DNA of 64,000 nucleotides, from NCBI GenBank assembly GCA_001897425.1, contig MKSW01000038.1, forward strand, positions 124,001 through 188,000, read 5' to 3'. The number at the start of each line of letters is the position of its first letter. Position 1 is the stretch's first letter. Source of the stretch: Actinobacteria bacterium 69-20. GTDB taxonomy: Bacteria; Actinomycetota; Actinomycetes; Mycobacteriales; Nakamurellaceae. The translations under genes were made by a program, and so were the position numbers. The notes under the pieces are model-generated. The model did no database searches and was not told the origin of the DNA. It was given only the letters and a program-made list of their open reading frames with translations. This document shows, piece by piece, positions 1 to 64,000 of the stretch.

Positions 1-661
1 CGATCGCCTGCGCAGCGAGAGCCGCTGTGGCATAACGGCTGTCGCCCGCGACGCGGTGCACGTACTCCCCCGGCGCACCGGTGACGTCAGCCGCGATCGA
101 CCCCAGCGCTGTCGCCACGGCATCCGACACCGAGTCGGTACCGCCCATGACGTAGATCGCTGGGTCTGTCGACCCGGTGAGCACCGCTCGGACCGCCGCG
201 GCCGCCGTGGGTTCCAGCGTCTGGCCCGACGTCAGGACGATGGGCGCGTGGACCTCACCTGCGAGGTAGTTCGCAGCCAGCGCATCGAACCCACCCTTGG
301 CGGTCGAGCCGTTGGCCACCACCACCGCATCGGCCGTGCCGAACTGGGTCGCGATCTGACCGGCGGTGGCATACCGGTCGGCGCCGCCGATGCGTTCGGG
401 CAGTGCGGCGCTGGCCACGACATCCGCTGCGGCGCCGGCACGTTGGGTGCCGTGCGCGCCGATCGGTGGGACATACGGGTCGACCATCGCGATGCGGCCT
501 GAGCCGCCCGGATCGGGCACCGCGTCCCCTGGACGGGCCGCTGCCGTACCGCTCGCTGCAGCGACCGGCGCGGCCACAACGACCGGCGCGGCCAGCACTC
601 CACTGCCGACCACGAGTGCCGCGGCGACGGCAAGAACCCGCCCGGCGAATGCGGCTCGCAT
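1..661 (-). CDS. Secreted cell-wall-binding repeat 2 protein (partial)
   Basis: Surface protein of the cell-wall-binding repeat 2 family (CWB2, PF04122), whose members anchor to envelope polymers. The 220 visible residues start at ATG 661 with a charged tip and a long Ala/Val core (about residues 1-38) that reads as a signal peptide. A first repeat motif ERIGGADRYATA sits near residues 89-100, followed by the usual VVVANG, APIVLT and YVMGG core strands. A second motif (HRVAGDSRYATA) begins near residue 202, just before the gene leaves the window, so at least one more repeat lies outside. Cargo or enzymatic domain, if any, is not visible. The upstream neighbour is divergent. Family call is firm, function is not. 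Confidence 0.85.
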   Translation of the reverse strand, partial: MRAAFAGRVLAVAAALVVGSGVLAAPVVVAAPVAAASGTAAARPGDAVPDPGGSGRIAMVDPYVPPIGAHGTQRAGAAADVVASAALPERIGGADRYATAGQIATQFGTADAVVVANGSTAKGGFDALAANYLAGEVHAPIVLTSGQTLEPTAAAAVRAVLTGSTDPAIYVMGGTDSVSDAVATALGSIAADVTGAPGEYVHRVAGDSRYATAALAAQAI

Positions 662-873
662 ATGTGCCCCTGTTCTACGCAAGTGATCCCGCGGCGCGCA
701 CGAACACGCGTCAGGACACAGACACGAGCGCCATACGGACGGGGATCGGTAGATGAAGAATACGATGCACCGGTCGGGCCACCGTCCAACTCGCCGCGGT
801 CGCGTGACCGTGCGGCTGCACATCAGGGGCGACGACCGGCCGCAAGCCGCGACGACCGCGAGAGGGGCCAGCC

Positions 874-2187
874 ATGGCCGAGGGCCTGACCGTCCTGTTC
901 ATGCCGGAATCGGCCTATGGGCCGACCAATCAGTGCATCGGGCTCGGAAAGGTGCTCCTCGACCGCGGGCATCGGGTGGTGTTCGCCTCCGAACGATCTT
1001 GGGCCGGCAAACTCGAACCGTTCGGGTTCGTCGAGGCGCTCGTCGATCTCGCGGAGCCCGATCCGGCAGCCAGCGGCGATGCCGCCGGCCAGTTCTGGAT
1101 CGATTTCATCAACGACACGGCGCCCGAGTTCCGCAAGCCGACGATCGACCAGCTCGAATCCTTCGTGCAGCCGACGTACCAGGCGCTGATCGACGGCGCC
1201 CGTTTCGTGCAGCCCCAGCTCGAGCGCATCATCGCCGACCAGCGCCCCGACGTGATCGCGCTGGACAACGTCATCACCTTCCCCGCGCTGGTGACCTCCC
1301 GCGCGGCGTACGTCCGCATCGTGTCGTGCAACCCGCTGGAGATCCGCGGCCCCGGTATCGCGCCGGTCTTCTCGGGCTACCCCGCGGCGGACCGCTCCGG
1401 GTGGGCGGAATTCCTGGACCGGTTCGACCGCACGCACGGCGCCATGTGGTCCACCTTCGACGAATGGGTCCAGCAACAGGGCGCGCCCCCGCTCCCGGCC
1501 CGCGACTTCGTGCACACCTCCGCCGATGCGAACCTGTACGTCTACCCGGAAGAACTCGACTACGTCACAGACCGGCCGCTCGACGCGACCTGGCACCGGA
1601 TGGATTCCAGCGTGCGCGAAACGGACGAGCCCTGGGCGCTGCCGGCACGGTTCGCCGACCGTAGCGGTGGCCGCGGAGTGATCTATCTGTCGCTCGGATC
1701 CCTGGGCGGCGCGGACATCGGCCTGCTGCAACGGCTCATCGACCTGTTGGGCGGCACCCAGCACCACGTGATCGTCAGCATGGGACCGCGCGCGAAGGAG
1801 ATCCGCCTCGCCGGGAACATGGTCGGCGCCGAGTTCCTGCCGCAGACCAGCATCATTCCGCAGGCCGACCTCGTAATCACGCACGGCGGCAACAACACCG
1901 TCACCGAGGCCATGCACTTCGGCAAACCGATGATCGTCCTGCCATTGTTTTGGGACCAATACGACAACGCCCAGCGCGTCCACGAAACCGGTTACGGCGT
2001 CAGGCTTTCCACCTACACGTTCGCCGACCAGGAGCTCCTCGACGCGGTGCAGTCGCTGCTCTCCGATGACGACGTTCGGCGGCGCGCCGCGTCTGCCGGT
2101 GCGGCCATCCGCGCTCGCGACGGGCTGCGGGTGGGCGCCGACGTCATCGAGGCCACCGGGCTCAAGTACCGGGCCACGCGCCACTGA
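874..2187 (+). CDS. GT1 (MGT-like) glycosyltransferase
   Basis: Family 1 glycosyltransferase of the UDP-glycosyl/macrolide-glycosyltransferase type, 437 residues, the usual GT-B length. The N-terminal half resembles acceptor-binding domains (GPTNQCIGLGKVLLDRGHRV near residues 14-35). The C-terminal half carries the nucleotide-sugar signature: YLSLGSLGG near 270, then THGGNNTVTEAMHFGKPMI near 335 with the PLFWDQYDNA stretch after it. A GAGAGGGG ribosome site lies just upstream of ATG 874. The phosphotransferase gene follows after 7 bp and is probably co-transcribed. Acceptor and donor cannot be read from sequence; sugar-nucleotide transfer to a small molecule or lipid is the family expectation. 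Confidence 0.85.
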   Translation: MAEGLTVLFMPESAYGPTNQCIGLGKVLLDRGHRVVFASERSWAGKLEPFGFVEALVDLAEPDPAASGDAAGQFWIDFINDTAPEFRKPTIDQLESFVQPTYQALIDGARFVQPQLERIIADQRPDVIALDNVITFPALVTSRAAYVRIVSCNPLEIRGPGIAPVFSGYPAADRSGWAEFLDRFDRTHGAMWSTFDEWVQQQGAPPLPARDFVHTSADANLYVYPEELDYVTDRPLDATWHRMDSSVRETDEPWALPARFADRSGGRGVIYLSLGSLGGADIGLLQRLIDLLGGTQHHVIVSMGPRAKEIRLAGNMVGAEFLPQTSIIPQADLVITHGGNNTVTEAMHFGKPMIVLPLFWDQYDNAQRVHETGYGVRLSTYTFADQELLDAVQSLLSDDDVRRRAASAGAAIRARDGLRVGADVIEATGLKYRATRH

Positions 2188-2194
2188 GGCGGAC

Positions 2195-3220
2195 ATGGAC
2201 GACTTTCCGCTGGCCGTTGAGCGGCACGGCGATCGGTACATGGTGCATCCGGTCGGTGAGCACCCGAGCTCGGGGCTGATCACGTGGCTCGCCCAGCGGC
2301 AGGACGCGCCGCCGGGGTTCCGCGTGGTCCGCGGAACCGTGCCCATCGCCGACCTACCGCGCGTCGACCTATCGCTTGTCGACCTACCGCACGTCGAACG
2401 GCCGATCACCGTCGACCAGACGAACAGATCCGTCGTGGTGGCGGAACGCGCGGTGGTGAAGTGGACGACCGGACCGTTGCGCGGCCAGCATCCGGCGTCC
2501 GAGCGGCTGCGCCGGCTGATCGCCGCGGGATTCGACGCCATGCCGCCGATCTGGGCCATGGTGGAGTGGCAGACGCCCGACGGACACTGGGTTCCGGTCG
2601 CTGTCACGACCAGCCTGATCCCGCACGCCACCGACGGGTGGACGTGGTGCCTGGCCGAGGCCGCAGCCTGCACCCGAGTCGACGCGGTCGCCGCGAGCGC
2701 CGGACCTGCGCCCGGTCCGGGGCCGGAGCGATCCTGCTCGTTCGCCGTCGACCTCGGCAGCCTCACCGCCCGCATGCATCTCGCCCTGGCCGATACACCT
2801 ACCGGACCCGTTGCGACACACGGAGATTTCCATATCGGGCAGATCCTCCGGGACGCGTCCGGCCGCATGTACGTGATCGACTTCGACGGGAATCCGACGG
2901 TGAGCGCCGAGGACAGGATCGCGCACCGGCCGGCGGCCTACGACGTCGCCGGCATGCTGATGTCGCTGGAGAACGTCGGTCACGTGCTGCGCCGGCATCA
3001 CCCCGAAATCTCCGAGCAGGCGGTGATCGGCTGGACGGAGTCGGTCTCGACGGAGTTCCTCGCCGCCTACCGATCGATCGCGGGCGATCTGCTCGACGAG
3101 GCGCTGCTCGAGCCGTTCGTCATCGATCAGATCCAGCGGGAGTTGGCCTACGCGGAGGCGCATCTTCCGGGCTGGCGGTACGTCCCGGAGGCCGCGCTGC
3201 GACGTCGGGGAAGGCAGTGA
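2195..3220 (+). CDS. Maltokinase-like phosphotransferase (APH fold)
   Basis: Kinase of the aminoglycoside-phosphotransferase/maltokinase superfamily, 341 residues. The catalytic loop reads THGDFHIGQILRD with its His near residue 209, and the metal-binding segment YVIDFDGNP follows about 20 residues later; HGD-x-H-x-GQ together with DFDGxP is the pattern of actinobacterial maltokinases and sugar kinases rather than drug kinases. Start is ATG 2195, seven bases after the glycosyltransferase stop; an in-frame extension to 2066 would run inside that gene. The 3' end overlaps a convergent gene by about 100 bp. A sugar or sugar-conjugate substrate is inferred from family and neighbour only. Confidence 0.7.
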   Translation: MDDFPLAVERHGDRYMVHPVGEHPSSGLITWLAQRQDAPPGFRVVRGTVPIADLPRVDLSLVDLPHVERPITVDQTNRSVVVAERAVVKWTTGPLRGQHPASERLRRLIAAGFDAMPPIWAMVEWQTPDGHWVPVAVTTSLIPHATDGWTWCLAEAAACTRVDAVAASAGPAPGPGPERSCSFAVDLGSLTARMHLALADTPTGPVATHGDFHIGQILRDASGRMYVIDFDGNPTVSAEDRIAHRPAAYDVAGMLMSLENVGHVLRRHHPEISEQAVIGWTESVSTEFLAAYRSIAGDLLDEALLEPFVIDQIQRELAYAEAHLPGWRYVPEAALRRRGRQ

Positions 3221-4007
3221 CGCCGGGGGTGCCCGTCACGTCGGACGAAGCAGCGGCCTCGAGGGAGGCCATGACGCCGGGCGAAGCGATCGCCCCAGCG
3301 GCAACTGTGACGCGAGAACTGTTCCGCCCCGAACCCGCGATGCGGCGCCGCAGCCAGAACGGCGCGTCCAGCACCGCGAACAGCACCACGGCGACCCCGG
3401 CCGCGGACGCGATGTAGACCGGCCACGGGCCGAGCACCGACAACAACGACGCGCTCGGCGGGATGTGCGCCAGGTACATGTAGTTCGCGCCCAGCTTCCA
3501 GTCGGCAACCGCATCCACCGCGGCGAGACCGACGGTGATCCCGAACACCCACAGCGGCGCGAACCGCCGTGGCGCGGCCCGCATCCCGATCGCGAGATAC
3601 AAAGCGGCCATGACGATTCCGATGTGCGCGACGACGAAGACGAAGAACTCCAGGTGCGGGAACGACGCGCCGAGGTCCGGCGTGACGACGCCCTGCAGCG
3701 TCCCCGCGAGCCCCCAGAAATACGTCAGCTCGAACCCGAGGCGCCAGCGCGGGAACCAGCATGTGACTACCACGATGATCGCGGCCACATCGCACAGCTG
3801 CAGCGGCAGCGAGTTCCGCACCGTGAACGTGCCGTCCACCACCGGCCCGAGGTAGAACGCGACCGCAGTCGCGGCCAGCACCACCGCGAGGCACCGGCTG
3901 ATCACCAGCGCGACGCGCGCCGACGACCGCCGTGCCACCACACACGCCAGCACGGTGAGGACGGCGCCGATCCCGACCGCCACCCAGTACGCACCATGCG
4001 CGCCCAT
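3120..4007 (-). CDS. YwaF/TMEM164-type integral membrane protein
   Basis: Polytopic membrane protein of the TIGR02206 (YwaF, TMEM164-like) family, 295 residues with about seven hydrophobic segments. The family hallmark LPLQLCDVA occurs at residues 67-75, and NYMYLAHIPP lies in a late loop. ATG 4007 was chosen because GGAG sits five bases upstream and because a longer start would overlap lgt. The last 65 or so residues form a low-complexity Ala/Ser/Thr/Pro tail (repeated ASxxVTGTPGVTAFP-like units) with no membrane segment, and the last 100 bp overlap the convergent kinase gene, so the tail may be an extension by stop-codon loss. Biochemical role unknown; eukaryotic TMEM164 is described as an acyltransferase. 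Confidence 0.75.
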   Translation of the reverse strand: MGAHGAYWVAVGIGAVLTVLACVVARRSSARVALVISRCLAVVLAATAVAFYLGPVVDGTFTVRNSLPLQLCDVAAIIVVVTCWFPRWRLGFELTYFWGLAGTLQGVVTPDLGASFPHLEFFVFVVAHIGIVMAALYLAIGMRAAPRRFAPLWVFGITVGLAAVDAVADWKLGANYMYLAHIPPSASLLSVLGPWPVYIASAAGVAVVLFAVLDAPFWLRRRIAGSGRNSSRVTVAAGAIASPGVMASLEAAASSDVTGTPGVTAFPDVAARPPGRTASPEDAPPRRPTPAGSDR

Positions 4008-4146
4008 GTCTCCATGGTGAACGAAACGCCCGAATGACGCCCGGCGAAGCTGCGCGCGACCGTTCGGGCGGCGCGCCCGCGGCACGGCGCGGCAAGATGG
4101 TCGGGTGGAGAACGCACATGGATGAAACTCGCGATCCGGGCGCGCA

Positions 4147-5193
4147 ATGGGCACGACGGTGGCAGTGACGGCAAGCATGGCGACGGATATGACGCCGTTC
4201 GCGGCAGCGCCGCAGCACCTCACCTATATCCCCAGCCCCCCGATCGACGGCTTCCCGATCGGGCCGCTGTACGTGCACTTCTACGGGCTGATGTACGTGA
4301 TCGGCATCGCGCTCGCCATCTACATCACTCGGCGCCGATGGCAGGCCGCCGGCGGCGACGGCGAGCTCGTCTACGAGGTCGCCATCTGGGGCGTGCCGGC
4401 CGGGATCGTCGGCGGGCGCATCTATTTCGACATCACCACGCCGTTCGACATCACCCCGAAGACCTGGTGGGGCCCCTTAGCGGTGTGGAACGGCGGCCTG
4501 GGCATCTGGGGCGGCGTCGCGCTCGCCGCGGTGGTCGGCGCCTGGCGGGTGCGCCGGTCCGGAGCCGGCGTCGGCGAGTTCATGAACGCGGTCGCGCCCG
4601 CGCTGCTGGTCGCGCAGGCGATCGGGCGGATCGGCAACTACTTCAACCAGGAGCTGTTCGGCAAGCCGAGCTCCCTGCCGTGGGCCGTGGGGATCAGCCC
4701 GGAGGCCCAACTGCGTGGTGGCATCCCGGCTGCCGACGTGACCGCGGGTATCGGCACCTTCCAGCCGTCCTTCCTGTACGAGCTGATCTTCGACCTCGCG
4801 TGGGCCGCGGTGCTCGTCTGGCTCGGCCATCACCGGCGGATCCGGCCGCAGGGCCTGTTCGCCCTGTACATCGCCGGCTATTCGGGCTACCGCATCTTCG
4901 AGGAGACCATCCGGGTCGATTCCTCCGCGTACTTCCTCGGCCTCCGGCTCAACTTCTTCGTGGCGCTCGCCATGACAGTCATCGGGCTGATCTGGTTCGC
5001 GATCGTGCAGTTCCGCCCGTCGGCAGGTCGCGAAGAGCCGGACAAGCCCGACGAGAGCACCTGCGCAGCAACCGCTATCGACGCAGACTCCGAGGCCGCA
5101 GGCGTCGTCGACACAACAGACGCGACCGGCGACGAGGCCGACGATACGAACATCCCCGCCCCGTCGCCGCCCGACCCGCCGAACCGGGTATGA
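4147..5193 (+). CDS. lgt: Phosphatidylglycerol-prolipoprotein diacylglyceryl transferase
   Basis: Lgt moves diacylglycerol from phosphatidylglycerol to the lipobox cysteine of prolipoproteins in the cytoplasmic membrane; several lipoproteins in this window would be substrates. The Lgt signature GRIGNYFNQELFG lies at about residues 160-172, with PSPPIDGFPIGPLYVHFYG near the N-terminus and about seven membrane segments. Length (348) fits actinobacterial Lgt, including a hydrophilic acidic C-terminal tail after residue 295. The start is uncertain: ATG 4147, 4177 and 4189 are all in frame with weak ribosome sites. The TGA stop lies inside a dispersed hairpin repeat shared with the convergent toxin gene. 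Confidence 0.95.
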   Translation: MGTTVAVTASMATDMTPFAAAPQHLTYIPSPPIDGFPIGPLYVHFYGLMYVIGIALAIYITRRRWQAAGGDGELVYEVAIWGVPAGIVGGRIYFDITTPFDITPKTWWGPLAVWNGGLGIWGGVALAAVVGAWRVRRSGAGVGEFMNAVAPALLVAQAIGRIGNYFNQELFGKPSSLPWAVGISPEAQLRGGIPAADVTAGIGTFQPSFLYELIFDLAWAAVLVWLGHHRRIRPQGLFALYIAGYSGYRIFEETIRVDSSAYFLGLRLNFFVALAMTVIGLIWFAIVQFRPSAGREEPDKPDESTCAATAIDADSEAAGVVDTTDATGDEADDTNIPAPSPPDPPNRV

Positions 5194-5256
5194 CGGGCTT
5201 CGCGCCCGTCGCGGCATGCCCCTGACGAAGCGGCCCGGCCCGCGAACATCGTCATA
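5189..5256. repeat. Dispersed hairpin repeat, copy A (between convergent genes)
   Basis: Imperfect inverted repeat: left arm begins TATGACGGGCTTCGCG, right arm is CGCGAACATCGTCATA (its complement begins TATGACGATGTTCGCG). The stop codons of lgt and of the convergent DUF5615 gene fall inside the arms, so it could act as a bidirectional terminator. Related copies lie at 34808, 36271 and 43895, with partial ones elsewhere. Confidence 0.7.
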
Positions 5257-5626
5257 GGCGGTGCGGCGTTTCTCCGGGAATGCGCTGGAGGTAACGGATC
5301 TGGTCCGTCATGTCGTCTCCCCCGATGGCAGCAATCGCGCGAACCAGCGCCGGCACGCCAGCGGCCCGTCGTGCGAAGCGCGTGGACAGCGAAATCACCA
5401 GGCCGTGGTGGTGATCGCCGCGGATCGCGTAGTCGGCGGCGATGCGGAGGAAGTCCACGAGGTTCTCGGTGAGCAGTGCGTATCGCGCCTCCTGCGCGGC
5501 GCGGAAGACCTCAGCATCCGGCGCACCCGCAAGACCGATGTCCCGGACATGGACCGCGGTGATTCCCTTGTCCGTCAAGGCATCTCGCAGCGCCGGCGAG
5601 AACATCTCATCCAGCAGCAGCCTCAC
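5252..5626 (-). CDS. DUF5615 PIN-like toxin
   Basis: Small PIN-like nuclease of the DUF5615 (Mut7-C-related) family, 124 residues, a usual toxin partner of DUF433 antitoxins. The N-terminal MRLLLDEMFSPALRDAL carries the acidic Asp-Glu pair (residues 6-7), then HVRDIGLAGAPDAEVF, and LLTENLVDFLRIA near residue 52 takes the place of the common LTHDRDF motif. It starts with GTG at 5626 overlapping the antitoxin stop by four bases (GTGA), so the two are translationally coupled. RNA cleavage is inferred from the fold. Confidence 0.8.
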   Translation of the reverse strand: MRLLLDEMFSPALRDALTDKGITAVHVRDIGLAGAPDAEVFRAAQEARYALLTENLVDFLRIAADYAIRGDHHHGLVISLSTRFARRAAGVPALVRAIAAIGGDDMTDQIRYLQRIPGETPHRL

Positions 5627-6012
5627 CGGATATCGGCGCTTCGAGTCCGTTCGCGGTGCAGATCGATGCGGGCCTGGATTTCGTCCGGAAACGCGGCGCG
5701 GTAGGCCCGGGCGGCATCTAGCTGAGCGCGCGTCACCGCACCGTCCGCGATGAGATCGGCTGCGGCGCCGCCTGTTTCACCATAATCATCGAGCCACATG
5801 GCGATCTCCCACACGTCAGGGCCGCCGATGAGGCCCGCGCGCCGGCCGGCCGGCCCGTCCCGGAAGACGATGAGTGGATGGTCGTCGTGCCGCACGCCCT
5901 CCTCGGCGTATCTGCGCAAGCGCTCCGACATCGTCTCGCCCGCCGCGCGCGACTGAAGCCGAAGCCGGCCGGCGAGGCCGTCGTCCAGACGCACCGACAC
6001 ATTCACCGTCAT
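5623..6012 (-). CDS. Ribbon-helix-helix/DUF433-like antitoxin
   Basis: Predicted antitoxin, 129 residues from ATG 6012. Residues 1-45 (TVNVSVRLDDGLAGRLRL, then SERLRRYAEEGVR) look like a ribbon-helix-helix DNA-binding head; the rest (HPLIVFRDGP, GGPDVWEIAMWLDDYG, ADLIADGAVTRAQLDAA) resembles DUF433 proteins, the standard partner of DUF5615 toxins. A longer start at 6036 is possible but less likely, because a TANNNT -10-like TACGTT lies six bases upstream of ATG 6012, the spacing of leaderless actinobacterial genes. A 15-bp palindrome at 6018-6032 overlaps that promoter and is a good autorepression site. Confidence 0.75.
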   Translation of the reverse strand: MTVNVSVRLDDGLAGRLRLQSRAAGETMSERLRRYAEEGVRHDDHPLIVFRDGPAGRRAGLIGGPDVWEIAMWLDDYGETGGAAADLIADGAVTRAQLDAARAYRAAFPDEIQARIDLHRERTRSADIR

Positions 6013-6017
6013 GTCGA

Positions 6018-6032
6018 CAACGTAGCACGTTG
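6018..6032. promoter_or_regulatory. Palindromic operator of the DUF5615 TA pair
   Basis: CAACGT-AGC-ACGTTG, a perfect 6-3-6 inverted repeat immediately upstream of the antitoxin ATG and overlapping its likely -10 (TACGTT on the minus strand). Size and position suit a ribbon-helix-helix autorepressor. Inference from sequence only. Confidence 0.5.
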
Positions 6033-6054
6033 ACAACAGGCGGCGGGCCGCTGC

Positions 6055-8736
6055 TCAGTGCTGCTGGATGCCCTTACTGATCGCACCGCGGAAGGCGCTG
6101 CTGAAGGCCGCTGCGCGGCGGCGCAGGTGCCGCCGGTCGATGCGCCGCCGGGGCGGGCGGGCGGCTGCGGACTGCCACCGGTAGAACCACGATTTGCCGA
6201 TCTCGATGAGCACGAGATACACGGCGACCATCAGCGTGAGCACCGCGAAGAACCGGAACGGCAGCACCGCGAAGCCGAGCAGCGGCCCGAGCGGACTGGC
6301 CGGCAGAACGGCCCCGACCACCACCACGCCGATCGCGGCGAGGGCGAGCGGCAGGCTGGGGCGGCTGCGATAGAACGGGACCCGCCTGGTCCGGATCGCG
6401 AAGATGACGAGCGTCTGGGTCGCGAGGGATTCGACGAACCAGCCGGAGCGGAACTCGGCCGGGCCGGCGTGCAGCATCCACAGCATGACGCCGAACGTCG
6501 CGAAGTCGAAGATCGAGCTGATCGGGCCGAACAGCAGCATGAACCGGCGGATGAGCGAGATGTCCCAGTGCGAGGGCCGGCGGAGTTGGTCGGCGTCCAC
6601 CTCGTCGGTCGGGATCGCGAGCTGGCTCGTGTCGTAGAGCAGGTTGTTCAGCAGGATCTGCGACGGCAGCATGGGCAGGAACGTCAGGAACGCGGATGCG
6701 CCGGCTGCGCTGAACATGTTGCCGAAGTTGCTGGACGTTCCCATCAGCACGTACTTGATCGTGTTGGCGAAGATTCGCCGGCCTTCCACGACGCCGTCGG
6801 CCAGGACGTTCAGGTCCTTCTCCAGCAGGATGACGTCGGCCGCGTCCTTGGCGACGTCGGTGGCGGTGTCGACGGAGATGCCGACATCGGCGCCGTGCAG
6901 GGCGAGCGCGTCGTTCACGCCGTCGCCGAGGAACGCGACGTCCTGCCTGGTGGTGCGTTGCAGCCGCACGATCCTGGCCTTCTGTTCGGGGCTCACCCGC
7001 GCGAAAACGGTGGTGCGGGAAAGGGACTCGGTCAGGTCGGCATCCGTCATCCGGTCGATCTCGACGCCGGTGAGCGCCGTGGGGGACGCCATGCCGAGTT
7101 CCCGGCAGACGGTGAGCGCGACGGTCGCGTTGTCCCCGGTAACGATCTTGACGGCGATCCCCAGGTCGCCGAGGCGGGTCAGTGCCGCCGCCGCGCTGGG
7201 CTTCGGCGGGTCAAGGAAGACCAAAAGACCTATTAATTCGAGATCGCGTTCATCGGCCGGCGCGGGCGCACCGGTGCCGTCGAAGGACCGCACGGCGACA
7301 GCGATCACCCGGTTGCCCGCCGCGTCCTCCGCCGCGAGCGCGCGCTGGGCGATGGGCGGGATGTCGCGGCACCGCTGCAGAACGGCCTCCGGCGCTCCTT
7401 TTGTCACGAGTTCGGTGGTTTTCGAGAGCCCTTGTATCACCGTGGATGTCATACGGCGCTCGTGGTCGAACGGGAGTTCGCCGAGGCGGGTGACGGCGCT
7501 CGCCTGCGTGCGCTGGGCGGCTCCGAGGGGCGATTCCCACAGCGCGTCGTCGAGCGCGTTGCCGCCCACCGCCGTCTCCCCGGCGACGGCGACATCGCTT
7601 GCTGCGAGGCCGTACCGGACGACGTCCGCCCCGGTGCGCCCGGGCACCGGCAACGCCCGCATGAAGCGGATGTGGCCGTCCGTCAAGGTGCCGGTCTTGT
7701 CGGTGAACAGCACATCGATATCGCCGAGATCCTCGATGCACACAAGCCTTTTCACCAGCACCTTGCGCTGCCGCATCCGCCGGGACCCGGCGGCAAGGCT
7801 GGTGGACACGACGGCCGGGAGCAACTGCGGCGTGATCCCCACGGCGATGGCCAGCGAGAACAGCAGCGCATCGATGATCGGCCGGTGCAGCGCGATGTTG
7901 ACGACGAAGATCGACCCGGTGAGCGCTCCCGCGATGTAGACGAGCAGGGTGGAGAAGCGCCTTAAGCCCACCTGGAACTCGGTGTCGAGCGGACGCCCCG
8001 TGAGTCCCGCCGCGATCGCGCCGAACTCGCTTCGCGTCCCTGTGCCGACGATGACGCCCGACCCGGATCCACCGTGCACGACGGTTCCCATCAGCGCGCA
8101 CGAGGTGAGCTCCGCGAAGGATACGGCGGCCGACACCGGCGCTACGGATTTGGCGACGGGGACGGACTCCCCGGTGAGCACGGATTCGTCGCATTCCAGG
8201 CCGGTCGTGGTGAGCAGGCGCAGGTCCGCCGGGACGATGTCCCCGAGTTGCAGGTGCACTATGTCGCCGGGCACCAATTCACGCACGTCGACGCGGATGG
8301 GCACGCCGCCCCGAGTGACCAGGGCGGTCTTCCGGATCTGCGAGTGCAGCGCCTCCGCCGCCCGCTCGGCGCGGAACTCGTTGGCGAAGCCGAGCCCCAC
8401 GGACAACACGACGATGACGCCGATGATCACCGCGTCCGATCGTTCGCCGACGAAGTACGAGGCGGTCGCCGCGGCGACGAGCAGGGCGAGCAGCGGGGAG
8501 CGCACCTGCCGTGTGAGGACCGCGAGGATGCCGACATGGTGGGACGCAACGACATTGCTCCCGAACCGCTCGCGCCTGGCCGACGCCTGCTGCGTAGTGA
8601 GCCCGTCCGGTCCGACACCGAGGCGCCGGGCGACCTCGTCGGCGGAAAGGCTCGCGGCGAGCGCCATGTCGAGCCCCGGGTCGGCCGGTGTATCAAGTGC
8701 CGGATCGCGCGCCGGGTCGGCAGCCCTCATGTCCAT
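6055..8736 (-). CDS. mgtA: Magnesium-translocating P-type ATPase
   Basis: P3B-type ATPase that imports Mg2+ at the cost of ATP in the cytoplasmic membrane. From ATG 8736 it is 893 residues, typical for MgtA/MgtB. Motifs in order: the actuator LTGES near residue 186, phosphorylation site DKTGTLTDG near 346, the nucleotide-binding DPPKPS and KIVTGDN segments, GDGVND near 602, then the MgtA-specific stretch GTSSNFGNMFSAAGAS and LPSQILLNNLLYD ahead of the last membrane helices. A start at 8844 would add an Arg-rich extension without support. The toxin-antitoxin pair follows 43 bp downstream on the same strand. No Mg2+ leader element could be recognised in the 150 bp upstream. Confidence 0.93.
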   Translation of the reverse strand: MDMRAADPARDPALDTPADPGLDMALAASLSADEVARRLGVGPDGLTTQQASARRERFGSNVVASHHVGILAVLTRQVRSPLLALLVAAATASYFVGERSDAVIIGVIVVLSVGLGFANEFRAERAAEALHSQIRKTALVTRGGVPIRVDVRELVPGDIVHLQLGDIVPADLRLLTTTGLECDESVLTGESVPVAKSVAPVSAAVSFAELTSCALMGTVVHGGSGSGVIVGTGTRSEFGAIAAGLTGRPLDTEFQVGLRRFSTLLVYIAGALTGSIFVVNIALHRPIIDALLFSLAIAVGITPQLLPAVVSTSLAAGSRRMRQRKVLVKRLVCIEDLGDIDVLFTDKTGTLTDGHIRFMRALPVPGRTGADVVRYGLAASDVAVAGETAVGGNALDDALWESPLGAAQRTQASAVTRLGELPFDHERRMTSTVIQGLSKTTELVTKGAPEAVLQRCRDIPPIAQRALAAEDAAGNRVIAVAVRSFDGTGAPAPADERDLELIGLLVFLDPPKPSAAAALTRLGDLGIAVKIVTGDNATVALTVCRELGMASPTALTGVEIDRMTDADLTESLSRTTVFARVSPEQKARIVRLQRTTRQDVAFLGDGVNDALALHGADVGISVDTATDVAKDAADVILLEKDLNVLADGVVEGRRIFANTIKYVLMGTSSNFGNMFSAAGASAFLTFLPMLPSQILLNNLLYDTSQLAIPTDEVDADQLRRPSHWDISLIRRFMLLFGPISSIFDFATFGVMLWMLHAGPAEFRSGWFVESLATQTLVIFAIRTRRVPFYRSRPSLPLALAAIGVVVVGAVLPASPLGPLLGFAVLPFRFFAVLTLMVAVYLVLIEIGKSWFYRWQSAAARPPRRRIDRRHLRRRAAAFSSAFRGAISKGIQQH

Positions 8737-8885
8737 CCGCACGATCTTCAGCGTGCTGCGCCGCACCCGCGCCGGACCGAGCCGTTGGTCACGAAGCGCC
8801 CGGGCCCTATGTCCCGACCTCGCCGGCGACCGAATGCTCCCCACGCCGACCGCCCCGCAGCCGAGGAGTCAGTGCGGCAGGAGGG

Positions 8886-11465
8886 TTACGGCACGTAGCG
8901 CACGAGGCGGTCGCCGGCCCGGATGAAGTACAGATTCCCGAACGCGTCGGTGGTCAGCCCGCCCACCGCGCCCTGGTAGAGCACGGTCGCCTTCGCGGTG
9001 CGCGGGTCGAGCTTGAAGAAGTACCGCCCGTGGTACGTGCCATAGATCCCGCCATCCGCGCCGCGCGCGAGAAAAACGTCATAGGCGGATATCCGGTTGG
9101 TGGACGTGAGCGGCGGCTTCGGGTACCCCACATCGCCAAAAGGCTTGCCCTGGTAGACGAATCGCCCGAGCGACGGGCTGTAGATGAGCAGCCAGTCCTG
9201 CGCCATCATCCAGATGTTGCGGCTCGGCCCGACCATCAGTCCCTGCACCGACGCCGCCGTCACCGGGAGCGGCACGGTGCGGGCCTGGTCGGTCCGCGTG
9301 TCGTAGATGACGAGCCGAGCGTGTGTCTGGGTCGGGGCGATGCCGAGGCCGCCCCACACCAGCGAGCCGCCGTACACGATGCCGTCCTGGTAGGCGAGGC
9401 TCACGATGCTCTCGTCGCCGACGAGGTCGCCCTTGAAGGTGCACTGCCCGGTCGCCGGGTCGTAGACGGTGAGCCCGCCCTTCAGGTTTCCGTAGCCGCC
9501 CATGGTGCCGATGTAGAGCTTCCCGCCGCCGGCGACCATGCCGTAGGGCCGGTCCTGCCGCTGCGCTGCGAGATCGCAGATCTTCTTCGGGTTCGCCCCC
9601 GCGGCGACCGGCTGGCTCGGACTGTAGGCGCCTATCGACGCGCCCGGGTAGATGCCGAGGTAAAGGTAGCCCCCCAAGGTGGCCATTCCCTCGGCCTGAC
9701 CGATCCCCTGATATGACGACGTTCGGTCCGCGCGCATCGGGGTATACGATGCCAATCCGCCGACGAGATAACCGCTGGCATAGACGTTCTCGTCCGGGCC
9801 GCGCTGCAGGGTTTCGATGCCGACGCTCGCGCCGGGCATGCCGGTCACGCTCTTGCGCAGGGCCGCGCCGGTGGTGGGGTTGGCGCCGGCGATCTGCAGG
9901 CCGCCGGTGATCGATCCCGCGCTCAGGACGGTTTGCCCGGGGTACCGGGACTGGTCGGCGAGGGCGAGCGAGGCCCAACCGCGGGGCGCCGGATAGGACG
10001 TTGCGATCTGGGTGGTGGTGTCCGTGGCGAGGTCGTAGGCCACGAGCAGCCCGTTGCCGTCGCGGTAGTAGGCCTTGCCGTCGAAGGCCGGGGACGCGCC
10101 CGGGTAGGAGACGCCTTTGATGGTCGACGCGACCGTCGCGCGGATGCTTCCGCCGCTTTGCTTGGTGACATCGAGGACGACGAGATCATTGCTCGGCGAG
10201 AGATAGACGAAGGCCTTCCCCGGGCCGGCGGCGATCTGGTAGGCGAACTGCTGGCCGCGGAAGGCCGGCGGGGTGATGTCGGTGCAGGTGGCGCCCTGCT
10301 CGTTGCAGGCGAGCAGGCCCGCCTTGGTTCCGACGCCCACATACACGATACGAGTGGTCAGGTCGACGGCGAGGCTCCGAACGTACTGTTGTCCGGTGAG
10401 CTTCTTGGCGTTGACGAAGGTGGTCAGGCCCTTGCCCGGCATGTACTTGTAGACGACGCCGTCCGGGTAGCCGCCGACATAGACGCTGGCGTTGGTGCCG
10501 GGGGCGATGGCGAACGGGATCTGGTCGCCGAGGATGGTCGCGACCCGCACCGGCACCGGCGCGCCGGGTTTGTACGCCCAGAGCGCGCCGGGCTGGAAGC
10601 TCGCGACGTAGATCGTGCCGTCGGTGGCGGTGGTGGCCGCCCAGGAGCCCGACGGGGACGAGGTATTGAGGTTGAACCACCGCTGGATCACCCCGGTGGC
10701 GACCTCGACGACGACCAGATGCGCTGGGACGCTACCGTTTCCGTCGGTGACGGCATAGACGACGTCACGCCCACCGGCGTCCTTGCCGAAAGTGATTGCC
10801 CGGACGTAGGTGTCATACAACTGCGGGCCGAGATCGGTGAACTGGCGGGAGATGCGGACGTCGTCAGCGTACACGGTGCCGCCACTCGACGTGGTCGCGC
10901 CGATGCGGACGGCGACGTATCTGGCCTTCTCCGGCGCGATGCCGCTCGGGCGGAGCATGGTCCAGCGCGCCTGCCCGGTGTGGGTCGGGGGCCCTTGGCC
11001 GATCACTCTGCGCGCGGCGTCGAGGAAGACCAGGTTCACCGTGGCCGTGCCGGACTGCGACAGGGTCTGCAGGAAGGCGGTGTACCGCAGGCCGGGCGTG
11101 GCCGGCAGCGGCGCGCTGGTGATGGTCGGCACGGGGCAGCTCGCGATGCTGCGCAGGTACGCCGCCTGGTTCCCTTCGGCGCGTTGATCGGTGGTGACGC
11201 CCGAGGCGGCCGAGCAGGAACGGGTCCAGTCGGCCGTCCCGCCCTCGAAGCCGAAGTTGGGGACGAGTAGATCGCCGCTGGGCAGGGGGCCGGTGAACGG
11301 GGGTGGTGCTTTCGGCGGTGCAGTGGGTGGCGGCACCGCGAGGTGCGGGGCCGCCGCGGGGTGTGCGATCGGGGCCGCCGCCGCGGTGGGCGCGACAGCC
11401 ACGGCCAGCGCCCACACCAGTGCGGCCGATGCGACGAGCGCTATCCCCCGGATTCTCGGCGTCAC
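8886..11465 (-). CDS. Large secreted beta-propeller-like protein
   Basis: Exported protein of 859 residues, not assigned to a named function. GTG 11465 was chosen because AGGAGGGGAG lies 5-14 bases upstream. Residues 1-40 form a clear signal peptide (RIRGIALVASAALVWALAVAV, ending AAAA-P), followed by a Pro/Ala linker to residue 75. Residues about 80-200 look like a jelly-roll carbohydrate-binding module (LVPNFGFEGGTADW, RYVAVRIGATTSSGGTVYADDVRI). The rest has repeated four-stranded units with Gly/Tyr turns (DGTIYVASFQPGALWAYKPG, SLAVDLTTRIVYVGVGTKAG, GKLYIGTMGGYGNLKGGL), as in SMP-30/NHL-type propellers. An extracellular binding or sensing role is inferred. Confidence 0.65.
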   Translation of the reverse strand: MTPRIRGIALVASAALVWALAVAVAPTAAAAPIAHPAAAPHLAVPPPTAPPKAPPPFTGPLPSGDLLVPNFGFEGGTADWTRSCSAASGVTTDQRAEGNQAAYLRSIASCPVPTITSAPLPATPGLRYTAFLQTLSQSGTATVNLVFLDAARRVIGQGPPTHTGQARWTMLRPSGIAPEKARYVAVRIGATTSSGGTVYADDVRISRQFTDLGPQLYDTYVRAITFGKDAGGRDVVYAVTDGNGSVPAHLVVVEVATGVIQRWFNLNTSSPSGSWAATTATDGTIYVASFQPGALWAYKPGAPVPVRVATILGDQIPFAIAPGTNASVYVGGYPDGVVYKYMPGKGLTTFVNAKKLTGQQYVRSLAVDLTTRIVYVGVGTKAGLLACNEQGATCTDITPPAFRGQQFAYQIAAGPGKAFVYLSPSNDLVVLDVTKQSGGSIRATVASTIKGVSYPGASPAFDGKAYYRDGNGLLVAYDLATDTTTQIATSYPAPRGWASLALADQSRYPGQTVLSAGSITGGLQIAGANPTTGAALRKSVTGMPGASVGIETLQRGPDENVYASGYLVGGLASYTPMRADRTSSYQGIGQAEGMATLGGYLYLGIYPGASIGAYSPSQPVAAGANPKKICDLAAQRQDRPYGMVAGGGKLYIGTMGGYGNLKGGLTVYDPATGQCTFKGDLVGDESIVSLAYQDGIVYGGSLVWGGLGIAPTQTHARLVIYDTRTDQARTVPLPVTAASVQGLMVGPSRNIWMMAQDWLLIYSPSLGRFVYQGKPFGDVGYPKPPLTSTNRISAYDVFLARGADGGIYGTYHGRYFFKLDPRTAKATVLYQGAVGGLTTDAFGNLYFIRAGDRLVRYVP

Positions 11466-11651
11466 CTGTTCTCCCCTCCTAGGCGCCGGCAACGTCCGAC
11501 ACTGAAGTGACATGTGTGACGGGTGATGCAGACGGGTATGGCCTTCGTAGCGTCCGGCCACGCGGGGTGTCAACCGGCCGCGCCGAGCGAAACGCCCGAT
11601 GTGGTCAGCGAAATCGGACTTCGAGCGCTTCCGGAACGAGACCGGCGGCGC

Positions 11652-11695
11652 GAGCCGCGAACATCGTCATACTCGCTGCCGCACCCGAACGGCTG
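11652..11695 (+). repeat. 44-bp direct repeat, copy left of the AbiE-like module
   Basis: About 40 of 44 positions match 13349-13392; the first 24 bp are identical (beginning GAGCCGCGAACATCGTCATA). It contains the right-arm sequence of the dispersed hairpin repeat but no obvious left arm. The two copies bracket the toxin-antitoxin module in the same orientation. Confidence 0.7.
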
Positions 11696-11758
11696 CCGGT
11701 TTCGCGACCTGGTCCCCGGCCGGCTACGTCATGCGCCGGGCAACAGAACACAGGCTCA

Positions 11759-11795
11759 TTGACATAATAGGTCGCTAGTGCGACTATTTATGTCA
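11759..11795 (+). promoter_or_regulatory. Promoter embedded in a 36-bp palindromic operator
   Basis: Imperfect inverted repeat with 16-bp arms TGACATAATAGGTCGC (11760-11775) and GCGACTATTTATGTCA (11780-11795), spacer TAGT. A -35 TTGACA (11759-11764) and a -10-like GACTAT (11782-11787) are spaced by 17 bp inside it, so binding would block RNA polymerase. The right arm touches the ATG at 11795. AbiEi-type antitoxins are known to autorepress through inverted repeats. Confidence 0.75.
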
Positions 11796-12493
11796 TGGCG
11801 ATAGGGGCAGCCCTCATGACAACCAAGGACGCTGCGTCTCTGCTCGGCGTCGGCGCGCGTCAGATCCAGCGCCTGGTCGCGTCGGGCCGTCTGCACCGCG
11901 CCGATGTGGTGGGGGCATCGATGCTGATCGATGCCCGGTCGGCGCAGCGCCTTCACGCGCAAGGCGTGGGCCGTGGCCGGCCGTGGTCGTCGGAGACCGT
12001 ACAGGCGGCATTGGATTTCGTTCGGATGGGAACGACAGGCAGGTTGGGGGCGACCGAGCGGTCCCGGCTCAAAGCAAGATTGCGCGGTATGTCGGCGCCC
12101 GCCCTGGTGCGCGCAACCGCACGGCGATCAAGTGCCACCAACTACCGCGCGTCTGCGTCGTTTCTCGCCGAGCTGCGTGAGCATCTGGTGCTGACGGCCG
12201 GCTCGGCGGTCGACGCGGACGCGGGAATCGCAGCCGCGTTGGGGCTTGCCGGTTCGGCCCGGCAGACAGTGGACGGGTACGTCGACCGGTCAGGTGTCGC
12301 GAAGCTCGTCGAACGGTTCTTCCTGGTCGAGGATCCCGGCGGGAATGTGACGCTCCGCGTGGCGGGCGGCCTGCCGGAGGGCCGCGTCGCCGATCTAGTC
12401 ACGGTCGCTCTGGATCTCGCCGGCAGTCTTGACCCGCGGGAAAGGGCCGCCGGTCTCGCCTTCATCGGCACGCGGCTGGCGGCTCTGCGGTGA
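11795..12493 (+). CDS. AbiEi-like HTH antitoxin/autorepressor
   Basis: Predicted antitoxin of a type IV AbiE-like system, 232 residues. The N-terminus is a MerR/excisionase-type helix-turn-helix (TTKDAASLLGVGARQIQRLV, then SGRLHRADVVG). The remainder is a helical domain with no catalytic motif. It sits directly behind a palindromic promoter-operator, as expected for an autorepressor. ATG 11795 is seven bases after the -10-like hexamer and would be leaderless; ATG 11816 with AGGGG eight bases upstream is an equally plausible start. The stop overlaps the next gene by four bases (GTGA). The neighbouring nucleotidyltransferase is the main reason for the AbiE assignment. Confidence 0.65.
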   Translation: MAIGAALMTTKDAASLLGVGARQIQRLVASGRLHRADVVGASMLIDARSAQRLHAQGVGRGRPWSSETVQAALDFVRMGTTGRLGATERSRLKARLRGMSAPALVRATARRSSATNYRASASFLAELREHLVLTAGSAVDADAGIAAALGLAGSARQTVDGYVDRSGVAKLVERFFLVEDPGGNVTLRVAGGLPEGRVADLVTVALDLAGSLDPRERAAGLAFIGTRLAALR

Positions 12494-13284
12494 CGGTCAG
12501 CAGGCGCATGGTCTCTCTGCCGAACCCGCCCGGCGGCTGGACAAGGCCGTGGCCGTGCGCCTTCGAGCTTGCGCAGGTGCTGCCGGCGGTGAAATGGACC
12601 CTCATCGGCGGCTCCATGGTCCAGCTTCACGCGCTTGCCCACGACATCGACGTGGTGCGCCCCACCGACGATGTCGACCTGCTCCTGCATGTCGAGGTCG
12701 ACCCGACCGTCGTCAGCGAGGCGCACCAGCGGATCACTGGCCTCGGATACAAGCTTCGTGCACCGTCCGACCCGCGCGACAAGGCGGCCCCGCACTACCG
12801 GTTCGAGCGCCCGGGCAGCGCCGGTGTTGAGAAGATCGACGTCATGATCGCCGATCACGCGCCGCCGCGGGCTCGGCAACGGCTTCGCGGGCGCCCCATG
12901 TTCCGCGTCGATGGCGGAACCCAAGCCCTCCGACGCACGATGATCTATCAGGTCTCGGACGACGTGCTGATCGTCAGGTTCAGTGTTCCGGACGAGCTTG
13001 GCGCGCTGATCTTGAAAGGCGCCGCGCATCTTTCCGACAGCAACGAAGCCAGCCGTCATCTGCAGGACGCGGCCGTGCTGGCCGCATGCATCCATGACCA
13101 TGCGGCCGAAGCGCGGCGGCTGCACGGAAGCGACCGCAAACGGATCGCCCACCTCGCACGCGAGCTGGCCGACCCGATGCACCCTGCGTGGCTCGCGCTG
13201 ACCGGGAGCGACCGGCAAGCGGGACAGGACACGCTGCGCATACTCTCATCCGCTGGAGCTCCGGGACCGACGGGTGCACCGTGA
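12490..13284 (+). CDS. AbiEii-like nucleotidyltransferase toxin
   Basis: Nucleotidyltransferase-fold protein, 264 residues, of the AbiEii/DUF1814-like group. WTLIGGSMVQLHALAHDIDV near residues 37-56 holds the GGS glycine/serine motif, followed by RPTDDVDLLL with the paired acidic residues that bind metal, and VEKIDVMIAD provides the third carboxylate. A later YQVSDDVLIVRFSVPDELGALILKGAAH segment resembles the helical substrate domain. GTG 12490 overlaps the upstream stop; ATG 12508 is an alternative. AbiEii toxins are GTP- or CTP-dependent nucleotidyltransferases that block growth; the exact target here is unknown. Confidence 0.7.
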   Translation: MTVSRRMVSLPNPPGGWTRPWPCAFELAQVLPAVKWTLIGGSMVQLHALAHDIDVVRPTDDVDLLLHVEVDPTVVSEAHQRITGLGYKLRAPSDPRDKAAPHYRFERPGSAGVEKIDVMIADHAPPRARQRLRGRPMFRVDGGTQALRRTMIYQVSDDVLIVRFSVPDELGALILKGAAHLSDSNEASRHLQDAAVLAACIHDHAAEARRLHGSDRKRIAHLARELADPMHPAWLALTGSDRQAGQDTLRILSSAGAPGPTGAP

Positions 13285-13348
13285 ACACGATCAAGTGCGC
13301 GCGCAGGGATGCGCCCTTCGTGCTGTTGCTGCTCGGAAGCGGCGGCGT

Positions 13349-13392
13349 GAGCCGCGAACATCGTCATACTCGATGCCGCGCTGGAACGGCTG
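13349..13392 (+). repeat. 44-bp direct repeat, copy right of the AbiE-like module
   Basis: Partner of 11652-11695 in the same orientation, 64 bp after the toxin stop. Identical over the first 24 bp and about 40 of 44 overall. It lies in the short interval between the toxin gene and the end of the E2 gene. Confidence 0.7.
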
Positions 13393-13403
13393 GCGCAGAG
13401 GGA

Positions 13404-14771
13404 TCAGCCCGGCGCGAGGAGGCTGTCGGGCCGGCGGAACAGATCAGCGAGGTCGGCGAGGAAGCGGCCGGCGTCGGCGCCGTCGGCGGCACGGTGATCG
13501 ACGGTCAGGCCCACGGTGCAGCCGAGCCGTACCCCGAGCGTGCCGCCACCGGCGGCGAACGGCATCTCGCCGATAGCGCCGACCGACAGGGCGCAGACCT
13601 GCGGCGGCGTGACCAGCGCTTGGAACCTCGTCACACCGAAGGTGCCGAGGTTCGACAAGGTGGCGGTCGCACCCGACATAGCGTCCGGGCCGAGATGGCC
13701 GTCCCGCGCGGATGCGACGACGCGCCGGACGTCTCGCTCGACGTCGTCGGCCGGGCGACGATCCGCGTCGATGACGACCGGAGCCAGTAGGCCGACAGGG
13801 GTGTCGACGGCGAGCGCGATGCCGATGCGGTCGGCGGGTTGCGGCTGGCCGTCGACCCAGGTGCTGGCCAACTCCAGGTGCAGGCGCAGGGTTTTCGCGA
13901 AGGCCACCGCGAGCAGGGTGGTCCAGCCGATGCCGCGGCGGGCGGCAGCGAGCGGGCGGAGGTCGAGATCGGCGTAGGCGGTGAACTGGGGGACGGTGGC
14001 ACTCTCGGTCATGACCCGGGCAACGGTCTGCCGCACGCTTCGGCGGTAGGTCTCGAGCGCGCTGTCGAATCGGGCACCGTCGGGTCGGGCACCGTCGAGC
14101 CGCGGACCGGCCGTCGAGAGCGGCGGCGATCCCGTGGGCGGTGCATCGGGTACCGGGGGCGCAGCCGAGACATATGACGCAGCAGGTAGTGTCGCGCCCG
14201 TTGCAGTTGGCACGACGGCGGACCGCTGTGCCGAGGACGGTGCTTTCGTCGCGATCGCCTGCGCGGCACGGTCCACATCGGCCATCGTGATGAGGCCGCC
14301 CGTGCCCGTGCCGGTGATGGTGGCGAGGTCGATCTTCAACTGCGCCGCGCGGCTACGCGCCCCGGGCACCACCGGTCGGGGGCCCTGACGGGACGGCGGG
14401 GTGGCCAGCCGGTCGGCGCCGTTCGATCCCGGCTCCACCGGCGCGCCCGCGCCGATGGGTGCCGCGTCCGTGTCGCCCGCACCCCCCACGACGCCATCGG
14501 GGCCGATCAGGCCTTCGAGCAGCTCGTCGGCCTCGGTGGCGATGTACGCGATGGGGTCTCCCACCGGGATCGTGGCGCCGACGTCCGCGACGATGCGCGC
14601 CAAGGTGCCCTCGACCGGGGACTCCACCTCCATGTCGACCTTGTCGGTGAGCACATCGCAGACCGGGTCGCCGGCGCGCACATGCGCGCCCGGTTCGAAG
14701 TGCCAGACCACGATCTGGCCCTGCTCCATGGTCATGGACATCTTCGGCATGACCAGCGCGACGTCCCGCAT
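13404..14771 (-). CDS. Dihydrolipoamide acyltransferase E2 (acetoin/pyruvate type)
   Basis: E2 component of a 2-oxoacid/acetoin dehydrogenase complex, 455 residues, transferring acyl groups from E1-bound TPP to CoA. Residues 1-80 are a lipoyl domain (MPKMSMTMEQGQIVVWHFEP, lipoyl Lys in DKVDMEVESP near residue 44). After a Pro/Ala linker comes a peripheral subunit-binding domain (PGARSRAAQLKIDLATITGTG near 135-165), another linker, then the catalytic domain ending with DHRAADGADAGRFL, which holds the active His and Asp of HxxxDG. ATG 14771 overlaps the E1beta stop by one base. No lipoamide dehydrogenase (E3) gene is nearby. Confidence 0.9.
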   Translation of the reverse strand: MRDVALVMPKMSMTMEQGQIVVWHFEPGAHVRAGDPVCDVLTDKVDMEVESPVEGTLARIVADVGATIPVGDPIAYIATEADELLEGLIGPDGVVGGAGDTDAAPIGAGAPVEPGSNGADRLATPPSRQGPRPVVPGARSRAAQLKIDLATITGTGTGGLITMADVDRAAQAIATKAPSSAQRSAVVPTATGATLPAASYVSAAPPVPDAPPTGSPPLSTAGPRLDGARPDGARFDSALETYRRSVRQTVARVMTESATVPQFTAYADLDLRPLAAARRGIGWTTLLAVAFAKTLRLHLELASTWVDGQPQPADRIGIALAVDTPVGLLAPVVIDADRRPADDVERDVRRVVASARDGHLGPDAMSGATATLSNLGTFGVTRFQALVTPPQVCALSVGAIGEMPFAAGGGTLGVRLGCTVGLTVDHRAADGADAGRFLADLADLFRRPDSLLAPG

Positions 14772-15922
14772 CACAGGTCCTTCATCAGATCGCGGGCGGC
14801 CGCGACGATGCCCGGAACCTGCGGCACCGACGCCTTCTCCAGTTGCGGCGCATACGGTATCGGCGCATCGAGTCCGCACAACCGGCGGATCGGCGCCAGC
14901 AGGTAATACAGCGCATCCGACTCGGCGATGCGAGCCGCGATCTCGGCCATGAATCCGGCCGTCCCCGGAGCCTCCTGCACCAGCAGTACGCGGCCGGTCC
15001 GCTTGACCGCAGTCAGAATGGTCGGCGCGTCCAAGGGCTTGATCGTCCGGGGATCGACCACCGTGGCCTCGATCCCGTCCGCGGCGAGTTCCTCGGCGGC
15101 CTGCAGCGCTCGGGGCACCATCACGCTGGTGGCGACAATGGTCACGTCGTCACCCGTGCGGCGCACCGCCGCCTGTCCCAGCGGGATCCGCCCGGCACCC
15201 TCGGCCACCTCGCCGGTGGTCGGGTAGAGCAGCTTGTGTTCCAGGAAGATGACGGGGTTCGGGTCGTCGATCGCGGCGAGTAGCAGCCCCTTCGCATCCG
15301 CCGGCGTTGCGGGCATCACGACTTTGAGCCCGGGGACGTGGGCGAACCACGCCTCGAGACTCTGTGAATGCTGTGCCGCGGCACCGGTTCCCGACCCGCC
15401 GGGCGCCCGCAACACCAGCGGCACGTGCACCGCACCGCCGAGCATGAAGTGGATCTTCGCCGCCTGGTTGACGATCTGATCCATGGCCTGGTTGGTGAAG
15501 TCGGAGAACTGGATCTCGACGATCGGCCGCATGCCCGCGAGCGCCGCCCCGACGGCGGCTCCGACGATGCCCAGCTCGGAGATGGGGGTGTCGCGCACCC
15601 GTTCGGGCCCGAACCGCTCGAACAACCCGGCGCTGACACCGAACGCCCCGCCGTAGACGCCGACGTCCTCGCCAAAGAGGAATACCCGGTCGTCGGCCGT
15701 CATCGCCTCCGCCATCGCTTCGCGCACGGCTTCGGCGTACGTGATCACCCGGCTGCCGGCGGCGCGCGAGGCGTCCTGCCCCGCGCCGCGCACCGCGCTG
15801 GGCTCCGTCGGGCGGGTCGGCGGCACGAGCGTCACATGGGCGTTCGGCCGCGCCGGCGCCCCTGGGGACTCCGGCGCCGCACTCTCGGGCGCACTCGTGG
15901 TCGCTGGGATCGTCGCTGACAT
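14771..15922 (-). CDS. TPP-dependent dehydrogenase E1 beta subunit
   Basis: Beta subunit of an acetoin/pyruvate-type E1, 383 residues from ATG 15922 (GGAGAAGGGG upstream). After a Pro/Ala-rich extension of about 55 residues, the family core begins with [17 protein letters not shown] and [59 protein letters not shown] and the C-terminal [20 protein letters not shown] are typical transketolase-like signatures. It pairs with the E1alpha gene 14 bp upstream to form the alpha2beta2 decarboxylase. The N-terminal extension is unusual. Confidence 0.9.
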
Positions 15923-15936
15923 GCCCCTTCTCCCCC

Positions 15937-16911
15937 TCATTCCGCGTAGACCGAGGTCAGCAGGTCCTCCGCGCGAGCCGGTGGCGCGGCACTGGCGCGG
16001 CGCACGGCGTCGCGGATCGCCTCCCGCGCCTCCGATCGCATCGAGTCCACCGCGGCCTGGTCGAGGGTTCCGGCGTCCGTCACCGTCTTCTCGAAGCGCG
16101 CGATCGGGTCCCGCGTCTTCCATTCCTCTATTTCTTCGCGGGTGCGGTACAGGTTCTTGTCGCTCTTGGAGTGGCCCCGCCAGCGGTAGGTCTCCGACTC
16201 GACCAGCGTCGGTCCTTCGCCGCGCCTCGCGCGATCGACCGCGGCACCGACCGCGTCGTACACGGCCTGGATGTCGTTGCCGTCTACGGTGACTCCCGGG
16301 ATGCCGTACGCCGCCGCGCGCTCGCTGATGTGCGCGAGCCGGGTCGACTTCGCCGACGACATCGACATCCCGTACAGGTTGTTCTCGCAGACGAATACCA
16401 CCGGGAGATCCCAGATGGCGGCGAGGTTCACGCCCTCGTGGAATGCGCCCTCGTTCACGGCCCCGTCTCCGAAGAAGCTGATGACGACGGTGTCGGTGCC
16501 CTGCATTCGCTGCGCGAGCGCGGCGCCCGTGGCGATCGGGATGCCGCCCGCGACGATCCCGTTGGCGCCCAGGTTCCCGGTGGCCACGTCCGCGATGTGC
16601 ATGGAACCGCCGCGCCCGCGGCAGTAGCCGGTGTCCTTCGCCAGGAGCTCCGCCATCATCCGTTCGAGATCGGCACCCTTGGCGATGCAGTGGCCGTGGC
16701 CGCGGTGCGTCGAGGTGATCATGTCGGTCGGCCGCAGTGGGAGGCAGCTACCGGTCGAGGACGCCTCCTGGCCGACCGACAGGTGCATCGTTCCGTGCAT
16801 CAGGCCGCGGCCGTACAGCTCCTCGACGGCCTCCTCGAACAGGCGAATGCGCCACATCGTGCCGAGGGCCCGACGCGCGGACTCGGCATTCGAAACAAGC
16901 TGGCCCGTCAT
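15937..16911 (-). CDS. TPP-dependent dehydrogenase E1 alpha subunit (AcoA-like)
   Basis: E1 alpha subunit, 324 residues, resembling acetoin dehydrogenase AcoA more than branched-chain types. [13 protein letters not shown] (97-108) and [18 protein letters not shown] mark the family. The TPP/Mg2+ motif [17 protein letters not shown] begins at residue 148 and ends in VFVCENN. A conserved phosphorylation-loop-like [10 protein letters not shown] follows near 245. ATG 16911 overlaps the oxidoreductase stop by four bases, so these genes form one translationally coupled operon. Whether the substrate is acetoin, pyruvate or a sugar-derived keto compound cannot be told. Confidence 0.9.
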
Positions 16912-18245
16912 GACCGCACCAGTCCCCTCACGACATCGGCCGTGGTCTCCGGAAGGACCCCGGTGAGCTGCAGCGCGTCCTGCAATCGTCGGAGCGCCAC
17001 CAACGGTCGGGTCTCGTCGACGGCGACGTCGTCATAGGTGAGCATCTGGCCCCGCGCCACGTCGCGGACCAGTCGGCATCCGGCGGCGAGCCCGATCGGC
17101 AGGCCACGACTCGCCCGCGCCTCGGCCGCGTCGTGCACCGTTCCGTGGACGTGATGTCCGCCGATGCCCTCGAGGACGGTGCCGGACTCCAGGTCGGCCT
17201 TCGCGTGGGCGATCACCTCGGCGCGCCACTGCGTGGCCTGGAACGACGGCATGCGGTCGAGCACGGCCTCCCCGACGGATTGCAGCGCCTCGATCGACGC
17301 GAGGTGATAGGGCCGGTACAGCGCGAAGAACGGGCCTTTGCCCAGCTTGAGATACTCCAACTCGGCCGTCACCACGTCGTCCTCGGACTTGACGATCACG
17401 AACACGCCGGGCGCGACATTGCCGGTGACGTACTCGACGACCGGCCCGGTCGAGTCGACGATCCCGCCGGCGGCCTTCGGGACCAGCGTGGTCGCAAGGT
17501 CGGCGACATCGCATGCCACGCCGTGCATTCCGGGCATGTCGACGGTGAACCCCGTCGCGTTGGCGAGCGCGGCCATTTCGATCTGTGTCTTGGTGCCGTC
17601 GGTGAAGGAGCACAGCATCTTCGGATTCATGTGCTTGCGCATCGCCTCGTCGGCGACGTCATCCGGGGTGTCGGTCGGGCGCATCGGGTTGTTCTTCCCC
17701 TTGCCGGCCGCGACCACCTTGAGACCGAGATCATCGGCGAACTCGACGAGTTTGAGGCATTCCACGGGTTCGTCACCGCGGCACACCGTGTAGACGGCGT
17801 CGCCGGCGCGCGCGAGCGACGAGAGCAACTGGCCGACCGTCACGTCGGCTTCGACCGTCATGAGTGCGACATCGCGCCGCTTGAGCAGACAGGAGAGCGC
17901 CACCTGCGCGGCCACGTCCGGCACGCCGGAGACCTCGACAACGATGTCCAGCGGCAGGTCCGCCAGTTGGAGGCCATCGGCCAGCACGACCGCTCGGCGA
18001 TGTTCGACGGCATCGACCGCCTCCCGGACGTCGACAGCCACGAACACGTCGTCTCTGCCTGCCGCCTTCAATGCTCGGACGGCCCGGTCCGTCGCGATAT
18101 CGGCGACCGCCGCGACCTCTATCCCCCTGGCCCGGGAGATCTGGGCGATCAGCCCGCTGCCCATCTGGCCGGCACCGACGATGCCCACCAAGACCGGCCG
18201 GCCGAGATCCTGCTCACGCGCGGCGAGCCTCGTCGCATACCCCAT
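16908..18245 (-). CDS. SAF-domain NAD(P)-dependent oxidoreductase (homoserine-dehydrogenase-like)
   Basis: Predicted NAD(P)-dependent dehydrogenase, 445 residues. The N-terminal Rossmann fold shows VGIVGAGQMGSGLIAQISRA near residues 18-37, followed by a homoserine-dehydrogenase-like catalytic region (VVAAGKGKNNPMRPTDTPDD). The C-terminal 70 residues (SRGLPIGLAAGCRLVRDVAR, YDDVAVDE) look like a SAF domain, as in altronate dehydratase and NeuB-type proteins. ATG 18245 has AAGGA about ten bases upstream. It lies between the PTS genes and the E1/E2 genes, so it probably oxidises the phosphorylated polyol or a derived intermediate. The substrate is unknown to me. Confidence 0.7.
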   Translation of the reverse strand: MGYATRLAAREQDLGRPVLVGIVGAGQMGSGLIAQISRARGIEVAAVADIATDRAVRALKAAGRDDVFVAVDVREAVDAVEHRRAVVLADGLQLADLPLDIVVEVSGVPDVAAQVALSCLLKRRDVALMTVEADVTVGQLLSSLARAGDAVYTVCRGDEPVECLKLVEFADDLGLKVVAAGKGKNNPMRPTDTPDDVADEAMRKHMNPKMLCSFTDGTKTQIEMAALANATGFTVDMPGMHGVACDVADLATTLVPKAAGGIVDSTGPVVEYVTGNVAPGVFVIVKSEDDVVTAELEYLKLGKGPFFALYRPYHLASIEALQSVGEAVLDRMPSFQATQWRAEVIAHAKADLESGTVLEGIGGHHVHGTVHDAAEARASRGLPIGLAAGCRLVRDVARGQMLTYDDVAVDETRPLVALRRLQDALQLTGVLPETTADVVRGLVRS

Positions 18246-18321
18246 CGGGACCATTCCTTCTATTGACGCGCCGACGGAGCGGGGTCCGCCTGCTGAGTTT
18301 CGGCCGGGCGGCGCCGGGAAT

Positions 18322-18369
18322 GATGCCGGAAGTGATGCCGGAAGTGATGCCGGGACCGACGCCGGGAGC
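18322..18369. repeat. 12-bp tandem repeat (four units)
   Basis: Two exact units GATGCCGGAAGT, then GATGCCGGGACC and GACGCCGGGAGC, in the leader upstream of the oxidoreductase gene. A second array with the same GATGCCG core lies at 20391-20426. Confidence 0.75.
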
Positions 18370-18428
18370 CTCGCCACGACGCGGAGGCGCACGCGCCGGA
18401 TGCGCGCAGCCCAACACCGGCGACTGCG

Positions 18429-18462
18429 TCACATCTGTGCAGATCTAGATTCACAATAGTGA
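18429..18462. promoter_or_regulatory. Two TCAC-N4-GTGA-type operators upstream of the oxidoreductase operon
   Basis: TCACATCTGTGC (18429-18440) and TCACAATAGTGA (18451-18462), 22 bp apart centre to centre, about two helical turns. The same motif occurs at 23155, 23539 and 27055. Its repeated occurrence around the SorC-type regulator gene suggests that regulator binds here. The remaining gap between the oxidoreductase and EI genes (18246-18674) shows no gene. Confidence 0.6.
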
Positions 18463-18674
18463 CGTTAGCATGCGGCTGAGGCGGTGCCAACGGGTACCGT
18501 GCCCGAGAATCAACCAAACGGCCCGAACTGTCCTGCGCCAAACACGTCAACGGAACACATGCGCACGCGCATAGTCCGCGACCGTTACCTCCGAATAGAT
18601 ACGTCCTCATCGACCATCCCGCAGCCAGATCATGACGGGAAATGAATGTCGCACCGGCCATCACATACCGCGTT

Positions 18675-20366
18675 TCAAGAAACGATGTCCAACTCGGCCC
18701 GGACCTCCGGATCGATTTCGGCGACCGCACTCGAATACGCCTCCGTGGCTGAGGCCGCCTCCAGGGCGACCGACGCGATCTGCCGACATTCGGCAAGGCT
18801 GTGATGCTGCAATGCGAAACGCACCGCTCCCGCCGCCGCCGGGGACATGGAAAGACTGGTCACCCCCAATCCGCTCAGGACCAATGCCATGACGGGGTCC
18901 GACGCGGACTCGCCGCAGACACCGACGGGTTTCGCCGCCGCTAATCCCGCGCGGACGGTCGTCGCCACCAAATGAAGGACCGCGGGTTGCCAGGGATTGA
19001 TCAAATCTGCCAGTTCGCTGCTCAGCCGGTCGGCAGCCATCGTGTATTGGGCAAGATCATTCGTACCCAACGACAGGAAATCGACGTGCTCCAGAATCCG
19101 GGACGCCTGTAGCGCCGCACTCGGAACTTCGATCATGACGCCGACCTTCGCCAGCCCATGAGCTCGCGCCGTGGCCGCGAACTCCGCCGCCTCCTGCGGG
19201 GTCGACACCATCGGCGCCATCACCCAGCATTCGGTATCGCAATCCTCGGCAGCCCGGGCGAGGGCCGTCAGTTGGTCCGACAGCAACTCCGGGTGAACCC
19301 GCGACGTGCGATAGCCTCGAACGCCGAGCGCCGGATTCGATTCTGTTGCGAGTGACGCGAACGCGAGCGGCTTATCCGCGCCTGCATCCAGAGTCCGGAC
19401 GACGACCTTTCGTCCCGCATAGGCGCGCAGGACCTTGCGGTAGCGGTCCGCCTGCTCGTCGACGCCCGGAGCCGTTCGACGATCGAGGTACAGGAACTCC
19501 GTGCGGAACAGCCCGATGCCGTCGTGCACTGTCGCCAGGGCGCGATCGACGTCGCGTTCCGCACCGATGTTGGCGAGGACCTCGACCTTGTGGCCGTCCG
19601 CCGTCTCGCCTGCGCCGGAATCCTCGGCTCGCCGGAGCTCGGCCTCTCGTCGCCTGGTGACTGCTGCCACGTCCTCCGGCGAGGGATCGGAGATGACGAT
19701 TCCCCGCGCGGCGTCGACGACCGTGGACGACCCGGATGGAATGCCTGTCACGCCTGGCGCCCCAATGACACACGGGATGCCGTACTGACCCGCGATGATC
19801 GCCACGTGACCGGTCGGGCCGCCCTGCTCGGTCGCGATGCCGAGGACAAGGTTCAGGTCGATCAGCGCCGTGTCCGCCGGCGCGAGATCGCAGGCGAGGA
19901 TGACGGACGGCGCCGACAAGATCGGGATGCCCGGTTCGGGCAAGTTCAGCAGGCGCGCGATCACACGGTCCCGGATGCTCATCAGATCCGTGACCCGCTC
20001 GGCCAGATAACCGCCCGCCGCACTGAGCGCGTCCGCCATCTGCTGGGTGACCCGATCGATCGCCGTCGCCGGCCCGAGTCCGGACTCGATCAATTCTCGC
20101 GACCGGACGCGGAGGGTCGGGTCCTCGGCCATCATTGCGGTCGCCTCGAAGATCTCCGCGATCTCGCCGTCCATCGACTCTGCTCGAGTGCGGAAGGAAT
20201 CCGCGAGCACCGCGAGCGTGCCCTCGAGCAGGCCCATCACTTCGTCGAGATCGGCCGGAACCGTTTCGTCGGCGGGCGGTGACGGGCGCCCGCCGACGAC
20301 GACCGCCGGACCCACGGCCGACCCGCGCCCCACACCCGTGCCTATGAATGTTGTTCGGCTCCGCAT
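18675..20366 (-). CDS. ptsI: PTS enzyme I
   Basis: Phosphoenolpyruvate-protein phosphotransferase that autophosphorylates from PEP and passes phosphate to HPr. 563 residues from ATG 20366, close to the 575 of E. coli EI. The phosphorylated His is His187 in TEQGGPTGHVAIIAG; GLFRTEFLYLDR, VVVRTLDAGADKPL, GVRGYR and the TIM-barrel SLGTNDLAQYTMAADR plus VCGESASDP are all present. It is encoded next to a glucitol-type EII set rather than with a general PTS, so it may be dedicated to this system. The start could also be GTG 20375. Confidence 0.95.
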   Translation of the reverse strand: MRSRTTFIGTGVGRGSAVGPAVVVGGRPSPPADETVPADLDEVMGLLEGTLAVLADSFRTRAESMDGEIAEIFEATAMMAEDPTLRVRSRELIESGLGPATAIDRVTQQMADALSAAGGYLAERVTDLMSIRDRVIARLLNLPEPGIPILSAPSVILACDLAPADTALIDLNLVLGIATEQGGPTGHVAIIAGQYGIPCVIGAPGVTGIPSGSSTVVDAARGIVISDPSPEDVAAVTRRREAELRRAEDSGAGETADGHKVEVLANIGAERDVDRALATVHDGIGLFRTEFLYLDRRTAPGVDEQADRYRKVLRAYAGRKVVVRTLDAGADKPLAFASLATESNPALGVRGYRTSRVHPELLSDQLTALARAAEDCDTECWVMAPMVSTPQEAAEFAATARAHGLAKVGVMIEVPSAALQASRILEHVDFLSLGTNDLAQYTMAADRLSSELADLINPWQPAVLHLVATTVRAGLAAAKPVGVCGESASDPVMALVLSGLGVTSLSMSPAAAGAVRFALQHHSLAECRQIASVALEAASATEAYSSAVAEIDPEVRAELDIVS

Positions 20367-20390
20367 CCGAGACACGACCCCCTTTGAACT

Positions 20391-20426
20391 GATGCCGTGT
20401 CCGATGCCGTTCCCGATGCCGTGTCC
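20391..20426. repeat. 12-bp tandem repeat (three units)
   Basis: GATGCCGTGTCC, GATGCCGTTCCC, GATGCCGTGTCC in the 85-bp gap between the GutM and EI genes, just upstream of the EI ribosome site. Shares the GATGCCG core with 18322-18369. Confidence 0.7.
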
Positions 20427-20451
20427 GGCGCGGCTCGGACGCGCGCGCGGG

Positions 20452-20880
20452 TCAACGCCGAGCATGGCCGCGCGCGGGCCCCAGGAACCCACTTCGGGAC
20501 ACCGGGCCAGGATTCTGCGCGAGCAGCCCGACTGCCTGCTCCACGGCCTTGTCCATGTGCTTGTCGGATATCCGCTGCGCCACCGTCGCCACCGGCCCGA
20601 GGAGATCCACATCGGGTTTGAATCGCGCGAATACGGTCGAGCCCACCATGCGACGGGCCGCGACGATCTGCCGACGGCGGAGGTCGACCACCAGGATCAC
20701 GGCCGCGCCCCGGAGGAATCCCTTACCCCGACCCGAGACAAGCCGCAGCCCCGGATCGTCATATTCGATGGCCATCTCGCGCACCGCTTTCGAATACGCC
20801 CGGTGTTGCAGGTAGCTCAATCCGAACGACAGAACGAACGCAACGATCAGCAGAACGGCGAGGCCGGAGGGGTTGTGCAT
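20452..20880 (-). CDS. GutM-like glucitol operon activator
   Basis: Small protein of the GutM family (PF06923), 142 residues, an auxiliary activator of glucitol-type PTS operons in enterobacteria. It opens with one membrane segment (GLAVLLIVAFVLSFGLSYLQ, residues 5-24), then the family core REMAIEYDDPGLRLVSGRGK, AAVILVVDLRRRQIVAARRM and VFARFKPDVDLLG. GAGGAG lies eight bases before ATG 20880. Gene order EIIA-GutM-EI places it inside the PTS operon. How GutM acts in actinobacteria is not established. Confidence 0.8.
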   Translation of the reverse strand: MHNPSGLAVLLIVAFVLSFGLSYLQHRAYSKAVREMAIEYDDPGLRLVSGRGKGFLRGAAVILVVDLRRRQIVAARRMVGSTVFARFKPDVDLLGPVATVAQRISDKHMDKAVEQAVGLLAQNPGPVSRSGFLGPARGHARR

Positions 20881-20899
20881 CTGGGGGCTCCTCGGATTC

Positions 20900-21277
20900 C
20901 TAGCCGCCGACGATTTCGATGCGATCCCCGACCTGCGGGGTGAACGCGGCGGATCCCGTTCGGACGGCCCCAGGCAGCACGGCGTCATCACTCTGCCCGA
21001 CGTAGACCGTGAGGTGCCCGAGTTCGGTCAGATTGGCCGATGCCAACTGGCCCACCGCCTCGATCGATGCAGATGTCGAGCCGATCACTAATCGGTCGCC
21101 CATCTCGATCGGTCGACGTGGCGGGCCGTCAGCCACGTGCACCACGCTCACCTCCGCGAGCGCGTCCGGCACCGGCTCTCCGAAAAGGATGAAGACGCCG
21201 GCGCCGAACATGTCCGCCGCATCCGCGCCGATGGCGGTCACCGTCGCGCTCCACACGCACTCACTCAGGATCGTCAT
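20900..21277 (-). CDS. PTS glucitol/sorbitol-type EIIA
   Basis: EIIA component of the glucitol family (PF03829), 125 residues, receiving phosphate from HPr. Family features are GVFILFGEPVPDALAEVSVV near residues 27-46, with the adjacent His the likely phosphorylation site, and IEAVGQLASANLTELGHLTV followed by VLPGAVRTG. It begins at ATG 21277, 25 bp after the EIIBC stop, and ends 19 bp before GutM. The polyol carried by the EII complex is not decided by EIIA. Confidence 0.85.
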   Translation of the reverse strand: MTILSECVWSATVTAIGADAADMFGAGVFILFGEPVPDALAEVSVVHVADGPPRRPIEMGDRLVIGSTSASIEAVGQLASANLTELGHLTVYVGQSDDAVLPGAVRTGSAAFTPQVGDRIEIVGG

Positions 21278-21302
21278 ACCGGGGCACCGCCATCGCGTCG
21301 CA

Positions 21303-22364
21303 TCATGCGACCAGGAATCCGGCGAGGTAGGCGATGATCACAGCGATCGGCGACGTGATGAGGCGCGAGAAGAGCACCGCAGGAACGCCGACCGCCACCG
21401 TTTCAGGTTTCGCCTCGCCGAGTGACAGGCCGACCGGCACGAAGTCGCATCCCACCTGGCCGTCGATCGCGAAGAGCGTCGGCAAGGCGTATTGCACCGC
21501 GAGCGCACCCGTGGCGATCTGGGTACCCATGAGCACACCGATGACCTGGGCGATGGCGGCACCGGGCCCGAGGATCGGGGACAGCACCGGGATGGCGGTG
21601 ATGATGCCCAGCAGCACCAGGCCGATCGGGTTGCCGACCATCGGCGATACGACCTTGGCGATCCAGTTCGACACGCCCGTATAGGTGACGATGCCGATCA
21701 GCAGCGACACGTACGCCATGAACGGGATGATCGTCTGCAGCGTCAACTGAAGCGCCTGGCGACCGGCGGCGAGCAAGGAATTGATCACGTATCCGATTCC
21801 GCCGCCGAACTTGACGACGACTCCGGTGAAACCGCCGCCGGCGGCCACCGGCTTGAACGCGGGCGGCGCGCTGGAGCCGCCGCCCAACAGAGAGCCGGAC
21901 CGTGAGCCTCCGCCTGTGGACGGCCTGCCTGTGGACGACCCGCCGTCGGCCACGTGCCCGCCTTCGCGCTCCCCGGCGTAGGCCAGTTCCCGCTCTGCCA
22001 CGACGGCGACCTGATCGACGCCCACCGCCGATACGAAGATGTCCTCGGTGATGAATTGGGCAAGCGGCCCCGAGGGCGATCCGGGATAGATGTCGACGGT
22101 CGGAATCCGTTTGCGTGGATAGACACCGATACGGGCGGTGCCACCACAATTGATGACGGCACACAGCACCCGGTCGTCATCGACGTGGTTGACGAACCCA
22201 TCGACGGCAGTGCTACCCGACAACTCGGCGATCCGGGCCGCGACGGGATGGATCCCGCCGTTCGTGACGGACAGCACCACATCCTTGTCCGCGGTCGGGG
22301 TCAGCGTGAGGCCGTCTCCCCACCCGCCGCGTCCGCGCGTGATACGAACGGTTTGGTAGCTCAT
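21303..22364 (-). CDS. PTS glucitol/sorbitol-type EIIBC
   Basis: EIIB-EIIC2 fusion of the glucitol family (SrlE-like), 353 residues. The phosphorylated cysteine is Cys73 in VINCGGTARIGVYP. A Gly/Ser-rich linker of roughly 45 residues (about 150-190) separates it from the membrane domain, which starts at VVVKFGGGIGYVINSLLAAG and contains IIPFMAYVSLLIGIVTYTG, PVLSPILGPGAAIAQ and IDGQVGCDFVPVGLSLGEAK. ATG 22364 overlaps the EIIC stop by four bases. Enterobacterial SrlE is about 320 residues; the long linker explains the difference. Confidence 0.9.
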   Translation of the reverse strand: MSYQTVRITRGRGGWGDGLTLTPTADKDVVLSVTNGGIHPVAARIAELSGSTAVDGFVNHVDDDRVLCAVINCGGTARIGVYPRKRIPTVDIYPGSPSGPLAQFITEDIFVSAVGVDQVAVVAERELAYAGEREGGHVADGGSSTGRPSTGGGSRSGSLLGGGSSAPPAFKPVAAGGGFTGVVVKFGGGIGYVINSLLAAGRQALQLTLQTIIPFMAYVSLLIGIVTYTGVSNWIAKVVSPMVGNPIGLVLLGIITAIPVLSPILGPGAAIAQVIGVLMGTQIATGALAVQYALPTLFAIDGQVGCDFVPVGLSLGEAKPETVAVGVPAVLFSRLITSPIAVIIAYLAGFLVA

Positions 22365-23008
22365 GCCAGATCCCCTTGGATGTGCCCCTCGGCATACGCG
22401 AGATCGAACTGGGCGAAGACTTCCTTGTACGACCCACGGCGGATCAGCAATGTAGTGATCCACTGGGTGACGACGCCGCGGATGAAGATGACGACGATTC
22501 CGACGATGAAGTACAGCACGGCCAGTTTGGCGAAAGCATTAGGATTCACCTTCAGGACGCCGGCCGAAACTCCCGCCCATACGAATATCTCCCCCGCGTT
22601 CGCATGCGGGAAGAACGACGTCACGGGATGGCAGAACGAGACCGCGGAATCGTAGAATGCCGGCTTATACCGTTCCGGAAGAAACCGGCCGAACGTGTAA
22701 GCCATGGGGTTGGTGAGCATGATCATCGACAGGATGGGCATGATCGTGTAGCGCGTGACGGCATATTTGCCCGACCAGCGCACGGCTCCGGTGACTCGCT
22801 CTTCGCCAATCCAGGTCGTGACCGCGTACATCGCGGTGAGTAACACGATCAGTAGCGGCAGGATACCGGTGATCAGGCCGGTGAAACTTTTCGCGGACGC
22901 ATTGAACAGGCCTATGAAGTGTGTCGCGAACCATGTCAGGGCCTTCATGATCGGGTTGGTGGCACCGACAGTGGGCGGGTTGGTCACTGCCAGCAGCAGT
23001 GGATTCAC
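22361..23008 (-). CDS. PTS glucitol/sorbitol-type EIIC
   Basis: Membrane translocator subunit (SrlA-like, PF03608), 215 residues, first gene of the PTS operon. GTG 23008 is preceded by AAGGAGG at six bases. Membrane segments include GLITGILPLLIVLLTAMYAV and LAVLYFIVGIVVIFIRGVV; NPMAYTFGRFLPERYKPAF and FCHPVTSFFPHANAGEIFVW are characteristic of the family. Transport with phosphorylation of a hexitol or similar polyol is the family role. Confidence 0.9.
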   Translation of the reverse strand: MNPLLLAVTNPPTVGATNPIMKALTWFATHFIGLFNASAKSFTGLITGILPLLIVLLTAMYAVTTWIGEERVTGAVRWSGKYAVTRYTIMPILSMIMLTNPMAYTFGRFLPERYKPAFYDSAVSFCHPVTSFFPHANAGEIFVWAGVSAGVLKVNPNAFAKLAVLYFIVGIVVIFIRGVVTQWITTLLIRRGSYKEVFAQFDLAYAEGHIQGDLA

Positions 23009-23140
23009 GGAACGCCTCCTTGGTGGATCAGAAACGAACCTCGGCGACGTTTCGGGGGTGTCTGGAAACCGTCGCGCGGGCACTGAGGCTGTGGCTTGTG
23101 CGCCGACGGTAGCATGTGACGCAGGTCGCTGCAAGACTTT

Positions 23141-23166
23141 TGTGCACGCTCAATGCACATATGTGA
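23141..23166. promoter_or_regulatory. Operator cluster upstream of the PTS operon
   Basis: A perfect inverted repeat TGTGCA-N7-TGCACA (23141-23159) overlaps GCACATATGTGA (23155-23166), a near match to TCAC-N4-GTGA. It lies between the divergent EIIC and HPr genes, 133 bp from the EIIC start, and can control both directions. Confidence 0.6.
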
Positions 23167-23220
23167 GACAGTGGCTTTCCAGTAGGTCCGAGTGCCGGAC
23201 GCAACCGTGAACGAGGTGCT

Positions 23221-23490
23221 GTGGTGTCTGAGTTAAGGGTGATCGTCGGTTTCGAGACGGGGCTGCACGCGAGACCCGCGGCCGCGTTCGTGCGCCGGGT
23301 GGCGACCTGCGGCCTCCCGGTCACCATCGCGAAGGAAGGCCGCGAGCCCGTGGACGCCGCCAGCATCCTGCAGGTGTTGACCTTGGGCGCGAACAAGGGC
23401 GACGAGGTGATCCTGCGGTCCGCGGGCGAGGATGCCGACGAGGTGTTGGCACAACTCGCCGCGATGTTGAGCGACACCTCCATCACCTGA
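23221..23490 (+). CDS. ptsH: PTS phosphocarrier HPr
   Basis: HPr relays phosphate from EI to EIIA. 89 residues. The active His is His16 in ETGLHARPAAAFVR, and a conserved serine lies at Ser48 (DAASILQVLTLGA), the position of the regulatory serine in low-GC Gram-positives. GTG at 23221 or 23224 is the start, with GAGGTG just upstream. It is divergent from the EII genes and followed by the SorC regulator after 91 bp. Confidence 0.95.
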   Translation: MVSELRVIVGFETGLHARPAAAFVRRVATCGLPVTIAKEGREPVDAASILQVLTLGANKGDEVILRSAGEDADEVLAQLAAMLSDTSIT

Positions 23491-23538
23491 GGGACCGCCG
23501 CGGAGGCCCATCAGGCCGGCGCAGGCGGTACGCTCACG

Positions 23539-23550
23539 ACACAAATGTGA
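23539..23550. promoter_or_regulatory. TCAC-N4-GTGA-like operator upstream of the SorC gene
   Basis: ACACAAATGTGA, 31 bp before the regulator's ATG. A seven of eight match to the TCAC...GTGA arms found at the other three loci, suggesting autoregulation. Confidence 0.55.
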
Positions 23551-23581
23551 TGATTGCGAGGGTGCTGTCGGAGGAGGCGTC

Positions 23582-24535
23582 ATGCGTTCGTCACGAGGGG
23601 CGGACGTGCTGCGTCAAGCGGCGCGGCTCTACTACCTCGAGGGTCGCACCCAGTCGCAGGTGGCCGACGAACTGGGCGTCTCGCGCTCGAACGTCTCGCG
23701 CATCCTCGCTCAGGCCCGGGAGCAACAGATCGTGGAGATCATCATCCACGACCCGGACGACACGCCGACCCGTGAGCCCGACCTGGAACATGCCATCGAG
23801 GAGCGCTTCGGGCTCGCGTCCGCGGTCGTCCTGGCGGCCCGCGCGGACGATGCGTTGGACGAAGTCGCGCGTGCGGCGGCACTCCTGCTGCGCGAGCGTG
23901 CGTCAGAGGCGACGACCATCGGGATCTCCTGGGGCAGGACGTTGCAATCGGTGGCGACATTCCTGGATTCCACACCGCTTCGGCCTGCGCCGCGGCTGCT
24001 GCCGCTCGTCGGCGGCCTGGGCGTGCTAGACACGCTCGATTCGGGCGACAGCGTCTTGCGTGCGGTGGCCAGGAAGTTGGGGGCCCGCCCGGAGCGGCTC
24101 TACGCGCCCGCCCTGGTCGAGTCGGCCGCGGCACAGCGCGCGTTCCTGGAACAGAGCGTCATCAGGGAGGCCATCGCGTCGGCCGCCGAGGTCCAGGTCG
24201 CCTTCGTCGGCATCGGGTGCTACGGGCTCTACTCGTCCCGTCATCTGGTGAACGGCATGCGGCTGAGCGCGGACGAGCTCGACCAGTTCTTAGCGGCAGA
24301 CCCGGTGGGAGACGTCTGCGGAAGGTTCGTGTCCCGCAACGGGAAGCCGCTCGGGCCCCCCGCTGCCGACCGCGTCATCGGGGTGACGTTCGACCAGCTG
24401 CTGCATATTCCCGAGGTCGTCGGCGTGGCGGCCGGCCAGGAGAAGGCCGACGGTGTCGCTGCCGTCCTCCGTTCCGGCGTGCTGAAGACGCTCGTCATCG
24501 ACGCGACCTTGGCGCGAGCGATTCTGGCGATGTAG
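23582..24535 (+). CDS. SorC/DeoR-type sugar-binding transcriptional regulator
   Basis: SorC-family regulator, 317 residues, predicted to control the PTS and linked operons in response to a phosphorylated sugar. The N-terminal helix-turn-helix reads RTQSQVADELGVSRSNVSRI at residues 22-41. The effector domain (PF04198) follows from about residue 65, with TTIGISWGRTLQSV, PRLLPLVGGLG, LYAPALVES and VAFVGIGCYGLYSS as typical segments, and VVGVAAGQEKADGVAAVLRS near the end. ATG 23582 has GGAGG seven bases upstream. Repeated palindromes near its own and neighbouring promoters are the likely binding sites. Confidence 0.88.
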   Translation: MRSSRGADVLRQAARLYYLEGRTQSQVADELGVSRSNVSRILAQAREQQIVEIIIHDPDDTPTREPDLEHAIEERFGLASAVVLAARADDALDEVARAAALLLRERASEATTIGISWGRTLQSVATFLDSTPLRPAPRLLPLVGGLGVLDTLDSGDSVLRAVARKLGARPERLYAPALVESAAAQRAFLEQSVIREAIASAAEVQVAFVGIGCYGLYSSRHLVNGMRLSADELDQFLAADPVGDVCGRFVSRNGKPLGPPAADRVIGVTFDQLLHIPEVVGVAAGQEKADGVAAVLRSGVLKTLVIDATLARAILAM

Positions 24536-24659
24536 CGGGTACCCCGGCGAGACGCGCCCGAACGTTCGGGGCACGGCTCGTCGAACGGACTCGTCATCGC
24601 GTGTCATGACGACGGATCCCGGTCCGCCGCCGTCCGTCCGACCGATGGAGGAGATGCGG

Positions 24660-26171
24660 ATGACAGCGCCCATCGGGCAACCGCGCAGCAAGGCCGCCGC
24701 GCGAACCTCGCTGCTCTTCCTCGGCGGCACGGACACCGTCGGCGGCGTCCACATCCTGGTGCGTGGCCGGGCCGGCCGATTGCTACTCGACATCGGAATC
24801 GTCGGCAATCCGGGCATCGTCCGAGATCGCACCCTGTTCAACGCCTTCCAGCCGCCGCGACCGGGCTCGATGCTGCCCGACTATCTCCGCGCCGGGATGG
24901 CGCCGCTGGTCGAGAGTTTGTACGAGCGAGGCGATCTCGCCCCGTTCGTGACGGTGTCGGACGCGACACGGGCACTGCGCGCGCCGGGATTCGCCTTGGA
25001 CGGCTATCCACTGGTTGATGACGAACCGGGTACCGATCTGGCGGTCTTCGTGTCCCACCTGCACGACGACCACATGGCACTGCTCGAGTTCGTCGCCCGG
25101 AACGTCCCGGTGATCATGAGCGACGCCGGTGCCCGGCTGCACGGCGCGCTCGTGGCTGCCGGCGCCCTACCCGCCGTTCATGCCGCGGTCACCGGTGTGG
25201 TTCCCGGGGTCGCGCGCTCGGTCGGCGACCTGGTGCTCCACGTGATCCTGGTGGACCATGACATCCCAGGCGCCGCAGGCGTTCTCGTCGAGACCCCGGA
25301 CGGCACCATGGCCTACACCGGCGACTGGCGTCGGCACGGACGACACCCCGAGGCGATGCAGGCCTTCGCCGACGCGTGTGCGGGCGTGGACGTCCTGATC
25401 ACGGACGCGTCCGGTGCACAGCCGCCGGACGCCCGCACCGTGCAGTGCGCCCAGGTTGCGGAGCGCGAGATCGCCTCACTCCTCAGCGATCTCGCGACGA
25501 GCGCCCACCGCGGCCTGTATTGCTCCTTCGACGAACGCAATCTCGAACGCCATGCGGATGTGCAGGTCGTCGCGAAGGCGCACGGGCGGCTGCTCGTCGC
25601 CAGCCCCCGCACCGTCGCGATCTGGCATGCCGCCGCCTCAGCCGGTCTGCCCTGTCCACGTATCGAGGACATCGCCGTGTGGGACGACTCGGAGGGTATG
25701 CGGGACGACCCGCAGCCACCTACGCAGCCGCCGATCGCGCCCCAGACCGCGCCGCCCCCGACCGTGCGACGCGTTCGTGCCGCCGACGTGGCCGCCGACC
25801 CGGCCGCGTTCCTGTGCGAACTGCGCAGCAGCGAGCGCGCTCGCCTTCTCGATATCGGTGCGGGCCCCGGCGACGTCTACGCCTACCTCGACGGTTATCC
25901 GTACGGTCCCGCGGATCCGGGTTGGCCGGTGCTCGTCACGTGGATGCGGCAACTCGGGATCCGCCTCGAGACGATCTCCTCGCGCGGGCACGCGTGGGAG
26001 GACGACCTGCGCTGGCTGGTAGACGCGGTGCGGCCCGGCATGGTGATCCCCGTCCACACCAACCACCCGGACCACTTCCCCGGTGTGACGACGCCCGTGC
26101 GGCCGGTCCGTCGCGGCGACGAGATCGCCCTCTCGCCGGGCGCACGAACGCTGTCCGGAGACCTGCGGTGA
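24660..26171 (+). CDS. MBL-fold (RNase J/beta-CASP-like) hydrolase
   Basis: Metallo-beta-lactamase-fold enzyme, 503 residues, with the layout of RNase J-like beta-CASP proteins. SHLHDDHMAL near residue 132 carries the HxHxDH zinc motif; ILVDHDIPGAAGVLVETPDG, AYTGDWRRHGRHPE (metal-binding Asp) and the C-terminal MVIPVHTNHPDHF supply the other ligands. ATG 24660 was chosen over 24606 and 24645 because GGAGGAG lies six bases before it. The stop overlaps the HAD gene start. A Pro-rich insert near residue 350 is unusual. Substrate unknown; RNA or a small phosphodiester are both possible. Confidence 0.75.
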   Translation: MTAPIGQPRSKAAARTSLLFLGGTDTVGGVHILVRGRAGRLLLDIGIVGNPGIVRDRTLFNAFQPPRPGSMLPDYLRAGMAPLVESLYERGDLAPFVTVSDATRALRAPGFALDGYPLVDDEPGTDLAVFVSHLHDDHMALLEFVARNVPVIMSDAGARLHGALVAAGALPAVHAAVTGVVPGVARSVGDLVLHVILVDHDIPGAAGVLVETPDGTMAYTGDWRRHGRHPEAMQAFADACAGVDVLITDASGAQPPDARTVQCAQVAEREIASLLSDLATSAHRGLYCSFDERNLERHADVQVVAKAHGRLLVASPRTVAIWHAAASAGLPCPRIEDIAVWDDSEGMRDDPQPPTQPPIAPQTAPPPTVRRVRAADVAADPAAFLCELRSSERARLLDIGAGPGDVYAYLDGYPYGPADPGWPVLVTWMRQLGIRLETISSRGHAWEDDLRWLVDAVRPGMVIPVHTNHPDHFPGVTTPVRPVRRGDEIALSPGARTLSGDLR

Positions 26172-26926
26172 TCGCCGCGATCGGCCAGCGCCCGCAGGCC
26201 GTGCTGTTCGATTTCGGCGGGGTGATCGCCGATATCGTCCACGACGACACCGGTTTCGCCGTCGTGGCCGAGGAGGTCGTGCGGCACATCGGCGGCGCGC
26301 TTCCCGTCATCGATGTCGAGGCGGATCTCCGGGCCGGGGCCCGCGCCTACGAGTCGTGGAAGCAGTCCCAATCGCGCCGCATCCATCCCCGCGAGATCAC
26401 CTACACCGAGTTCTGGGAGCTGGTCTGCTGCGACTGGCCCGAGGCGCCCCGCCGCGCCCTGCTGGAGGACGCTACGACGGCCGCGCGTTTGTGCGAGTGC
26501 TTCGAGACGGCCACCCTGCATCGCCCCGCAAAGCCGGAGAGCCGCGATCTATTGCTCGCACTCCGCGATCTGGGCATCCGCACCGCGCTGGTGAGCAACT
26601 GCCTGGCCGCCGAGGCCGCGCGCCGACAGCTGCGCGCCGATTGGCTCGCCGGACTGTTCGACGCCGAGATCTACTCGGACGAGGTCGGAATCCGCAAGCC
26701 GGACCGGGAGATCATGCTCGCCGCGGTCCGCGCCATCGGCGCCGATCCGGCGGCGACGTGGTTCGTCGGCGACAAGTACAACCGCGACATCCTGGGCGCG
26801 CGACGCGCCGGACTCGGTGCGGCGGTGCTGATGTCGTCGCCGGGAGGGCCCGGCACGCCCGTCCGTGGTATCGAAGCTGACGCTGAAATCGCTTCTCCCA
26901 TGGAACTTCTCGCGCTCTTTCACTAG
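26168..26926 (+). CDS. HAD-superfamily hydrolase
   Basis: Haloacid-dehalogenase-type phosphatase, subfamily IA, 252 residues. Motif I is LFDFGGVIADI with nucleophile Asp15; the second Asp is replaced by Gly, as in YihX-like members. Motif II is TALVSNC, motif III the Lys in VGIRKPDREI, and motif IV WFVGDKYNRDILGARRAG. GTG 26168 overlaps the MBL-gene stop (GTGA), so the two enzymes are coupled. It lies directly ahead of the ABC importer genes. Substrate not predicted. Confidence 0.8.
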   Translation: MIAAIGQRPQAVLFDFGGVIADIVHDDTGFAVVAEEVVRHIGGALPVIDVEADLRAGARAYESWKQSQSRRIHPREITYTEFWELVCCDWPEAPRRALLEDATTAARLCECFETATLHRPAKPESRDLLLALRDLGIRTALVSNCLAAEAARRQLRADWLAGLFDAEIYSDEVGIRKPDREIMLAAVRAIGADPAATWFVGDKYNRDILGARRAGLGAAVLMSSPGGPGTPVRGIEADAEIASPMELLALFH

Positions 26927-27003
26927 GCAACCGCCGCGGCACACCGCGTTCGGCGGACCGCCACCCACGCGCGGCGTTGGGCCGGACTCCCTCGGCTTTG
27001 CCC

Positions 27004-27066
27004 TTGACACGCGCCCAGACGTTCGTTACAAATGGACACATGTGCACCCAAATCTCACGTAAGTGA
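27004..27066 (+). promoter_or_regulatory. Promoter with SorC-type operators for the ABC importer
   Basis: TTGACA (27004-27009), 17-bp spacer, TACAAA (27027-27032). The likely start site overlaps CACATGTG (27037-27044), and TCACGTAAGTGA lies at 27055-27066. Both positions suit repression. The second palindrome is the same TCAC-N4-GTGA form seen at 18451. Confidence 0.65.
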
Positions 27067-27165
27067 GCCTTCGACCGCGATCTCGTGGCGATGCCGTCTA
27101 CACACGGTGATGACGCCAGTCCGTAGCCGTCGGAAGAGCACACCGACAGTCCTCAAGGAGGAAGC

Positions 27166-28272
27166 ATGAAACGTACGCTCGTCACGGTGATCGCGGTCTC
27201 GGCGGCATTCGGCCTCGCGGCATGCTCGTCGGCGAATTCGGGATCGACCAATTCCAGTTCGCCGGCGCCGGGTCCGTCCTCGAATTCCTCCTCATCAAGC
27301 TCGTCGCCCGGTTCGAGCTCGTCATCCAGTTCCAGCTCGTCGAGTGCGCCGGCGGACACCTCGTCCACCTCCGCCGCGACGCCTCCGCCCGCCGGCAAGG
27401 CGACGATCTACGCCGCCGTCACGGCGGCGAACGGCACGGCGCTGCAAGACGCCTTCCATACCGCTTTCCCGAATGAGACGATCTCGATCGTCGCCGCCGG
27501 CACCGGCAAGCTCGTCACCCGCATGGAGGCCGAGCAGAAGGCCGGCGGAGTACGCGCCGATGCGATGCTGTTGGCGGACCCGACCGTCATGCCACAACTC
27601 GCCAGCGACGGCATCCTCGGCGATTACGTGCCGCCCGCCGCCAGCCAGCTTCCCGCGGGCAACTCCGGCCAAGGCTGGTTCGGGCCGCTCGACTTCTACA
27701 ACGTGATCGTCTACAAGGACGGGCTCACCCCGGTGCCGAAGGACTGGTCGGACCTGACCAATCCGGCATACAAGGGAAAGATCGAGATCGGCGATCCCTC
27801 CTACTCCGGCACCACACTTGCGATGGCCGCCGAGATGCCGAAGCTCGCCGGCGCCGACTTCTTCACCAAGCTCAAGGCGAACGACGTGAAGATCGTGCAG
27901 TCCACCAACACCGTCGGCAACGACATCGCCAGCGGCGCAAGGCCTATCGGGATCACCCTCGACTCGGTCTACCGCCCGCTCAAGACGAAGGGATCGCCCG
28001 TGACCATCGTGTGGCCGGCGAGCGGGGCCATCCCTGTCCCGGCCCCCGCCGCCATGATCAAGGGCAGCACCAACCCGGTCGCGAAGAACTTCCTCGACTG
28101 GCTGCTCACCGCCGACGGCCAGGCGGAGTTGGCGAAGCTCGGCTACTCCCCCGCGCTCGACAGCTCCGGGGCGGTGCCCGCGGGAACCAAGATCGCCACG
28201 GTCCCGTTCCAGGATCTCGTCAGCCAACGGTCGACGATCCTCGGTGACTTCACCAAGGTGTTCGGCGGCTGA
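27166..28272 (+). CDS. ABC substrate-binding lipoprotein (Fe3+/aminoethylphosphonate type)
   Basis: Solute-binding lipoprotein of the AfuA/PhnS-like class, 368 residues. The signal ends in the lipobox LAAC (Cys20). A 45-residue Ser-rich linker, including a run of eleven serines, precedes the binding domain, which begins KATIYAAVTAANGTALQDAF. YVPPAASQLPAGNSGQGWFG, NVIVYKDGLTPVPKDWSDLT and GDPSYSGTTLAMAA are typical of the iron/2-aminoethylphosphonate family. AAGGAGG lies six bases before the ATG. The ligand is not decided; phosphonate or polyol-phosphate import would both fit the neighbouring phosphatase. Confidence 0.85.
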   Translation: MKRTLVTVIAVSAAFGLAACSSANSGSTNSSSPAPGPSSNSSSSSSSPGSSSSSSSSSSSAPADTSSTSAATPPPAGKATIYAAVTAANGTALQDAFHTAFPNETISIVAAGTGKLVTRMEAEQKAGGVRADAMLLADPTVMPQLASDGILGDYVPPAASQLPAGNSGQGWFGPLDFYNVIVYKDGLTPVPKDWSDLTNPAYKGKIEIGDPSYSGTTLAMAAEMPKLAGADFFTKLKANDVKIVQSTNTVGNDIASGARPIGITLDSVYRPLKTKGSPVTIVWPASGAIPVPAPAAMIKGSTNPVAKNFLDWLLTADGQAELAKLGYSPALDSSGAVPAGTKIATVPFQDLVSQRSTILGDFTKVFGG

Positions 28273-28277
28273 TCGAG

Positions 28278-29975
28278 GTGACCCTGCCGACCGCGCAGTT
28301 GGCCGAGGGCCCCGTGGGGCCGCGCCCGGTGTCCGCATCGGGCGCGGCCCCACGCTCTCGACTGCTGCGCGTCGGCGGGGAGTGGACCATCGTCCTCGTC
28401 GGCGTCGCGGTCCTGGTCGCCTGGCCGATCGGCCGGATGCTGTACGAAGTGATCGCCGCGCCGTCGATCATCGCCGATCTGTGGAACGAATCGCAGATGA
28501 CGGCCGCCATAGAAGGCACCGTCATCACCTCCGTCGGCGGCACGGTACTCGCGCTGATCATCGGCGGCGGATCGGCGGTCGCGTTCTGGCGGCTCCGCGT
28601 GCCGGCACAGGCCGTGCTCGCCGGCGGACTGCTGCTGCCGATCCTCATCCCGCCGTTCGTCTCCGCGCTGTCGGTCACCCAGGCATACACGGCGGCCGGG
28701 CTCGCCCAGCACCTGATCGGCCTGCAGATGAACTGGCTGTTCGGCGCCGCCGGAACCACGATTCTGCTGGGCGTGCAGCAGGTTCCGATCGCGTTCCTGA
28801 TCATCGCGGCGGCCACCAGGACCCGCGGCAGCGGCGATGCGGAACGGGCGGCCCGCGCCAGCGGTGCGCCGCCGTGGACCACCCTATGGACCATCACCTT
28901 CCCGCTACTGCGGCCGGCCATCATCGCGGCCACGGCGCTGTGCTTCATCTCGTGCGCCAGCGATTTCGGAGTCCCGGCGGTGCTGGCCATCCCGGCCCGC
29001 TACCCGACCATCACCACCGAGATCTACCAGGCGATGTCGTTCTCCACGAACGGCCTGGCCGATCCCATCGCGCTATCCGCGCTGCTCATCGTGGCCGCAC
29101 TCATCGTGTTCGCGGTGACCAGCCGGTTCGCCGCGGCCGGGGTGGCCGCGAACCGGCACACCACCCCGCTCGTCATCCAACGGCGCCCGTGGCACACGGC
29201 CGTGGCGGTGCTGATCGGCCTGTACATCTTCGTCGTCAGCCTGTTCCCCTTGTTAGGGCTGATCAGCATCGCCATCACGAAGGTGTACGGCGAGAGCCCG
29301 GTGCCAGCGCACTGGTCGTTCGAGCATCTCGCCACGGCACTGCAGGGCGATGCGATCAGCGGATTCCTGCGCAGCCTGTTGCTCGCGGTGCTGACCGCGA
29401 CCATCCTGGTGGTCGCCGGCGTGCTCGCCGGGCGGCTCGGCCTGCGCCGCGGCGGACGCGCGCTCGGCGCGCTGATCGCGGTGCCCTATGCCGTCCCCGG
29501 ATCCGCCGTCGCCATTGCGATCCTGTTGACCTTCAGCAAGTTCCTGTACGGCACCATCGCGATCATCCTGGTGGCGTACCTGTCCCGATTCTGGGCGCTG
29601 GCCCAGCAGCCGATCGGTGCCGCCCTCAGCCAGCTCAGCCCGGAGCCCGCGCTGGCCGCCCGCGCGAGCGGCGCGTCGGCATGGCGGGCGTGGTGGGTGT
29701 CGGTCTGGCCCGCGATACGCCCGTCGATGCTCGCCGCCTGGCTGCTCGTCTTCCTCTACAGCCTGCACGAGCTCACCGTCTCGTCCCTGCTGTACGTGCC
29801 GGGCACGGAAACGATCGGCGTCGTCGTGCTCAACGCAGAAGAGGGCGGCGATCTCGCGACGACCTCGGCGATCGCCCTATGGCTGACGATCGTGATCCTG
29901 CTGTGCGCCGTCCCGCTCATCGTGTCGCGACGGCTTCGCGGCATCCTCGGTTTCTCCAGTGGAGGTTCGTGGTGA
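28278..29975 (+). CDS. ABC importer permease (two-domain, FbpB-like)
   Basis: Membrane permease of 565 residues with two fused BPD_transp domains, about twelve membrane helices, as in FbpB/AfuB and PhnU-PhnV-type systems. Two EAA-like loops are visible: ERAARASGAPPWTTLWTITF near residue 190 and ALAARASGASAWRAWWVSVW near 455. GTG 28278 starts five bases after the binding-protein stop; the TGA overlaps the ATPase GTG. It forms a complete importer with its neighbours. Confidence 0.88.
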   Translation: MTLPTAQLAEGPVGPRPVSASGAAPRSRLLRVGGEWTIVLVGVAVLVAWPIGRMLYEVIAAPSIIADLWNESQMTAAIEGTVITSVGGTVLALIIGGGSAVAFWRLRVPAQAVLAGGLLLPILIPPFVSALSVTQAYTAAGLAQHLIGLQMNWLFGAAGTTILLGVQQVPIAFLIIAAATRTRGSGDAERAARASGAPPWTTLWTITFPLLRPAIIAATALCFISCASDFGVPAVLAIPARYPTITTEIYQAMSFSTNGLADPIALSALLIVAALIVFAVTSRFAAAGVAANRHTTPLVIQRRPWHTAVAVLIGLYIFVVSLFPLLGLISIAITKVYGESPVPAHWSFEHLATALQGDAISGFLRSLLLAVLTATILVVAGVLAGRLGLRRGGRALGALIAVPYAVPGSAVAIAILLTFSKFLYGTIAIILVAYLSRFWALAQQPIGAALSQLSPEPALAARASGASAWRAWWVSVWPAIRPSMLAAWLLVFLYSLHELTVSSLLYVPGTETIGVVVLNAEEGGDLATTSAIALWLTIVILLCAVPLIVSRRLRGILGFSSGGSW

Positions 29976-31126
29976 CGGCACTGAGCGTCGACCAACTCGT
30001 CGTCCGCTACGGCGCCGTGAGCGCGCTGGACGGCATCAGCCTGCAGGTCGGGCGGGGCGAGGTGCTGGCGGTCCTCGGCCCGTCAGGGTCCGGAAAGACG
30101 ACACTGCTGAACGCCGTCGCGGGCTTCGTACCCATCAGCGGCGGCGAGATCCGGATCGATGACATTCTCGTAGCGAGCGGCCGGCGGTCGCTTCCCATCG
30201 AACAGCGCGGCGTCGGAGTGGTGTTCCAGAGCTACGGGCTGTGGCCACATATGGATGCCCTGGACACGGTCGCCTATCCGCTGCGGCGGCAGGGCATGGA
30301 TAAGGCCGAGGCGCGCGCCCGCGCCGCGGAACTCCTCGAACGGGTCGGGCTGGCGGGCTTCGAGCACCGGCGCCCCAACCTGCTGTCGGGCGGCCAACAG
30401 CAACGCGTCGGCCTGGCCCGCGCCCTGGCCCGTAAGCCTCGACTGTTCCTGTTCGACGAACCGACCGCGAACCTCGACAGCGGTCTCCGCGCCGGTCTGC
30501 AGTCGCAGATTCGCGAGCAACTGGAACGTACGGAGGCGGCAGCGGTGTACGTGACGCACGACCCGGTGGAGGCGTTCGCGGTCTCCGACCGCATCGCGGC
30601 GATCCGCGACGCGCATCTGGTGCAGGTCGCCACCGCGAAGGAGATCTACGCGCATCCCGCCGACGCCTGGATCGCCCGGCTGACGGGACCCTGCTCGCTG
30701 GTCGACGCGGACGTGCTGGATTCCTCGACGGTCCGCGTCGGCGGCGTTGTCGTGTGCGGCGTCATCCTCGGCGGCGCGAACCAACAGTCATCCGGCGGCG
30801 CGGCCCAGATCGCCCGGCGTGACGTGTCGCTCGCCGTACGACCGGAGTGGATTCGACTGGACGCGCCCGGTGCGCTTCCGCTCGACGCTACTGTCGAGAC
30901 GGTCGCGTTCGCCGGCGCCGAGATGGTGTGCACCTTGGCCGGCGGCGGACGGTCGCTCGCCGTGCACGTCCCCGGATCGACGGACATCCGCGCCGGCGAT
31001 CGCGTGTCGTGGGGCCTCACGCAAGCCTGCGTGCTCGACCGAAGCGCGCCGCCGGCCGGTGACACCGCCACCGCACCTCCCGCCGCGGCCCCGACGGAGC
31101 CAGCGATGCCGACCGCCCGCTCGTGA
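29972..31126 (+). CDS. ABC importer ATPase
   Basis: Cytoplasmic ATP-binding subunit, 384 residues. Walker A GPSGSGKT at residues 36-43, Q-loop in VVFQSYGLWPHM, signature LSGGQQQR near 138, Walker B LFLFDEPTANLD, and H-loop VYVTHDP. A C-terminal TOBE-like domain occupies residues 245-365, followed by a Pro/Ala/Thr-rich tail of about 25 residues. GTG 29972 overlaps the permease stop, with GGAGG upstream. Third gene of the importer operon. Confidence 0.92.
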   Translation: MTALSVDQLVVRYGAVSALDGISLQVGRGEVLAVLGPSGSGKTTLLNAVAGFVPISGGEIRIDDILVASGRRSLPIEQRGVGVVFQSYGLWPHMDALDTVAYPLRRQGMDKAEARARAAELLERVGLAGFEHRRPNLLSGGQQQRVGLARALARKPRLFLFDEPTANLDSGLRAGLQSQIREQLERTEAAAVYVTHDPVEAFAVSDRIAAIRDAHLVQVATAKEIYAHPADAWIARLTGPCSLVDADVLDSSTVRVGGVVVCGVILGGANQQSSGGAAQIARRDVSLAVRPEWIRLDAPGALPLDATVETVAFAGAEMVCTLAGGGRSLAVHVPGSTDIRAGDRVSWGLTQACVLDRSAPPAGDTATAPPAAAPTEPAMPTARS

Positions 31127-31247
31127 CGCTGCCCGCTTGTGATGCTGCCCGCCCATGACGCCGTTCGCGCCTGCGGCGGCACAGACGTTCCGAACCGGGA
31201 CCGGGCCGATCATGAAAGTCCGATTCAGGCCGAAAGTCCTTGCCCGA

Positions 31248-31265
31248 TAGGGACTTTGTACCCTA
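31248..31265. promoter_or_regulatory. DosR-like palindrome
   Basis: TAGGGACTTTGTACCCTA, a palindrome of TAGGG and CCCTA arms that matches about 11 of 14 positions of the mycobacterial DosR core (GGGACTTTAGTCCC). It is 500 bp from the next gene, so target and relevance are uncertain. Confidence 0.3.
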
Positions 31266-31284
31266 GTCGCCGGTTCTGACAATC

Positions 31285-31300
31285 TGTGTTCTAGATCACA
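31285..31300. promoter_or_regulatory. CRP/GlxR-like operator
   Basis: TGTGTTCTAGATCACA fits the actinobacterial CRP/GlxR form TGTG-N8-CACA with a TAGATCACA right half. It lies between the ABC importer operon and the metallopeptidase-like gene. Inference from motif only. Confidence 0.45.
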
Positions 31301-31772
31301 CGGGCGCCACACATCGAGCCCAACCCAGGACTGGCACCGCCATCGCCCCGGTGAACCCGGGCGGACCGCGCTATTCCGCATCAGCCGAAACGAGGGCGGG
31401 GCGAATGGCCAACTGTTCACGTTGATTCTCACATTGATTCGAGTGCGCACGCCCGACCGGAATGCCGGAGCGTGAACGGCACATCGGCATAGCCCGCCGT
31501 CCCCGGTGCTGGTTCATTTCTCGGGCGAGGCCGGCCGTCATCCTCGTGGCTGCGAAAATACCCGGCCGACGGGTTACCAGGTCCGGAACAAGAACGTGGT
31601 TCCGATCGGACACTTCTTGCGCACCAATACTTGTCGTCGGAGAGAGGCGCCGTTCGCGCACCGTCTCCATGTCTGCTCATCGCTTGCCGCGCGATAGTCG
31701 CGCCCGGCCTCGATGGGGAATGTGCGTTTCAACACGAGCATCTACGGTGATGCTCAGGGAAGGTGAACAATC

Positions 31773-34667
31773 ATGCCGTCCGAATATTCATCGGCCGCCA
31801 ATGCCTATCTCGATCTGGACACCGCCGGCGCCGTCCGCGGAATGTCGCATCTCGGCGCTCCATTCGTCGCCACCGCCGCGACCGCGCAATTGATCGCAGC
31901 GGAATACCTGCACACCTTCGCGGACCTCCTGCAGATCCCACAGGCCGCGCTGGCCCGGCTGGATCGGGCGCCCGACCCGCTCCCGACCGGCGATCCTGTC
32001 GAGTTCCGCTTCGCGGCGGAGAAGCCGCTCGGCGGCCTCACCACCGTCGCCTACGACCAAACCGTGCTAGGTCTGCCGATCTGGGAGGCGGGACTCGCCG
32101 TCCAGATGCGGCCGGCAGACCAGCAGGTGCTCACCGCCCAATCGACCGCGCACCGCGACGTCCACGTCGCGAAACCATCTGCGGCGGCAGCGAAACGCGC
32201 GCTGCAGATCGACCCGCGACAGCTCGCCGGAGCGTTGGGAGTGGGCAGCGATCGGACCGGTGGGAAACAGGCACTGCCCGAGATCGCGAATCGGCGGCTC
32301 GTGGTGCTGCAGTTCTCGCGAGCGGCCGTACAGCGGGACCCGGAGCCACCCGTCATCGGCGTTGCCGAGTCGGCAGGCGTGACCGACGCCGCCGGCGACA
32401 CGTATCTCCCCCGGCTGCCGCTGCCCCCGGTCCCGGACTCGTTCGTGGACGGCCGGCACTACGTGTGCGTGCGGGTCGACTTCGCTTTGCCCACAGCGGG
32501 TTTCCGGCAGCTGCACTGGGTCGCGCTGCTGGATGTCGAGACCCTCGCCGCGCTCTATTTGCGGCCGTTCGTCGATGACGTGACCGGGCTGGTGTTCGAC
32601 ATCGACCCGATCACGACCAACGGCGGACCGGCGCCCACCGCGACGAATACCACGCTCAACCCGGTCCGGGTGGCGAAGACGCTGGAGGGGTTGGTCGCTC
32701 CGGTGGCCGGCGTGCAATCCCTCACCGGCGACAACGTCACTCTCAGCGACGTGGAGGCGCCCACCGTTGCGCCGCCGACCGAGACATCCGGCAACAACTT
32801 CGATTTCGACGCGCGGACCGACAACTTCGCCGCCACCAACGCCTACGAGCATTGCGACCGGTTCTTCCGGCTCGCCGACAGCATGGGGTTCAGCCGCTCG
32901 GGATACTTCGGGGGCACCACATTCCCGACCCCGGTCGACCACCGCGGCCTCGGCGGAAACGTCATCAATGCGCATTGCGTCGGGGTCAGCGGCGGCAGCG
33001 GGATCCTGCAGACGACATTCGCGCTGGTGGACACCACCGATACGACCAACCCGCTCGGCATCGCCGCGGATCTCCGTGTCGCACTGCACGAGCTGGGCGG
33101 CCACGGAGTGCTCTACAACCACGTCAGCAGCGCGAATTTCAAGTTCTCGCACAGCGCCGGAGACAGCATCGCCGTCATCCTCGCCGACCCAGAGACCAAC
33201 GCGCCGGACCGGTTCCTCAGCTTCCCCTGGGCGTTCACCGAGTTGCCGGCGAGCTCGGTCCGCCGGCACGACCGCACCCCGGCCGCGGGATGGGGCTACG
33301 GCGGCTCGATCGCGCTGAACCCGTTCGGCTCCGGCGACGGAGGCGGGTACAACAACGAGCAGATCCTGTCCACCACCATGTTCCGGATCTACCGGTCGAT
33401 CGGCGGGGACTCGGCGGATCTCGCCACCCGCCAGTTCGCTTCGCGGATGACGATCTACCTGATCCTCAAGGCGATCAGCACCCTCACTCCGGCCACGAAT
33501 CCCACCTCCGGGGAGATATTCGCGGGCGTGCTGCAGACCGCCGATGCCGACGACTGGACCAGCGAGAACATCACCGGCGGCGCGTACCGGAAGGTGATCA
33601 GGTGGGCCTTCGAGCAGCAGGGCGCCTTCCAGCGGGCCGGCACCGCGACGCCGAACAACAACATCGGCGACCCGCCCACCGTGGACGTCTACATCGACGA
33701 CGGACGGGCGGGCGAATACCAATATCAGCCGGTCTGGTGGGCGAACCAGTCGATCTGGAACCGCCGCAACCCGGACAACGGCACCACCCACGAGGAGCCG
33801 ATCGTCGGCGTGACGAACTACGCCTACGTCACCATCAAGAACCGCGGCTTCCAGACGGCGACGGGCGTGACGGTCCAGGCGTACCACGCCGACCCGAACG
33901 CCGGGCTGGCCTGGCCGAGCGAGTGGGAGGCCATGACCACGGCTTCCCTGCCCGCCGCGAATGTGCCGGCCAACAACGCCGGCTCGGTGACGGTCGGCCC
34001 GTTCGAATGGATCCCGCGCCACATCGGCCACGAATGCATGTTCATGCTGGTCTCGGCGACCGGTGACGAGAGCAACGTCGACCACATCAAACCGGGCGAC
34101 TCGATCCCCGACTGGCGACTTGTGCCGCACGACAACAACATCGGGCAACGCAACGTGGCGCCGGTGTCCGGCGGCGGCACCACCGGGCTGGTCGAGTCGT
34201 TCGCCGATCGGACATTCGAATTGCGCAACCCGATGGGGCAAACGAGCCGGATGACTGTCGAGGCGCGGTTGCCTGAGCTGCTGTCGAGCCGCCGGTGGCG
34301 GCTGGAGTTCGTCAACGCGGGCGGTGCGGCATTCTCCCTGGGCGCCGGGCAGTCTCGCACCGTAACGATGCGGATCGTCGAGGGCGCCGCCTTCACCGCG
34401 GCCGACGTGCGGGCAGCCGCGGACCGAACGGTCCACGTGCTGGGCCGCGCGGACGGCATCGTGGTCGGTGGGATGTCCTACGAACTCGACCCCGACCAAC
34501 TGCATCCTCCGTGCCGGCACGGCGGCGGGCACGACTGCACCGGCGCCGCCGAAACACTGCTCGACTGCCTCGATCTCGGCTGCATCGATCGCGGCGGGGC
34601 GAAGGTCCGTCGGGTCAGGATTCGCCGGATCACCGTGGACATCGACCTCGAGGAGGGGAACTGCTGA
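31773..34667 (+). CDS. M36/fungalysin-like protein with distorted zinc motif
   Basis: Large 964-residue protein without a signal peptide. The N-terminal third resembles a thermolysin/fungalysin propeptide (LTTVAYDQTVLGLPIWEAGL near residues 88-107). The centre resembles peptidase M36 (NAYEHCDRFFRLADSMGF; LRVALHELGGHGVLYNHVSS at about 434-453), but the zinc motif reads HELGGH, one residue longer than HExxH, so activity is doubtful. After residue 600 comes a CARDB-like beta-sandwich (YVTIKNRGFQTATGVTVQAY, ending NNIGQRNVAPV) also found in the 36514-38013 product. The C-terminus is Cys/His-rich (PPCRHGGGHDC, LDCLDLGC). Cellular role unknown; expression with the operon at 36.5-42.6 kb is suspected. 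Confidence 0.6.
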   Translation: MPSEYSSAANAYLDLDTAGAVRGMSHLGAPFVATAATAQLIAAEYLHTFADLLQIPQAALARLDRAPDPLPTGDPVEFRFAAEKPLGGLTTVAYDQTVLGLPIWEAGLAVQMRPADQQVLTAQSTAHRDVHVAKPSAAAAKRALQIDPRQLAGALGVGSDRTGGKQALPEIANRRLVVLQFSRAAVQRDPEPPVIGVAESAGVTDAAGDTYLPRLPLPPVPDSFVDGRHYVCVRVDFALPTAGFRQLHWVALLDVETLAALYLRPFVDDVTGLVFDIDPITTNGGPAPTATNTTLNPVRVAKTLEGLVAPVAGVQSLTGDNVTLSDVEAPTVAPPTETSGNNFDFDARTDNFAATNAYEHCDRFFRLADSMGFSRSGYFGGTTFPTPVDHRGLGGNVINAHCVGVSGGSGILQTTFALVDTTDTTNPLGIAADLRVALHELGGHGVLYNHVSSANFKFSHSAGDSIAVILADPETNAPDRFLSFPWAFTELPASSVRRHDRTPAAGWGYGGSIALNPFGSGDGGGYNNEQILSTTMFRIYRSIGGDSADLATRQFASRMTIYLILKAISTLTPATNPTSGEIFAGVLQTADADDWTSENITGGAYRKVIRWAFEQQGAFQRAGTATPNNNIGDPPTVDVYIDDGRAGEYQYQPVWWANQSIWNRRNPDNGTTHEEPIVGVTNYAYVTIKNRGFQTATGVTVQAYHADPNAGLAWPSEWEAMTTASLPAANVPANNAGSVTVGPFEWIPRHIGHECMFMLVSATGDESNVDHIKPGDSIPDWRLVPHDNNIGQRNVAPVSGGGTTGLVESFADRTFELRNPMGQTSRMTVEARLPELLSSRRWRLEFVNAGGAAFSLGAGQSRTVTMRIVEGAAFTAADVRAAADRTVHVLGRADGIVVGGMSYELDPDQLHPPCRHGGGHDCTGAAETLLDCLDLGCIDRGGAKVRRVRIRRITVDIDLEEGNC

Positions 34668-34807
34668 GGCTTGGAATTCGCGGGCGGCGGCGGGCTCGGG
34701 CTGCTTGGGCTCGGGGATGGGCGGCGGATCGTCCATGGGGCGAGGTGGACGATCCGCGTTCGCCCAGTGGCGGGCGCGCCCGCGCTTGCGGTCGTAACTC
34801 CACGCCC

Positions 34808-34874
34808 ATGACGTCGTTCGCGCCCGCGGCGGCAAAGCCTGTCTGAACCCGCCCGGCCCCGGAACGTCGTCATA
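34808..34874. repeat. Dispersed hairpin repeat, copy D
   Basis: Left arm ATGACGTCGTTCGCG, right arm GGAACGTCGTCATA, centre GC-rich with CTGTCTGAACCCGCCC. Nearly identical to copies E (36271) and F (43895). It sits downstream of the M36-like gene and upstream of the AAA ATPase gene. Confidence 0.75.
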
Positions 34875-35019
34875 GGCGGTTGTCAAGGATTGCGCGTGGC
34901 CAGAACCTTCGCGTTCGGGCCATGTAGCATCGCCGGCGTTTCAGTCTCGCATCTTGCACATGGAGACGCTGCTTCTATGAATTTCTAGCAATGTATAGCC
35001 CAATCAGGATAGATGCCGC

Positions 35020-35025
35020 TATATT
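35020..35025 (+). promoter_or_regulatory. -10 element of a leaderless AAA ATPase gene
   Basis: TATATT seven bases before ATG 35033, the spacing of leaderless actinobacterial transcripts. No clear -35 element. It supports the shorter start of the downstream gene. Confidence 0.5.
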
Positions 35026-35032
35026 TCCCTAC

Positions 35033-36223
35033 ATGGATCCGGTCCTCAATCCGTACAACCCGGGCGCGGGTCGGCGGCCTCGCGCGCTGGTCGGCCGGGA
35101 TGGCGAACTCGAGCTGATGGACACGCTGATCGCTCGCACCAGTCGGGGCATGGACGGGCGCGGAGTGATCCTCACCGGGCTGCGGGGCGTCGGCAAGACG
35201 GTTCTGCTGCACGCCATGGCCGATCGCGCCGAAGCTGCGGAGTGGTTCACCGTGCGCCTTGAAGCGCGGCGCTCGGTGTCCGAAACCTTCGAATTCCAGC
35301 TGGCCCGGGCCCTCCGAGACGCCTACCGCGCAAGTTCCTGGCGCCACAATCTCACCGATCGAGCACGTGCGGCGTTCGGAACGATCCAATCCTTCACCGC
35401 CAAGGTAGACACCAGCGGTGGGATCTCTGCCTCCATTGAGTTCGCCCCTCACCACGGGCGCGCCGACTCCAGCGACTTCGAGACCAACCTGCTCGATGTC
35501 GCCATCGACCTCACCGACGCAGCCACGGAACGCCGGGTCGGAGTGGCGTTGTTCATCGACGAGTTGCAAGACGCTCCGACGCCAATCCTGCAGGCGTTGA
35601 CCCACGCTGTCCATCAGGCCGGCCAGACGGCCCGACCGTTCTATGTGATCGGGGCCGGGCTGCCCTCAGTGATCCGGCTGCTGTCAGAGGCGACCAGCTA
35701 CGCCGAGCGGCTTTACGACTACCGACCCATCTCGCAACTCTCAACCGGTGATTCCGGCGAGGTACTCGAAGCCCCGGCCCGAACCGAAAACGTCACCTGG
35801 GACCCAGAAGCCGTCTCACTCCTGGTAAGTGAGAGCGCCGGATACCCATACTTCCTGCAGGAATTCGGCAGCGCCGCCTGGGACATCGCCGCCCGCCCCG
35901 ACGCTATCAGCCGCTCCGACGCGCTCGCCGCCGTCAACGCCGGCCGCCGTGCGCTGGACGACGGATTCTTTCGGGCAAGGTGGGACCGGGCGACCAAGGC
36001 CGAGCGTAATTACCTCATCGCCATGTCTAGCGACGGCGCCGGACCGTCCTTCACTGGCGAGATCGCCAGCCGCCTGGGTAAAGAACCGTCTCAGCTAGGA
36101 CCCGCCCGCGCCAACCTCATCAGCAAGGGCCTGATCTATGCCCCCGAACACGGCCAAATCTCCTACACCGTACCGGGAATGGCCGACTTCATCCGCAGAC
36201 AGGTTGACTCATGCGTGCCCTGA
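35033..36223 (+). CDS. AAA-family (ORC/STAND-like) ATPase
   Basis: ATP-binding protein of 396 residues. ATG 35033 gives the N-terminus DPVLNPYNPGAG, which is typical for this actinobacterial ATPase group; an in-frame ATG at 34991 is less likely. Walker A is GLRGVGKT (49-56), Walker B LFIDELQDAP near 173, and sensor-type GAGLPSV follows. The last 80 residues look like a winged helix (TGEIASRLGKEPSQLGPARA, LISKGLIYAPEHGQISYTVP). Codon use and upstream base composition differ slightly from neighbours. Such ATPases occur beside mobile or defence genes, but no partner effector is evident here. Confidence 0.75.
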   Translation: MDPVLNPYNPGAGRRPRALVGRDGELELMDTLIARTSRGMDGRGVILTGLRGVGKTVLLHAMADRAEAAEWFTVRLEARRSVSETFEFQLARALRDAYRASSWRHNLTDRARAAFGTIQSFTAKVDTSGGISASIEFAPHHGRADSSDFETNLLDVAIDLTDAATERRVGVALFIDELQDAPTPILQALTHAVHQAGQTARPFYVIGAGLPSVIRLLSEATSYAERLYDYRPISQLSTGDSGEVLEAPARTENVTWDPEAVSLLVSESAGYPYFLQEFGSAAWDIAARPDAISRSDALAAVNAGRRALDDGFFRARWDRATKAERNYLIAMSSDGAGPSFTGEIASRLGKEPSQLGPARANLISKGLIYAPEHGQISYTVPGMADFIRRQVDSCVP

Positions 36224-36270
36224 GCCCGCCCGGGGGCGCGGACGGCGCCGGCGTTCATGTCATCTCGCCC

Positions 36271-36336
36271 ATGACGTCGTTCGCGCCTGCGGCGGTGAGG
36301 CTGCCTGAACCCGCCCGGTCCCGGAACTTCGTCATA
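36271..36336. repeat. Dispersed hairpin repeat, copy E
   Basis: ATGACGTCGTTCGCG left arm and GGAACTTCGTCATA right arm, 66 bp. Lies between the convergent AAA ATPase and His/Cys-rich protein genes, where it could terminate both. Remaining bases of this 290-bp interval show no gene. Confidence 0.75.
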
Positions 36337-36513
36337 GGCGGTCGCCGACAGCGATGGGCGGCTCATCCGCCGAGTAGGCACGGATCGAAGCGGTGGCCTT
36401 CCCCTCGGTCGAGGATCTCGCCGATGACGATGTTCTCGTGCAGGAGCCCGGCCCGGACCCCGATGCTGCCGGGGGGATCCGGGTCGGGGCAGGTGGGCCG
36501 GCGGTGGCCGCGA

Positions 36514-38013
36514 CTATCCGAGTAGGACCACGGTGTAGCCGCCGAACACCTGGCCCTGTTGGGCCGCGGTGACGCGATACACGTGCGCCTGGCCCGGCGC
36601 AGGGGCGAGATCGCCGGTGGTGAAGTCGAGCTGCTGGTCGTCGCCGATGACGTGTTGGTGGTCGGCGTCGCCATTGCCGGCGGTCGGGCCGCCGCCGATG
36701 GCGGTGGGCGGCGAGAGCAGGACGGCGCCGGTGGGTGCCGCCTGGGCCGGGAACAGGCCGCGCGTTCCGGTGCGTTGCTGCAGCCACGGCATCTCGTACG
36801 GGGCCACCCGGCCGACACTGACCACGGCCGGTTCGCCGTACAGCGGGCCGACCTTGAGCGTGAGCGGGGCGGCGGGTACCGGTAGCAGCAGGGGTGATCC
36901 GGCGGTCAGCGCGTGCGGCCCGGCGCCGGCCGCGATGACGTGGATGTTGCGCTGGCCGATGTGCCGGTTCAACGCTGCGTCCCACGGGGGTGTGCCCAGG
37001 CCGTCGCTGGTGATGTCCCAGGCCCGCACCAGCAGGCATTCGTGCCCGCCGTTGAGGAAGGTGGGCACCCAGGCGGAAGGGCACTTGACGATCGCGTGGG
37101 ACTTGCCGCTGCCGCGCGCGCCGAGCGAGACCTCGCCGTAGCCGATCAGGTGGACCCCGTCGGGATTGATGCCCAGCCGGGGATCGCACCAGTAGAACTC
37201 CACCACCACGTTCGGAGCCTGTGCGAGGCCGAAGTTCCAGACGTGCGCGTAGACCGTGTTGGGCTGCCCGGCGAGTGCGGTCTGGCCGAGGTCCGGGGGT
37301 ACCGCCGGGGCGGTGGAGGGATCGACCCCGGCCAGCAGCAGGACATCGGGGCTTTCCCAGAACGGACCGACGACCGGGCGGGCACCGAGGTCGCCGGCGT
37401 TGGCGCGTAGGAACAGGAACGGCAGGTACAGGTCGCCGCGTTGGCCCGGCCAGGTGTTCCACGGCGGGGTGCCGAAATCGCAGGGGTCGAGCAGTCCGCC
37501 GGGCACCTGCCCGGTGGAGGTGCCGCAGATCCGGCCGGGCCGGTTGGGGTTGCGCCAGCCGATAGTTGTTGCGCCGCCGTAGGTTCCGGTGCCGGTGGCT
37601 CCGGCCGGGGCGCCAGGTGCGTCACGGCACGCCCGATCGTGGTCATGGTGATGGCACCCGCCTCCGGCGTGCTCGTGGCAGTGGCAACCACGGCCGGGGC
37701 CCCGATCCTCCGGATGGTCATGACACTCGTGGGTATGCGCGTGGCCGCACCCGCAGGTGTCGTGTCGGGTCCCCGCCGCGTGGTCGCAGTGGCATACCGG
37801 GGCGGTGCAGCATCCCCCGCCTCCGCCCGAGCCCCCTCCGGAGCCGCCCCCTCCGGAGCCGCCCCCTCCGGAGCCGCCCCCTCCGGAGCCGCCCCCGGAG
37901 CCTCCGCCGCCCGAGCCGCCGCTACCCCCGGGGCAGTCCTTCAGGATGCCCGCGGCCTCCACCGTCGAGCGGGTGCTCCACGTCGCGGCGGCCGCGTTCC
38001 AGGTGTCGTTCAT
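36514..38013 (-). CDS. Gly/Ser-linker, His/Cys-rich protein with CARDB-like domain
   Basis: Unrecognised 499-residue protein without signal peptide. Residues 1-27 are a short helix, 28-67 an uninterrupted Gly/Ser linker, and 68-130 a Cys/His cluster (CCTAPVCHCDH, CGCGHAHTHECHDH, CHCHEHAGGGCHHHDHD) likely to bind metal. From residue 180 comes a beta-sandwich (YAHVWNFGLAQAPNVVVEFY, GHECLLVRAWDIT, NRHIGQRN) homologous to the C-terminal part of the M36-like protein. ATG 38013 overlaps the stop of the upstream gene by four bases. Third gene of an operon with the zinc-phospholipase-like and Cys-repeat proteins. Function unknown. Confidence 0.6.
   Translation of the reverse strand: MNDTWNAAAATWSTRSTVEAAGILKDCPGGSGGSGGGGSGGGSGGGGSGGGGSGGGGSGGGSGGGGGCCTAPVCHCDHAAGTRHDTCGCGHAHTHECHDHPEDRGPGRGCHCHEHAGGGCHHHDHDRACRDAPGAPAGATGTGTYGGATTIGWRNPNRPGRICGTSTGQVPGGLLDPCDFGTPPWNTWPGQRGDLYLPFLFLRANAGDLGARPVVGPFWESPDVLLLAGVDPSTAPAVPPDLGQTALAGQPNTVYAHVWNFGLAQAPNVVVEFYWCDPRLGINPDGVHLIGYGEVSLGARGSGKSHAIVKCPSAWVPTFLNGGHECLLVRAWDITSDGLGTPPWDAALNRHIGQRNIHVIAAGAGPHALTAGSPLLLPVPAAPLTLKVGPLYGEPAVVSVGRVAPYEMPWLQQRTGTRGLFPAQAAPTGAVLLSPPTAIGGGPTAGNGDADHQHVIGDDQQLDFTTGDLAPAPGQAHVYRVTAAQQGQVFGGYTVVLLG
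37831..37906. repeat. 15-bp tandem repeat encoding the Gly/Ser linker
   Basis: About five units of CCTCCGGAGCCGCCC encode GGGSG on the minus strand. The near-perfect DNA identity indicates recent expansion or ongoing length variation of the linker. Confidence 0.8.
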
Positions 38014-40598
38014 GGCTGGCCCTCCTGACCGGTCTGGTGGCGGGATTCGATGATCACCGGTGGCGGGGGCGGGTCGACGTAGTTCAGTTGCATCGGCTCG
38101 GTGCCCTCCTTCCACGCGGAACGGTCTAGCCACGGGGCCGCAACGGGCCGCTGGTAGCGGAAGCCGAGGTCGGTCCGGCCGTCGGGTGGGTTGCTGCCGT
38201 CGCGGATCCAGTCCCAGGTGAGGTAGCCGTAGGCGCGGTCGGCGTCCAGGTTGAACTGCGTGGCGTACCCGGTGGGGTTGACCAGCTGCCCGATCAGGTA
38301 GGCGGAGAACGGAACCGGGTCACCGAGCGGGCTTTGCCACAGCCGCTTCGCGCTTCCGATCAGCTCCTCGTTGACCTGATCGGTCTGCCAGGGCGCCTGA
38401 GAGTGCTCGTAGGAGTAGCGGCCGGCAGCGTCGAAGCCGGCGGCGGTGCGGAAGAACACCTGGTCCGGCGTGGTGCCCTCCGGGTAGGGGCCAGGCCGCA
38501 TCGGTTTGTATGCCGGGTTCAACGGCGGCGGCCCGGGCGGGGGTGTGCAGGCGTTGGGGTTGTACGTTTCGGTCGGCGTCGGGCCGGCCGTGTTGGTGCC
38601 GCCCTGTTCGAATTCGCTGTACCGGGGATACGCCCAGGGGCGGCGGAACTCCCAGTCGTCGGGCAGATGTCGATGCTGCGGGTCGTTGGGGTGATCGTCC
38701 GCGTGGTATTGCAGGACGGGGTAGTAGGGCATCGCCGGGTCGCGGACGGAGTGGCTGGTCACCAGGCCCTCATTCTTGTCGAGGTTGCCGAACGGGTCCA
38801 TGGCATCGGCCAGGGCCTGCGCGAAGGTGCCGTCGATGGTCGCGCCCAGGGTGATCAGCGGCACGTCGATCTCGTTGGGCCACTTGAGTTCCCCGTTGTC
38901 CGGGTAGCGGGCCTCGGCGTGCGGCATGAGAATGCCGGTGTGCGCCAGGACGTCGTGTGCGCGGGTAGCGACGTCCCAGACCTTCATCGCGATCTCCCAG
39001 ATCCGGATGCGGATCGGATATGTGATGGGGCTGAGACCGGCCTTGATCAGGTCGCCGATCAGCTTGATGACGGCGGCGACCTCCTTGACGATCCATTGCA
39101 CCAGCGCGATGAACACGTCACAGGCGTCCTCAATGGGGTTGTCGCTGTTCACACCGGAGAAGTCGGGTGGCTGGAACAGGTTGGTGAAATCGGATTGCGG
39201 CGGCACGATGATGAAGTCGGGTACCCGGGGTTTGGGCAGTTCCCAGCCGCCGTTGAAGTTCAACTTGTACAGGGTGATCATCAGCCGGTAGGACGTAGCG
39301 ACCTGCCACGGCAGCGGGAAGCCTTGCGGCACCGCGAAGGGCGACGGCGGGGCGATGTCGTCGAGCAGTTCCTGGAACGGCCGGTCCAGGCCGTGCCCGG
39401 TGACGGATCGCACCACCGAGGTCAGCTTGCCTTGGTCGATCTGCTGCTGGAAGGCGTCACCCTGGTAGATCTTCGGGTGCGGATGGTCCGCGAACGTTTC
39501 GATCAGCGCGGCGGTGATCGCGTTGGCCATCCAGGCGGGCATCTCGCCGTCCACATCGAGTTGCTTCTTGCGGGTGTCCGGGTCGTCGGACAGCGGTGAC
39601 GGGCGCTGCTTGCCGTGCGGGTCGTCGGGGGTCTGCTGCACCGCGAACCACAGGGCGGAGGAGGACACCTCGGGGTAGTCGTCGGTGCGGCCCCAGGGGT
39701 CGGTGGGGATCGTGCCGCCGGCGCCGCTCTGGGCGTAGTTCCATGCATCGACATGGTTCTCGATCAAGTGGTGCCGGGTCGGATGGTCGCGGTACGGCCC
39801 GCCACACTGTTCGTTGACGAACGAGTGCGCGATGGTGTCGGTTCCGATGTGCGTCATGTAGCCCAGGCTGAACGCCAGGAACTGCTCGTACCTTTCCTGC
39901 CCGGCGTCGGTGCCGTCACGCAGCAATTCGGCCTGGTGCACCAGCGCCTGGCAGATCGCCGAGGTGCGCCGGTAGTGGGTCATGTCGCTCCACAGGAAGT
40001 TCTCCTCCGGGTAGCCCTTCGCGACCACCGTGTTCATGGCGCCCCACAGGTCGGCGAACGTGGCCAACTCCTGCACGCCCACGGCTTCGATCGCGTCGAG
40101 CAATTCCTGCATGGCGGTGCCGAACTCGGACAGGATGCCGCCGGTCAGGTCGTCGAGCAGTTCCGAGGCGGTGTCGACCAGCGGGCCGATGGTCTTGTTC
40201 CACACCGCGACGAAGTCGCTCCAGATCTTCTGGATCTTGATCAGGAACCGGATGATCCGGGCCATGGTGGAATTGACCTGGTCGAGGATGGCCAGCACCG
40301 GTTCCCAGTCGTCCTCGCTGGCCGCGTCGAAGAAGTAGTACACGGCCAGCGCCAACATGATGTCGTCGGAGAGCGGGCCGAGGATGTCGTTGCTCCAGTC
40401 CTGGGAGAAGAAGAACAGATCGGGGCCGATCGCCCCGATGGCGGTGAATTTCTCCCACTTGCGCATCAGGTTGCCGCAGGTGACGGGGTCGTACCCGGCG
40501 GCGGCCTCGCCGAGCGCCGGCCAGTCGGAGAAGCCGCCCTCGGCAAGCAGGTCGGCGACCCGGCGTGCGGTGTAGATATGTGTGAAGTGACCCGGCAT
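38010..40598 (-). CDS. Zinc-dependent phospholipase C-like protein
   Basis: 862-residue protein. The N-terminal 290 residues resemble the zinc-dependent phospholipase C/GPI-phospholipase D family (PF00882): GHFTHIYTARRVADLL at the N-terminus, TAIGAIGPDLFFFSQDW near 53-68, GYMTHIGTDTIAHSFVN at 246-262 and RHHLIENHVDAW at 275-286 supply the expected His/Asp ligands. No signal peptide precedes the N-terminal His, unlike classical secreted members. Residues 300-860 are unassigned, with Pro-rich and Trp/Tyr-rich stretches. It is 40 bp downstream of the Cys-repeat gene and overlaps the next gene, so the three are an operon. Lipid hydrolysis is inferred, not shown. Confidence 0.65.
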   Translation of the reverse strand: MPGHFTHIYTARRVADLLAEGGFSDWPALGEAAAGYDPVTCGNLMRKWEKFTAIGAIGPDLFFFSQDWSNDILGPLSDDIMLALAVYYFFDAASEDDWEPVLAILDQVNSTMARIIRFLIKIQKIWSDFVAVWNKTIGPLVDTASELLDDLTGGILSEFGTAMQELLDAIEAVGVQELATFADLWGAMNTVVAKGYPEENFLWSDMTHYRRTSAICQALVHQAELLRDGTDAGQERYEQFLAFSLGYMTHIGTDTIAHSFVNEQCGGPYRDHPTRHHLIENHVDAWNYAQSGAGGTIPTDPWGRTDDYPEVSSSALWFAVQQTPDDPHGKQRPSPLSDDPDTRKKQLDVDGEMPAWMANAITAALIETFADHPHPKIYQGDAFQQQIDQGKLTSVVRSVTGHGLDRPFQELLDDIAPPSPFAVPQGFPLPWQVATSYRLMITLYKLNFNGGWELPKPRVPDFIIVPPQSDFTNLFQPPDFSGVNSDNPIEDACDVFIALVQWIVKEVAAVIKLIGDLIKAGLSPITYPIRIRIWEIAMKVWDVATRAHDVLAHTGILMPHAEARYPDNGELKWPNEIDVPLITLGATIDGTFAQALADAMDPFGNLDKNEGLVTSHSVRDPAMPYYPVLQYHADDHPNDPQHRHLPDDWEFRRPWAYPRYSEFEQGGTNTAGPTPTETYNPNACTPPPGPPPLNPAYKPMRPGPYPEGTTPDQVFFRTAAGFDAAGRYSYEHSQAPWQTDQVNEELIGSAKRLWQSPLGDPVPFSAYLIGQLVNPTGYATQFNLDADRAYGYLTWDWIRDGSNPPDGRTDLGFRYQRPVAAPWLDRSAWKEGTEPMQLNYVDPPPPPVIIESRHQTGQEGQP

Positions 40599-40638
40599 CG
40601 GTTGCCCTCCAATGGTTCTGGCGACGATTCTGGCGACC

Positions 40639-42588
40639 TCAGCGAACGCAGAACGTCTTCTGCTGGCTGCGGCCGGTGTTGTCGATCAGGCCGGTGGTCA
40701 GCCCGGCCCGGGTGGACAGCGTGACGGTGTAGGAGCACGGCGGGAAGGTGCCGATGGCGACGGGCGCGACGGCGGCGTCACCGCGGGGATGCAGCGCGTC
40801 GGGGCCGCCGGCCACGATGACCGGGCTGCCCAGGGCGGCGCTGGTGATGACCGCCTCCCAGGCGCGCATCTGCGCGTGATCCGTGGTGTATTCGACGTGC
40901 AGAGCGGTGGTGATGCCGGTGCACGCTGTTCCGCCGCCGGTGTGGAACTCGGTGACGTCGAGCAGGTTGACCTCTGCCCAGTTGTTGATGTGGATCTTCG
41001 CCAGGGTGTTGCTGGAGTCGGGCGGGCTGGTCGGCCCGGTGACGCGGGTGGCCTGGAAGATCAGTCCCAGGTCGGTGCCGTTCTTCTGATCCACGGCGGG
41101 GACCGGACTGCCCGCGACCGGTGGCGGCGCCGGTGGGATCCCGCCGGGGACCACGTCCGGGCTGTTGAACCCGATCAGCACGGCGAAGCCTCCCGCAACA
41201 CTTGCCGGGTCGACCTGGATCCATCCGTCGGCGTCCGGCGCGATGACGTGCGCGGGCGGGCCGAACCACGGGTCCCCCGGTGCGGGCGGCGGGGTGTCCG
41301 CTGCCGGGGCGCCCTGGATGGTGATCGACTGGAACGTCAGAACCTGCGCCGCGGAAGCGATCCCGCCCGCGTTGACCGGCCACAGCACCCGCCGGGTGCC
41401 GGCGTCGACCGGGCAGACACGGCTGCCGGTGAGCGGATCCAGGCTGCCCACGAGCAGGAACCGGTACCGCATCGGCGTGCCGTCGATCGGGGAGGCCGCC
41501 GGACAGAACCCGCGCAACTCCAGGCAGCCGGTGAACGCGAAGTCCGGGCCGCCGCCGTAGTACAGCCCCGAGTAGCCGAGCGCCTTGTTGGTGCGACCCG
41601 TTGCGGAGTCGATGTCGCCATAGATGTCGAAGTGGCCGACCTGCGTGAACCACGGCGTGAGCACCGGTGGGCACACGATCCGGCACCACCGCAGGCACAT
41701 CCAACCGCACACCCAGTGGCACAGCTGCACCGCGAACCGGCCGAGTTCCAGCCCGTCGACCGCGGCAGTGAATCCGGCACTGTCGCCCCGCTCCATGGCG
41801 TCGGCGAGTGCCCCCAGCGCGTCCGGATTGTCGGCCAGCCGCGCGGTGACCTGCGCGAACTCGTACGCCTCCGACAGGTCCGCGCCCGCAGGCGGGAACT
41901 TGACGGCGACGGGCAGGCAGAACCGAACGCATCGCCACGCGCACAGCCACTCGCAGACGAGGTGGCACTGGTCGGTGAGTCGCAGCCGGGCCAGGATGTC
42001 GCGTACGGCGTTCGGCGCGCCGCTCGTCATCGCCGCCTGAACCTGCGCCAGCGCCTCAGGATCGGCAAGCAGCGCGCTCACCGCACGTCCGGCCGCCGTC
42101 AGTTCCTCCTCCAGCGGTGTCAGCTGTACGGGCTGCGGCGAACACACCACCCGGCACAGCAGCCGGCTCCGGACCCCGCACACCCAACGGCACAACACGT
42201 GCCCCAGCGCCTCGGCCTTCGCCTGGCGCAGCACGATCCGGAAGCGATCCGGGTCGCGGTCCGTCACCGACTGCGCCAGCTGCTCGACCAACTCCTCGTC
42301 GCCGGTGATCCGGACGACGGCGTCGACGAACTCCCGCAGATCCGGAATCTGCTCCGTCGGCGGTCCGGCCAGCTCCAGACACACTAGAACGCATTCCTTG
42401 CTACGGATCCACTCGCACACCAGCCGGCAGCGTTCGACAAGCTTGTGTCTGTCGAGGAGCCGACGGAACGAGTCGCGATCCGCCGCCCGGAATGCGTCGA
42501 ACGCCGCGCGGAACTCGTCCTCCGTCCGGGACAGTTCGGCCATCGCGGCCGCACCGGCGGCCAGTTCCTCGGCAAGTTCGGAAGACAT
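40639..42588 (-). CDS. Protein with four CX3CX7CX3C helical repeats
   Basis: Unrecognised 649-residue protein, first gene of a three-gene operon, from ATG 42588. Four helical repeats of about 75-82 residues each end in the same cysteine pattern C-x3-C-x7-C-x3-C: CRLVCEWIRSKECVLVC (54), CRWVCGVRSRLLCRVVC (133), CHLVCEWLCAWRCVRFC (208) and CHWVCGWMCLRWCRIVC (290). Between them lie acidic helices (for example DPDALGALADAMERGDSAGF-like). Residues 305-649 form a beta-rich domain with few cysteines. The spacing would place the Cys pairs on one helix face, suited to metal or cluster binding or to disulfide stapling. No known family recognised. Confidence 0.65.
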   Translation of the reverse strand: MSSELAEELAAGAAAMAELSRTEDEFRAAFDAFRAADRDSFRRLLDRHKLVERCRLVCEWIRSKECVLVCLELAGPPTEQIPDLREFVDAVVRITGDEELVEQLAQSVTDRDPDRFRIVLRQAKAEALGHVLCRWVCGVRSRLLCRVVCSPQPVQLTPLEEELTAAGRAVSALLADPEALAQVQAAMTSGAPNAVRDILARLRLTDQCHLVCEWLCAWRCVRFCLPVAVKFPPAGADLSEAYEFAQVTARLADNPDALGALADAMERGDSAGFTAAVDGLELGRFAVQLCHWVCGWMCLRWCRIVCPPVLTPWFTQVGHFDIYGDIDSATGRTNKALGYSGLYYGGGPDFAFTGCLELRGFCPAASPIDGTPMRYRFLLVGSLDPLTGSRVCPVDAGTRRVLWPVNAGGIASAAQVLTFQSITIQGAPAADTPPPAPGDPWFGPPAHVIAPDADGWIQVDPASVAGGFAVLIGFNSPDVVPGGIPPAPPPVAGSPVPAVDQKNGTDLGLIFQATRVTGPTSPPDSSNTLAKIHINNWAEVNLLDVTEFHTGGGTACTGITTALHVEYTTDHAQMRAWEAVITSAALGSPVIVAGGPDALHPRGDAAVAPVAIGTFPPCSYTVTLSTRAGLTTGLIDNTGRSQQKTFCVR

Positions 42589-42782
42589 ACCGGCAGCTCC
42601 CATCGGGTCAACCGTCCGGCCACCATTGCGCAGGCGATCCAGCCACCGCGCGTCGGCCGGTCCGGGCGGAACCCACCGTCTGATTCAACTGATGTGCAGC
42701 CCAGCACGCCGCCGATACCGCGGAAAGCAGCAGATTGAACTCACGTCATCACGCGACGAGAAAATCACGACACATTGACAGA

Positions 42783-43688
42783 TCAGGGGCGCGAATCCCC
42801 GTTGAGCCACCGGTGCTTGCGCTGCAGGGCACGTGCAGACCTGCGCGCCTCCTGCACCGGCCAGGTCTCGTGGCCATCCAGCCACATCAAGGACCATGGA
42901 TACCAGGCGGCCGGCGTCAGCGGCAGCCAGCGCACTTCAGGCATCAACAGATCGCAAGAACGCGGGACGATTGCCACACAATGCTGTTGCACCACCAGAT
43001 ACGCTGCGGCGCGGATGCTCTGCACCGTGCCGTGATAGCGGACCGGGCGGAAGCCGGCCGCTCCGCAGAGCTCGGTGATGAATCCGTTGAACTCCGGTGC
43101 TTGCGCGTCGTCGGCAAAGATGACCGGAACGTCCGCGAGCGCGCCGACCGGCAGCGTGTCCCCGGCCGCCAGGGGGCTGGACATTGCGATCAGGACACCC
43201 AATTCGTCGAGCCGAAAGACCTCCGACGAAATACCGGACGGTGCGTTCGAGGCATTCCCGAAACCGAGGTCCAGCGACCCGTCGGCGAGCATCCGGTATT
43301 GGGCGGGGACCGATGCTTCGAGCCGGTCGACGACAAGGTCGGGATGGTTGTACTGGACATTGCGCAGCACCTGCGGCATCGAGTCCAAGCTGGCGTCGAG
43401 AACCGATACGCGAAGGATCTCGGCGTCCGCATTCGCCTCCCGGGCGACGACGACGGCGCGCTGAACGGACCGCAGCACACCTTTCGCCTCAGCAACCATC
43501 ACCTGCCCAGCGCGGGTCAGTCGAACGTGGTGAGTATTCCGCTCCACGAGCGCCACACCCAGTTCCCGCTCCAATCGCTGGATCTGCTGGCTGAGCGCGG
43601 ATTGAACGATGTGCTCGCGCGCTGCGGCGCGGCCGAAGTGCAACTCCTCGGCGAGAGTGACGAAGTATTGCAACTGGCGAAGCTCCAT
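42783..43688 (-). CDS. LysR-family transcriptional regulator
   Basis: 301-residue LysR regulator. The N-terminal winged helix reads MELRQLQYFVTLAEELHFGR and AREHIVQSALSQQIQRLERE (to residue 45), followed by the linker helix and a periplasmic-binding-like effector domain starting near residue 90 (ILRVSVLDASLDSMPQVL). GGAGA lies eight bases before ATG 43688. It is divergent from the alpha/beta hydrolase gene, separated by 560 bp that hold a hairpin repeat; the hydrolase is the nearest candidate target. Confidence 0.9.
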   Translation of the reverse strand: MELRQLQYFVTLAEELHFGRAAAREHIVQSALSQQIQRLERELGVALVERNTHHVRLTRAGQVMVAEAKGVLRSVQRAVVVAREANADAEILRVSVLDASLDSMPQVLRNVQYNHPDLVVDRLEASVPAQYRMLADGSLDLGFGNASNAPSGISSEVFRLDELGVLIAMSSPLAAGDTLPVGALADVPVIFADDAQAPEFNGFITELCGAAGFRPVRYHGTVQSIRAAAYLVVQQHCVAIVPRSCDLLMPEVRWLPLTPAAWYPWSLMWLDGHETWPVQEARRSARALQRKHRWLNGDSRP

Positions 43689-43894
43689 GGCCGCGTCTCC
43701 TCGGCCAAGCATAGGTGCGCGCCCAGCCGGGGGCCAGGCGAATATGACGGCCTTGCTCGCGGTTGCGCTGTGTGCGCTCACAGGGAGCAGGAGCCGTTCG
43801 CGTCAGGCCGTACAAACCCGCGCGGGTTGCGGCCGGTTGCCTCAAGCCGCAGCCCGGCGGCGCGGACGACGCCGGAGGTCATATCCTCCCGCCC

Positions 43895-43961
43895 ATGACG
43901 TTGTTCGCGCCTGCGGCGGTAAAGCCTGTCTGAACCCGCCCGGCCCCGGGGCTTCGTCATA
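43895..43961. repeat. Dispersed hairpin repeat, copy F
   Basis: ATGACGTTGTTCGCG left arm, right arm ending GCTTCGTCATA, 67 bp, with the same central CTGTCTGAACCCGCCC as copy D. It lies between divergent genes, so it is not simply a terminator. Confidence 0.75.
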
Positions 43962-44011
43962 GGCGGTTGACGGCCGGGCTCCGAGCAGACTATCGAGCTT
44001 TGAACATGGAG

Positions 44012-44024
44012 TTAGGTTTCCTAA
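44012..44024. promoter_or_regulatory. TTAGG-N3-CCTAA palindrome
   Basis: TTAGGTTTCCTAA, perfect 5-3-5 inverted repeat 226 bp upstream of the hydrolase gene. The left half resembles DtxR/IdeR boxes, but the full 19-bp iron box is not matched. Possible operator. Confidence 0.3.
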
Positions 44025-44250
44025 AGTAACTGTGCGCCTTGATGTTTCAGGCGCATGACGGACACTCGGACAGGCTGTGTCCGCGGACATCGCGCTCGTC
44101 GTGCCGCGCCCGTGGGGTGTCGGTGCTTTGTCGATGCGCGGGGCTTGGATCCTCTGGTGGCCCTTGACCATTGACGACGGGAAGGAGCGGGCATAGGTTT
44201 CCATCCGTTCGGGACAAGACATCCTGTCGCATCACATCTTTAGGAGTCAG

Positions 44251-45021
44251 TTGAGCCGGATCGTCGTCTTCATTCATGGCATGTACCTGGGCGGCAGTAG
44301 CTGGCAGCCCTGGATCAACAGGGCCGCGAGCCAGGGCCGCGACTACACCTGCCATGCACCGTCCTGGCCATACCACGACGGCGCCCCGGAGCAGCTGCGC
44401 GCGGCCATGGATCCCGCGCTTGGCACGCTGACCTTCGGGCAGATCATCGACTACTACAAGGAAATCATCGACGCCCTGCGCGAGAAACCGGTTCTCGTCG
44501 GGCATTCGGTCGGCGGCCTGGTCGTCCAGAAACTCATCAACGGCGGGTACGGCATGGCCGGCGTGGCCGTCAGCCCCGCGACGCCGCGCGGCGTCCTTGC
44601 CTTCGGCCCGAACTTCCTGCGCGCCAACTTCCCCCACCTCAACCCGCTCGCCGGCAACCGACCCATCCGCATGACCGCCCGACGCTTCCACTACGCCTTC
44701 GGCAACACCATGACCCGCGCGGACAGCGACGCCGCGTTCGAGGCCTACACCGTCCCCGAGAGCCGCAACGTGCCGCGCAGCACGCTGACCCGGCAAGCCG
44801 CGATCGACTTCACCAAGCCGCACCCACCCATGCTGATCATCACGGCCGACAAGGACCATCTGACCCCGCGCGCCATGATCAAGCGGAACGTGCGCAAGTA
44901 CCCGCCTGCCGCCGGCACTCTCGACTTCGCCGAATTCCGGGGTCGGTCGCATCTGCTCTGCGGACAGACCGGCTGGGAAGAGGTCGCCGACCACGTCTTC
45001 GCATGGATTGACCAGCACTGA
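44251..45021 (+). CDS. Alpha/beta hydrolase
   Basis: Serine hydrolase of the alpha/beta fold, 256 residues. The oxyanion region VVFIHGMYLGGSSWQPW starts at residue 5, the nucleophile elbow is GHSVGG with Ser86, the acid is in IITADKDHLTP, and the His in FRGRSHLLCG near 231. No signal peptide, so cytosolic. The start is a TTG at 44251 preceded by TAGGAG at four bases. Convergent with the DeoR gene. Ester or lactone hydrolysis is the family role. Confidence 0.85.
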   Translation: MSRIVVFIHGMYLGGSSWQPWINRAASQGRDYTCHAPSWPYHDGAPEQLRAAMDPALGTLTFGQIIDYYKEIIDALREKPVLVGHSVGGLVVQKLINGGYGMAGVAVSPATPRGVLAFGPNFLRANFPHLNPLAGNRPIRMTARRFHYAFGNTMTRADSDAAFEAYTVPESRNVPRSTLTRQAAIDFTKPHPPMLIITADKDHLTPRAMIKRNVRKYPPAAGTLDFAEFRGRSHLLCGQTGWEEVADHVFAWIDQH

Positions 45022-45068
45022 CACCGCACCTCGGACGGCGCGGCGGCGCGTGACGTCCTGCGACGGAA

Positions 45069-45902
45069 TCAGGATAAGTTCTTCAGATCGGCTCTCGCCG
45101 GTTCCTCCGCAATCACGACGTCGATCCCCTTGTCCCGCAGTCTTTTCACGTGCGCCGGTGACGTCCCCTTATCGACGATCACCACGTCGAAGTCGCCGAG
45201 CGGCATGTGTGCGTGTAGCGCCCGCTGGTCGAACTTCGAGTGATCCGCGAGCAAAACCCGCTTCGCTGCCGCGGCGAACATGGCCTTCTTGATCATCGCC
45301 GCCTCATAATGCTGGTGGAAGCAGACGTCATCGATGATGGCCGGCGTCGACATCAGCAGGACGTCGGCGCGGAGCTGGTCCAGCGCGGCCAACGTCATGC
45401 TCCCCATGTACGCGTCACACCACTGGTAGTACTGCCCACCCAGCGTGAGGAGCGTGATCCCCGGCTGTCCGACAAGTTCCTCCGCCAGTCGCCGGAAGTT
45501 GGTGATAATCGTCAAGGGCTGTTTGCGCAGAAGCACAGATACGAGGTGCAGACTGGTCGTCGAATCGTCCAGGATTATTGCTTGGCCGGGCTCGATGTAA
45601 TTGCTGGCAGCCAGCGCGATAGCGCGTTTCGCCGACACATTCTGGCGCGCACGATAGTCCGGGCTCGCCTCCACCAAACTCGTTGCGATAGCGGTGACCT
45701 GGCCGCGGCCCTTACGGATCACACCCCGCGCATCAAGGGCATCGAGGTCGCGGTGGATCGTCATCGCGCTGACCGCGAGCATTTCCGCGAGATCGTCGAT
45801 ACGCACCGTTCCAGCGGAGATGACGGCCTTGGTGATGGCATCCAGTCGCTCTCCACGGGGGAGCTTACGTAGATCGTGCTGGGCCTGATTCTGCTTCTTC
45901 AT
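45069..45902 (-). CDS. DeoR-family repressor
   Basis: DeoR-type sugar regulator, 277 residues. The N-terminal helix-turn-helix reads VRIDDLAEMLAVSAMTIHRD near residues 34-53 followed by LDALDARGVIRKGRG. The effector domain has the DeoR signature IILDDSTTSLHLVSVL near 118 and VLLADHSKFDQRA near 220, which bind a phosphorylated sugar. It is divergent from the DhaK-DhaL kinase gene across 300 bp, the usual geometry for local control of a sugar-phosphate pathway. Confidence 0.9.
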   Translation of the reverse strand: MKKQNQAQHDLRKLPRGERLDAITKAVISAGTVRIDDLAEMLAVSAMTIHRDLDALDARGVIRKGRGQVTAIATSLVEASPDYRARQNVSAKRAIALAASNYIEPGQAIILDDSTTSLHLVSVLLRKQPLTIITNFRRLAEELVGQPGITLLTLGGQYYQWCDAYMGSMTLAALDQLRADVLLMSTPAIIDDVCFHQHYEAAMIKKAMFAAAAKRVLLADHSKFDQRALHAHMPLGDFDVVIVDKGTSPAHVKRLRDKGIDVVIAEEPARADLKNLS

Positions 45903-46203
45903 CGTGTCAGCCCTCCGAGAATCTCGATCGAGTTCCGGCGTCGACGTCATCAAGGAACAAGGTACGAGCGATCAAGTTTGTCATAGACCGCGCGGTGGTG
46001 ATGGCGACGTCCGCGATCGCCGCCCTCGTGGCCGCCCCCGGCCGACGGTTCACCGTCAACGATGTGGATTGCATCATGTACGACGGTACTTATAACGTTA
46101 TTGACGTTACTTTCATCATCTGGGATGGTGGCTCCAACGACCTCGACGCGCTCCAACCCACCCGATGGCGCCCTGGGGTTCCGGCACGGAAGGTGAGCAA
46201 CCC
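45903..46203. promoter_or_regulatory. Divergent control region of the DeoR and kinase genes
   Basis: No gene seen. At 46091-46110 TATAACGTTATTGACGTTAC contains two direct ACGTTA hexamers nine bases apart and an AACGTT palindrome, the only AT-rich stretch of the interval; a plausible DeoR site, with TTGACG as a possible -35. Confidence 0.4.
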
Positions 46204-47934
46204 ATGACGTACGTCTTCGACAACCCGGCGTCGTTCACGGAGGACGCGCTCAGCGGATTCCTCGATGTGTACTCGGCAGAGGTGGTCGGTGTGCGGGGCG
46301 GCGTGGTCCGCGCGACGGCGACCCGGCCAGGCAAGGTGGCCGTCGTCGTCGGGGGCGGCTCTGGGCACTACCCCGCGTTTTGCGGTCTGGTCGGCCCGGG
46401 ATTCGCCGACGGGGCCGTCGTCGGAAACATCTTCACGTCGCCGTCTGCGGATGACGCCGTCTCGGTCGGCGCCGAAGTCGAAGCGGGCGCGGGCCTTGTC
46501 TTCATCACCGGCAATTACGCGGGCGACGTCATGAACTTCACGCAAGCGCAGCAGCGGCTCACCGCTGACGGGATCGACACGCGGGTCCTGTTCGTCACCG
46601 ATGACATCGCAAGCGCGCCTTCGGATGACGTCGCGAGAAGGCGCGGCATCGCCGGCGACTTCGTGGTGTTCAAGATTGGGGGCGCCGCGGCCGAGGCGGG
46701 GTACGGGATCGACGATGTTGTCCGCATCGCGCGACACGCCAATGACCGCACCCGCACTCTCGGTGTCGCGTTCGACGGGTGCACCATGCCCGGGGCGTCC
46801 GAGCGGCTGTTCACCGTTCCGCGGGGGAAGGTCGGCGTCGGACTCGGGATCCACGGCGAGCCCGGCGTGTCGGAGGAGCCCCTGCCGACGGCGAGCGCGC
46901 TGGCCGAGCAACTGGTCGAGCAGGTGACTGCGGAGATTGCCGCCATGGCAGGCCACGAGCGGGTCGGTGCCATTCTCAACGGGCTCGGGGCGACGAAGTA
47001 CGAGGAGCTCTTCGTGCTCTGGGGTTCGGTCGCCCGGTTGCTACGCGATCGCGGCTACGTCGTCGTAGGCGCTGAGGTTGGTGAACTGGTGACGAGTCTC
47101 GATATGGCGGGATGCTCGCTGACCCTGGTCGCCCTCGATGCCGAATTGGAATCGTTGTGGCTGGCCCCCGCCCGCACGCCCGCATTCCACCGCGGGACGC
47201 AGGCACCTGCCACGGCGGGCGAGCGCCGAATCGTCCACACGAACCAGGCGGCACACGTGATCGCACCGGTTCGGGGGGCGTCTCCCGCCGCGCGACGATG
47301 CGCCGCGCGCACCCTTGCGGCGCTGGAAGCCATGCAAGAAGCGCTGGAGGACGCGCAGGACATGCTAGGCGCCATCGATGCGGTGGCCGGGGACGGTGAC
47401 CACGGCCGCGGCATGGTGAAGGGGATCGCCGCCGCCGTCCGCGCAGCCCGCGAGGCAGCACACGAGGACGCCGGCGTAGCAACACTTCTCGAACGAGCCG
47501 GATCGGCGTGGGCTGGCGAGGCCGGCGGAACCTCGGGCGCGCTGTGGGGCGCCGGGTTGACCGGCGTCGGGCGGGCACTGGGCGACACCGGGGAGATCAC
47601 CGCAGAATCCGTCTTCAAGGCCCTGCGGGCAGGGTGCGCCGCCATCTCCGACCTCGGACACGCAGCCGTCGGCGACAAGACCATGATCGACGCGCTCGTG
47701 CCCTTCGTCGACGCGTTGGCGGCGGAGATGACGGGCGGCGCCTCGCTTGCTGATGGATGGGCCCGTGCGGCCGCCGTTGCCACCTCTGCCGCGGACAAGA
47801 CCGCGGACCTCACGCCACGCGTCGGCCGCGCGCGACCGCTCGCCGAACGCAGCATCGGCACCCCCGATCCGGGTGCGATCTCGATGGCGCTCTGCCTGAC
47901 GGCAGCGGCAGACGCACTGATCGATCGACGATGA
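46204..47934 (+). CDS. Fused DhaK-DhaL kinase, probable D-erythrulose/tetrulose kinase
   Basis: Dihydroxyacetone-kinase-family enzyme with DhaK (1-330) and DhaL (about 360-576) domains in one chain, 576 residues. GGGSGHYPAFCG near residue 48 and VGLGIHGEPG with the substrate-binding His near 217 mark DhaK; AGDGDHGRGM near 396, GGTSGALWGAG and GDKTMIDALVP mark the ATP-binding DhaL domain. ATG 46204 has GGAAGGTGAG upstream. The RpiB-like isomerase 33 bp downstream and the polyol importer recall the mycobacterial threitol/erythritol pathway, where such fused kinases phosphorylate D- or L-erythrulose. Dihydroxyacetone remains possible. Confidence 0.8.
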   Translation: MTYVFDNPASFTEDALSGFLDVYSAEVVGVRGGVVRATATRPGKVAVVVGGGSGHYPAFCGLVGPGFADGAVVGNIFTSPSADDAVSVGAEVEAGAGLVFITGNYAGDVMNFTQAQQRLTADGIDTRVLFVTDDIASAPSDDVARRRGIAGDFVVFKIGGAAAEAGYGIDDVVRIARHANDRTRTLGVAFDGCTMPGASERLFTVPRGKVGVGLGIHGEPGVSEEPLPTASALAEQLVEQVTAEIAAMAGHERVGAILNGLGATKYEELFVLWGSVARLLRDRGYVVVGAEVGELVTSLDMAGCSLTLVALDAELESLWLAPARTPAFHRGTQAPATAGERRIVHTNQAAHVIAPVRGASPAARRCAARTLAALEAMQEALEDAQDMLGAIDAVAGDGDHGRGMVKGIAAAVRAAREAAHEDAGVATLLERAGSAWAGEAGGTSGALWGAGLTGVGRALGDTGEITAESVFKALRAGCAAISDLGHAAVGDKTMIDALVPFVDALAAEMTGGASLADGWARAAAVATSAADKTADLTPRVGRARPLAERSIGTPDPGAISMALCLTAAADALIDRR

Positions 47935-47967
47935 ACACCGTAGGACGAAGGGAGACGTGACGACCTG

Positions 47968-48489
47968 ATGTCTCGGAAATGGCGCATCGTCGTCGGTAGC
48001 GACGACGCCGGGCTTGCCTACAAGGAAGCCCTCAAACACGATCTCGAGGCCGACGGCCGCGTGGCACGCGTCATCGACGTCGGCGTCCATCCCGAAGGCA
48101 CCACCGACTATCCGCACGTCGCCGTGGCCGCAGCCCGCCTGATCAAAGAGGGCAAGGCCGATCGGGCATTGCTGGTCTGTGGCACCGGACTCGGCGTCGC
48201 CATCAGCGCCAACAAGGTGCCCGGGATCCGGGCCGTAACCGCGCACGACGGCTACTCGGTCGAACGCGCGGTCAAGAGCAACAATGCGCAGGTGCTGTGC
48301 TTCGGTCAGCGGGTGATCGGGCTCGAGTTGGCCCGCCGCCTCGCGGCCGAATGGCTCGGCTACTCTTTCGATCCGACGTCGAACTCCGCCCGCAAGGTCG
48401 ATGCGATCTCGACCTACGAAGTGGTCCGGGAGGACGCAACCGACGAGGCCAGCCTGCTCGAATCCGAGGCCCTCGCGTCGTCCTGCTAA
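47968..48489 (+). CDS. RpiB/LacAB-type isomerase, probable tetrulose-phosphate isomerase
   Basis: Sugar-phosphate isomerase of the RpiB family, 173 residues. The N-terminus [20 protein letters not shown] has Asp where ribose-5-phosphate isomerases have the phosphate-binding His (GSDHAG). The catalytic Cys is in [20 protein letters not shown] near residue 71. Coupling to a DhaK-DhaL kinase suggests D-erythrulose-4-phosphate to D-erythrose-4-phosphate conversion, as described for DerI in Mycobacterium smegmatis and EryI in Brucella. Followed by a separate promoter for the importer. Confidence 0.8.
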
Positions 48490-48525
48490 TCGGGAGTGCT
48501 GCGCGAAACAGATGCAGCTGACCGG

Positions 48526-48561
48526 TTGACAGTAACCCAATGCGATGTATCCTATACGAAA
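48526..48561 (+). promoter_or_regulatory. Promoter and GntR operator of the polyol importer
   Basis: TTGACA (48526-48531), 16-bp spacer, TATCCT (48548-48553). The -10 is covered by TGTATCCTATACGAAA (48546-48561), whose core GTAT-CCT-ATAC is palindromic. The same 16-mer with two changes lies at the promoter of the GntR gene (55880-55895). A leader of about 180 bases then precedes the first importer gene. Confidence 0.75.
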
Positions 48562-48740
48562 CAGCCAACTCGAGGTAGCCGTCTCACGAGGACGGGCAGG
48601 CTGTCGCACCTGGATCTGCCGCCTGAAGCAGCAAGAACAGCCACTGCTCGCACGTCGGCCCCGGCCCGATCGTGCTCAGACCGCAGAAACGATCGCAGTT
48701 GTGAATTGTCCGTAAGTTGTCCAACCGAGAAGGAGCACCA

Positions 48741-50174
48741 ATGCGCTATCACGTATCACTGTCCAGGCGCTATGCCATTGGGGCCATTGCACTGGCCGTG
48801 GGCCTGGTGGTATCGGCCTGTTCGTCAAGTGGAAGCGCCGGCGGCGGCGAGTCCGCTACTCAAGGTACAGGCGATTCGAGTTCCAATAGCAGTGCAGGGG
48901 AAGGTGCGTCTTCCGGCACCGCTGATCAGTCCATCAACGTGATCATGGTCAACAACCCCGCACAGGAGGACCTGGTCAAGCTCACGCCGGACAACTTCAC
49001 CAAGCAGACCGGAATCAAGGTCAATTTCACTCTGTTGCCGGAGAATGACGTTCGGGCCAAGATCAGCCAGGAGTTCTCGTCACAGGCCGGGCAATACGAT
49101 GTTGCCACGCTGTCGAACTATGAGATCCCCTTCTATGCGAACAACGGGTGGCTCGCCCCGCTCGACAAGTACATCGCCGCGGACACGGCTTTCGACCAGG
49201 CCGACATCCTCCCCGCCATGGCAGAATCGATGAAGGGCAAGGACGGCAAGATCTACGGTGAGCCGTTCGAGGGGCAATCGTCGTTCCTCATGTACCGCAA
49301 GGACGTTTTCGAGGCGAAGGGCCTCACCGTCCCCTCGAACCCGACCTGGGATCAGGTCGCCGAACTCGCCGCCAAGATCGATCACGCGGAGCCCGGCATG
49401 CGCGGAATCTGCTTGCGCGGCCAGCCCGGATGGGGCGAGATGTTCGCTCCGTTGACGACGGTGATCAACACCTTCGGCGGGACATGGTTCGACAAGGACT
49501 GGAATGCACAGGTCGATTCACCGGCGTTCCAGCAGGCGGTCGAGTTCTACGTCAAGCTGATTCAGGAGCACGGCGAGGACGGGGCCGCACAATCCGGCTA
49601 CACAGAATGCCTCAACGATTTCATTCAGGGCAAGGTGGCCATGTGGGTGGACGCCACCAACTCCGGAGGCTCCATCGAGGCGTCGAATTCCCCGATTCAC
49701 GGCAAGATCGGGTATGCGCAATCCCCGGTCAAACTGACGAAGTCGTCCGGCTGGCTGTGGACGTGGGCGTGGGGCATCCAGGCCGCGTCGAAGCACCAGG
49801 ATGCGGCGTGGAAGTTTGTCTCCTGGGCGAGCTCCAAAGACTACGAGCTCTTGGTAGCGAAGAAGCTGGGCTGGGCCAAGGTGCCGTACGGCAAGCGTGA
49901 GTCGACGTTCAAGAACCCCGACTTCCAGGCCGGCGCACCCTTCTACAAGGCTGCCCTGGAAGCGATCGAGAGCGTCAGCCCCGAGAACTCCTTCACGCAA
50001 CCGCGGCCCGCTGCGGGTGTTCAGTTCGTCGGCATCCCCGAATTCGCCGCGTTGGCCACGGATCTCTCCAGGGATATCAGCGCCGTCATCGCCGGGCAGG
50101 GCACCGTCGCCGCCGCACTCGCCAAGGGCCAGAAGGCAGCGGAGGCTGTAGGAGCCAAGTACAAGAACAAGTGA
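48741..50174 (+). CDS. Polyol ABC importer substrate-binding lipoprotein (SmoE-like)
   Basis: Extracellular solute-binding protein, 477 residues, of the sorbitol/mannitol (SmoE) type. The signal ends in the lipobox VVSAC (Cys27), then a Gly/Ser linker. The binding domain starts INVIMVNNPAQEDLVKL and contains LSNYEIPFYANNGWLAPLDK, FEGQSSFLMYRKDVF, GRLQ-less MRGICLRGQPGWGEMFAPL and SGWLWTWAWGIQAASKH. AGAAGGAG lies six bases before ATG 48741. A perfect 16-bp hairpin follows the stop. A polyol such as erythritol, threitol or a hexitol is inferred from the downstream enzymes. Confidence 0.88.
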   Translation: MRYHVSLSRRYAIGAIALAVGLVVSACSSSGSAGGGESATQGTGDSSSNSSAGEGASSGTADQSINVIMVNNPAQEDLVKLTPDNFTKQTGIKVNFTLLPENDVRAKISQEFSSQAGQYDVATLSNYEIPFYANNGWLAPLDKYIAADTAFDQADILPAMAESMKGKDGKIYGEPFEGQSSFLMYRKDVFEAKGLTVPSNPTWDQVAELAAKIDHAEPGMRGICLRGQPGWGEMFAPLTTVINTFGGTWFDKDWNAQVDSPAFQQAVEFYVKLIQEHGEDGAAQSGYTECLNDFIQGKVAMWVDATNSGGSIEASNSPIHGKIGYAQSPVKLTKSSGWLWTWAWGIQAASKHQDAAWKFVSWASSKDYELLVAKKLGWAKVPYGKRESTFKNPDFQAGAPFYKAALEAIESVSPENSFTQPRPAAGVQFVGIPEFAALATDLSRDISAVIAGQGTVAAALAKGQKAAEAVGAKYKNK

Positions 50175-50192
50175 TCCGCTGAGCAGCTACGA

Positions 50193-50229
50193 GGTTGGGA
50201 TCCCTCACCATGCGTGAGGGATCCCAACC
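50193..50229. promoter_or_regulatory. Intercistronic perfect stem-loop
   Basis: GGTTGGGATCCCTCAC (50193-50208), loop CATGC, GTGAGGGATCCCAACC (50214-50229): a 16-bp perfect stem between the binding-protein gene and the first permease gene, ending one base before the permease ribosome site (GAGGAGGG). Such stems protect upstream mRNA or attenuate read-through, giving more binding protein than permease. Confidence 0.85.
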
Positions 50230-50240
50230 GAGGAGGGATT

Positions 50241-51188
50241 ATGAGCCGCACGGGTGTCGAGCAGGTACCGCCGGTCTCGCAGCACGCCCGCACCGGTCGT
50301 CGGCAGGCCTGGCTACGCCGCGCCCCGCTGTTGCCCGCGCTGATCTTCATGATCGCTCTGACCCAGGTGCCCTTTCTCGCAAGCCTGGTGATCTCGACCT
50401 ACCACTGGAACAGCCTGCTCCCGGACGAGACGAAATTCGTCGGGTTCGACAATTACGTGACGGTGTTCACCGACACTGATTTGCGCAGCGCGGTGATTAC
50501 CACTTTCCTGCTCACCGCGACCGTCGTGATCGTCAGCGTCTTCTTCGGGGGCACGATCGCACTTCTCGTCAATCGGAAGTTCTTCGGGCGAGGGCTCGCC
50601 CGAACGATGTTGATCACGCCGTTCCTGATCGTTCCGGTGGCAGCGGCTCTGGTGTGGAAACACGCGATCCTGAATCCCAGTTACGGTCTGCTCAACGGGA
50701 CCCTGACATGGATATGGTCGCTCTTCGGACAGCAGAATGCGCCCCAGCTCGATCCCCTCTCCACGCATCCTTTGATGTCGGTGGAGGCGTCGTTGATCTG
50801 GCAATGGACGCCGTTCATGATGCTCATCATCCTTGCCGGGCTGCAATCCCAGCCGATGGACATCGTGGAGGCCGCGCGGGTCGACGGGGCCGGCGAATTC
50901 AACATCTTCCGGTTCATCACCCTCCCCCACCTCCGCCGGTACGTCGAACTCGGCGCCCTCTTGGGGTCGATCTACATCGTGCAGAACTTCGATGCGGTGT
51001 TCACCCTCACGTCCGGCGCCCTGGGAACCGCGAACCTCCCCTATATCGTCTACCAGACCTTCTACGTCAGTAACGAATACGGCCTAGCCTCCGCCGCCGG
51101 CGTTGTGGTGGTGGCCGGGACGCTCGTCATCGCCACGTTTGTGCTACGAACAATGTTCTCGATGTTCCGGACGGAGCTGGTTCGATGA
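50241..51188 (+). CDS. Polyol ABC importer permease 1 (SmoF-like)
   Basis: MalF-type permease, 315 residues with six membrane segments (first LLPALIFMIALTQVPFLASL near residue 36). The cytoplasmic EAA loop reads DIVEAARVDGAGEFNIFRFI near residue 210. ATG 50241 is preceded by GAGGAGGG at five bases. The last four bases overlap permease 2. No ATP-binding subunit is encoded in this locus; a shared MsiK-type ATPase elsewhere is likely. Confidence 0.92.
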   Translation: MSRTGVEQVPPVSQHARTGRRQAWLRRAPLLPALIFMIALTQVPFLASLVISTYHWNSLLPDETKFVGFDNYVTVFTDTDLRSAVITTFLLTATVVIVSVFFGGTIALLVNRKFFGRGLARTMLITPFLIVPVAAALVWKHAILNPSYGLLNGTLTWIWSLFGQQNAPQLDPLSTHPLMSVEASLIWQWTPFMMLIILAGLQSQPMDIVEAARVDGAGEFNIFRFITLPHLRRYVELGALLGSIYIVQNFDAVFTLTSGALGTANLPYIVYQTFYVSNEYGLASAAGVVVVAGTLVIATFVLRTMFSMFRTELVR

Positions 51189-52096
51189 GATCCCCTGCAA
51201 GTGTGGTGGAACCGGCGCCTGCGACAACGACACCTGCGGCCCTTCCGGCGCCCCCGGTGCATACGCGCCGCCGGAGGTCTGGTGGTCACCTTCTTCTCAC
51301 GGCGGTAACATGGCTGCTGGCGCTGTTCTTCGCCGGGCCGGTGTTGTGGATGCTCCTGACGTCATTCCATTCCGAGGCGGATGCAGCGACCAACCCACCC
51401 TCCCTCCTGGCACCGTTGACCCTGTCAGGTTATGGCGAGTTCTTCGGTGCCAATTCCGGGATCAGCCCGGTCCGGCCGCTCGTGAACTCGCTGATCGCGT
51501 CCGTCGGATCGACGGTGATGGTCCTCGTGCTGGCGCTTCCCGCGGCCTATGCGCTGTCGATCAAGTCCATCGTGAAATGGCGCGATGTGCTGTTCTTCTT
51601 CCTGTCGACGAAGATGATGCCGATCGTTGCGGCACTGCTGCCGCTGTACCTTCTGGCGAACTACATCGGCGGGCTCGACAAGATCTGGTTCCTGCTGATC
51701 GTCTACATGGTGATGAACCTCCCGATTGCGGTATGGATGCTCCGCTCCTTCCTCGCCGATGTGCCGGTCGAGATGATCGAGGCGGCGGAGATCGACGGAG
51801 CATCGCTGATGACGACGTTGCGGCGTGTGCTGTTGCCGGTCATTCTGCCAGGTATGGCCGCCACCTCATTGATCTGCTTCATCTTCAGCTGGAACGAATT
51901 ATTGGTGGCGCGCGTACTCACCGGCGTTTCCGCGCAGACCGCGCCGGTGTTTCTCACCGGTTTCGTCTCCAGTCAGGGCCTGTTCCTGGCGAAGGTGTGT
52001 GCGGCTTCGATGGTCATTTCGATTCCGGTTCTCATTGCCGGCCTGACCGCGCAGGACAAATTCGTTCAAGGTCTCACCCTGGGCGCCGTGAAATGA
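51185..52096 (+). CDS. Polyol ABC importer permease 2 (SmoG-like)
   Basis: MalG-type permease, 303 residues. An Ala/Pro-rich cytosolic N-terminus of 35 residues precedes six membrane helices; the EAA loop is PVEMIEAAEIDGASLMTTLR near residue 197. GLFLAKVCAASMVISIPVLI forms the last helix. ATGA overlap with permease 1. Followed after 92 bp by the TIM-barrel isomerase gene. Confidence 0.92.
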   Translation: MRSPASVVEPAPATTTPAALPAPPVHTRRRRSGGHLLLTAVTWLLALFFAGPVLWMLLTSFHSEADAATNPPSLLAPLTLSGYGEFFGANSGISPVRPLVNSLIASVGSTVMVLVLALPAAYALSIKSIVKWRDVLFFFLSTKMMPIVAALLPLYLLANYIGGLDKIWFLLIVYMVMNLPIAVWMLRSFLADVPVEMIEAAEIDGASLMTTLRRVLLPVILPGMAATSLICFIFSWNELLVARVLTGVSAQTAPVFLTGFVSSQGLFLAKVCAASMVISIPVLIAGLTAQDKFVQGLTLGAVK

Positions 52097-52188
52097 TCGC
52101 CGGGCGGCACGGTATCGCGTCATAGATAACGCCGTCCTCATTCCAATCGGTTCGTATTGATAGCTTTGCTGACACCTGGGAGCTCCGG

Positions 52189-53214
52189 ATGACCTATGTT
52201 GCCGACGACTGGCGGATTGCTACCGCGATGCTGCCTTTCCCGAACGTCACTGCGGACGGGCGCAGTGTCCAGGACGTTGACGCATCCTATTGGTGCGATG
52301 TGTTCCGCGAGGTCGCAGACGCGGGATTCCGCGACGTCGACCTGACTGATTGCTGGGTCCGCATCGGCGATCTCTCCCCCTCCCGGCTCGACGAATTCGC
52401 CACCGCGATGCGGGAGGCCGACGTGGTCGCCGCCGGTGTATCGGCGATCCGCTGCAGCGTGATCGATTCCCATTGTGGCGACGAGAACCTCGCCTACTCC
52501 CACCGAACCATCGATGCGGCAGCGCATCTCGGGTGCGCTGTGGTCTCGGTGGGGCTTCACCAGCAGTTGACTCCGGCCCAGAAGCGCAGGCTCTGGTTCT
52601 GGACCTTGCCGGGTCACGTCGATCCGGCGGATGACGCCGACACATGGCGACTCGCAGTTCGACGACTGCGTGAGCTGGGCGAACATGCGGCCGAGGTCGG
52701 CCTGCTGCTCTCGCTCGAAATGTACGAGGACACCTACCTGGGGACCGCCGATTCATCGGTCCGACTCGTCGAGGACATCGGGTTGTCGAATGTGGGCCTG
52801 AATCCGGATCTGGGGAATCTCGTTCGCCTGAACCGACCCGTCGAATCGTGGCACGAGATGGCCGTCAAGACCTTGCCTTACACCAACTACTGGCACGTCA
52901 AGAACTACCTGCGATACGAGGACCCGGACCGTGATTGTTACCTGGCCATGCCTGCGACGCTCCAGGACGGCGTCATCAATTACCGCGAACTGATTCGCCT
53001 GGCGACCGCCGTGGGCTTCCAGGGCATCATCTGCACGGAACACTACGGGGGCGACGGGTTGAGCGTGTGCGCCGCGAATCGTGAGTATCTGCGATCTCGA
53101 ATCCTTCCCGCACGCCCTGATTACCGGCTCGGCGAGTCGCGGGTGCTGCAGGTGGCGCCGGTGGAGGCCGCCACGGGGGACGGCCAGGCGGTGAAGGAAC
53201 TCGCCCATGGATGA
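52189..53214 (+). CDS. Xylose-isomerase-like TIM-barrel sugar epimerase/isomerase
   Basis: PF01261 family protein, 341 residues. Putative metal ligands appear in order: Glu in LLSLEMYEDTYLG near 166, Asp in NVGLNPDLGNLV near 202, His in NYWHVKNYLRYED near 234, and Glu in IICTEHYGGDG near 280. GGGAG lies eight bases before the ATG. In erythritol catabolism a PF01261 enzyme (EryC) interconverts tetrulose phosphates, so a similar step is plausible here. The exact reaction is not determined. Confidence 0.75.
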   Translation: MTYVADDWRIATAMLPFPNVTADGRSVQDVDASYWCDVFREVADAGFRDVDLTDCWVRIGDLSPSRLDEFATAMREADVVAAGVSAIRCSVIDSHCGDENLAYSHRTIDAAAHLGCAVVSVGLHQQLTPAQKRRLWFWTLPGHVDPADDADTWRLAVRRLRELGEHAAEVGLLLSLEMYEDTYLGTADSSVRLVEDIGLSNVGLNPDLGNLVRLNRPVESWHEMAVKTLPYTNYWHVKNYLRYEDPDRDCYLAMPATLQDGVINYRELIRLATAVGFQGIICTEHYGGDGLSVCAANREYLRSRILPARPDYRLGESRVLQVAPVEAATGDGQAVKELAHG

Positions 53215-53247
53215 ATCTGGTGCCCCGATGTGGCGCTACGTACAGGA

Positions 53248-54249
53248 ATGGACAACATCGTGACCGGGACCATGGCGATCATCGGCAGCGGCTACATGGG
53301 TGGCGGTATCGCGCAGGTGTTCGCGCTGGCCGGGACCACGGTGCTCGTGGCGGACGTGTCCGCGGACATCGCCCGCCAGGGCCGTGCCCGGCTCCTGCGC
53401 GACGCCGACGACTTCGTCCGGGCCGGAATCTTCCCGCCCGACGCCGTAGCGCTGTTGGAGGAACATGTCGTGGCGGCTGACTCACTGGAGGCCGCCGTCG
53501 CCGACGCCGATTTCGTCGAGGAAGCCGTTCCGGAGGACTTCGCGCTCAAACGCGAGACGCTGCGGCGTGTCGGCGCCGCCGCCAGAGGCGACGCGATCAT
53601 CGCCACCAACACGTCGGCGATCGCCATCACGGACCTGGCTTCCGCGGTGCCGGGTCCGGAGCGATTCCTAGGCGTCCACTTCATGAACCCCGCGCCCTTC
53701 ATCCCCGGCGTGGAGGTGATCGTCCACCCGCGGACCGATCCGGCGACGCTCGCCGCGACCCAGACGCTGCTCGCCCGGGCTGGCAAGGTTCCGGTGGCCA
53801 TCAAGGACACCACCGGATTCGTGGTCAATCGGCTGCAGTACGCCCTCTTCAGCGAGGCCGCCCGCGTGCTCGCGGAAGGTGTGGCCACGGCGCAGGACAT
53901 CGACAACCTGGTGCGCTCCTCCTTCGGTTTCCGTCTCGCATTGTTCGGCCCGTTCGCCATCGCAGACATGGCCGGGCTGGACGTCTACCGCGCCGCCTAC
54001 GGATCGCTGCAATCGGCCTATCCCGATCGATTCTCGCCCCCGCAGGTGCTCGACGATCTCGTGCAGGCCGGCGACCTCGGGGTGAAGACCGGTGCCGGGT
54101 TCTTCCGCCTCGATCCGGCACAGCGCGACCAACTCGTCGCCTATCGTGATCGGGCTTACGCCGCGCTCGGCGAACTCATTCGCAATCTCGGTCCGTCACC
54201 GCATATGACGGCCGCCGCCCCCACCGACGCGTCAGAATCGGGCCAATGA
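53248..54249 (+). CDS. 3-hydroxyacyl-CoA-dehydrogenase-like NAD oxidoreductase
   Basis: NAD-dependent dehydrogenase, 333 residues. AIIGSGYMGGGIAQVFALAG is the Rossmann motif; ATNTSAIAITDLA and GVHFMNPAPFIPGVEVIVHP hold the catalytic Ser/His region; TTGFVVNRLQYALFSEAARV opens the C-terminal helical domain. The family includes L-gulonate 3-dehydrogenase and hydroxyacid dehydrogenases as well as fatty-acid enzymes. In this sugar locus an aldonate or tetronate substrate is more likely than a CoA thioester. Start is uncertain (ATG 53248, GTG 53260 or ATG 53272). Its stop overlaps the next gene. Confidence 0.75.
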   Translation: MDNIVTGTMAIIGSGYMGGGIAQVFALAGTTVLVADVSADIARQGRARLLRDADDFVRAGIFPPDAVALLEEHVVAADSLEAAVADADFVEEAVPEDFALKRETLRRVGAAARGDAIIATNTSAIAITDLASAVPGPERFLGVHFMNPAPFIPGVEVIVHPRTDPATLAATQTLLARAGKVPVAIKDTTGFVVNRLQYALFSEAARVLAEGVATAQDIDNLVRSSFGFRLALFGPFAIADMAGLDVYRAAYGSLQSAYPDRFSPPQVLDDLVQAGDLGVKTGAGFFRLDPAQRDQLVAYRDRAYAALGELIRNLGPSPHMTAAAPTDASESGQ

Positions 54250-55079
54250 CGGGCGTGCCGATACGGTGGCGGTGGGCTGCGAACATCAGCTGCCTGTTCT
54301 CGGAGGGGCCGGCCGCTGATCGGCCCGCAGCAGCCGCGGCTGCCGGATTCGAGGCCATCGAATCCTGGTGGCCCTTCGGGTCGACGCCCGAGCCGAGTTC
54401 TGCGGCGATCGATGCGTTCGTCGGGTCCGTACAGCAGGCCGGCATCCGGCTCGTGGCTATGAACCTCTTCGGCGGATCGCCGGGCCTCCGCGGGATTCTG
54501 GCGCAATCGGAGTGCACCCCCGATTTCCGCGCGAGCCTCGCCGCCACCACCGCTGTGGCACAACGGCTCGGCGTCATGCTCGCCAATGCACCGATCGGCG
54601 ACGTGCCCGTCGACGCTGAACCCTCGCGCTATTGGGACACCGCCGTGGATAACCTTGCATGTGCAGCGGGCCGGCTTGCGGATGTCGGTGTCTGCGTAAT
54701 GGTCGAACCATTGAGCCCCAAGGGCCAGAACGGTTCCGTTCCGCTCATCCGAACGATGACCGAGGCGCTAGACATCGCACAGCAAGCACGGGAACGGGGC
54801 GGCTGCACCAATATCGGCATCCTGCTGGACTTCTACCATATGACGGTCAACGCTGACGATCCGATCGCCGCGGTGCTCGGGCATCCTGCAGATATTCGTC
54901 ATGTGCAGGTGGCAGATATTCCCGGCCGTGATGTACCGGGCACCGGCACCGCGAATATCGACGCCTTCCTGAACACATTGCAGAGCATCGATTATGACGG
55001 ATTCGTTGCGTTGGAGTGTTTCCCGCGGAAATCCACGCAGCATTCACTAGCGGCGTGGCGACCACGCAAATACCCGTGA
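54246..55079 (+). CDS. Hydroxypyruvate-isomerase-family TIM barrel (Hyi/OtnI-like)
   Basis: PF01261 protein, 277 residues, of the hydroxypyruvate isomerase/2-oxo-tetronate isomerase type. It begins RWAANISCLFSEGPAADRPA; metal ligands are Glu in VMVEPLSPKGQNG near 155, Asp in ILLDFYHMTVN near 197, His in DIRHVQVADIPGRDVPGTG near 220 and Glu in VALECFPR near 257. The PGRxxPGTG loop is typical for Hyi. Overlap with the dehydrogenase (ATGA) suggests consecutive steps: oxidation, then isomerisation of the keto acid. Convergent with the GntR gene. Confidence 0.8.
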   Translation: MTGVPIRWRWAANISCLFSEGPAADRPAAAAAAGFEAIESWWPFGSTPEPSSAAIDAFVGSVQQAGIRLVAMNLFGGSPGLRGILAQSECTPDFRASLAATTAVAQRLGVMLANAPIGDVPVDAEPSRYWDTAVDNLACAAGRLADVGVCVMVEPLSPKGQNGSVPLIRTMTEALDIAQQARERGGCTNIGILLDFYHMTVNADDPIAAVLGHPADIRHVQVADIPGRDVPGTGTANIDAFLNTLQSIDYDGFVALECFPRKSTQHSLAAWRPRKYP

Positions 55080-55117
55080 GGCCGGTGGCGCGGCAGTGCG
55101 GTCGAAAGCGTCCGTCG

Positions 55118-55876
55118 CTAGCTCATCTGCCGCTGCGGAACCGGCGCCAGCCGGGGCGGTCCAAAATCCGCGTAGACACGTTCCGCGACGGAGACAAGGT
55201 GCCGGTACATCGCGGTGCTCGCCGCGTCGGCGTTGCGTACGCGCAATGCGTCGACGACGGCCGAATGCTCGGCAACGGTCTCGCTCGCGTCGTCGACCCG
55301 GCCGCTGGCGAACAGCCGGAAGCGGTGCGCGTGGACCGCCGTGGTGGACAACGCCAGGCGCACGAAGCGATTTCCGCTGGCGGCCGCGATGGCGTCATGA
55401 AACTCGCGGTCCGCCCGCATATAGGCGCTGAATTCTTGCGCACCCGGCTTGTTCCGGGCCTGCCGCATGATGGCCATGTGAGCTTCGAGGGTCGGAATCA
55501 ACGTGACGTCCGTGGATTTACTCGCTTCCGCAGCGCTGTACGGCTCGATCAGGATGCGTAGATGCATGAGCTGGCTGAATTCCGCGGAGCTCAGCACCGG
55601 TGCGATGCGAAATCCGCGAAGCGGCTCCCGGGTCACGAGTCCTGCCTCCTCCGCACGCACGAGCGCCTCGCGAATGGGGGTTTGCGAGACGTGCCAGGCG
55701 CGCGCGAGGGAATCGACGTTGATATGCGTATCGGGGGCGAGTCCCGCCGTCAGAACGAATTCGACCATGTGGTCGTACACGTCATCGGATAATGACCGCC
55801 GACTGTCCAACGCGCCCCCAGCGGCGGCGACCGCTTCGAAATCGGCCGCCTGCTGCAGCCGTGATCCCTTTGCCAT
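55118..55876 (-). CDS. GntR/FCD-family transcriptional regulator
   Basis: 252-residue GntR regulator of the FadR/FCD subgroup. The winged helix reads VDSLARAWHVSQTPIREALV near residues 55-74. The FCD effector domain contributes metal ligands in RADREFHDAI, STTAVHAHRF and VAEHSAVVDAL. A TAGGAT -10-like element six bases before the ATG points to a leaderless transcript, and the operator at 55880-55895 covers it. A near-identical operator sits on the importer promoter, so this regulator probably controls the polyol genes. Confidence 0.9.
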   Translation of the reverse strand: MAKGSRLQQAADFEAVAAAGGALDSRRSLSDDVYDHMVEFVLTAGLAPDTHINVDSLARAWHVSQTPIREALVRAEEAGLVTREPLRGFRIAPVLSSAEFSQLMHLRILIEPYSAAEASKSTDVTLIPTLEAHMAIMRQARNKPGAQEFSAYMRADREFHDAIAAASGNRFVRLALSTTAVHAHRFRLFASGRVDDASETVAEHSAVVDALRVRNADAASTAMYRHLVSVAERVYADFGPPRLAPVPQRQMS

Positions 55877-55879
55877 GAG

Positions 55880-55895
55880 TGTATCCTATCGGAAA
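55880..55895. promoter_or_regulatory. GntR autoregulatory operator
   Basis: TGTATCCTATCGGAAA, 14 of 16 identical to 48546-48561, four bases upstream of the GntR start codon and overlapping its -10-like element (TAGGAT on the minus strand). Confidence 0.7.
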
Positions 55896-56064
55896 TTGGA
55901 AGGGCGATCTATGCACCGGGCTGTTCCGGACGGATTCCATCGTGGTGCCGATTCCACGCGCGGCCGATGGGGGCGTGCCGTATATAGGCGTTCCGCTCTC
56001 ATGCTGCGAGGTCGTCCGTGATCATCGTTCCCGCGTCGATCGCGACGACCCGGTAGGGAGTGCC

Positions 56065-57087
56065 ATGTCCACGTTCTCGTTCCGGCCGACCCGCGACCAG
56101 TTCGCCTACACGTTCGGCGGTGTCGCGCCCCTTCATACGGTGCGTCCGGGCGACGTCCTCCAACTCTGGTCGGAGGACGCGTTCAACGGCGCGGTCCGGT
56201 CGGTCGGCGACAAGTCGGCTGCCGTCATCGACTTTCGCTTCGGCAACCCGCAGACCGGGCCCTTCTACCTGGCCGGCGCCGAGCCCGGGGACACCATCGT
56301 CCTGCATATCGTCGATCTCACCCCCGCCCGGGATTGGGGGGCCTCGGCGACGATTCCGTTCTTCGGCGGTATGACCGGCAACGACCGCACGCCGACGATG
56401 CAGCCCGCCCTCCCCGACACCACCTGGATCTACCAGGTCGACCGTGCAGCCGGCACCGTCGGCTTCCGATCCCGCTTCCCGCGGACCACCGGGGGCGACG
56501 CGGACCTGGAGATCGCGCTCCCCCTCGATCCGATGCTCGGCACGGTCGGAGTGGCACCGGCCGGCGGGGAGGTACGGTCCGCCCTGGTGCCGGAACGGTT
56601 CGGCGGGAATATGGACACACCGGAGATGCGCGCAGGCACGACCGTGTACCTGGGGGTGAACGTCGAGGGGGCGTTGTTCTCCATCGGCGACGGCCACTAT
56701 CGGCAGGGCGAGGGCGAATCCTGTGGCAACGCCGTGGAAGGAGCCATGGATTCCACCATCCTGGTCGACCTAATCAAGGGGGGCGCACCGGGCTGGCCCC
56801 GATTGGAGAACGACGACTACTGGATGGTCGTCGGCTCCGCTCGGCCCATGGAGGATGCGTGGCGGGTGGCCCATCGGGAGATGGTGACGTGGATCTCGGA
56901 GTTGTTGGGCATCCATGAGATGGACGCGTACCAACTGTTGACGCAGATCACGCGGGCTCCGATTGCGAACGTGGTCGACCCGAACTTCAGCGTCGTGATC
57001 AAGGTGCCGAAGTCGCCGTTCCCGTCGGCTTCGGCGTTCGGCGCGATACACCGGCAGCTGCGTGCCCAGGCCGTGGCGCTGCGCTGA
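56065..57087 (+). CDS. Acetamidase/formamidase-family hydrolase
   Basis: PF03069 family amidohydrolase, 340 residues. Family features include VRPGDVLQLWSEDAFNGAVR, GAEPGDTIVLHIVDL, ERFGGNMDTPEMRAGTTVYL and ALFSIGDGHYRQGEGESCGN near residue 213, which carries the metal/active-site His and Glu. ATG 56065 has GGTAGGGAG upstream; a longer reading frame to 55879 crosses the GntR operator. Its link to the polyol pathway is positional only; short-chain amide hydrolysis is the family activity. Confidence 0.85.
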   Translation: MSTFSFRPTRDQFAYTFGGVAPLHTVRPGDVLQLWSEDAFNGAVRSVGDKSAAVIDFRFGNPQTGPFYLAGAEPGDTIVLHIVDLTPARDWGASATIPFFGGMTGNDRTPTMQPALPDTTWIYQVDRAAGTVGFRSRFPRTTGGDADLEIALPLDPMLGTVGVAPAGGEVRSALVPERFGGNMDTPEMRAGTTVYLGVNVEGALFSIGDGHYRQGEGESCGNAVEGAMDSTILVDLIKGGAPGWPRLENDDYWMVVGSARPMEDAWRVAHREMVTWISELLGIHEMDAYQLLTQITRAPIANVVDPNFSVVIKVPKSPFPSASAFGAIHRQLRAQAVALR

Positions 57088-57156
57088 CGCGCCTAGCTGC
57101 GACGTGTTCGACCGCTGGCGCAGGGACCGCGACCTGGGCCCTTGCGCCGGGCGATG

Positions 57157-57933
57157 TTACGTGGCGAGCCGTAGGACGACGGTGCCATCCGGTTCGACGA
57201 CGTTCACGGCACGGATCTGGCCGGGCGGGAGCGCGGTTCCACTGGTGAACCGTGCCTCCGTGCTCCGCGCCAGCGTCCACGAGCCGATCTCGTGGGATCG
57301 CCCGGACAGGTCGACGACCTGGAGCAGGTAGACATCACCCGACGTGTACTGCGACGAACCGGCATAGCTGCAGTCGATGGTGATCTCGCTCCCCCACGGC
57401 GCCGCTGCGATCGCGGCCGTCGCGCGGATCGCCGCGGCGCCGGTCGCCGTCATCTGCTGGGCAAGAGCCGTGGGCGCGGGGCCTTGCGATGGTACGGCGA
57501 GCGCAACGGCCAGCGCCGCGATCGTGGCGGCGGCGACGGACGCCAGGCCGCCGAACAGCCACCGCGTACGACGGCGCCGTCGTTCGACCAGGCTGACCAG
57601 ACCGGCCACACGGTCCGCCTGCGGGGTCGGTACGTTCGTGGCGGTCGCGGGCTTCGGGGTAGGGGTGTCCCCAGTAGTCGTGTCCTTAGTAGTGCTCTCG
57701 AGGGACAGGGCGAGGGCGTCGCGCACCTCATCGCGCGCCTCGTCGCCGGCAGCGGCGAGCGCGCGGACGACCGGGCGCAGTGCGGCCACCCGCGCGGTGC
57801 ACGCGGTGCAGCCGAGCAGGTGCGCCTCGAACGCCGCGCGGTCCACACCGTCCAGGGCGCCCAACAGGTATGCGGCGTCATCGTGTTCGAACGGATCGAC
57901 GTCCGGTACGGGATCACGGCCCGGGCCGCTCAT
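57157..57933 (-). CDS. Anti-sigma factor (zinc-binding, RslA-like)
   Basis: Membrane-bound anti-sigma factor, 258 residues. The cytosolic N-terminus holds the zinc motif His38-x3-Cys42-x2-Cys45 (FEAHLLGCTACTARV). One membrane helix spans about residues 125-148 (WLFGGLASVAAATIAALAVA), and the extracytoplasmic part (150-258) ends DGTVVLRLAT, resembling RskA/RslA-type sensor domains. ATG 57933 overlaps the sigma gene stop by four bases, so it is coupled to its target. It should hold the sigma factor at the membrane until redox or envelope stress. Confidence 0.88.
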   Translation of the reverse strand: MSGPGRDPVPDVDPFEHDDAAYLLGALDGVDRAAFEAHLLGCTACTARVAALRPVVRALAAAGDEARDEVRDALALSLESTTKDTTTGDTPTPKPATATNVPTPQADRVAGLVSLVERRRRRTRWLFGGLASVAAATIAALAVALAVPSQGPAPTALAQQMTATGAAAIRATAAIAAAPWGSEITIDCSYAGSSQYTSGDVYLLQVVDLSGRSHEIGSWTLARSTEARFTSGTALPPGQIRAVNVVEPDGTVVLRLAT

Positions 57934-58436
57934 GTCAGGCCTCCCATCTCGTCCAGCGCCTCGCGCAGCGCGCGCAGCGCGTAATGCGTCCGCGATTTCA
58001 CTGTCCCCTCCGGCAGATCGAGACGGGCCGCGGCCTCCGCCACACTGGAACCACGGAAATAGCACTCAAGCAACACTTCTCGGTGCTGGTAGGAGAGGGT
58101 GCGCAGCGCACTGATCACCACCTGCCGATCCGCGATCGCCGCGGTGTCGTCCGGGTGCGTGAGTTCCGGCGGGTCGGCGGCCAAGGTTTCGGGATGACGG
58201 GTGCGGCTTCGCCAATCGTCAATGGCGATACGCCGGGCGACGGTGAACAGCCAATTACGGGTGGGCCCGGATCCGGCGCTCAGAGCAGCAGGGTGGCGCC
58301 AGGCGCGAAGGAAGGTCTCCTGCACGACGTCCTGCGCCCGGGTCTCGTCCCCGCCGACCAATCCGGCGACGAACCGCGACAGCGCCGCGCCGTGCTCGTC
58401 GTGCAACTCGCGGATCAATTGCGCCTCGGGGCTCAC
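57930..58436 (-). CDS. ECF sigma factor (SigL-like)
   Basis: ECF-type sigma factor of 168 residues. Region 2 contains DVVQETFLRAWRHPAAL and TRNWLFTVARRIAIDDWRSR; region 4 contains LRTLSYQHREVLLECYFRGS and LDLPEGTVKSRTHYALRALR. GTG 58436 overlaps the membrane-protein stop by four bases and gives a normal ECF length; the longer open frame is low-complexity. The (T/C)GAACC-N16-CGTATC promoters on both sides of the locus match the SigL recognition pattern known from mycobacteria, which supports both identity and autoregulation. Confidence 0.9.
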   Translation of the reverse strand: MSPEAQLIRELHDEHGAALSRFVAGLVGGDETRAQDVVQETFLRAWRHPAALSAGSGPTRNWLFTVARRIAIDDWRSRTRHPETLAADPPELTHPDDTAAIADRQVVISALRTLSYQHREVLLECYFRGSSVAEAAARLDLPEGTVKSRTHYALRALREALDEMGGLT

Positions 58437-59023
58437 CGGTCGGTCCGCCCCTTCGGCGGCGCGTGCCGCATCGGATCGTCCGGGATGCCGGCCGTCGGCA
58501 TCGTCCTGCCCGCTGTCATGGGTGCCGTCATGGGTGCCGTCATAGGCGCTGTCATAGGCGCCGTCGCCGGACCGGCCGGTCCGTGCGACCGGAGGCGCCC
58601 GCCGCGAGTCCGGGCGCGATTCTTCGCGGGGGTCCTGGCGCGGCGGGAGTTCGCTTGCCGTCGCAGGATTATCGCGACCGTCGCGCCGAGCACGACGGCC
58701 GCGTATTCGGCGGCTTCCGCGACTATCTCCGGCCACCCGCCCGTGACCTCCCTGACGCCGAACAGCCCATGGATCACTGAGACCCAGTATGCGGCCACGG
58801 TTGTCAGCCCGAAGCCAGCGGCGAAGAAGGAGGGTATCCAGTGCCGCCAGAACCCGACCGCCGCGGCGATGACGACACCGCCGATCACGTTGGCCAGGAA
58901 CAGTGGCCCGATGACGGGAATCCCGGAGAATCCCTGGGCATAGATGTAGAGATGCACCGCCGCGGACACCAGAACGGCGACCGCGACGCCGACGCGCATG
59001 CTGTTAACCCACTGGCTACGCAT
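58433..59023 (-). CDS. Membrane protein leading the ECF sigma operon
   Basis: Unassigned 196-residue membrane protein with four hydrophobic segments (VGVAVAVLVSAAVHLYIYAQ, LANVIGGVVIAAAVGFW, FAAGFGLTTVAAYWVSVIHG, AAEYAAVVLGATVAIILR). ATG 59023 coincides with the start site expected from the ECF promoter at 59031-59058; ATG 58999 is an alternative. The C-terminal tail has a repeated MTAP tetrapeptide from 12-bp DNA repeats. Overlap with the sigma gene indicates coupling. It may be a target or a modulator of the sigma/anti-sigma pair. Confidence 0.7.
   Translation of the reverse strand: MRSQWVNSMRVGVAVAVLVSAAVHLYIYAQGFSGIPVIGPLFLANVIGGVVIAAAVGFWRHWIPSFFAAGFGLTTVAAYWVSVIHGLFGVREVTGGWPEIVAEAAEYAAVVLGATVAIILRRQANSRRARTPAKNRARTRGGRLRSHGPAGPATAPMTAPMTAPMTAPMTAGRTMPTAGIPDDPMRHAPPKGRTDR
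58515..58562. repeat. 12-bp tandem repeat encoding MTAP units
   Basis: Four units, two GTCATGGGTGCC followed by GTCATAGGCGCT and GTCATAGGCGCC, in the 3' end of the membrane-protein gene. It encodes MTAP repeats on the minus strand. Confidence 0.75.
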
Positions 59024-59030
59024 GCCCATG

Positions 59031-59058
59031 GATACGTCGGACGCACCCGGCCGGTTCA
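59031..59058 (-). promoter_or_regulatory. ECF-type promoter of the sigma operon
   Basis: On the minus strand TGAACC (59058-59053), 16-bp spacer, CGTATC (59036-59031). Two more GTTGAAC-like units lie just upstream. It fits the SigL consensus and places the start site at the ATG 59023. Confidence 0.7.
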
Positions 59059-59149
59059 ACGGTTCAACGGTTCGCCGGTTCAACGTTCAACACGGCCCGC
59101 GCGCCGGTTTGGGCGCAAGCACCGTGCCGCCGTGAATCCCGCACAGCAC

Positions 59150-59177
59150 CGAACCACCGGCCGCTCCGCGTCGTATC
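59150..59177 (+). promoter_or_regulatory. ECF-type promoter of the lipoprotein gene
   Basis: CGAACC (59150-59155), 16-bp spacer, CGTATC (59172-59177) on the plus strand, the divergent twin of the sigma operon promoter. It lies 76 bp upstream of the lipoprotein ATG. Confidence 0.65.
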
Positions 59178-59252
59178 CATGGGGGCAGGTCGCGCACCGG
59201 TCCGGATCGGTGCGATCGGGACCCGCCAAGTCCGAGGAAGAGGGTTTTCACG

Positions 59253-59831
59253 ATGAGATCGATGCGAATCTTGGGGCGGCGGTGGCTGTTTCGCGCGTCA
59301 ACGCTGGGAGCCGGGGCTGCGACTGCGCTCTTCGTGCTTTCGGCGTGCGGTTATTCAGCCCCGGCAAGCACCACGCCATCGACGTCCGTGGCGGCATCCG
59401 GTGCATCCGGATCCGCGGCGGTGATCTCCACCGCCAGCGGCGCGGACGGCACCTACCTGGTCGGCCCGTCCGGCAAGGCCGTCTACCTGTGGATGGCCGA
59501 CACGTCCAGCACGTCGACCTGCTCCGGCGCTTGCGCGGCCGCCTGGCCGCCGGTAACGACGAATGGCGCACCGACCGCGTCCGGTTCCGCCACGGCCAAG
59601 GATCTCGGCATGACGAAGCGCTCCGACGGCACCGAGCAGGTCACCTATGACGACCACCCGCTGTACTACTACGCAGGAGACGGCGCGGCCGGTCAAACCA
59701 ACGGCCAAGGAAACAACGGGTTCGGCGCTCTGTGGTGGCTGGTCGACCCATCGGGATCCGCAATCACCAAAGCCGCATCGAACGGCGGTGGCGCGGCGCC
59801 GTCATCATCGGGCGCATACGGCGGGTACTGA
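59253..59831 (+). CDS. Lipoprotein with secreted repeats (PF03640)
   Basis: Exported lipoprotein of 192 residues. The signal ends in the lipobox LSAC (Cys32). Two repeats of the Lipoprotein_15 family follow: TYLVGPSGKAVYLWMADTSS with CSGACAAAWPPV, and VTYDDHPLYYYAGDGAAGQT with GFGALWWLVDPSG. GAGGAAGAGGG precedes the ATG. It is divergent from the sigma operon and has a matching promoter, so it is the likely main output of the ECF system. Function of the repeat is unknown. Confidence 0.88.
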   Translation: MRSMRILGRRWLFRASTLGAGAATALFVLSACGYSAPASTTPSTSVAASGASGSAAVISTASGADGTYLVGPSGKAVYLWMADTSSTSTCSGACAAAWPPVTTNGAPTASGSATAKDLGMTKRSDGTEQVTYDDHPLYYYAGDGAAGQTNGQGNNGFGALWWLVDPSGSAITKAASNGGGAAPSSSGAYGGY

Positions 59832-60078
59832 GGGGCCGGCACTGGGAGGTCGGCACTGAAATCGGCAGCTCGCGATCCGCGGTCTCGCGACTCCTACGTC
59901 GCGCCAAGGCATCTCCTGACACGGACACAGTGGAGTCCCAGCATTCGGGCACGGCCCGACGACGGGGCCGTGAACATCGTCATAAACGGGATCGCCCCGC
60001 GTGATCGGACACCCCGTGCGATCCCCCACCACGCGGCTGGACGGGAATGACGGTGTCCACGACGCAGCGGATAGGGGC

Positions 60079-60843
60079 TCAGCTCAGGTTGCGGTGCGGC
60101 GGGTTCGGACCACCCTCGTGGCGGGCGGGGTGGATGGGGGCGATGAGCGCTCGGATCTGCGAAGACGGTGGCACGGCGAGTTCGCGGCGGAGCAGGGTGC
60201 GGTAGGTCTCGTATTGGTGCCAGGCCTCGGCAGCGTTGCCGAGGTTCAGGTGGGCGGTGATGATCAGCCGGTGGGCGCTTTCGCGCAGCGGTGACAGTGC
60301 GGCGGCGGTTTGGGCCAGGGCGACGGCGTCCGCGGCCCGGTGGGCGGCGATCAGTCGGGTGGCAGCGCGTTCGAGGGCGTTGATCTGGCGTTGCCGCAGC
60401 GTTTCTCGCTCGGCGGACACCCAGTCGTCATACCAACCGGGCAGCAGTTCCCCGGAGTCGCGCAGCACGCCGAGTTGTCGGCGGGTGGCGACGGCGTCGA
60501 GGGCGGCGGTGATGGCGGCGCGTAGGTCGTGCACGTCGATCTGCAGGTGCGGATCCAGACCGAGTTGATGCTCGGCGACGGTGATGAGGCCGGGGGCACG
60601 GGTTTGGGTGTGCCACAGCACGTTGCGCAGCCTGCTATGCGCGCTCTGTTCGGTGACCTCTGGCCACAGGATGTCGGCCGCCCACAGGCGGTCAGCTGGG
60701 CCGGCGATCGCCAGCAGCGCAATCAGCCGGTGCGCCTGGTGCTGGATCGGTGGCGGCGTGCCATCGCTGCATAGCGTCAGCGTGAACCCGCCGAGGAGGC
60801 GCAGCCGCGTACCCGAGTCGGGCGAGGCGAGTACGGATCGCAT
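60079..60843 (-). CDS. SARP/BTAD-type transcriptional activator
   Basis: 254-residue regulator of the AfsR/SARP type. The N-terminal OmpR-like winged helix (RLRLLGGFTLTLCSDGTPPP, then HRLIALLAIAGP and SRLRNVLWHTQTR) is followed by a bacterial transcriptional activator domain (LLPGWYDDWVSAERETLRQR, RESAHRLIITAHLNLGNAAE, YETYRTLLRRELAVPPSSQI). ATG 60843 has GGGGGG nine bases upstream. SARPs usually activate secondary-metabolite clusters, so it is a candidate regulator of the peptide locus 0.8 kb away, which is transcribed in the opposite direction. Confidence 0.85.
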   Translation of the reverse strand: MRSVLASPDSGTRLRLLGGFTLTLCSDGTPPPIQHQAHRLIALLAIAGPADRLWAADILWPEVTEQSAHSRLRNVLWHTQTRAPGLITVAEHQLGLDPHLQIDVHDLRAAITAALDAVATRRQLGVLRDSGELLPGWYDDWVSAERETLRQRQINALERAATRLIAAHRAADAVALAQTAAALSPLRESAHRLIITAHLNLGNAAEAWHQYETYRTLLRRELAVPPSSQIRALIAPIHPARHEGGPNPPHRNLS

Positions 60844-61014
60844 CACCGGCCACCCCCCAACACTTCGGGGTCTCCCGGTATTCAGCGAGCCCAGCCCACC
60901 GGCGTCCGGGAGGTCTTGCTGACAGACTTCAGGATCGATCTGATGTCCACTGACAGTCAACGCCCGTGACCGGTTCCGGACGGGCGGATCGAGCTCGGTC
61001 CGGCGCGGCGCGGG

Positions 61015-61323
61015 TCAGGGCTGGGATGCCGGCGGGTCGACCGCCGGCGGCGACCAGTTGGCCGTCGTGTGCTGAAGGAAGGTGCGCAGCCGGGCAAGCA
61101 CGTCATCGATCGAGTCGGTGACCGCCGTTTGCCGGGCGGGCAGCCCGTCCATCGTGACGGCAATGATCCGGGCCCGCACGCCGGCGGCAGCGCTCGTTTC
61201 GCGCCAGACGCGAAGCGTCCACACGGCGCTGTCGACGTCGGTCCTGGACGGTTCGGCGCTGTCGGTTTCCGCACTGTCACCGGCGGGGGGCGTCCCGCAG
61301 GCGGGTCGACCGGGCGATGTCAT
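61015..61323 (-). CDS. Small hypothetical protein
   Basis: Possible 102-residue protein. The middle (VWTLRVWRETSAAAGVRARI, then IAVTMDGLPARQTAVTDSID and VLARLRTFLQHT) has the alternating and helical pattern of a small folded domain, flanked by low-complexity ends. It shares the strand of the SARP gene, 171 bp upstream of it. No family recognised. Codon bias supports coding but the annotation is tentative. Confidence 0.45.
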   Translation of the reverse strand: MTSPGRPACGTPPAGDSAETDSAEPSRTDVDSAVWTLRVWRETSAAAGVRARIIAVTMDGLPARQTAVTDSIDDVLARLRTFLQHTTANWSPPAVDPPASQP

Positions 61324-61619
61324 GGGTCACAGACTGCCACGAAAGTCCAGGTTGCGGCACTGTACGTGCGCACAACGGACGCCCACCGTATCGGCGACGG
61401 ACACCCGGCGCACATGCAGCGGATAGCGGGCGCACATACGGCGGATAGCCGGTCGACGGCCGGCACACGTTCCGCGGACGGCGGGCGGACGGTGCGCCGT
61501 CACACCGTGGACGGCGGGCGAGCATCGTGCACACGCCGGGCGGACGGGTGGTGTGCCTCAATACCGGTGTGCGCACACCCGTTCCGTCCCGGCGACATTC
61601 CGAAGGGGGTGACGAAACT
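61324..61619. other. Intergenic region ahead of the peptide genes
   Basis: 296 bp with no convincing gene. The centre (61400-61520) has degenerate repeats of GCGGATAG and GGACGGCGGGCG-type units. It must contain the promoters of the peptide operon and of the opposite hypothetical gene, but no standard -35/-10 pair stood out. Confidence 0.4.
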
Positions 61620-61814
61620 ATGACCACACTGTCGATCGATGAACTGTGCACGGAGACCGCCGAGCTGCTCCCGACCCGGGAGACACTCGACTTCATCCAC
61701 GTGAACTGGGCCAACGTGTGGGCGAACAACTCGGCGCTAGCGGTGAACGCAGCGTCGATCTTCGCCAACGCGCAGGCCGCCGCCTATCAGCAGGTCAACA
61801 CCCTGCAGGGCTGA
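61620..61814 (+). CDS. Putative precursor peptide 1
   Basis: 64-residue peptide without signal peptide or membrane helix, ATG 61620 with GAAGGGGG upstream. Residues 14-24 (AELLPTRETLD) match the second peptide and look like a leader recognition block. Residues 35-53 (ANNSALAVNAASIFANAQA) form an Ala/Asn-rich segment also seen in peptide 2 and in the secreted Cys-repeat protein downstream. It heads a run of genes ending in a PqqD-domain membrane protease, so a ribosomally made, processed peptide is the best reading. Confidence 0.7.
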   Translation: MTTLSIDELCTETAELLPTRETLDFIHVNWANVWANNSALAVNAASIFANAQAAAYQQVNTLQG

Positions 61815-61907
61815 CGCCCGGGCCGCGGCCCGCGGCCGGGCAGGCCCCGGTGCGCGGGTCGCGGCTACGCGGCGCCAGCGGGGTCGGTACGGCGAAAGGA
61901 GTTATCG

Positions 61908-62114
61908 ATGCCCACCGCCGATGTGATCTGCGGGCCGGAGCTGGCCGCCGAGGCTGCCGAGTTACTCCCCACCCGCCAGACGCTGGATCTCATCAATATC
62001 GTGGTCGCCCCGGTGACCGCGATCAATCTGGCGTTCGCGATCAATGCCGCCACCATCAATTCCACCGCGCAGGCCGTAGCCGCGCAGTGGTTGACGGTGT
62101 TGGCCCATCCCTGA
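61908..62114 (+). CDS. Putative precursor peptide 2
   Basis: 68-residue paralogue of peptide 1, 93 bp downstream, ATG 61908 preceded by GAAAGGAG. AELLPTRQTLD (17-27) repeats the leader-like block, and AINLAFAINAATINSTAQAV (38-57) repeats the Ala/Asn-rich segment. The core is more hydrophobic than that of peptide 1. Small size, duplication and the adjacent protease support a precursor role; no known peptide class fits exactly. Confidence 0.7.
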   Translation: MPTADVICGPELAAEAAELLPTRQTLDLINIVVAPVTAINLAFAINAATINSTAQAVAAQWLTVLAHP

Positions 62115-62204
62115 CCGCCACCACAGGCGCGGGGGCGGCCGGCCACATCCGGCCCGGCCGTCTCCGCTCCCGCCGCACACCGTTTGACCTGCCTAAAGGA
62201 AGCC

Positions 62205-63542
62205 ATGATGCAGACGGCGATGACGGCCGCAGCCCCCGCTCCGTTAACCCGCCGCGCTGGGGTCACACTGGCCGGCGCCTACGACGGGTCCGGCTACGAG
62301 CAGCCCCGTTTCCTGGTGGTACGCGGTGACGGGCAGGCCATTCAGGTCACCCGGGTCTTGTACGAGGTTTTGGCAGCTCTGGACGGCACCTGCGACGCCG
62401 TGGCCGCTTCGGCCGCCGTGAGTAGCAAGATCGGTCGGGAGCTCACCGCCGACGGCCTGCGCCTGCTCGCCGAGCAGAAGCTACGACCGCTCGGGCTCCT
62501 GGACGATCCGCCCGGAGTCGCGTCACCGGCCCAGGCGGCACCGGTCGCCGACCCGCTGCTGCGGGTGCGGCTGCACGCCACCCTGTTACCGGCGCGCTGG
62601 GTGCCGCGGCTCGGCCGGATCTTCGCTCCGCTATTTCATCCGGTGCCCGTGGTCGGCGTGGTGGCGCTGTTACCGGCACTCGATGTCTACCTGCTGTTTC
62701 ACGCCAGCCTGTCCGCCGCCATGCGCCGCGTGATCATCGAGCCGGCGGACCTGCTCGCGCTATTGGGCGTCATGGTCGTCGCCGCGCTGTTTCACGAGAC
62801 CGGCCACGCGGCAGGCTGTGTGCGCGGCGGCGGACGGCCCGGCGCGATCGGCGTCGGACTCTACGTGATCTTCCCCGCCTTCTACACGGACGTCACCGAC
62901 GCCTACCGGCTATCTCGCCGCGGCCGGCTGCGCACCGACCTGGGCGGAGTGTATTTCTCGGCGATCGCGGCCGTGTGCGCCGGTGTCGTGCACGTTTCGA
63001 CCGGTGCGCCCGTCGCGCTCGTCGTGTGCCTGCTCGCCCAAACCGAACTAGCCCAACAACTGTTGCCGTTTGTTCGGCTCGACGGCTATTTCGTGCTCGG
63101 CGACCTGATCGGCATCCCGGACCCGTTCGGCCGGGTGAAACCCATCCTCGAAGGCATGCTGCCCGGCCGTCATATCGACCCGCAGATATCGCAACTTCGC
63201 CGCGGCGTGCGGATCACCGTCACCGTGTGGGTGCTGCTGGTGGTGCCCTTACTCGCCCCAGGACTGGCGCTGTTGGTGTGGCAACTGCCAACCATTGTCA
63301 CCGCCACCTGGGCGTCCATCCTGCACCAGTGGGCGGCGGCGCAAGCCGGGTGGGCGGCCGGTAACCCCTTCGCCGTCATCCTAGCTGCCGTCGCCGCCGC
63401 GATCGCCGCGATCCCCGCCGTCGGCCTCGCGTTCCTCGGCTACACCCTGCTCCACCGCGCCGCACGCTGGGCCGTAAACCGCGGCCGCAAACAGCGCGAC
63501 ACCACCCACCAGCCGCATCCGACCGGAGATGATCCGCCATGA
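62205..63542 (+). CDS. PqqD/RRE-like domain fused to M50 membrane metalloprotease
   Basis: 445-residue membrane protein. Residues 30-108 resemble a PqqD-type RiPP recognition element (RFLVVRGDGQAIQVTRVLYE, SSKIGRELTADGLRLLAEQK). The membrane part is of site-2-protease type: HETGH at 197-201 is the zinc motif and RLDGYFVLGDLIGIPD near 290 gives the third ligand. About eight membrane segments. AAGGA lies five bases before ATG 62205, and the stop overlaps the secreted-protein gene. Proteins of this build are annotated as putative peptide zinc metalloproteases; cleavage or export of the two small peptides is inferred. Confidence 0.8.
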   Translation: MMQTAMTAAAPAPLTRRAGVTLAGAYDGSGYEQPRFLVVRGDGQAIQVTRVLYEVLAALDGTCDAVAASAAVSSKIGRELTADGLRLLAEQKLRPLGLLDDPPGVASPAQAAPVADPLLRVRLHATLLPARWVPRLGRIFAPLFHPVPVVGVVALLPALDVYLLFHASLSAAMRRVIIEPADLLALLGVMVVAALFHETGHAAGCVRGGGRPGAIGVGLYVIFPAFYTDVTDAYRLSRRGRLRTDLGGVYFSAIAAVCAGVVHVSTGAPVALVVCLLAQTELAQQLLPFVRLDGYFVLGDLIGIPDPFGRVKPILEGMLPGRHIDPQISQLRRGVRITVTVWVLLVVPLLAPGLALLVWQLPTIVTATWASILHQWAAAQAGWAAGNPFAVILAAVAAAIAAIPAVGLAFLGYTLLHRAARWAVNRGRKQRDTTHQPHPTGDDPP

Positions 63543-64000
63543 CCGCACACCCACAATCGCGCCGCCGCGTCTCGCGTGCTTGGCCGCGACGCATCGGCGC
63601 ACTCGCTCTCGCCGTGGCCGCTGCCGGTCTCACGGGTCCGCCGATCGCCGTTGCCCAGGTACGGCCGGACCCGCCCGCATCCCCCACCGCGATGACGGCA
63701 AACGTCATCAGGCCGCTGCCGCTCCCCGGCACCAAGGGATCAGGATCCGACCTGGTCGCATCAGCCCAACCCACTGCTGTCGACCCACAGGCGGCCGACA
63801 ACGAGACCGCAACACTGACCTTGAACCGGCCCGGCAAGGCCAACACCGTCGCCACCGCCTCCGCGACCTGCGACGGCTGCGCAGGCACCGCCACCGCCAC
63901 CGCGCAGGTCCGCTTCCTGCCCGCGGCAGGGTCCATCCGCGCCGACAACGTGGCCACCGCCTGGAACGCGAACTGCGAAAACTGCAGCGCACAAGCGGTG
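63539..64000 (+). CDS. Secreted CxxC-repeat protein (partial)
   Basis: 154 residues visible, running off the window. A signal peptide spans about residues 1-39 (RRIGALALAVAAAGLTGPPI, cleavage near AVA-Q). After a Pro/Thr-rich linker, two repeat units appear: NTVATASATCDGCAGTATAT (Cys111, Cys114) and RADNVATAWNANCENCSAQA (Cys146, Cys149). The second matches the Ala/Asn segment of the small peptides (AxNxAxAxNA...AQA). ATGA overlap couples it to the protease gene. Probably a substrate or partner of that protease outside the membrane. Downstream part unseen. Confidence 0.7.
   Translation, partial: MTAHPQSRRRVSRAWPRRIGALALAVAAAGLTGPPIAVAQVRPDPPASPTAMTANVIRPLPLPGTKGSGSDLVASAQPTAVDPQAADNETATLTLNRPGKANTVATASATCDGCAGTATATAQVRFLPAAGSIRADNVATAWNANCENCSAQAV

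Follow-up and report, generated by a model that had tools for sequence, protein, structure and literature searches.

The closest described systems, as presented in the available portions of the articles cited, are those of daptides, epipeptides, TMcin, and curli. The daptide protease MpaP/DapP carries an N-terminal RRE on an intramembrane site-2 protease, and several short precursors with a leader motif in common are encoded nearby (PMC10036551). EpeP, an M50 protease, is thought to cleave and export its peptide (PMC10885120), and TmcP, an enzyme of the site-2 protease clan, removes the TMcin leader in a RiPP-like pathway (PMC13252029). In curli, CsgA is the subunit and CsgB the nucleator, and the curlin motif is N-x-Psi-x-Psi-x-Q (PMC10192328). 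In the literature searched, including the available portions of PMC10885120, PMC10036551, PMC12338566, PMC12710340, PMC10192328, PMC13381572, PMC13252029, and PMC7470986, we found no description of the system reported here.

The window, by which we mean the whole 64-kb stretch of DNA analyzed, stems from a probable Nakamurella and contains a compact locus composed of genes for two leader-bearing peptides, an M50/site-2 protease, and a secreted CxxC-repeat protein. The observation of this locus in an earlier sequence-only reading is confirmed. That reading had described two tandem paralogous small genes: peptide 1 (61620..61814, plus strand) has 64 residues and peptide 2 (61908..62114, plus strand) has 68, with 47% identity when aligned. 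The sequence AGGAG is located six bases before the ATG of ORF 2. GC3 amounts to 0.81 for ORF 1, with its start taken over-long, and 0.85 for ORF 2, versus 0.83 for the protease gene. In another genome of the same genus (G122), ORF 1 differs at 2 of 195 nt, versus 23 differences in the adjoining upstream 241 nt. Since GC3 is near the protease value, ORF 1 is conserved in G122, and the arrangement recurs elsewhere, both ORFs exceed what is expected of chance ORFs. The divergent gene at 60079..60960 (minus strand) contains a BTAD domain (PF03704, E = 1e-17) of the kind seen in SARP regulators, and a 102-aa ORF without a Pfam match lies between it and the peptides (61015..61323, minus strand). Repeats upstream were considered as regulator boxes and rejected because no clear array was seen. 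The sequence-only reading had also allowed for more genes beyond position 64000; the contig extension revealed the remainder of the CxxC gene followed by sugar-use genes, and no RiPP-modifying enzyme among the genes scanned there.

At the N terminus, each peptide has an acidic leader (pattern ELxxE..ELLPxRExL), which is followed by some 40 residues of core. Peptide 1 (leader ...ELCTETAELLPTRETL) has the core N-x-S/A-x-A-x-N ... A-x-A-x-A-x-Q, and peptide 2 has this leader and core pattern in common. The window peptides carry ELLPxR and end in LQG and AHP, unlike daptide precursors, which have the leader motif ELExMEAP and an invariant C-terminal Thr. They also differ from the TMcin precursor, which has a transmembrane helix and belongs to a system with an ABC exporter and a DsbA-like protein, as described in the available portion of PMC13252029. 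The curlin motif N-x-Psi-x-Psi-x-Q, as given in the available portion of PMC10192328, is similar to this core pattern; the curlin repeat HMM gave no match. There was no convincing Pfam family for the peptides, no NCBIfam family for those tested, and nothing better than E 0.07-0.08 in PHROGs for the peptides and the CxxC protein.

The protease gene (plus strand) begins with an ATG, at either 62205 or 62208, and extends to 63542, encoding 444 aa counted from 62208. The HETGH and LDG motifs on which its earlier description as a membrane protease was based are present, the latter as RLDG, and H196, E197, H200, and D292 are invariant across 48 aligned sequences (alignment A2, which excludes L098, with a stop codon, L078, L119, and L129). 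The window protein and its relatives thus have the HExxH motif and distal DG of M50/site-2 proteases, and a Pfam search assigned no family to the window protein. In the structure model (mean pLDDT, 90), the N-terminal domain, at about residues 20-95, is predicted to be beta-beta-beta-alpha-alpha-alpha. In a Foldseek search, the model aligned over 92 columns with TbiB1 in complex with its leader (prob 0.97; TM 0.63 by target), and it also matched the site-2 protease 3b4r (prob 0.84; E 0.25); none of the Foldseek matches of the protease or CxxC models was significant (best E values, 0.13 and 0.14). The sequence-only reading had likened the N terminus to PqqD. This likeness was absent from the Pfam results, where the PqqD/RRE HMM matched 0 of 24 family members, and it agrees with the predicted fold; a profile search against PDB sequences matched PqqD (3g2b) at a nonsignificant E value of 0.85. 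The N terminus of the protease is therefore described here as a predicted RRE-like domain, as judged from the model. The NCBIfam model of the daptide protease, NF041824, was matched by all 48 aligned relatives (window protease, 124 bits; cutoff, 300), and NF058609, the YydH/LiaK model for the epipeptide protease EpeP, was likewise matched by all 48 (window protease, 35 bits; cutoff, 225). By these sequence matches, the daptide protease is the nearest curated family. The fusion of an RRE with a site-2 protease is thus probably common to daptides and this locus, in view of the predicted fold and an NF041824 match below the cutoff, whereas an RRE is not mentioned for TmcP in the available portion of PMC13252029. 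The interpretation given in the sequence-only reading is partly supported; one amendment to it is that the protease has kin.

The CxxC gene (plus strand) starts at 63539, overlapping the end of the protease gene (ATGA), and extends beyond the window to about 64336. Its product of 265 aa has a signal-like N terminus, CDGC/CENC/CTRC repeats, and a helical tail. In the structure model, paired β-strands flank each CxxC; pLDDT is 86-97 for most 10-residue blocks in 71 to 190, and the whole-protein mean is 73.6. The nonsignificant Foldseek matches include the CsgA fibril at rank 2 (E 0.14, prob 0.06), FapC at rank 9, and many beta-helices. Pfam provided nothing beyond E ~1 (DnaJ CXXCXGXG, zinc ribbon), and a profile search against PDB sequences was discarded (best E 0.71, mostly coiled coils on the helical tail). 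Of 96 loci, 19 have the CxxC unit fused to the protease C terminus and 51 encode it separately; it is missing from 19 despite enough DNA there.

The earlier description of this protein as coupled and secreted is amended here in that the CxxC repeats and the peptide cores seem to be related. A number of comparisons point to this relationship. (i) The N-type peptide profile retrieved from this genome, at E<=0.01, the two peptides and then the CxxC gene alone (E=0.0026), and in G122 it likewise matched the CxxC gene (E=0.0066); in genome G108 the CxxC gene was not reached at this threshold. No CxxC-gene match at E<=1 was obtained with the S-type profile in 13 genomes or with the D-type profile in 10, as compared by position and not one by one. 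(ii) An hhalign profile-profile comparison matched core and CxxC unit in register over 30 columns, which was equalled by 0 of 200 column shuffles; the probability of this match is only 2.3%, and its score is 10.83 versus 10.27 for the best shuffle. (iii) For each of three core types, the top score on CxxC regions exceeds all 60 order shuffles, with a thin margin for the S-type (11.6 versus 11.1 bits), whose count was reached by 1 of 60. The match thus depends on the order of residues. (iv) Cores and CxxC repeats have equal N-to-Q spacing and an alternating conserved face. The CxxC units were cut by pattern (121) and kept by position (105), and at least one kept unit is an out-of-frame artefact. 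Taken together, peptide cores and CxxC repeats resemble variants of a common unit at the sequence level, and a partner that resembles the peptides is an addition with respect to daptides.

The genome scan for relatives of the protease comprised the best 80 of 296 matches, and the hosts among the matches listed include Streptomyces (S. canus and S. olivochromogenes, for example), Nakamurella, Arthrobacter, Nocardioides, Mycolicibacterium, and others. The same gene order was found in other genomes, many of them from soil bacteria, as peptides with the shared leader adjoin the protease in nearly all fetched relatives. Of 100 loci fetched from the matches listed, 98 of them distinct, 88 have a leader HMM match upstream of the protease gene, a value to be read as a census and not a blind test, since the HMM was trained on leaders from 60 loci found by pattern; because that search pattern itself set the L, P, and R/K columns of the leader, conservation in these columns is no independent finding. 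Of the 12 loci without a match, 7 do show peptides, and a Streptomyces-type leader HMM recovered only 17 of 68 other loci. The protease pattern missed L061 and L077, and N runs were rendered as A in the six-frame translations used for the census. The duplicate regions L036/L055 (Nakamurella lactea) and L048/L115 (contigs of equal length) were both counted in the census and the profile-profile work, and one member of each was dropped in the 96-locus neighbour, CxxC-fusion, and shuffle counts; L106 and L108 look alike and were both kept.

The reading that we favor, to which we assign slightly less than an even chance, is that unmodified β-arch peptides are freed in the manner of RiPPs, guided by their leader, and assemble with a secreted CxxC template; leader binding, cleavage, export, and assembly are steps that we infer. 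(i) Each small ORF would be a precursor of an acidic leader and a core of about 40 residues, as supported by conservation. (ii) The RRE-like domain of the M50 protease would bind the leader, which is suggested by predicted fold and synteny. (iii) The leader would be cut off at the intramembrane active site, which would let the core out, by analogy with the proteases of daptides and epipeptides. (iv) Each core may form a single beta-arch unit equivalent to the CxxC-protein repeats, to which it seems related in sequence, and the CxxC protein may be a short stack of such units with turns closed by CxxC. (v) Outside the cell, the peptides would stack on the CxxC protein as template or anchor to form a surface beta-structure, possibly following the subunit/nucleator logic of curli. 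Chemical modification would not be needed in this scheme.

Alternatively, the protease may free linear cores that act on other cells as antimicrobial or signalling peptides, and the CxxC protein may be an immunity protein or receptor recognising its own peptide by resemblance; we consider this fairly unlikely. It would fit the tandem paralogues, the uneven distribution within the genus (3 of 17 genomes), the SARP-type regulator, whose BLAST cluster is represented in 16 of 96 loci, and the link of M50 proteases to EpeX and daptide maturation made in the available portions of PMC10885120 and PMC10036551. However, the cores are by look rich in N, S, A, and Q with a single conserved strand face, and this face is common to the CxxC unit. 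Typical peptide toxins are cationic or amphipathic, which the cores do not resemble.

According to another reading, which we regard as improbable, the peptides are true RiPPs modified by an enzyme encoded elsewhere in the genome, and the protease is the last step. The leader and RRE logic and the daptide protease as nearest curated relative would agree with it. The host genome also carries a YcaO/SagB/TfuA-type cluster with its own daptide-like M50, so modifying enzymes of such kind exist in the cell, and Ser is invariant at some positions within S-type and D-type cores, so modifiable residues are not absent. On the other hand, the earlier remark that no modifying enzyme is in view holds: no RiPP-modifying enzyme was found among the genes scanned on either flank, and visual inspection of the 22 commonest neighbour clusters from the 96 loci recognised none. 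These clusters comprise genes of >=100 aa from a home-made GC3 gene finder, and their names (HTH, SDR, ABC) are a reading from sequence; two of them look like oxidoreductases, one resembling an SDR, in 12 loci and at varying distances, and one resembling an FAD monooxygenase, in 9 Streptomyces loci. The decarboxylase, aminotransferase, and methyltransferase of daptide clusters were found neither in the scanned flanks nor, by eye, in the neighbour clusters. Epipeptides require a radical SAM epimerase, and none was found among the flanking genes scanned, which also sets the locus apart from these systems.

That the protease is a regulatory intramembrane protease, with the small ORFs as baits and the CxxC unit as sensor domain, is very improbable, since a locus may carry as many as four leader peptides whose outward positions vary, even if the C-terminal fusion in 19 of 96 loci and the MinD/ParA-type ATPase that some N-type proteases bear in place of the fused CxxC unit would suit it.

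If leader-guided release with assembly on the CxxC protein is right, the system would have in common with curli, as described in the available portion of the source, beta-arch units, alternating inward residues, N/Q positions, and a related template protein. It would differ in the repeat, which has 23 residues in curli versus about 34 here, and in the single unit per window peptide. Curli secretion uses a Sec signal and CsgEFG, which the leader and the RRE-protease would replace at this locus. The broader proposition, that leader recognition and intramembrane cleavage without modification release single beta-arch peptides in Actinobacteria, which polymerise on a substrate-like CxxC template as a Gram-positive counterpart of curli, is tentative, and we hold it to be possible but on balance doubtful. 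To our knowledge, such a processing route is unlike any amyloid or RiPP system known. Protease, likely substrates, and likely partner are found together in Streptomyces, where the system is therefore open to direct test. If true, RRE-guided processing would not be confined to modified natural products but would include secreted peptides that are unmodified and perhaps structural, and the combination of ELLPxR leader, RRE-M50 protease, and CxxC unit would provide a new signature for genome mining.

The window covers G000:C38:124001-188000 within the 4.48-Mb genome of the strain (G000), and its contig extends for about 33 kb past it. Re-examination of the sequence bore out the arrangement described in the sequence-only reading, namely, two peptide ORFs (61620..61814 and 61908..62114, plus strand), a protease (62205..63542, plus strand), and an overlapping gene for a secreted CxxC protein, which terminates beyond the window end, at about 64336. 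Based on Pfam, this gene is followed by an amidohydrolase, a ROK-family protein, a DeoR regulator, and a solute-binding protein with two transport permeases. The BTAD regulator (60079..60960, minus strand) is preceded by a PF03640 lipoprotein, a sigma factor with a zinc-finger anti-sigma-like protein, an acetamidase, a GntR regulator, and a TIM-barrel protein. The secreted-repeat lipoprotein (59253-59831, plus strand) lies directly ahead of this SARP-type gene, and at 57157-58736 (minus strand) the sigma-70-family factor (regions 2 and 4) adjoins the anti-sigma-like protein. No RiPP-modifying enzyme was found among the Pfam-identified flanking genes on either side of the locus, including those reached by extension past 64000, where the sequence-only reading had allowed for further genes.

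The locus is a recurring family. Protease matches at an E value of ≤1e-20 were present in 39 of the 249 genomes of the order (G000 counted). A scan of species genomes provided 79 loci, merged from the best 80 of 296 relatives, among which titles were mostly Actinobacteria, with two labelled Chloroflexi. The protease is preceded by one to four short ORFs, or by a single ORF of about 200 to 280 residues, with a common leader. The gene order recurs in other genomes: 88 of 100 loci had a leader HMM match on the same strand as the protease and no more than 4.5 kb upstream of it, a census figure, as the HMM was trained on leaders of 60 of the loci. In the other 12, the sequence starts at or near the protease (L035, L049, and L071), peptides are on the opposite strand (L063 and L127) or visible by eye (L068, L097, L109, L123, and L131), or the locus was left unmapped (L061 and L077). 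Matches elsewhere (n = 16) comprised 13 resembling further leader peptides and 3 resembling chance. In a stricter test, an HMM built from Streptomyces-type loci alone matched only 17 of the 68 other loci (10 matches elsewhere: 8 leader peptides and 2 chance); the leader types are therefore related but far apart. The consensus of 109 segments is E-L-[DE]-A-[EQ]-x-[AV]-E-L-L-P-x-R-[ET]-x-[LM], in which the L, P, and R/K columns were set by the search pattern and the acidic EL..E..E positions were mostly free of it.

Five core types were distinguished: N-type (that of the window peptides), S-type (Streptomyces), D-type (with EELPDREAMSL leaders), a long type with two units, and a glycine-rich type. 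In N-, S-, and D-type cores, an N and a Q spaced 20 residues apart are both invariant, and one face, alternating along the chain, is conserved; out-of-phase columns were more variable by 1.66, 1.98 (permutation P < 1e-4 for both), and 0.70 bits (P = 0.0098), respectively. An extra small, basic, leaderless ORF with similar N/A/Q alternation adjoins the D-type peptides in L038, L043, L056, L083, L099, and L109. Glycine-rich precursors, up to four per locus and with the same kind of leader, occur in L047, L048, L098, L106, L117, L120, L128, and L133, where no CxxC unit was found; L118 resembles these loci, its sequence being too short to judge the unit.

Of 96 loci, 19 have the CxxC unit fused to the protease and 51 have it separate; 19 lack it, and the remaining 7 are undecidable. 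Residues N137, A139, A141, C146, C149, N171, C180, C183, A189, and Q191 were invariant in 30 aligned CxxC sequences. In the predicted structure, strands flank each CxxC on both sides, with about 34 residues per repeat, followed by two helices. The conserved-face difference was 1.27 bits in unit 2 (P = 0.0007) and 1.42 bits in unit 3 (P = 0.0002), and both units of the window protein again show the spacing of 20; Streptomyces unit 2 has a longer turn. Foldseek matches were all weak: SufB/SufD, ice-binding beta-helices, the CsgA fibril (E = 0.14, probability 0.06), and FapC (E = 0.67, probability 0.01).

Several comparisons favour a common unit that peptide cores and CxxC repeats may share, the N-type bearing most weight. 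At E ≤ 0.01, the N-type profile retrieved from G000 both peptides and then the CxxC gene alone (E = 0.0026), from the same-genus genome G122 one peptide and the CxxC gene (E = 0.0066), and from its congener G108 two peptides only, the CxxC gene not being reached. The CxxC gene was not listed at E ≤ 1 with the S-type (13 genomes) or D-type (10 genomes) profile. Core profiles were also scored against 72 CxxC regions, with 60 parity-preserving shuffles as the control. Scores above 5 bits were obtained on 27 regions for the N-type (best, 25.7 versus 10.2 for the best shuffle), 17 for the D-type (15.3 versus 8.4), and 10 for the S-type (11.6 versus 11.1, the count being reached by 1 of 60 shuffles). 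Profile-profile comparison of peptide core and CxxC unit gave a score of 10.83 with a probability of 2.3%; the highest score among 200 shuffles was 10.27.

All 48 aligned protease relatives matched both the daptide protease and YydH/LiaK models; the window protease scores far under the cutoff of both. Its predicted structure (mean pLDDT of 90) has a beta-beta-beta-alpha-alpha-alpha N-terminal domain. No Foldseek match had a significant E value; top matches included TbiB1 with its leader (probability 0.97, E = 0.52, 92 columns), site-2 protease 3b4r (probability 0.84, E = 0.25), ion channels, and other helical proteins. In six distinct N-type loci, a MinD/ParA-type ATPase is fused to the protease (by motif, and PF01656 for one); the ATPase, with the motif KGGVGKT, is joined to the protease C terminus in L036/L055, L078, L086, L103, L119, and L130, and L064 and L124 have the variant KGGAHKT.

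Neighbouring genes of at least 100 residues (784 from 96 loci) were clustered, and the 22 commonest clusters, read by eye, contained none tied to the locus across core types. They included separate CxxC genes (29 loci), a Streptomyces-type HTH-like gene (25), the BTAD regulator and long precursors (16 each), an SDR-like cluster at scattered distances (12), and an FAD-monooxygenase-like cluster (9). A pair of ABC ATPase-like (10) and FtsX-like (11) clusters mostly reflects Streptomyces synteny on the opposite strand. The second daptide-like M50 protein of G000 (L004, G000:C33:484000-497000) lies in a separate azole or thioamide RiPP cluster with three YcaO proteins, a SagB dehydrogenase, a TOMM leader-binding protein, and a TfuA-related protein.

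Between G000 and G122, peptide 1 (the 64-residue ORF) differs by one synonymous and one nonsynonymous change, and dN/dS is 0.165 for the protease and 0.418 for the CxxC protein. Assembly of unmodified beta-arch peptides with the CxxC protein is possible rather than probable, a view made slightly more cautious by the profile searches that missed the CxxC gene and the narrow margins over shuffles, and the leader, RRE, and protease very probably act together.
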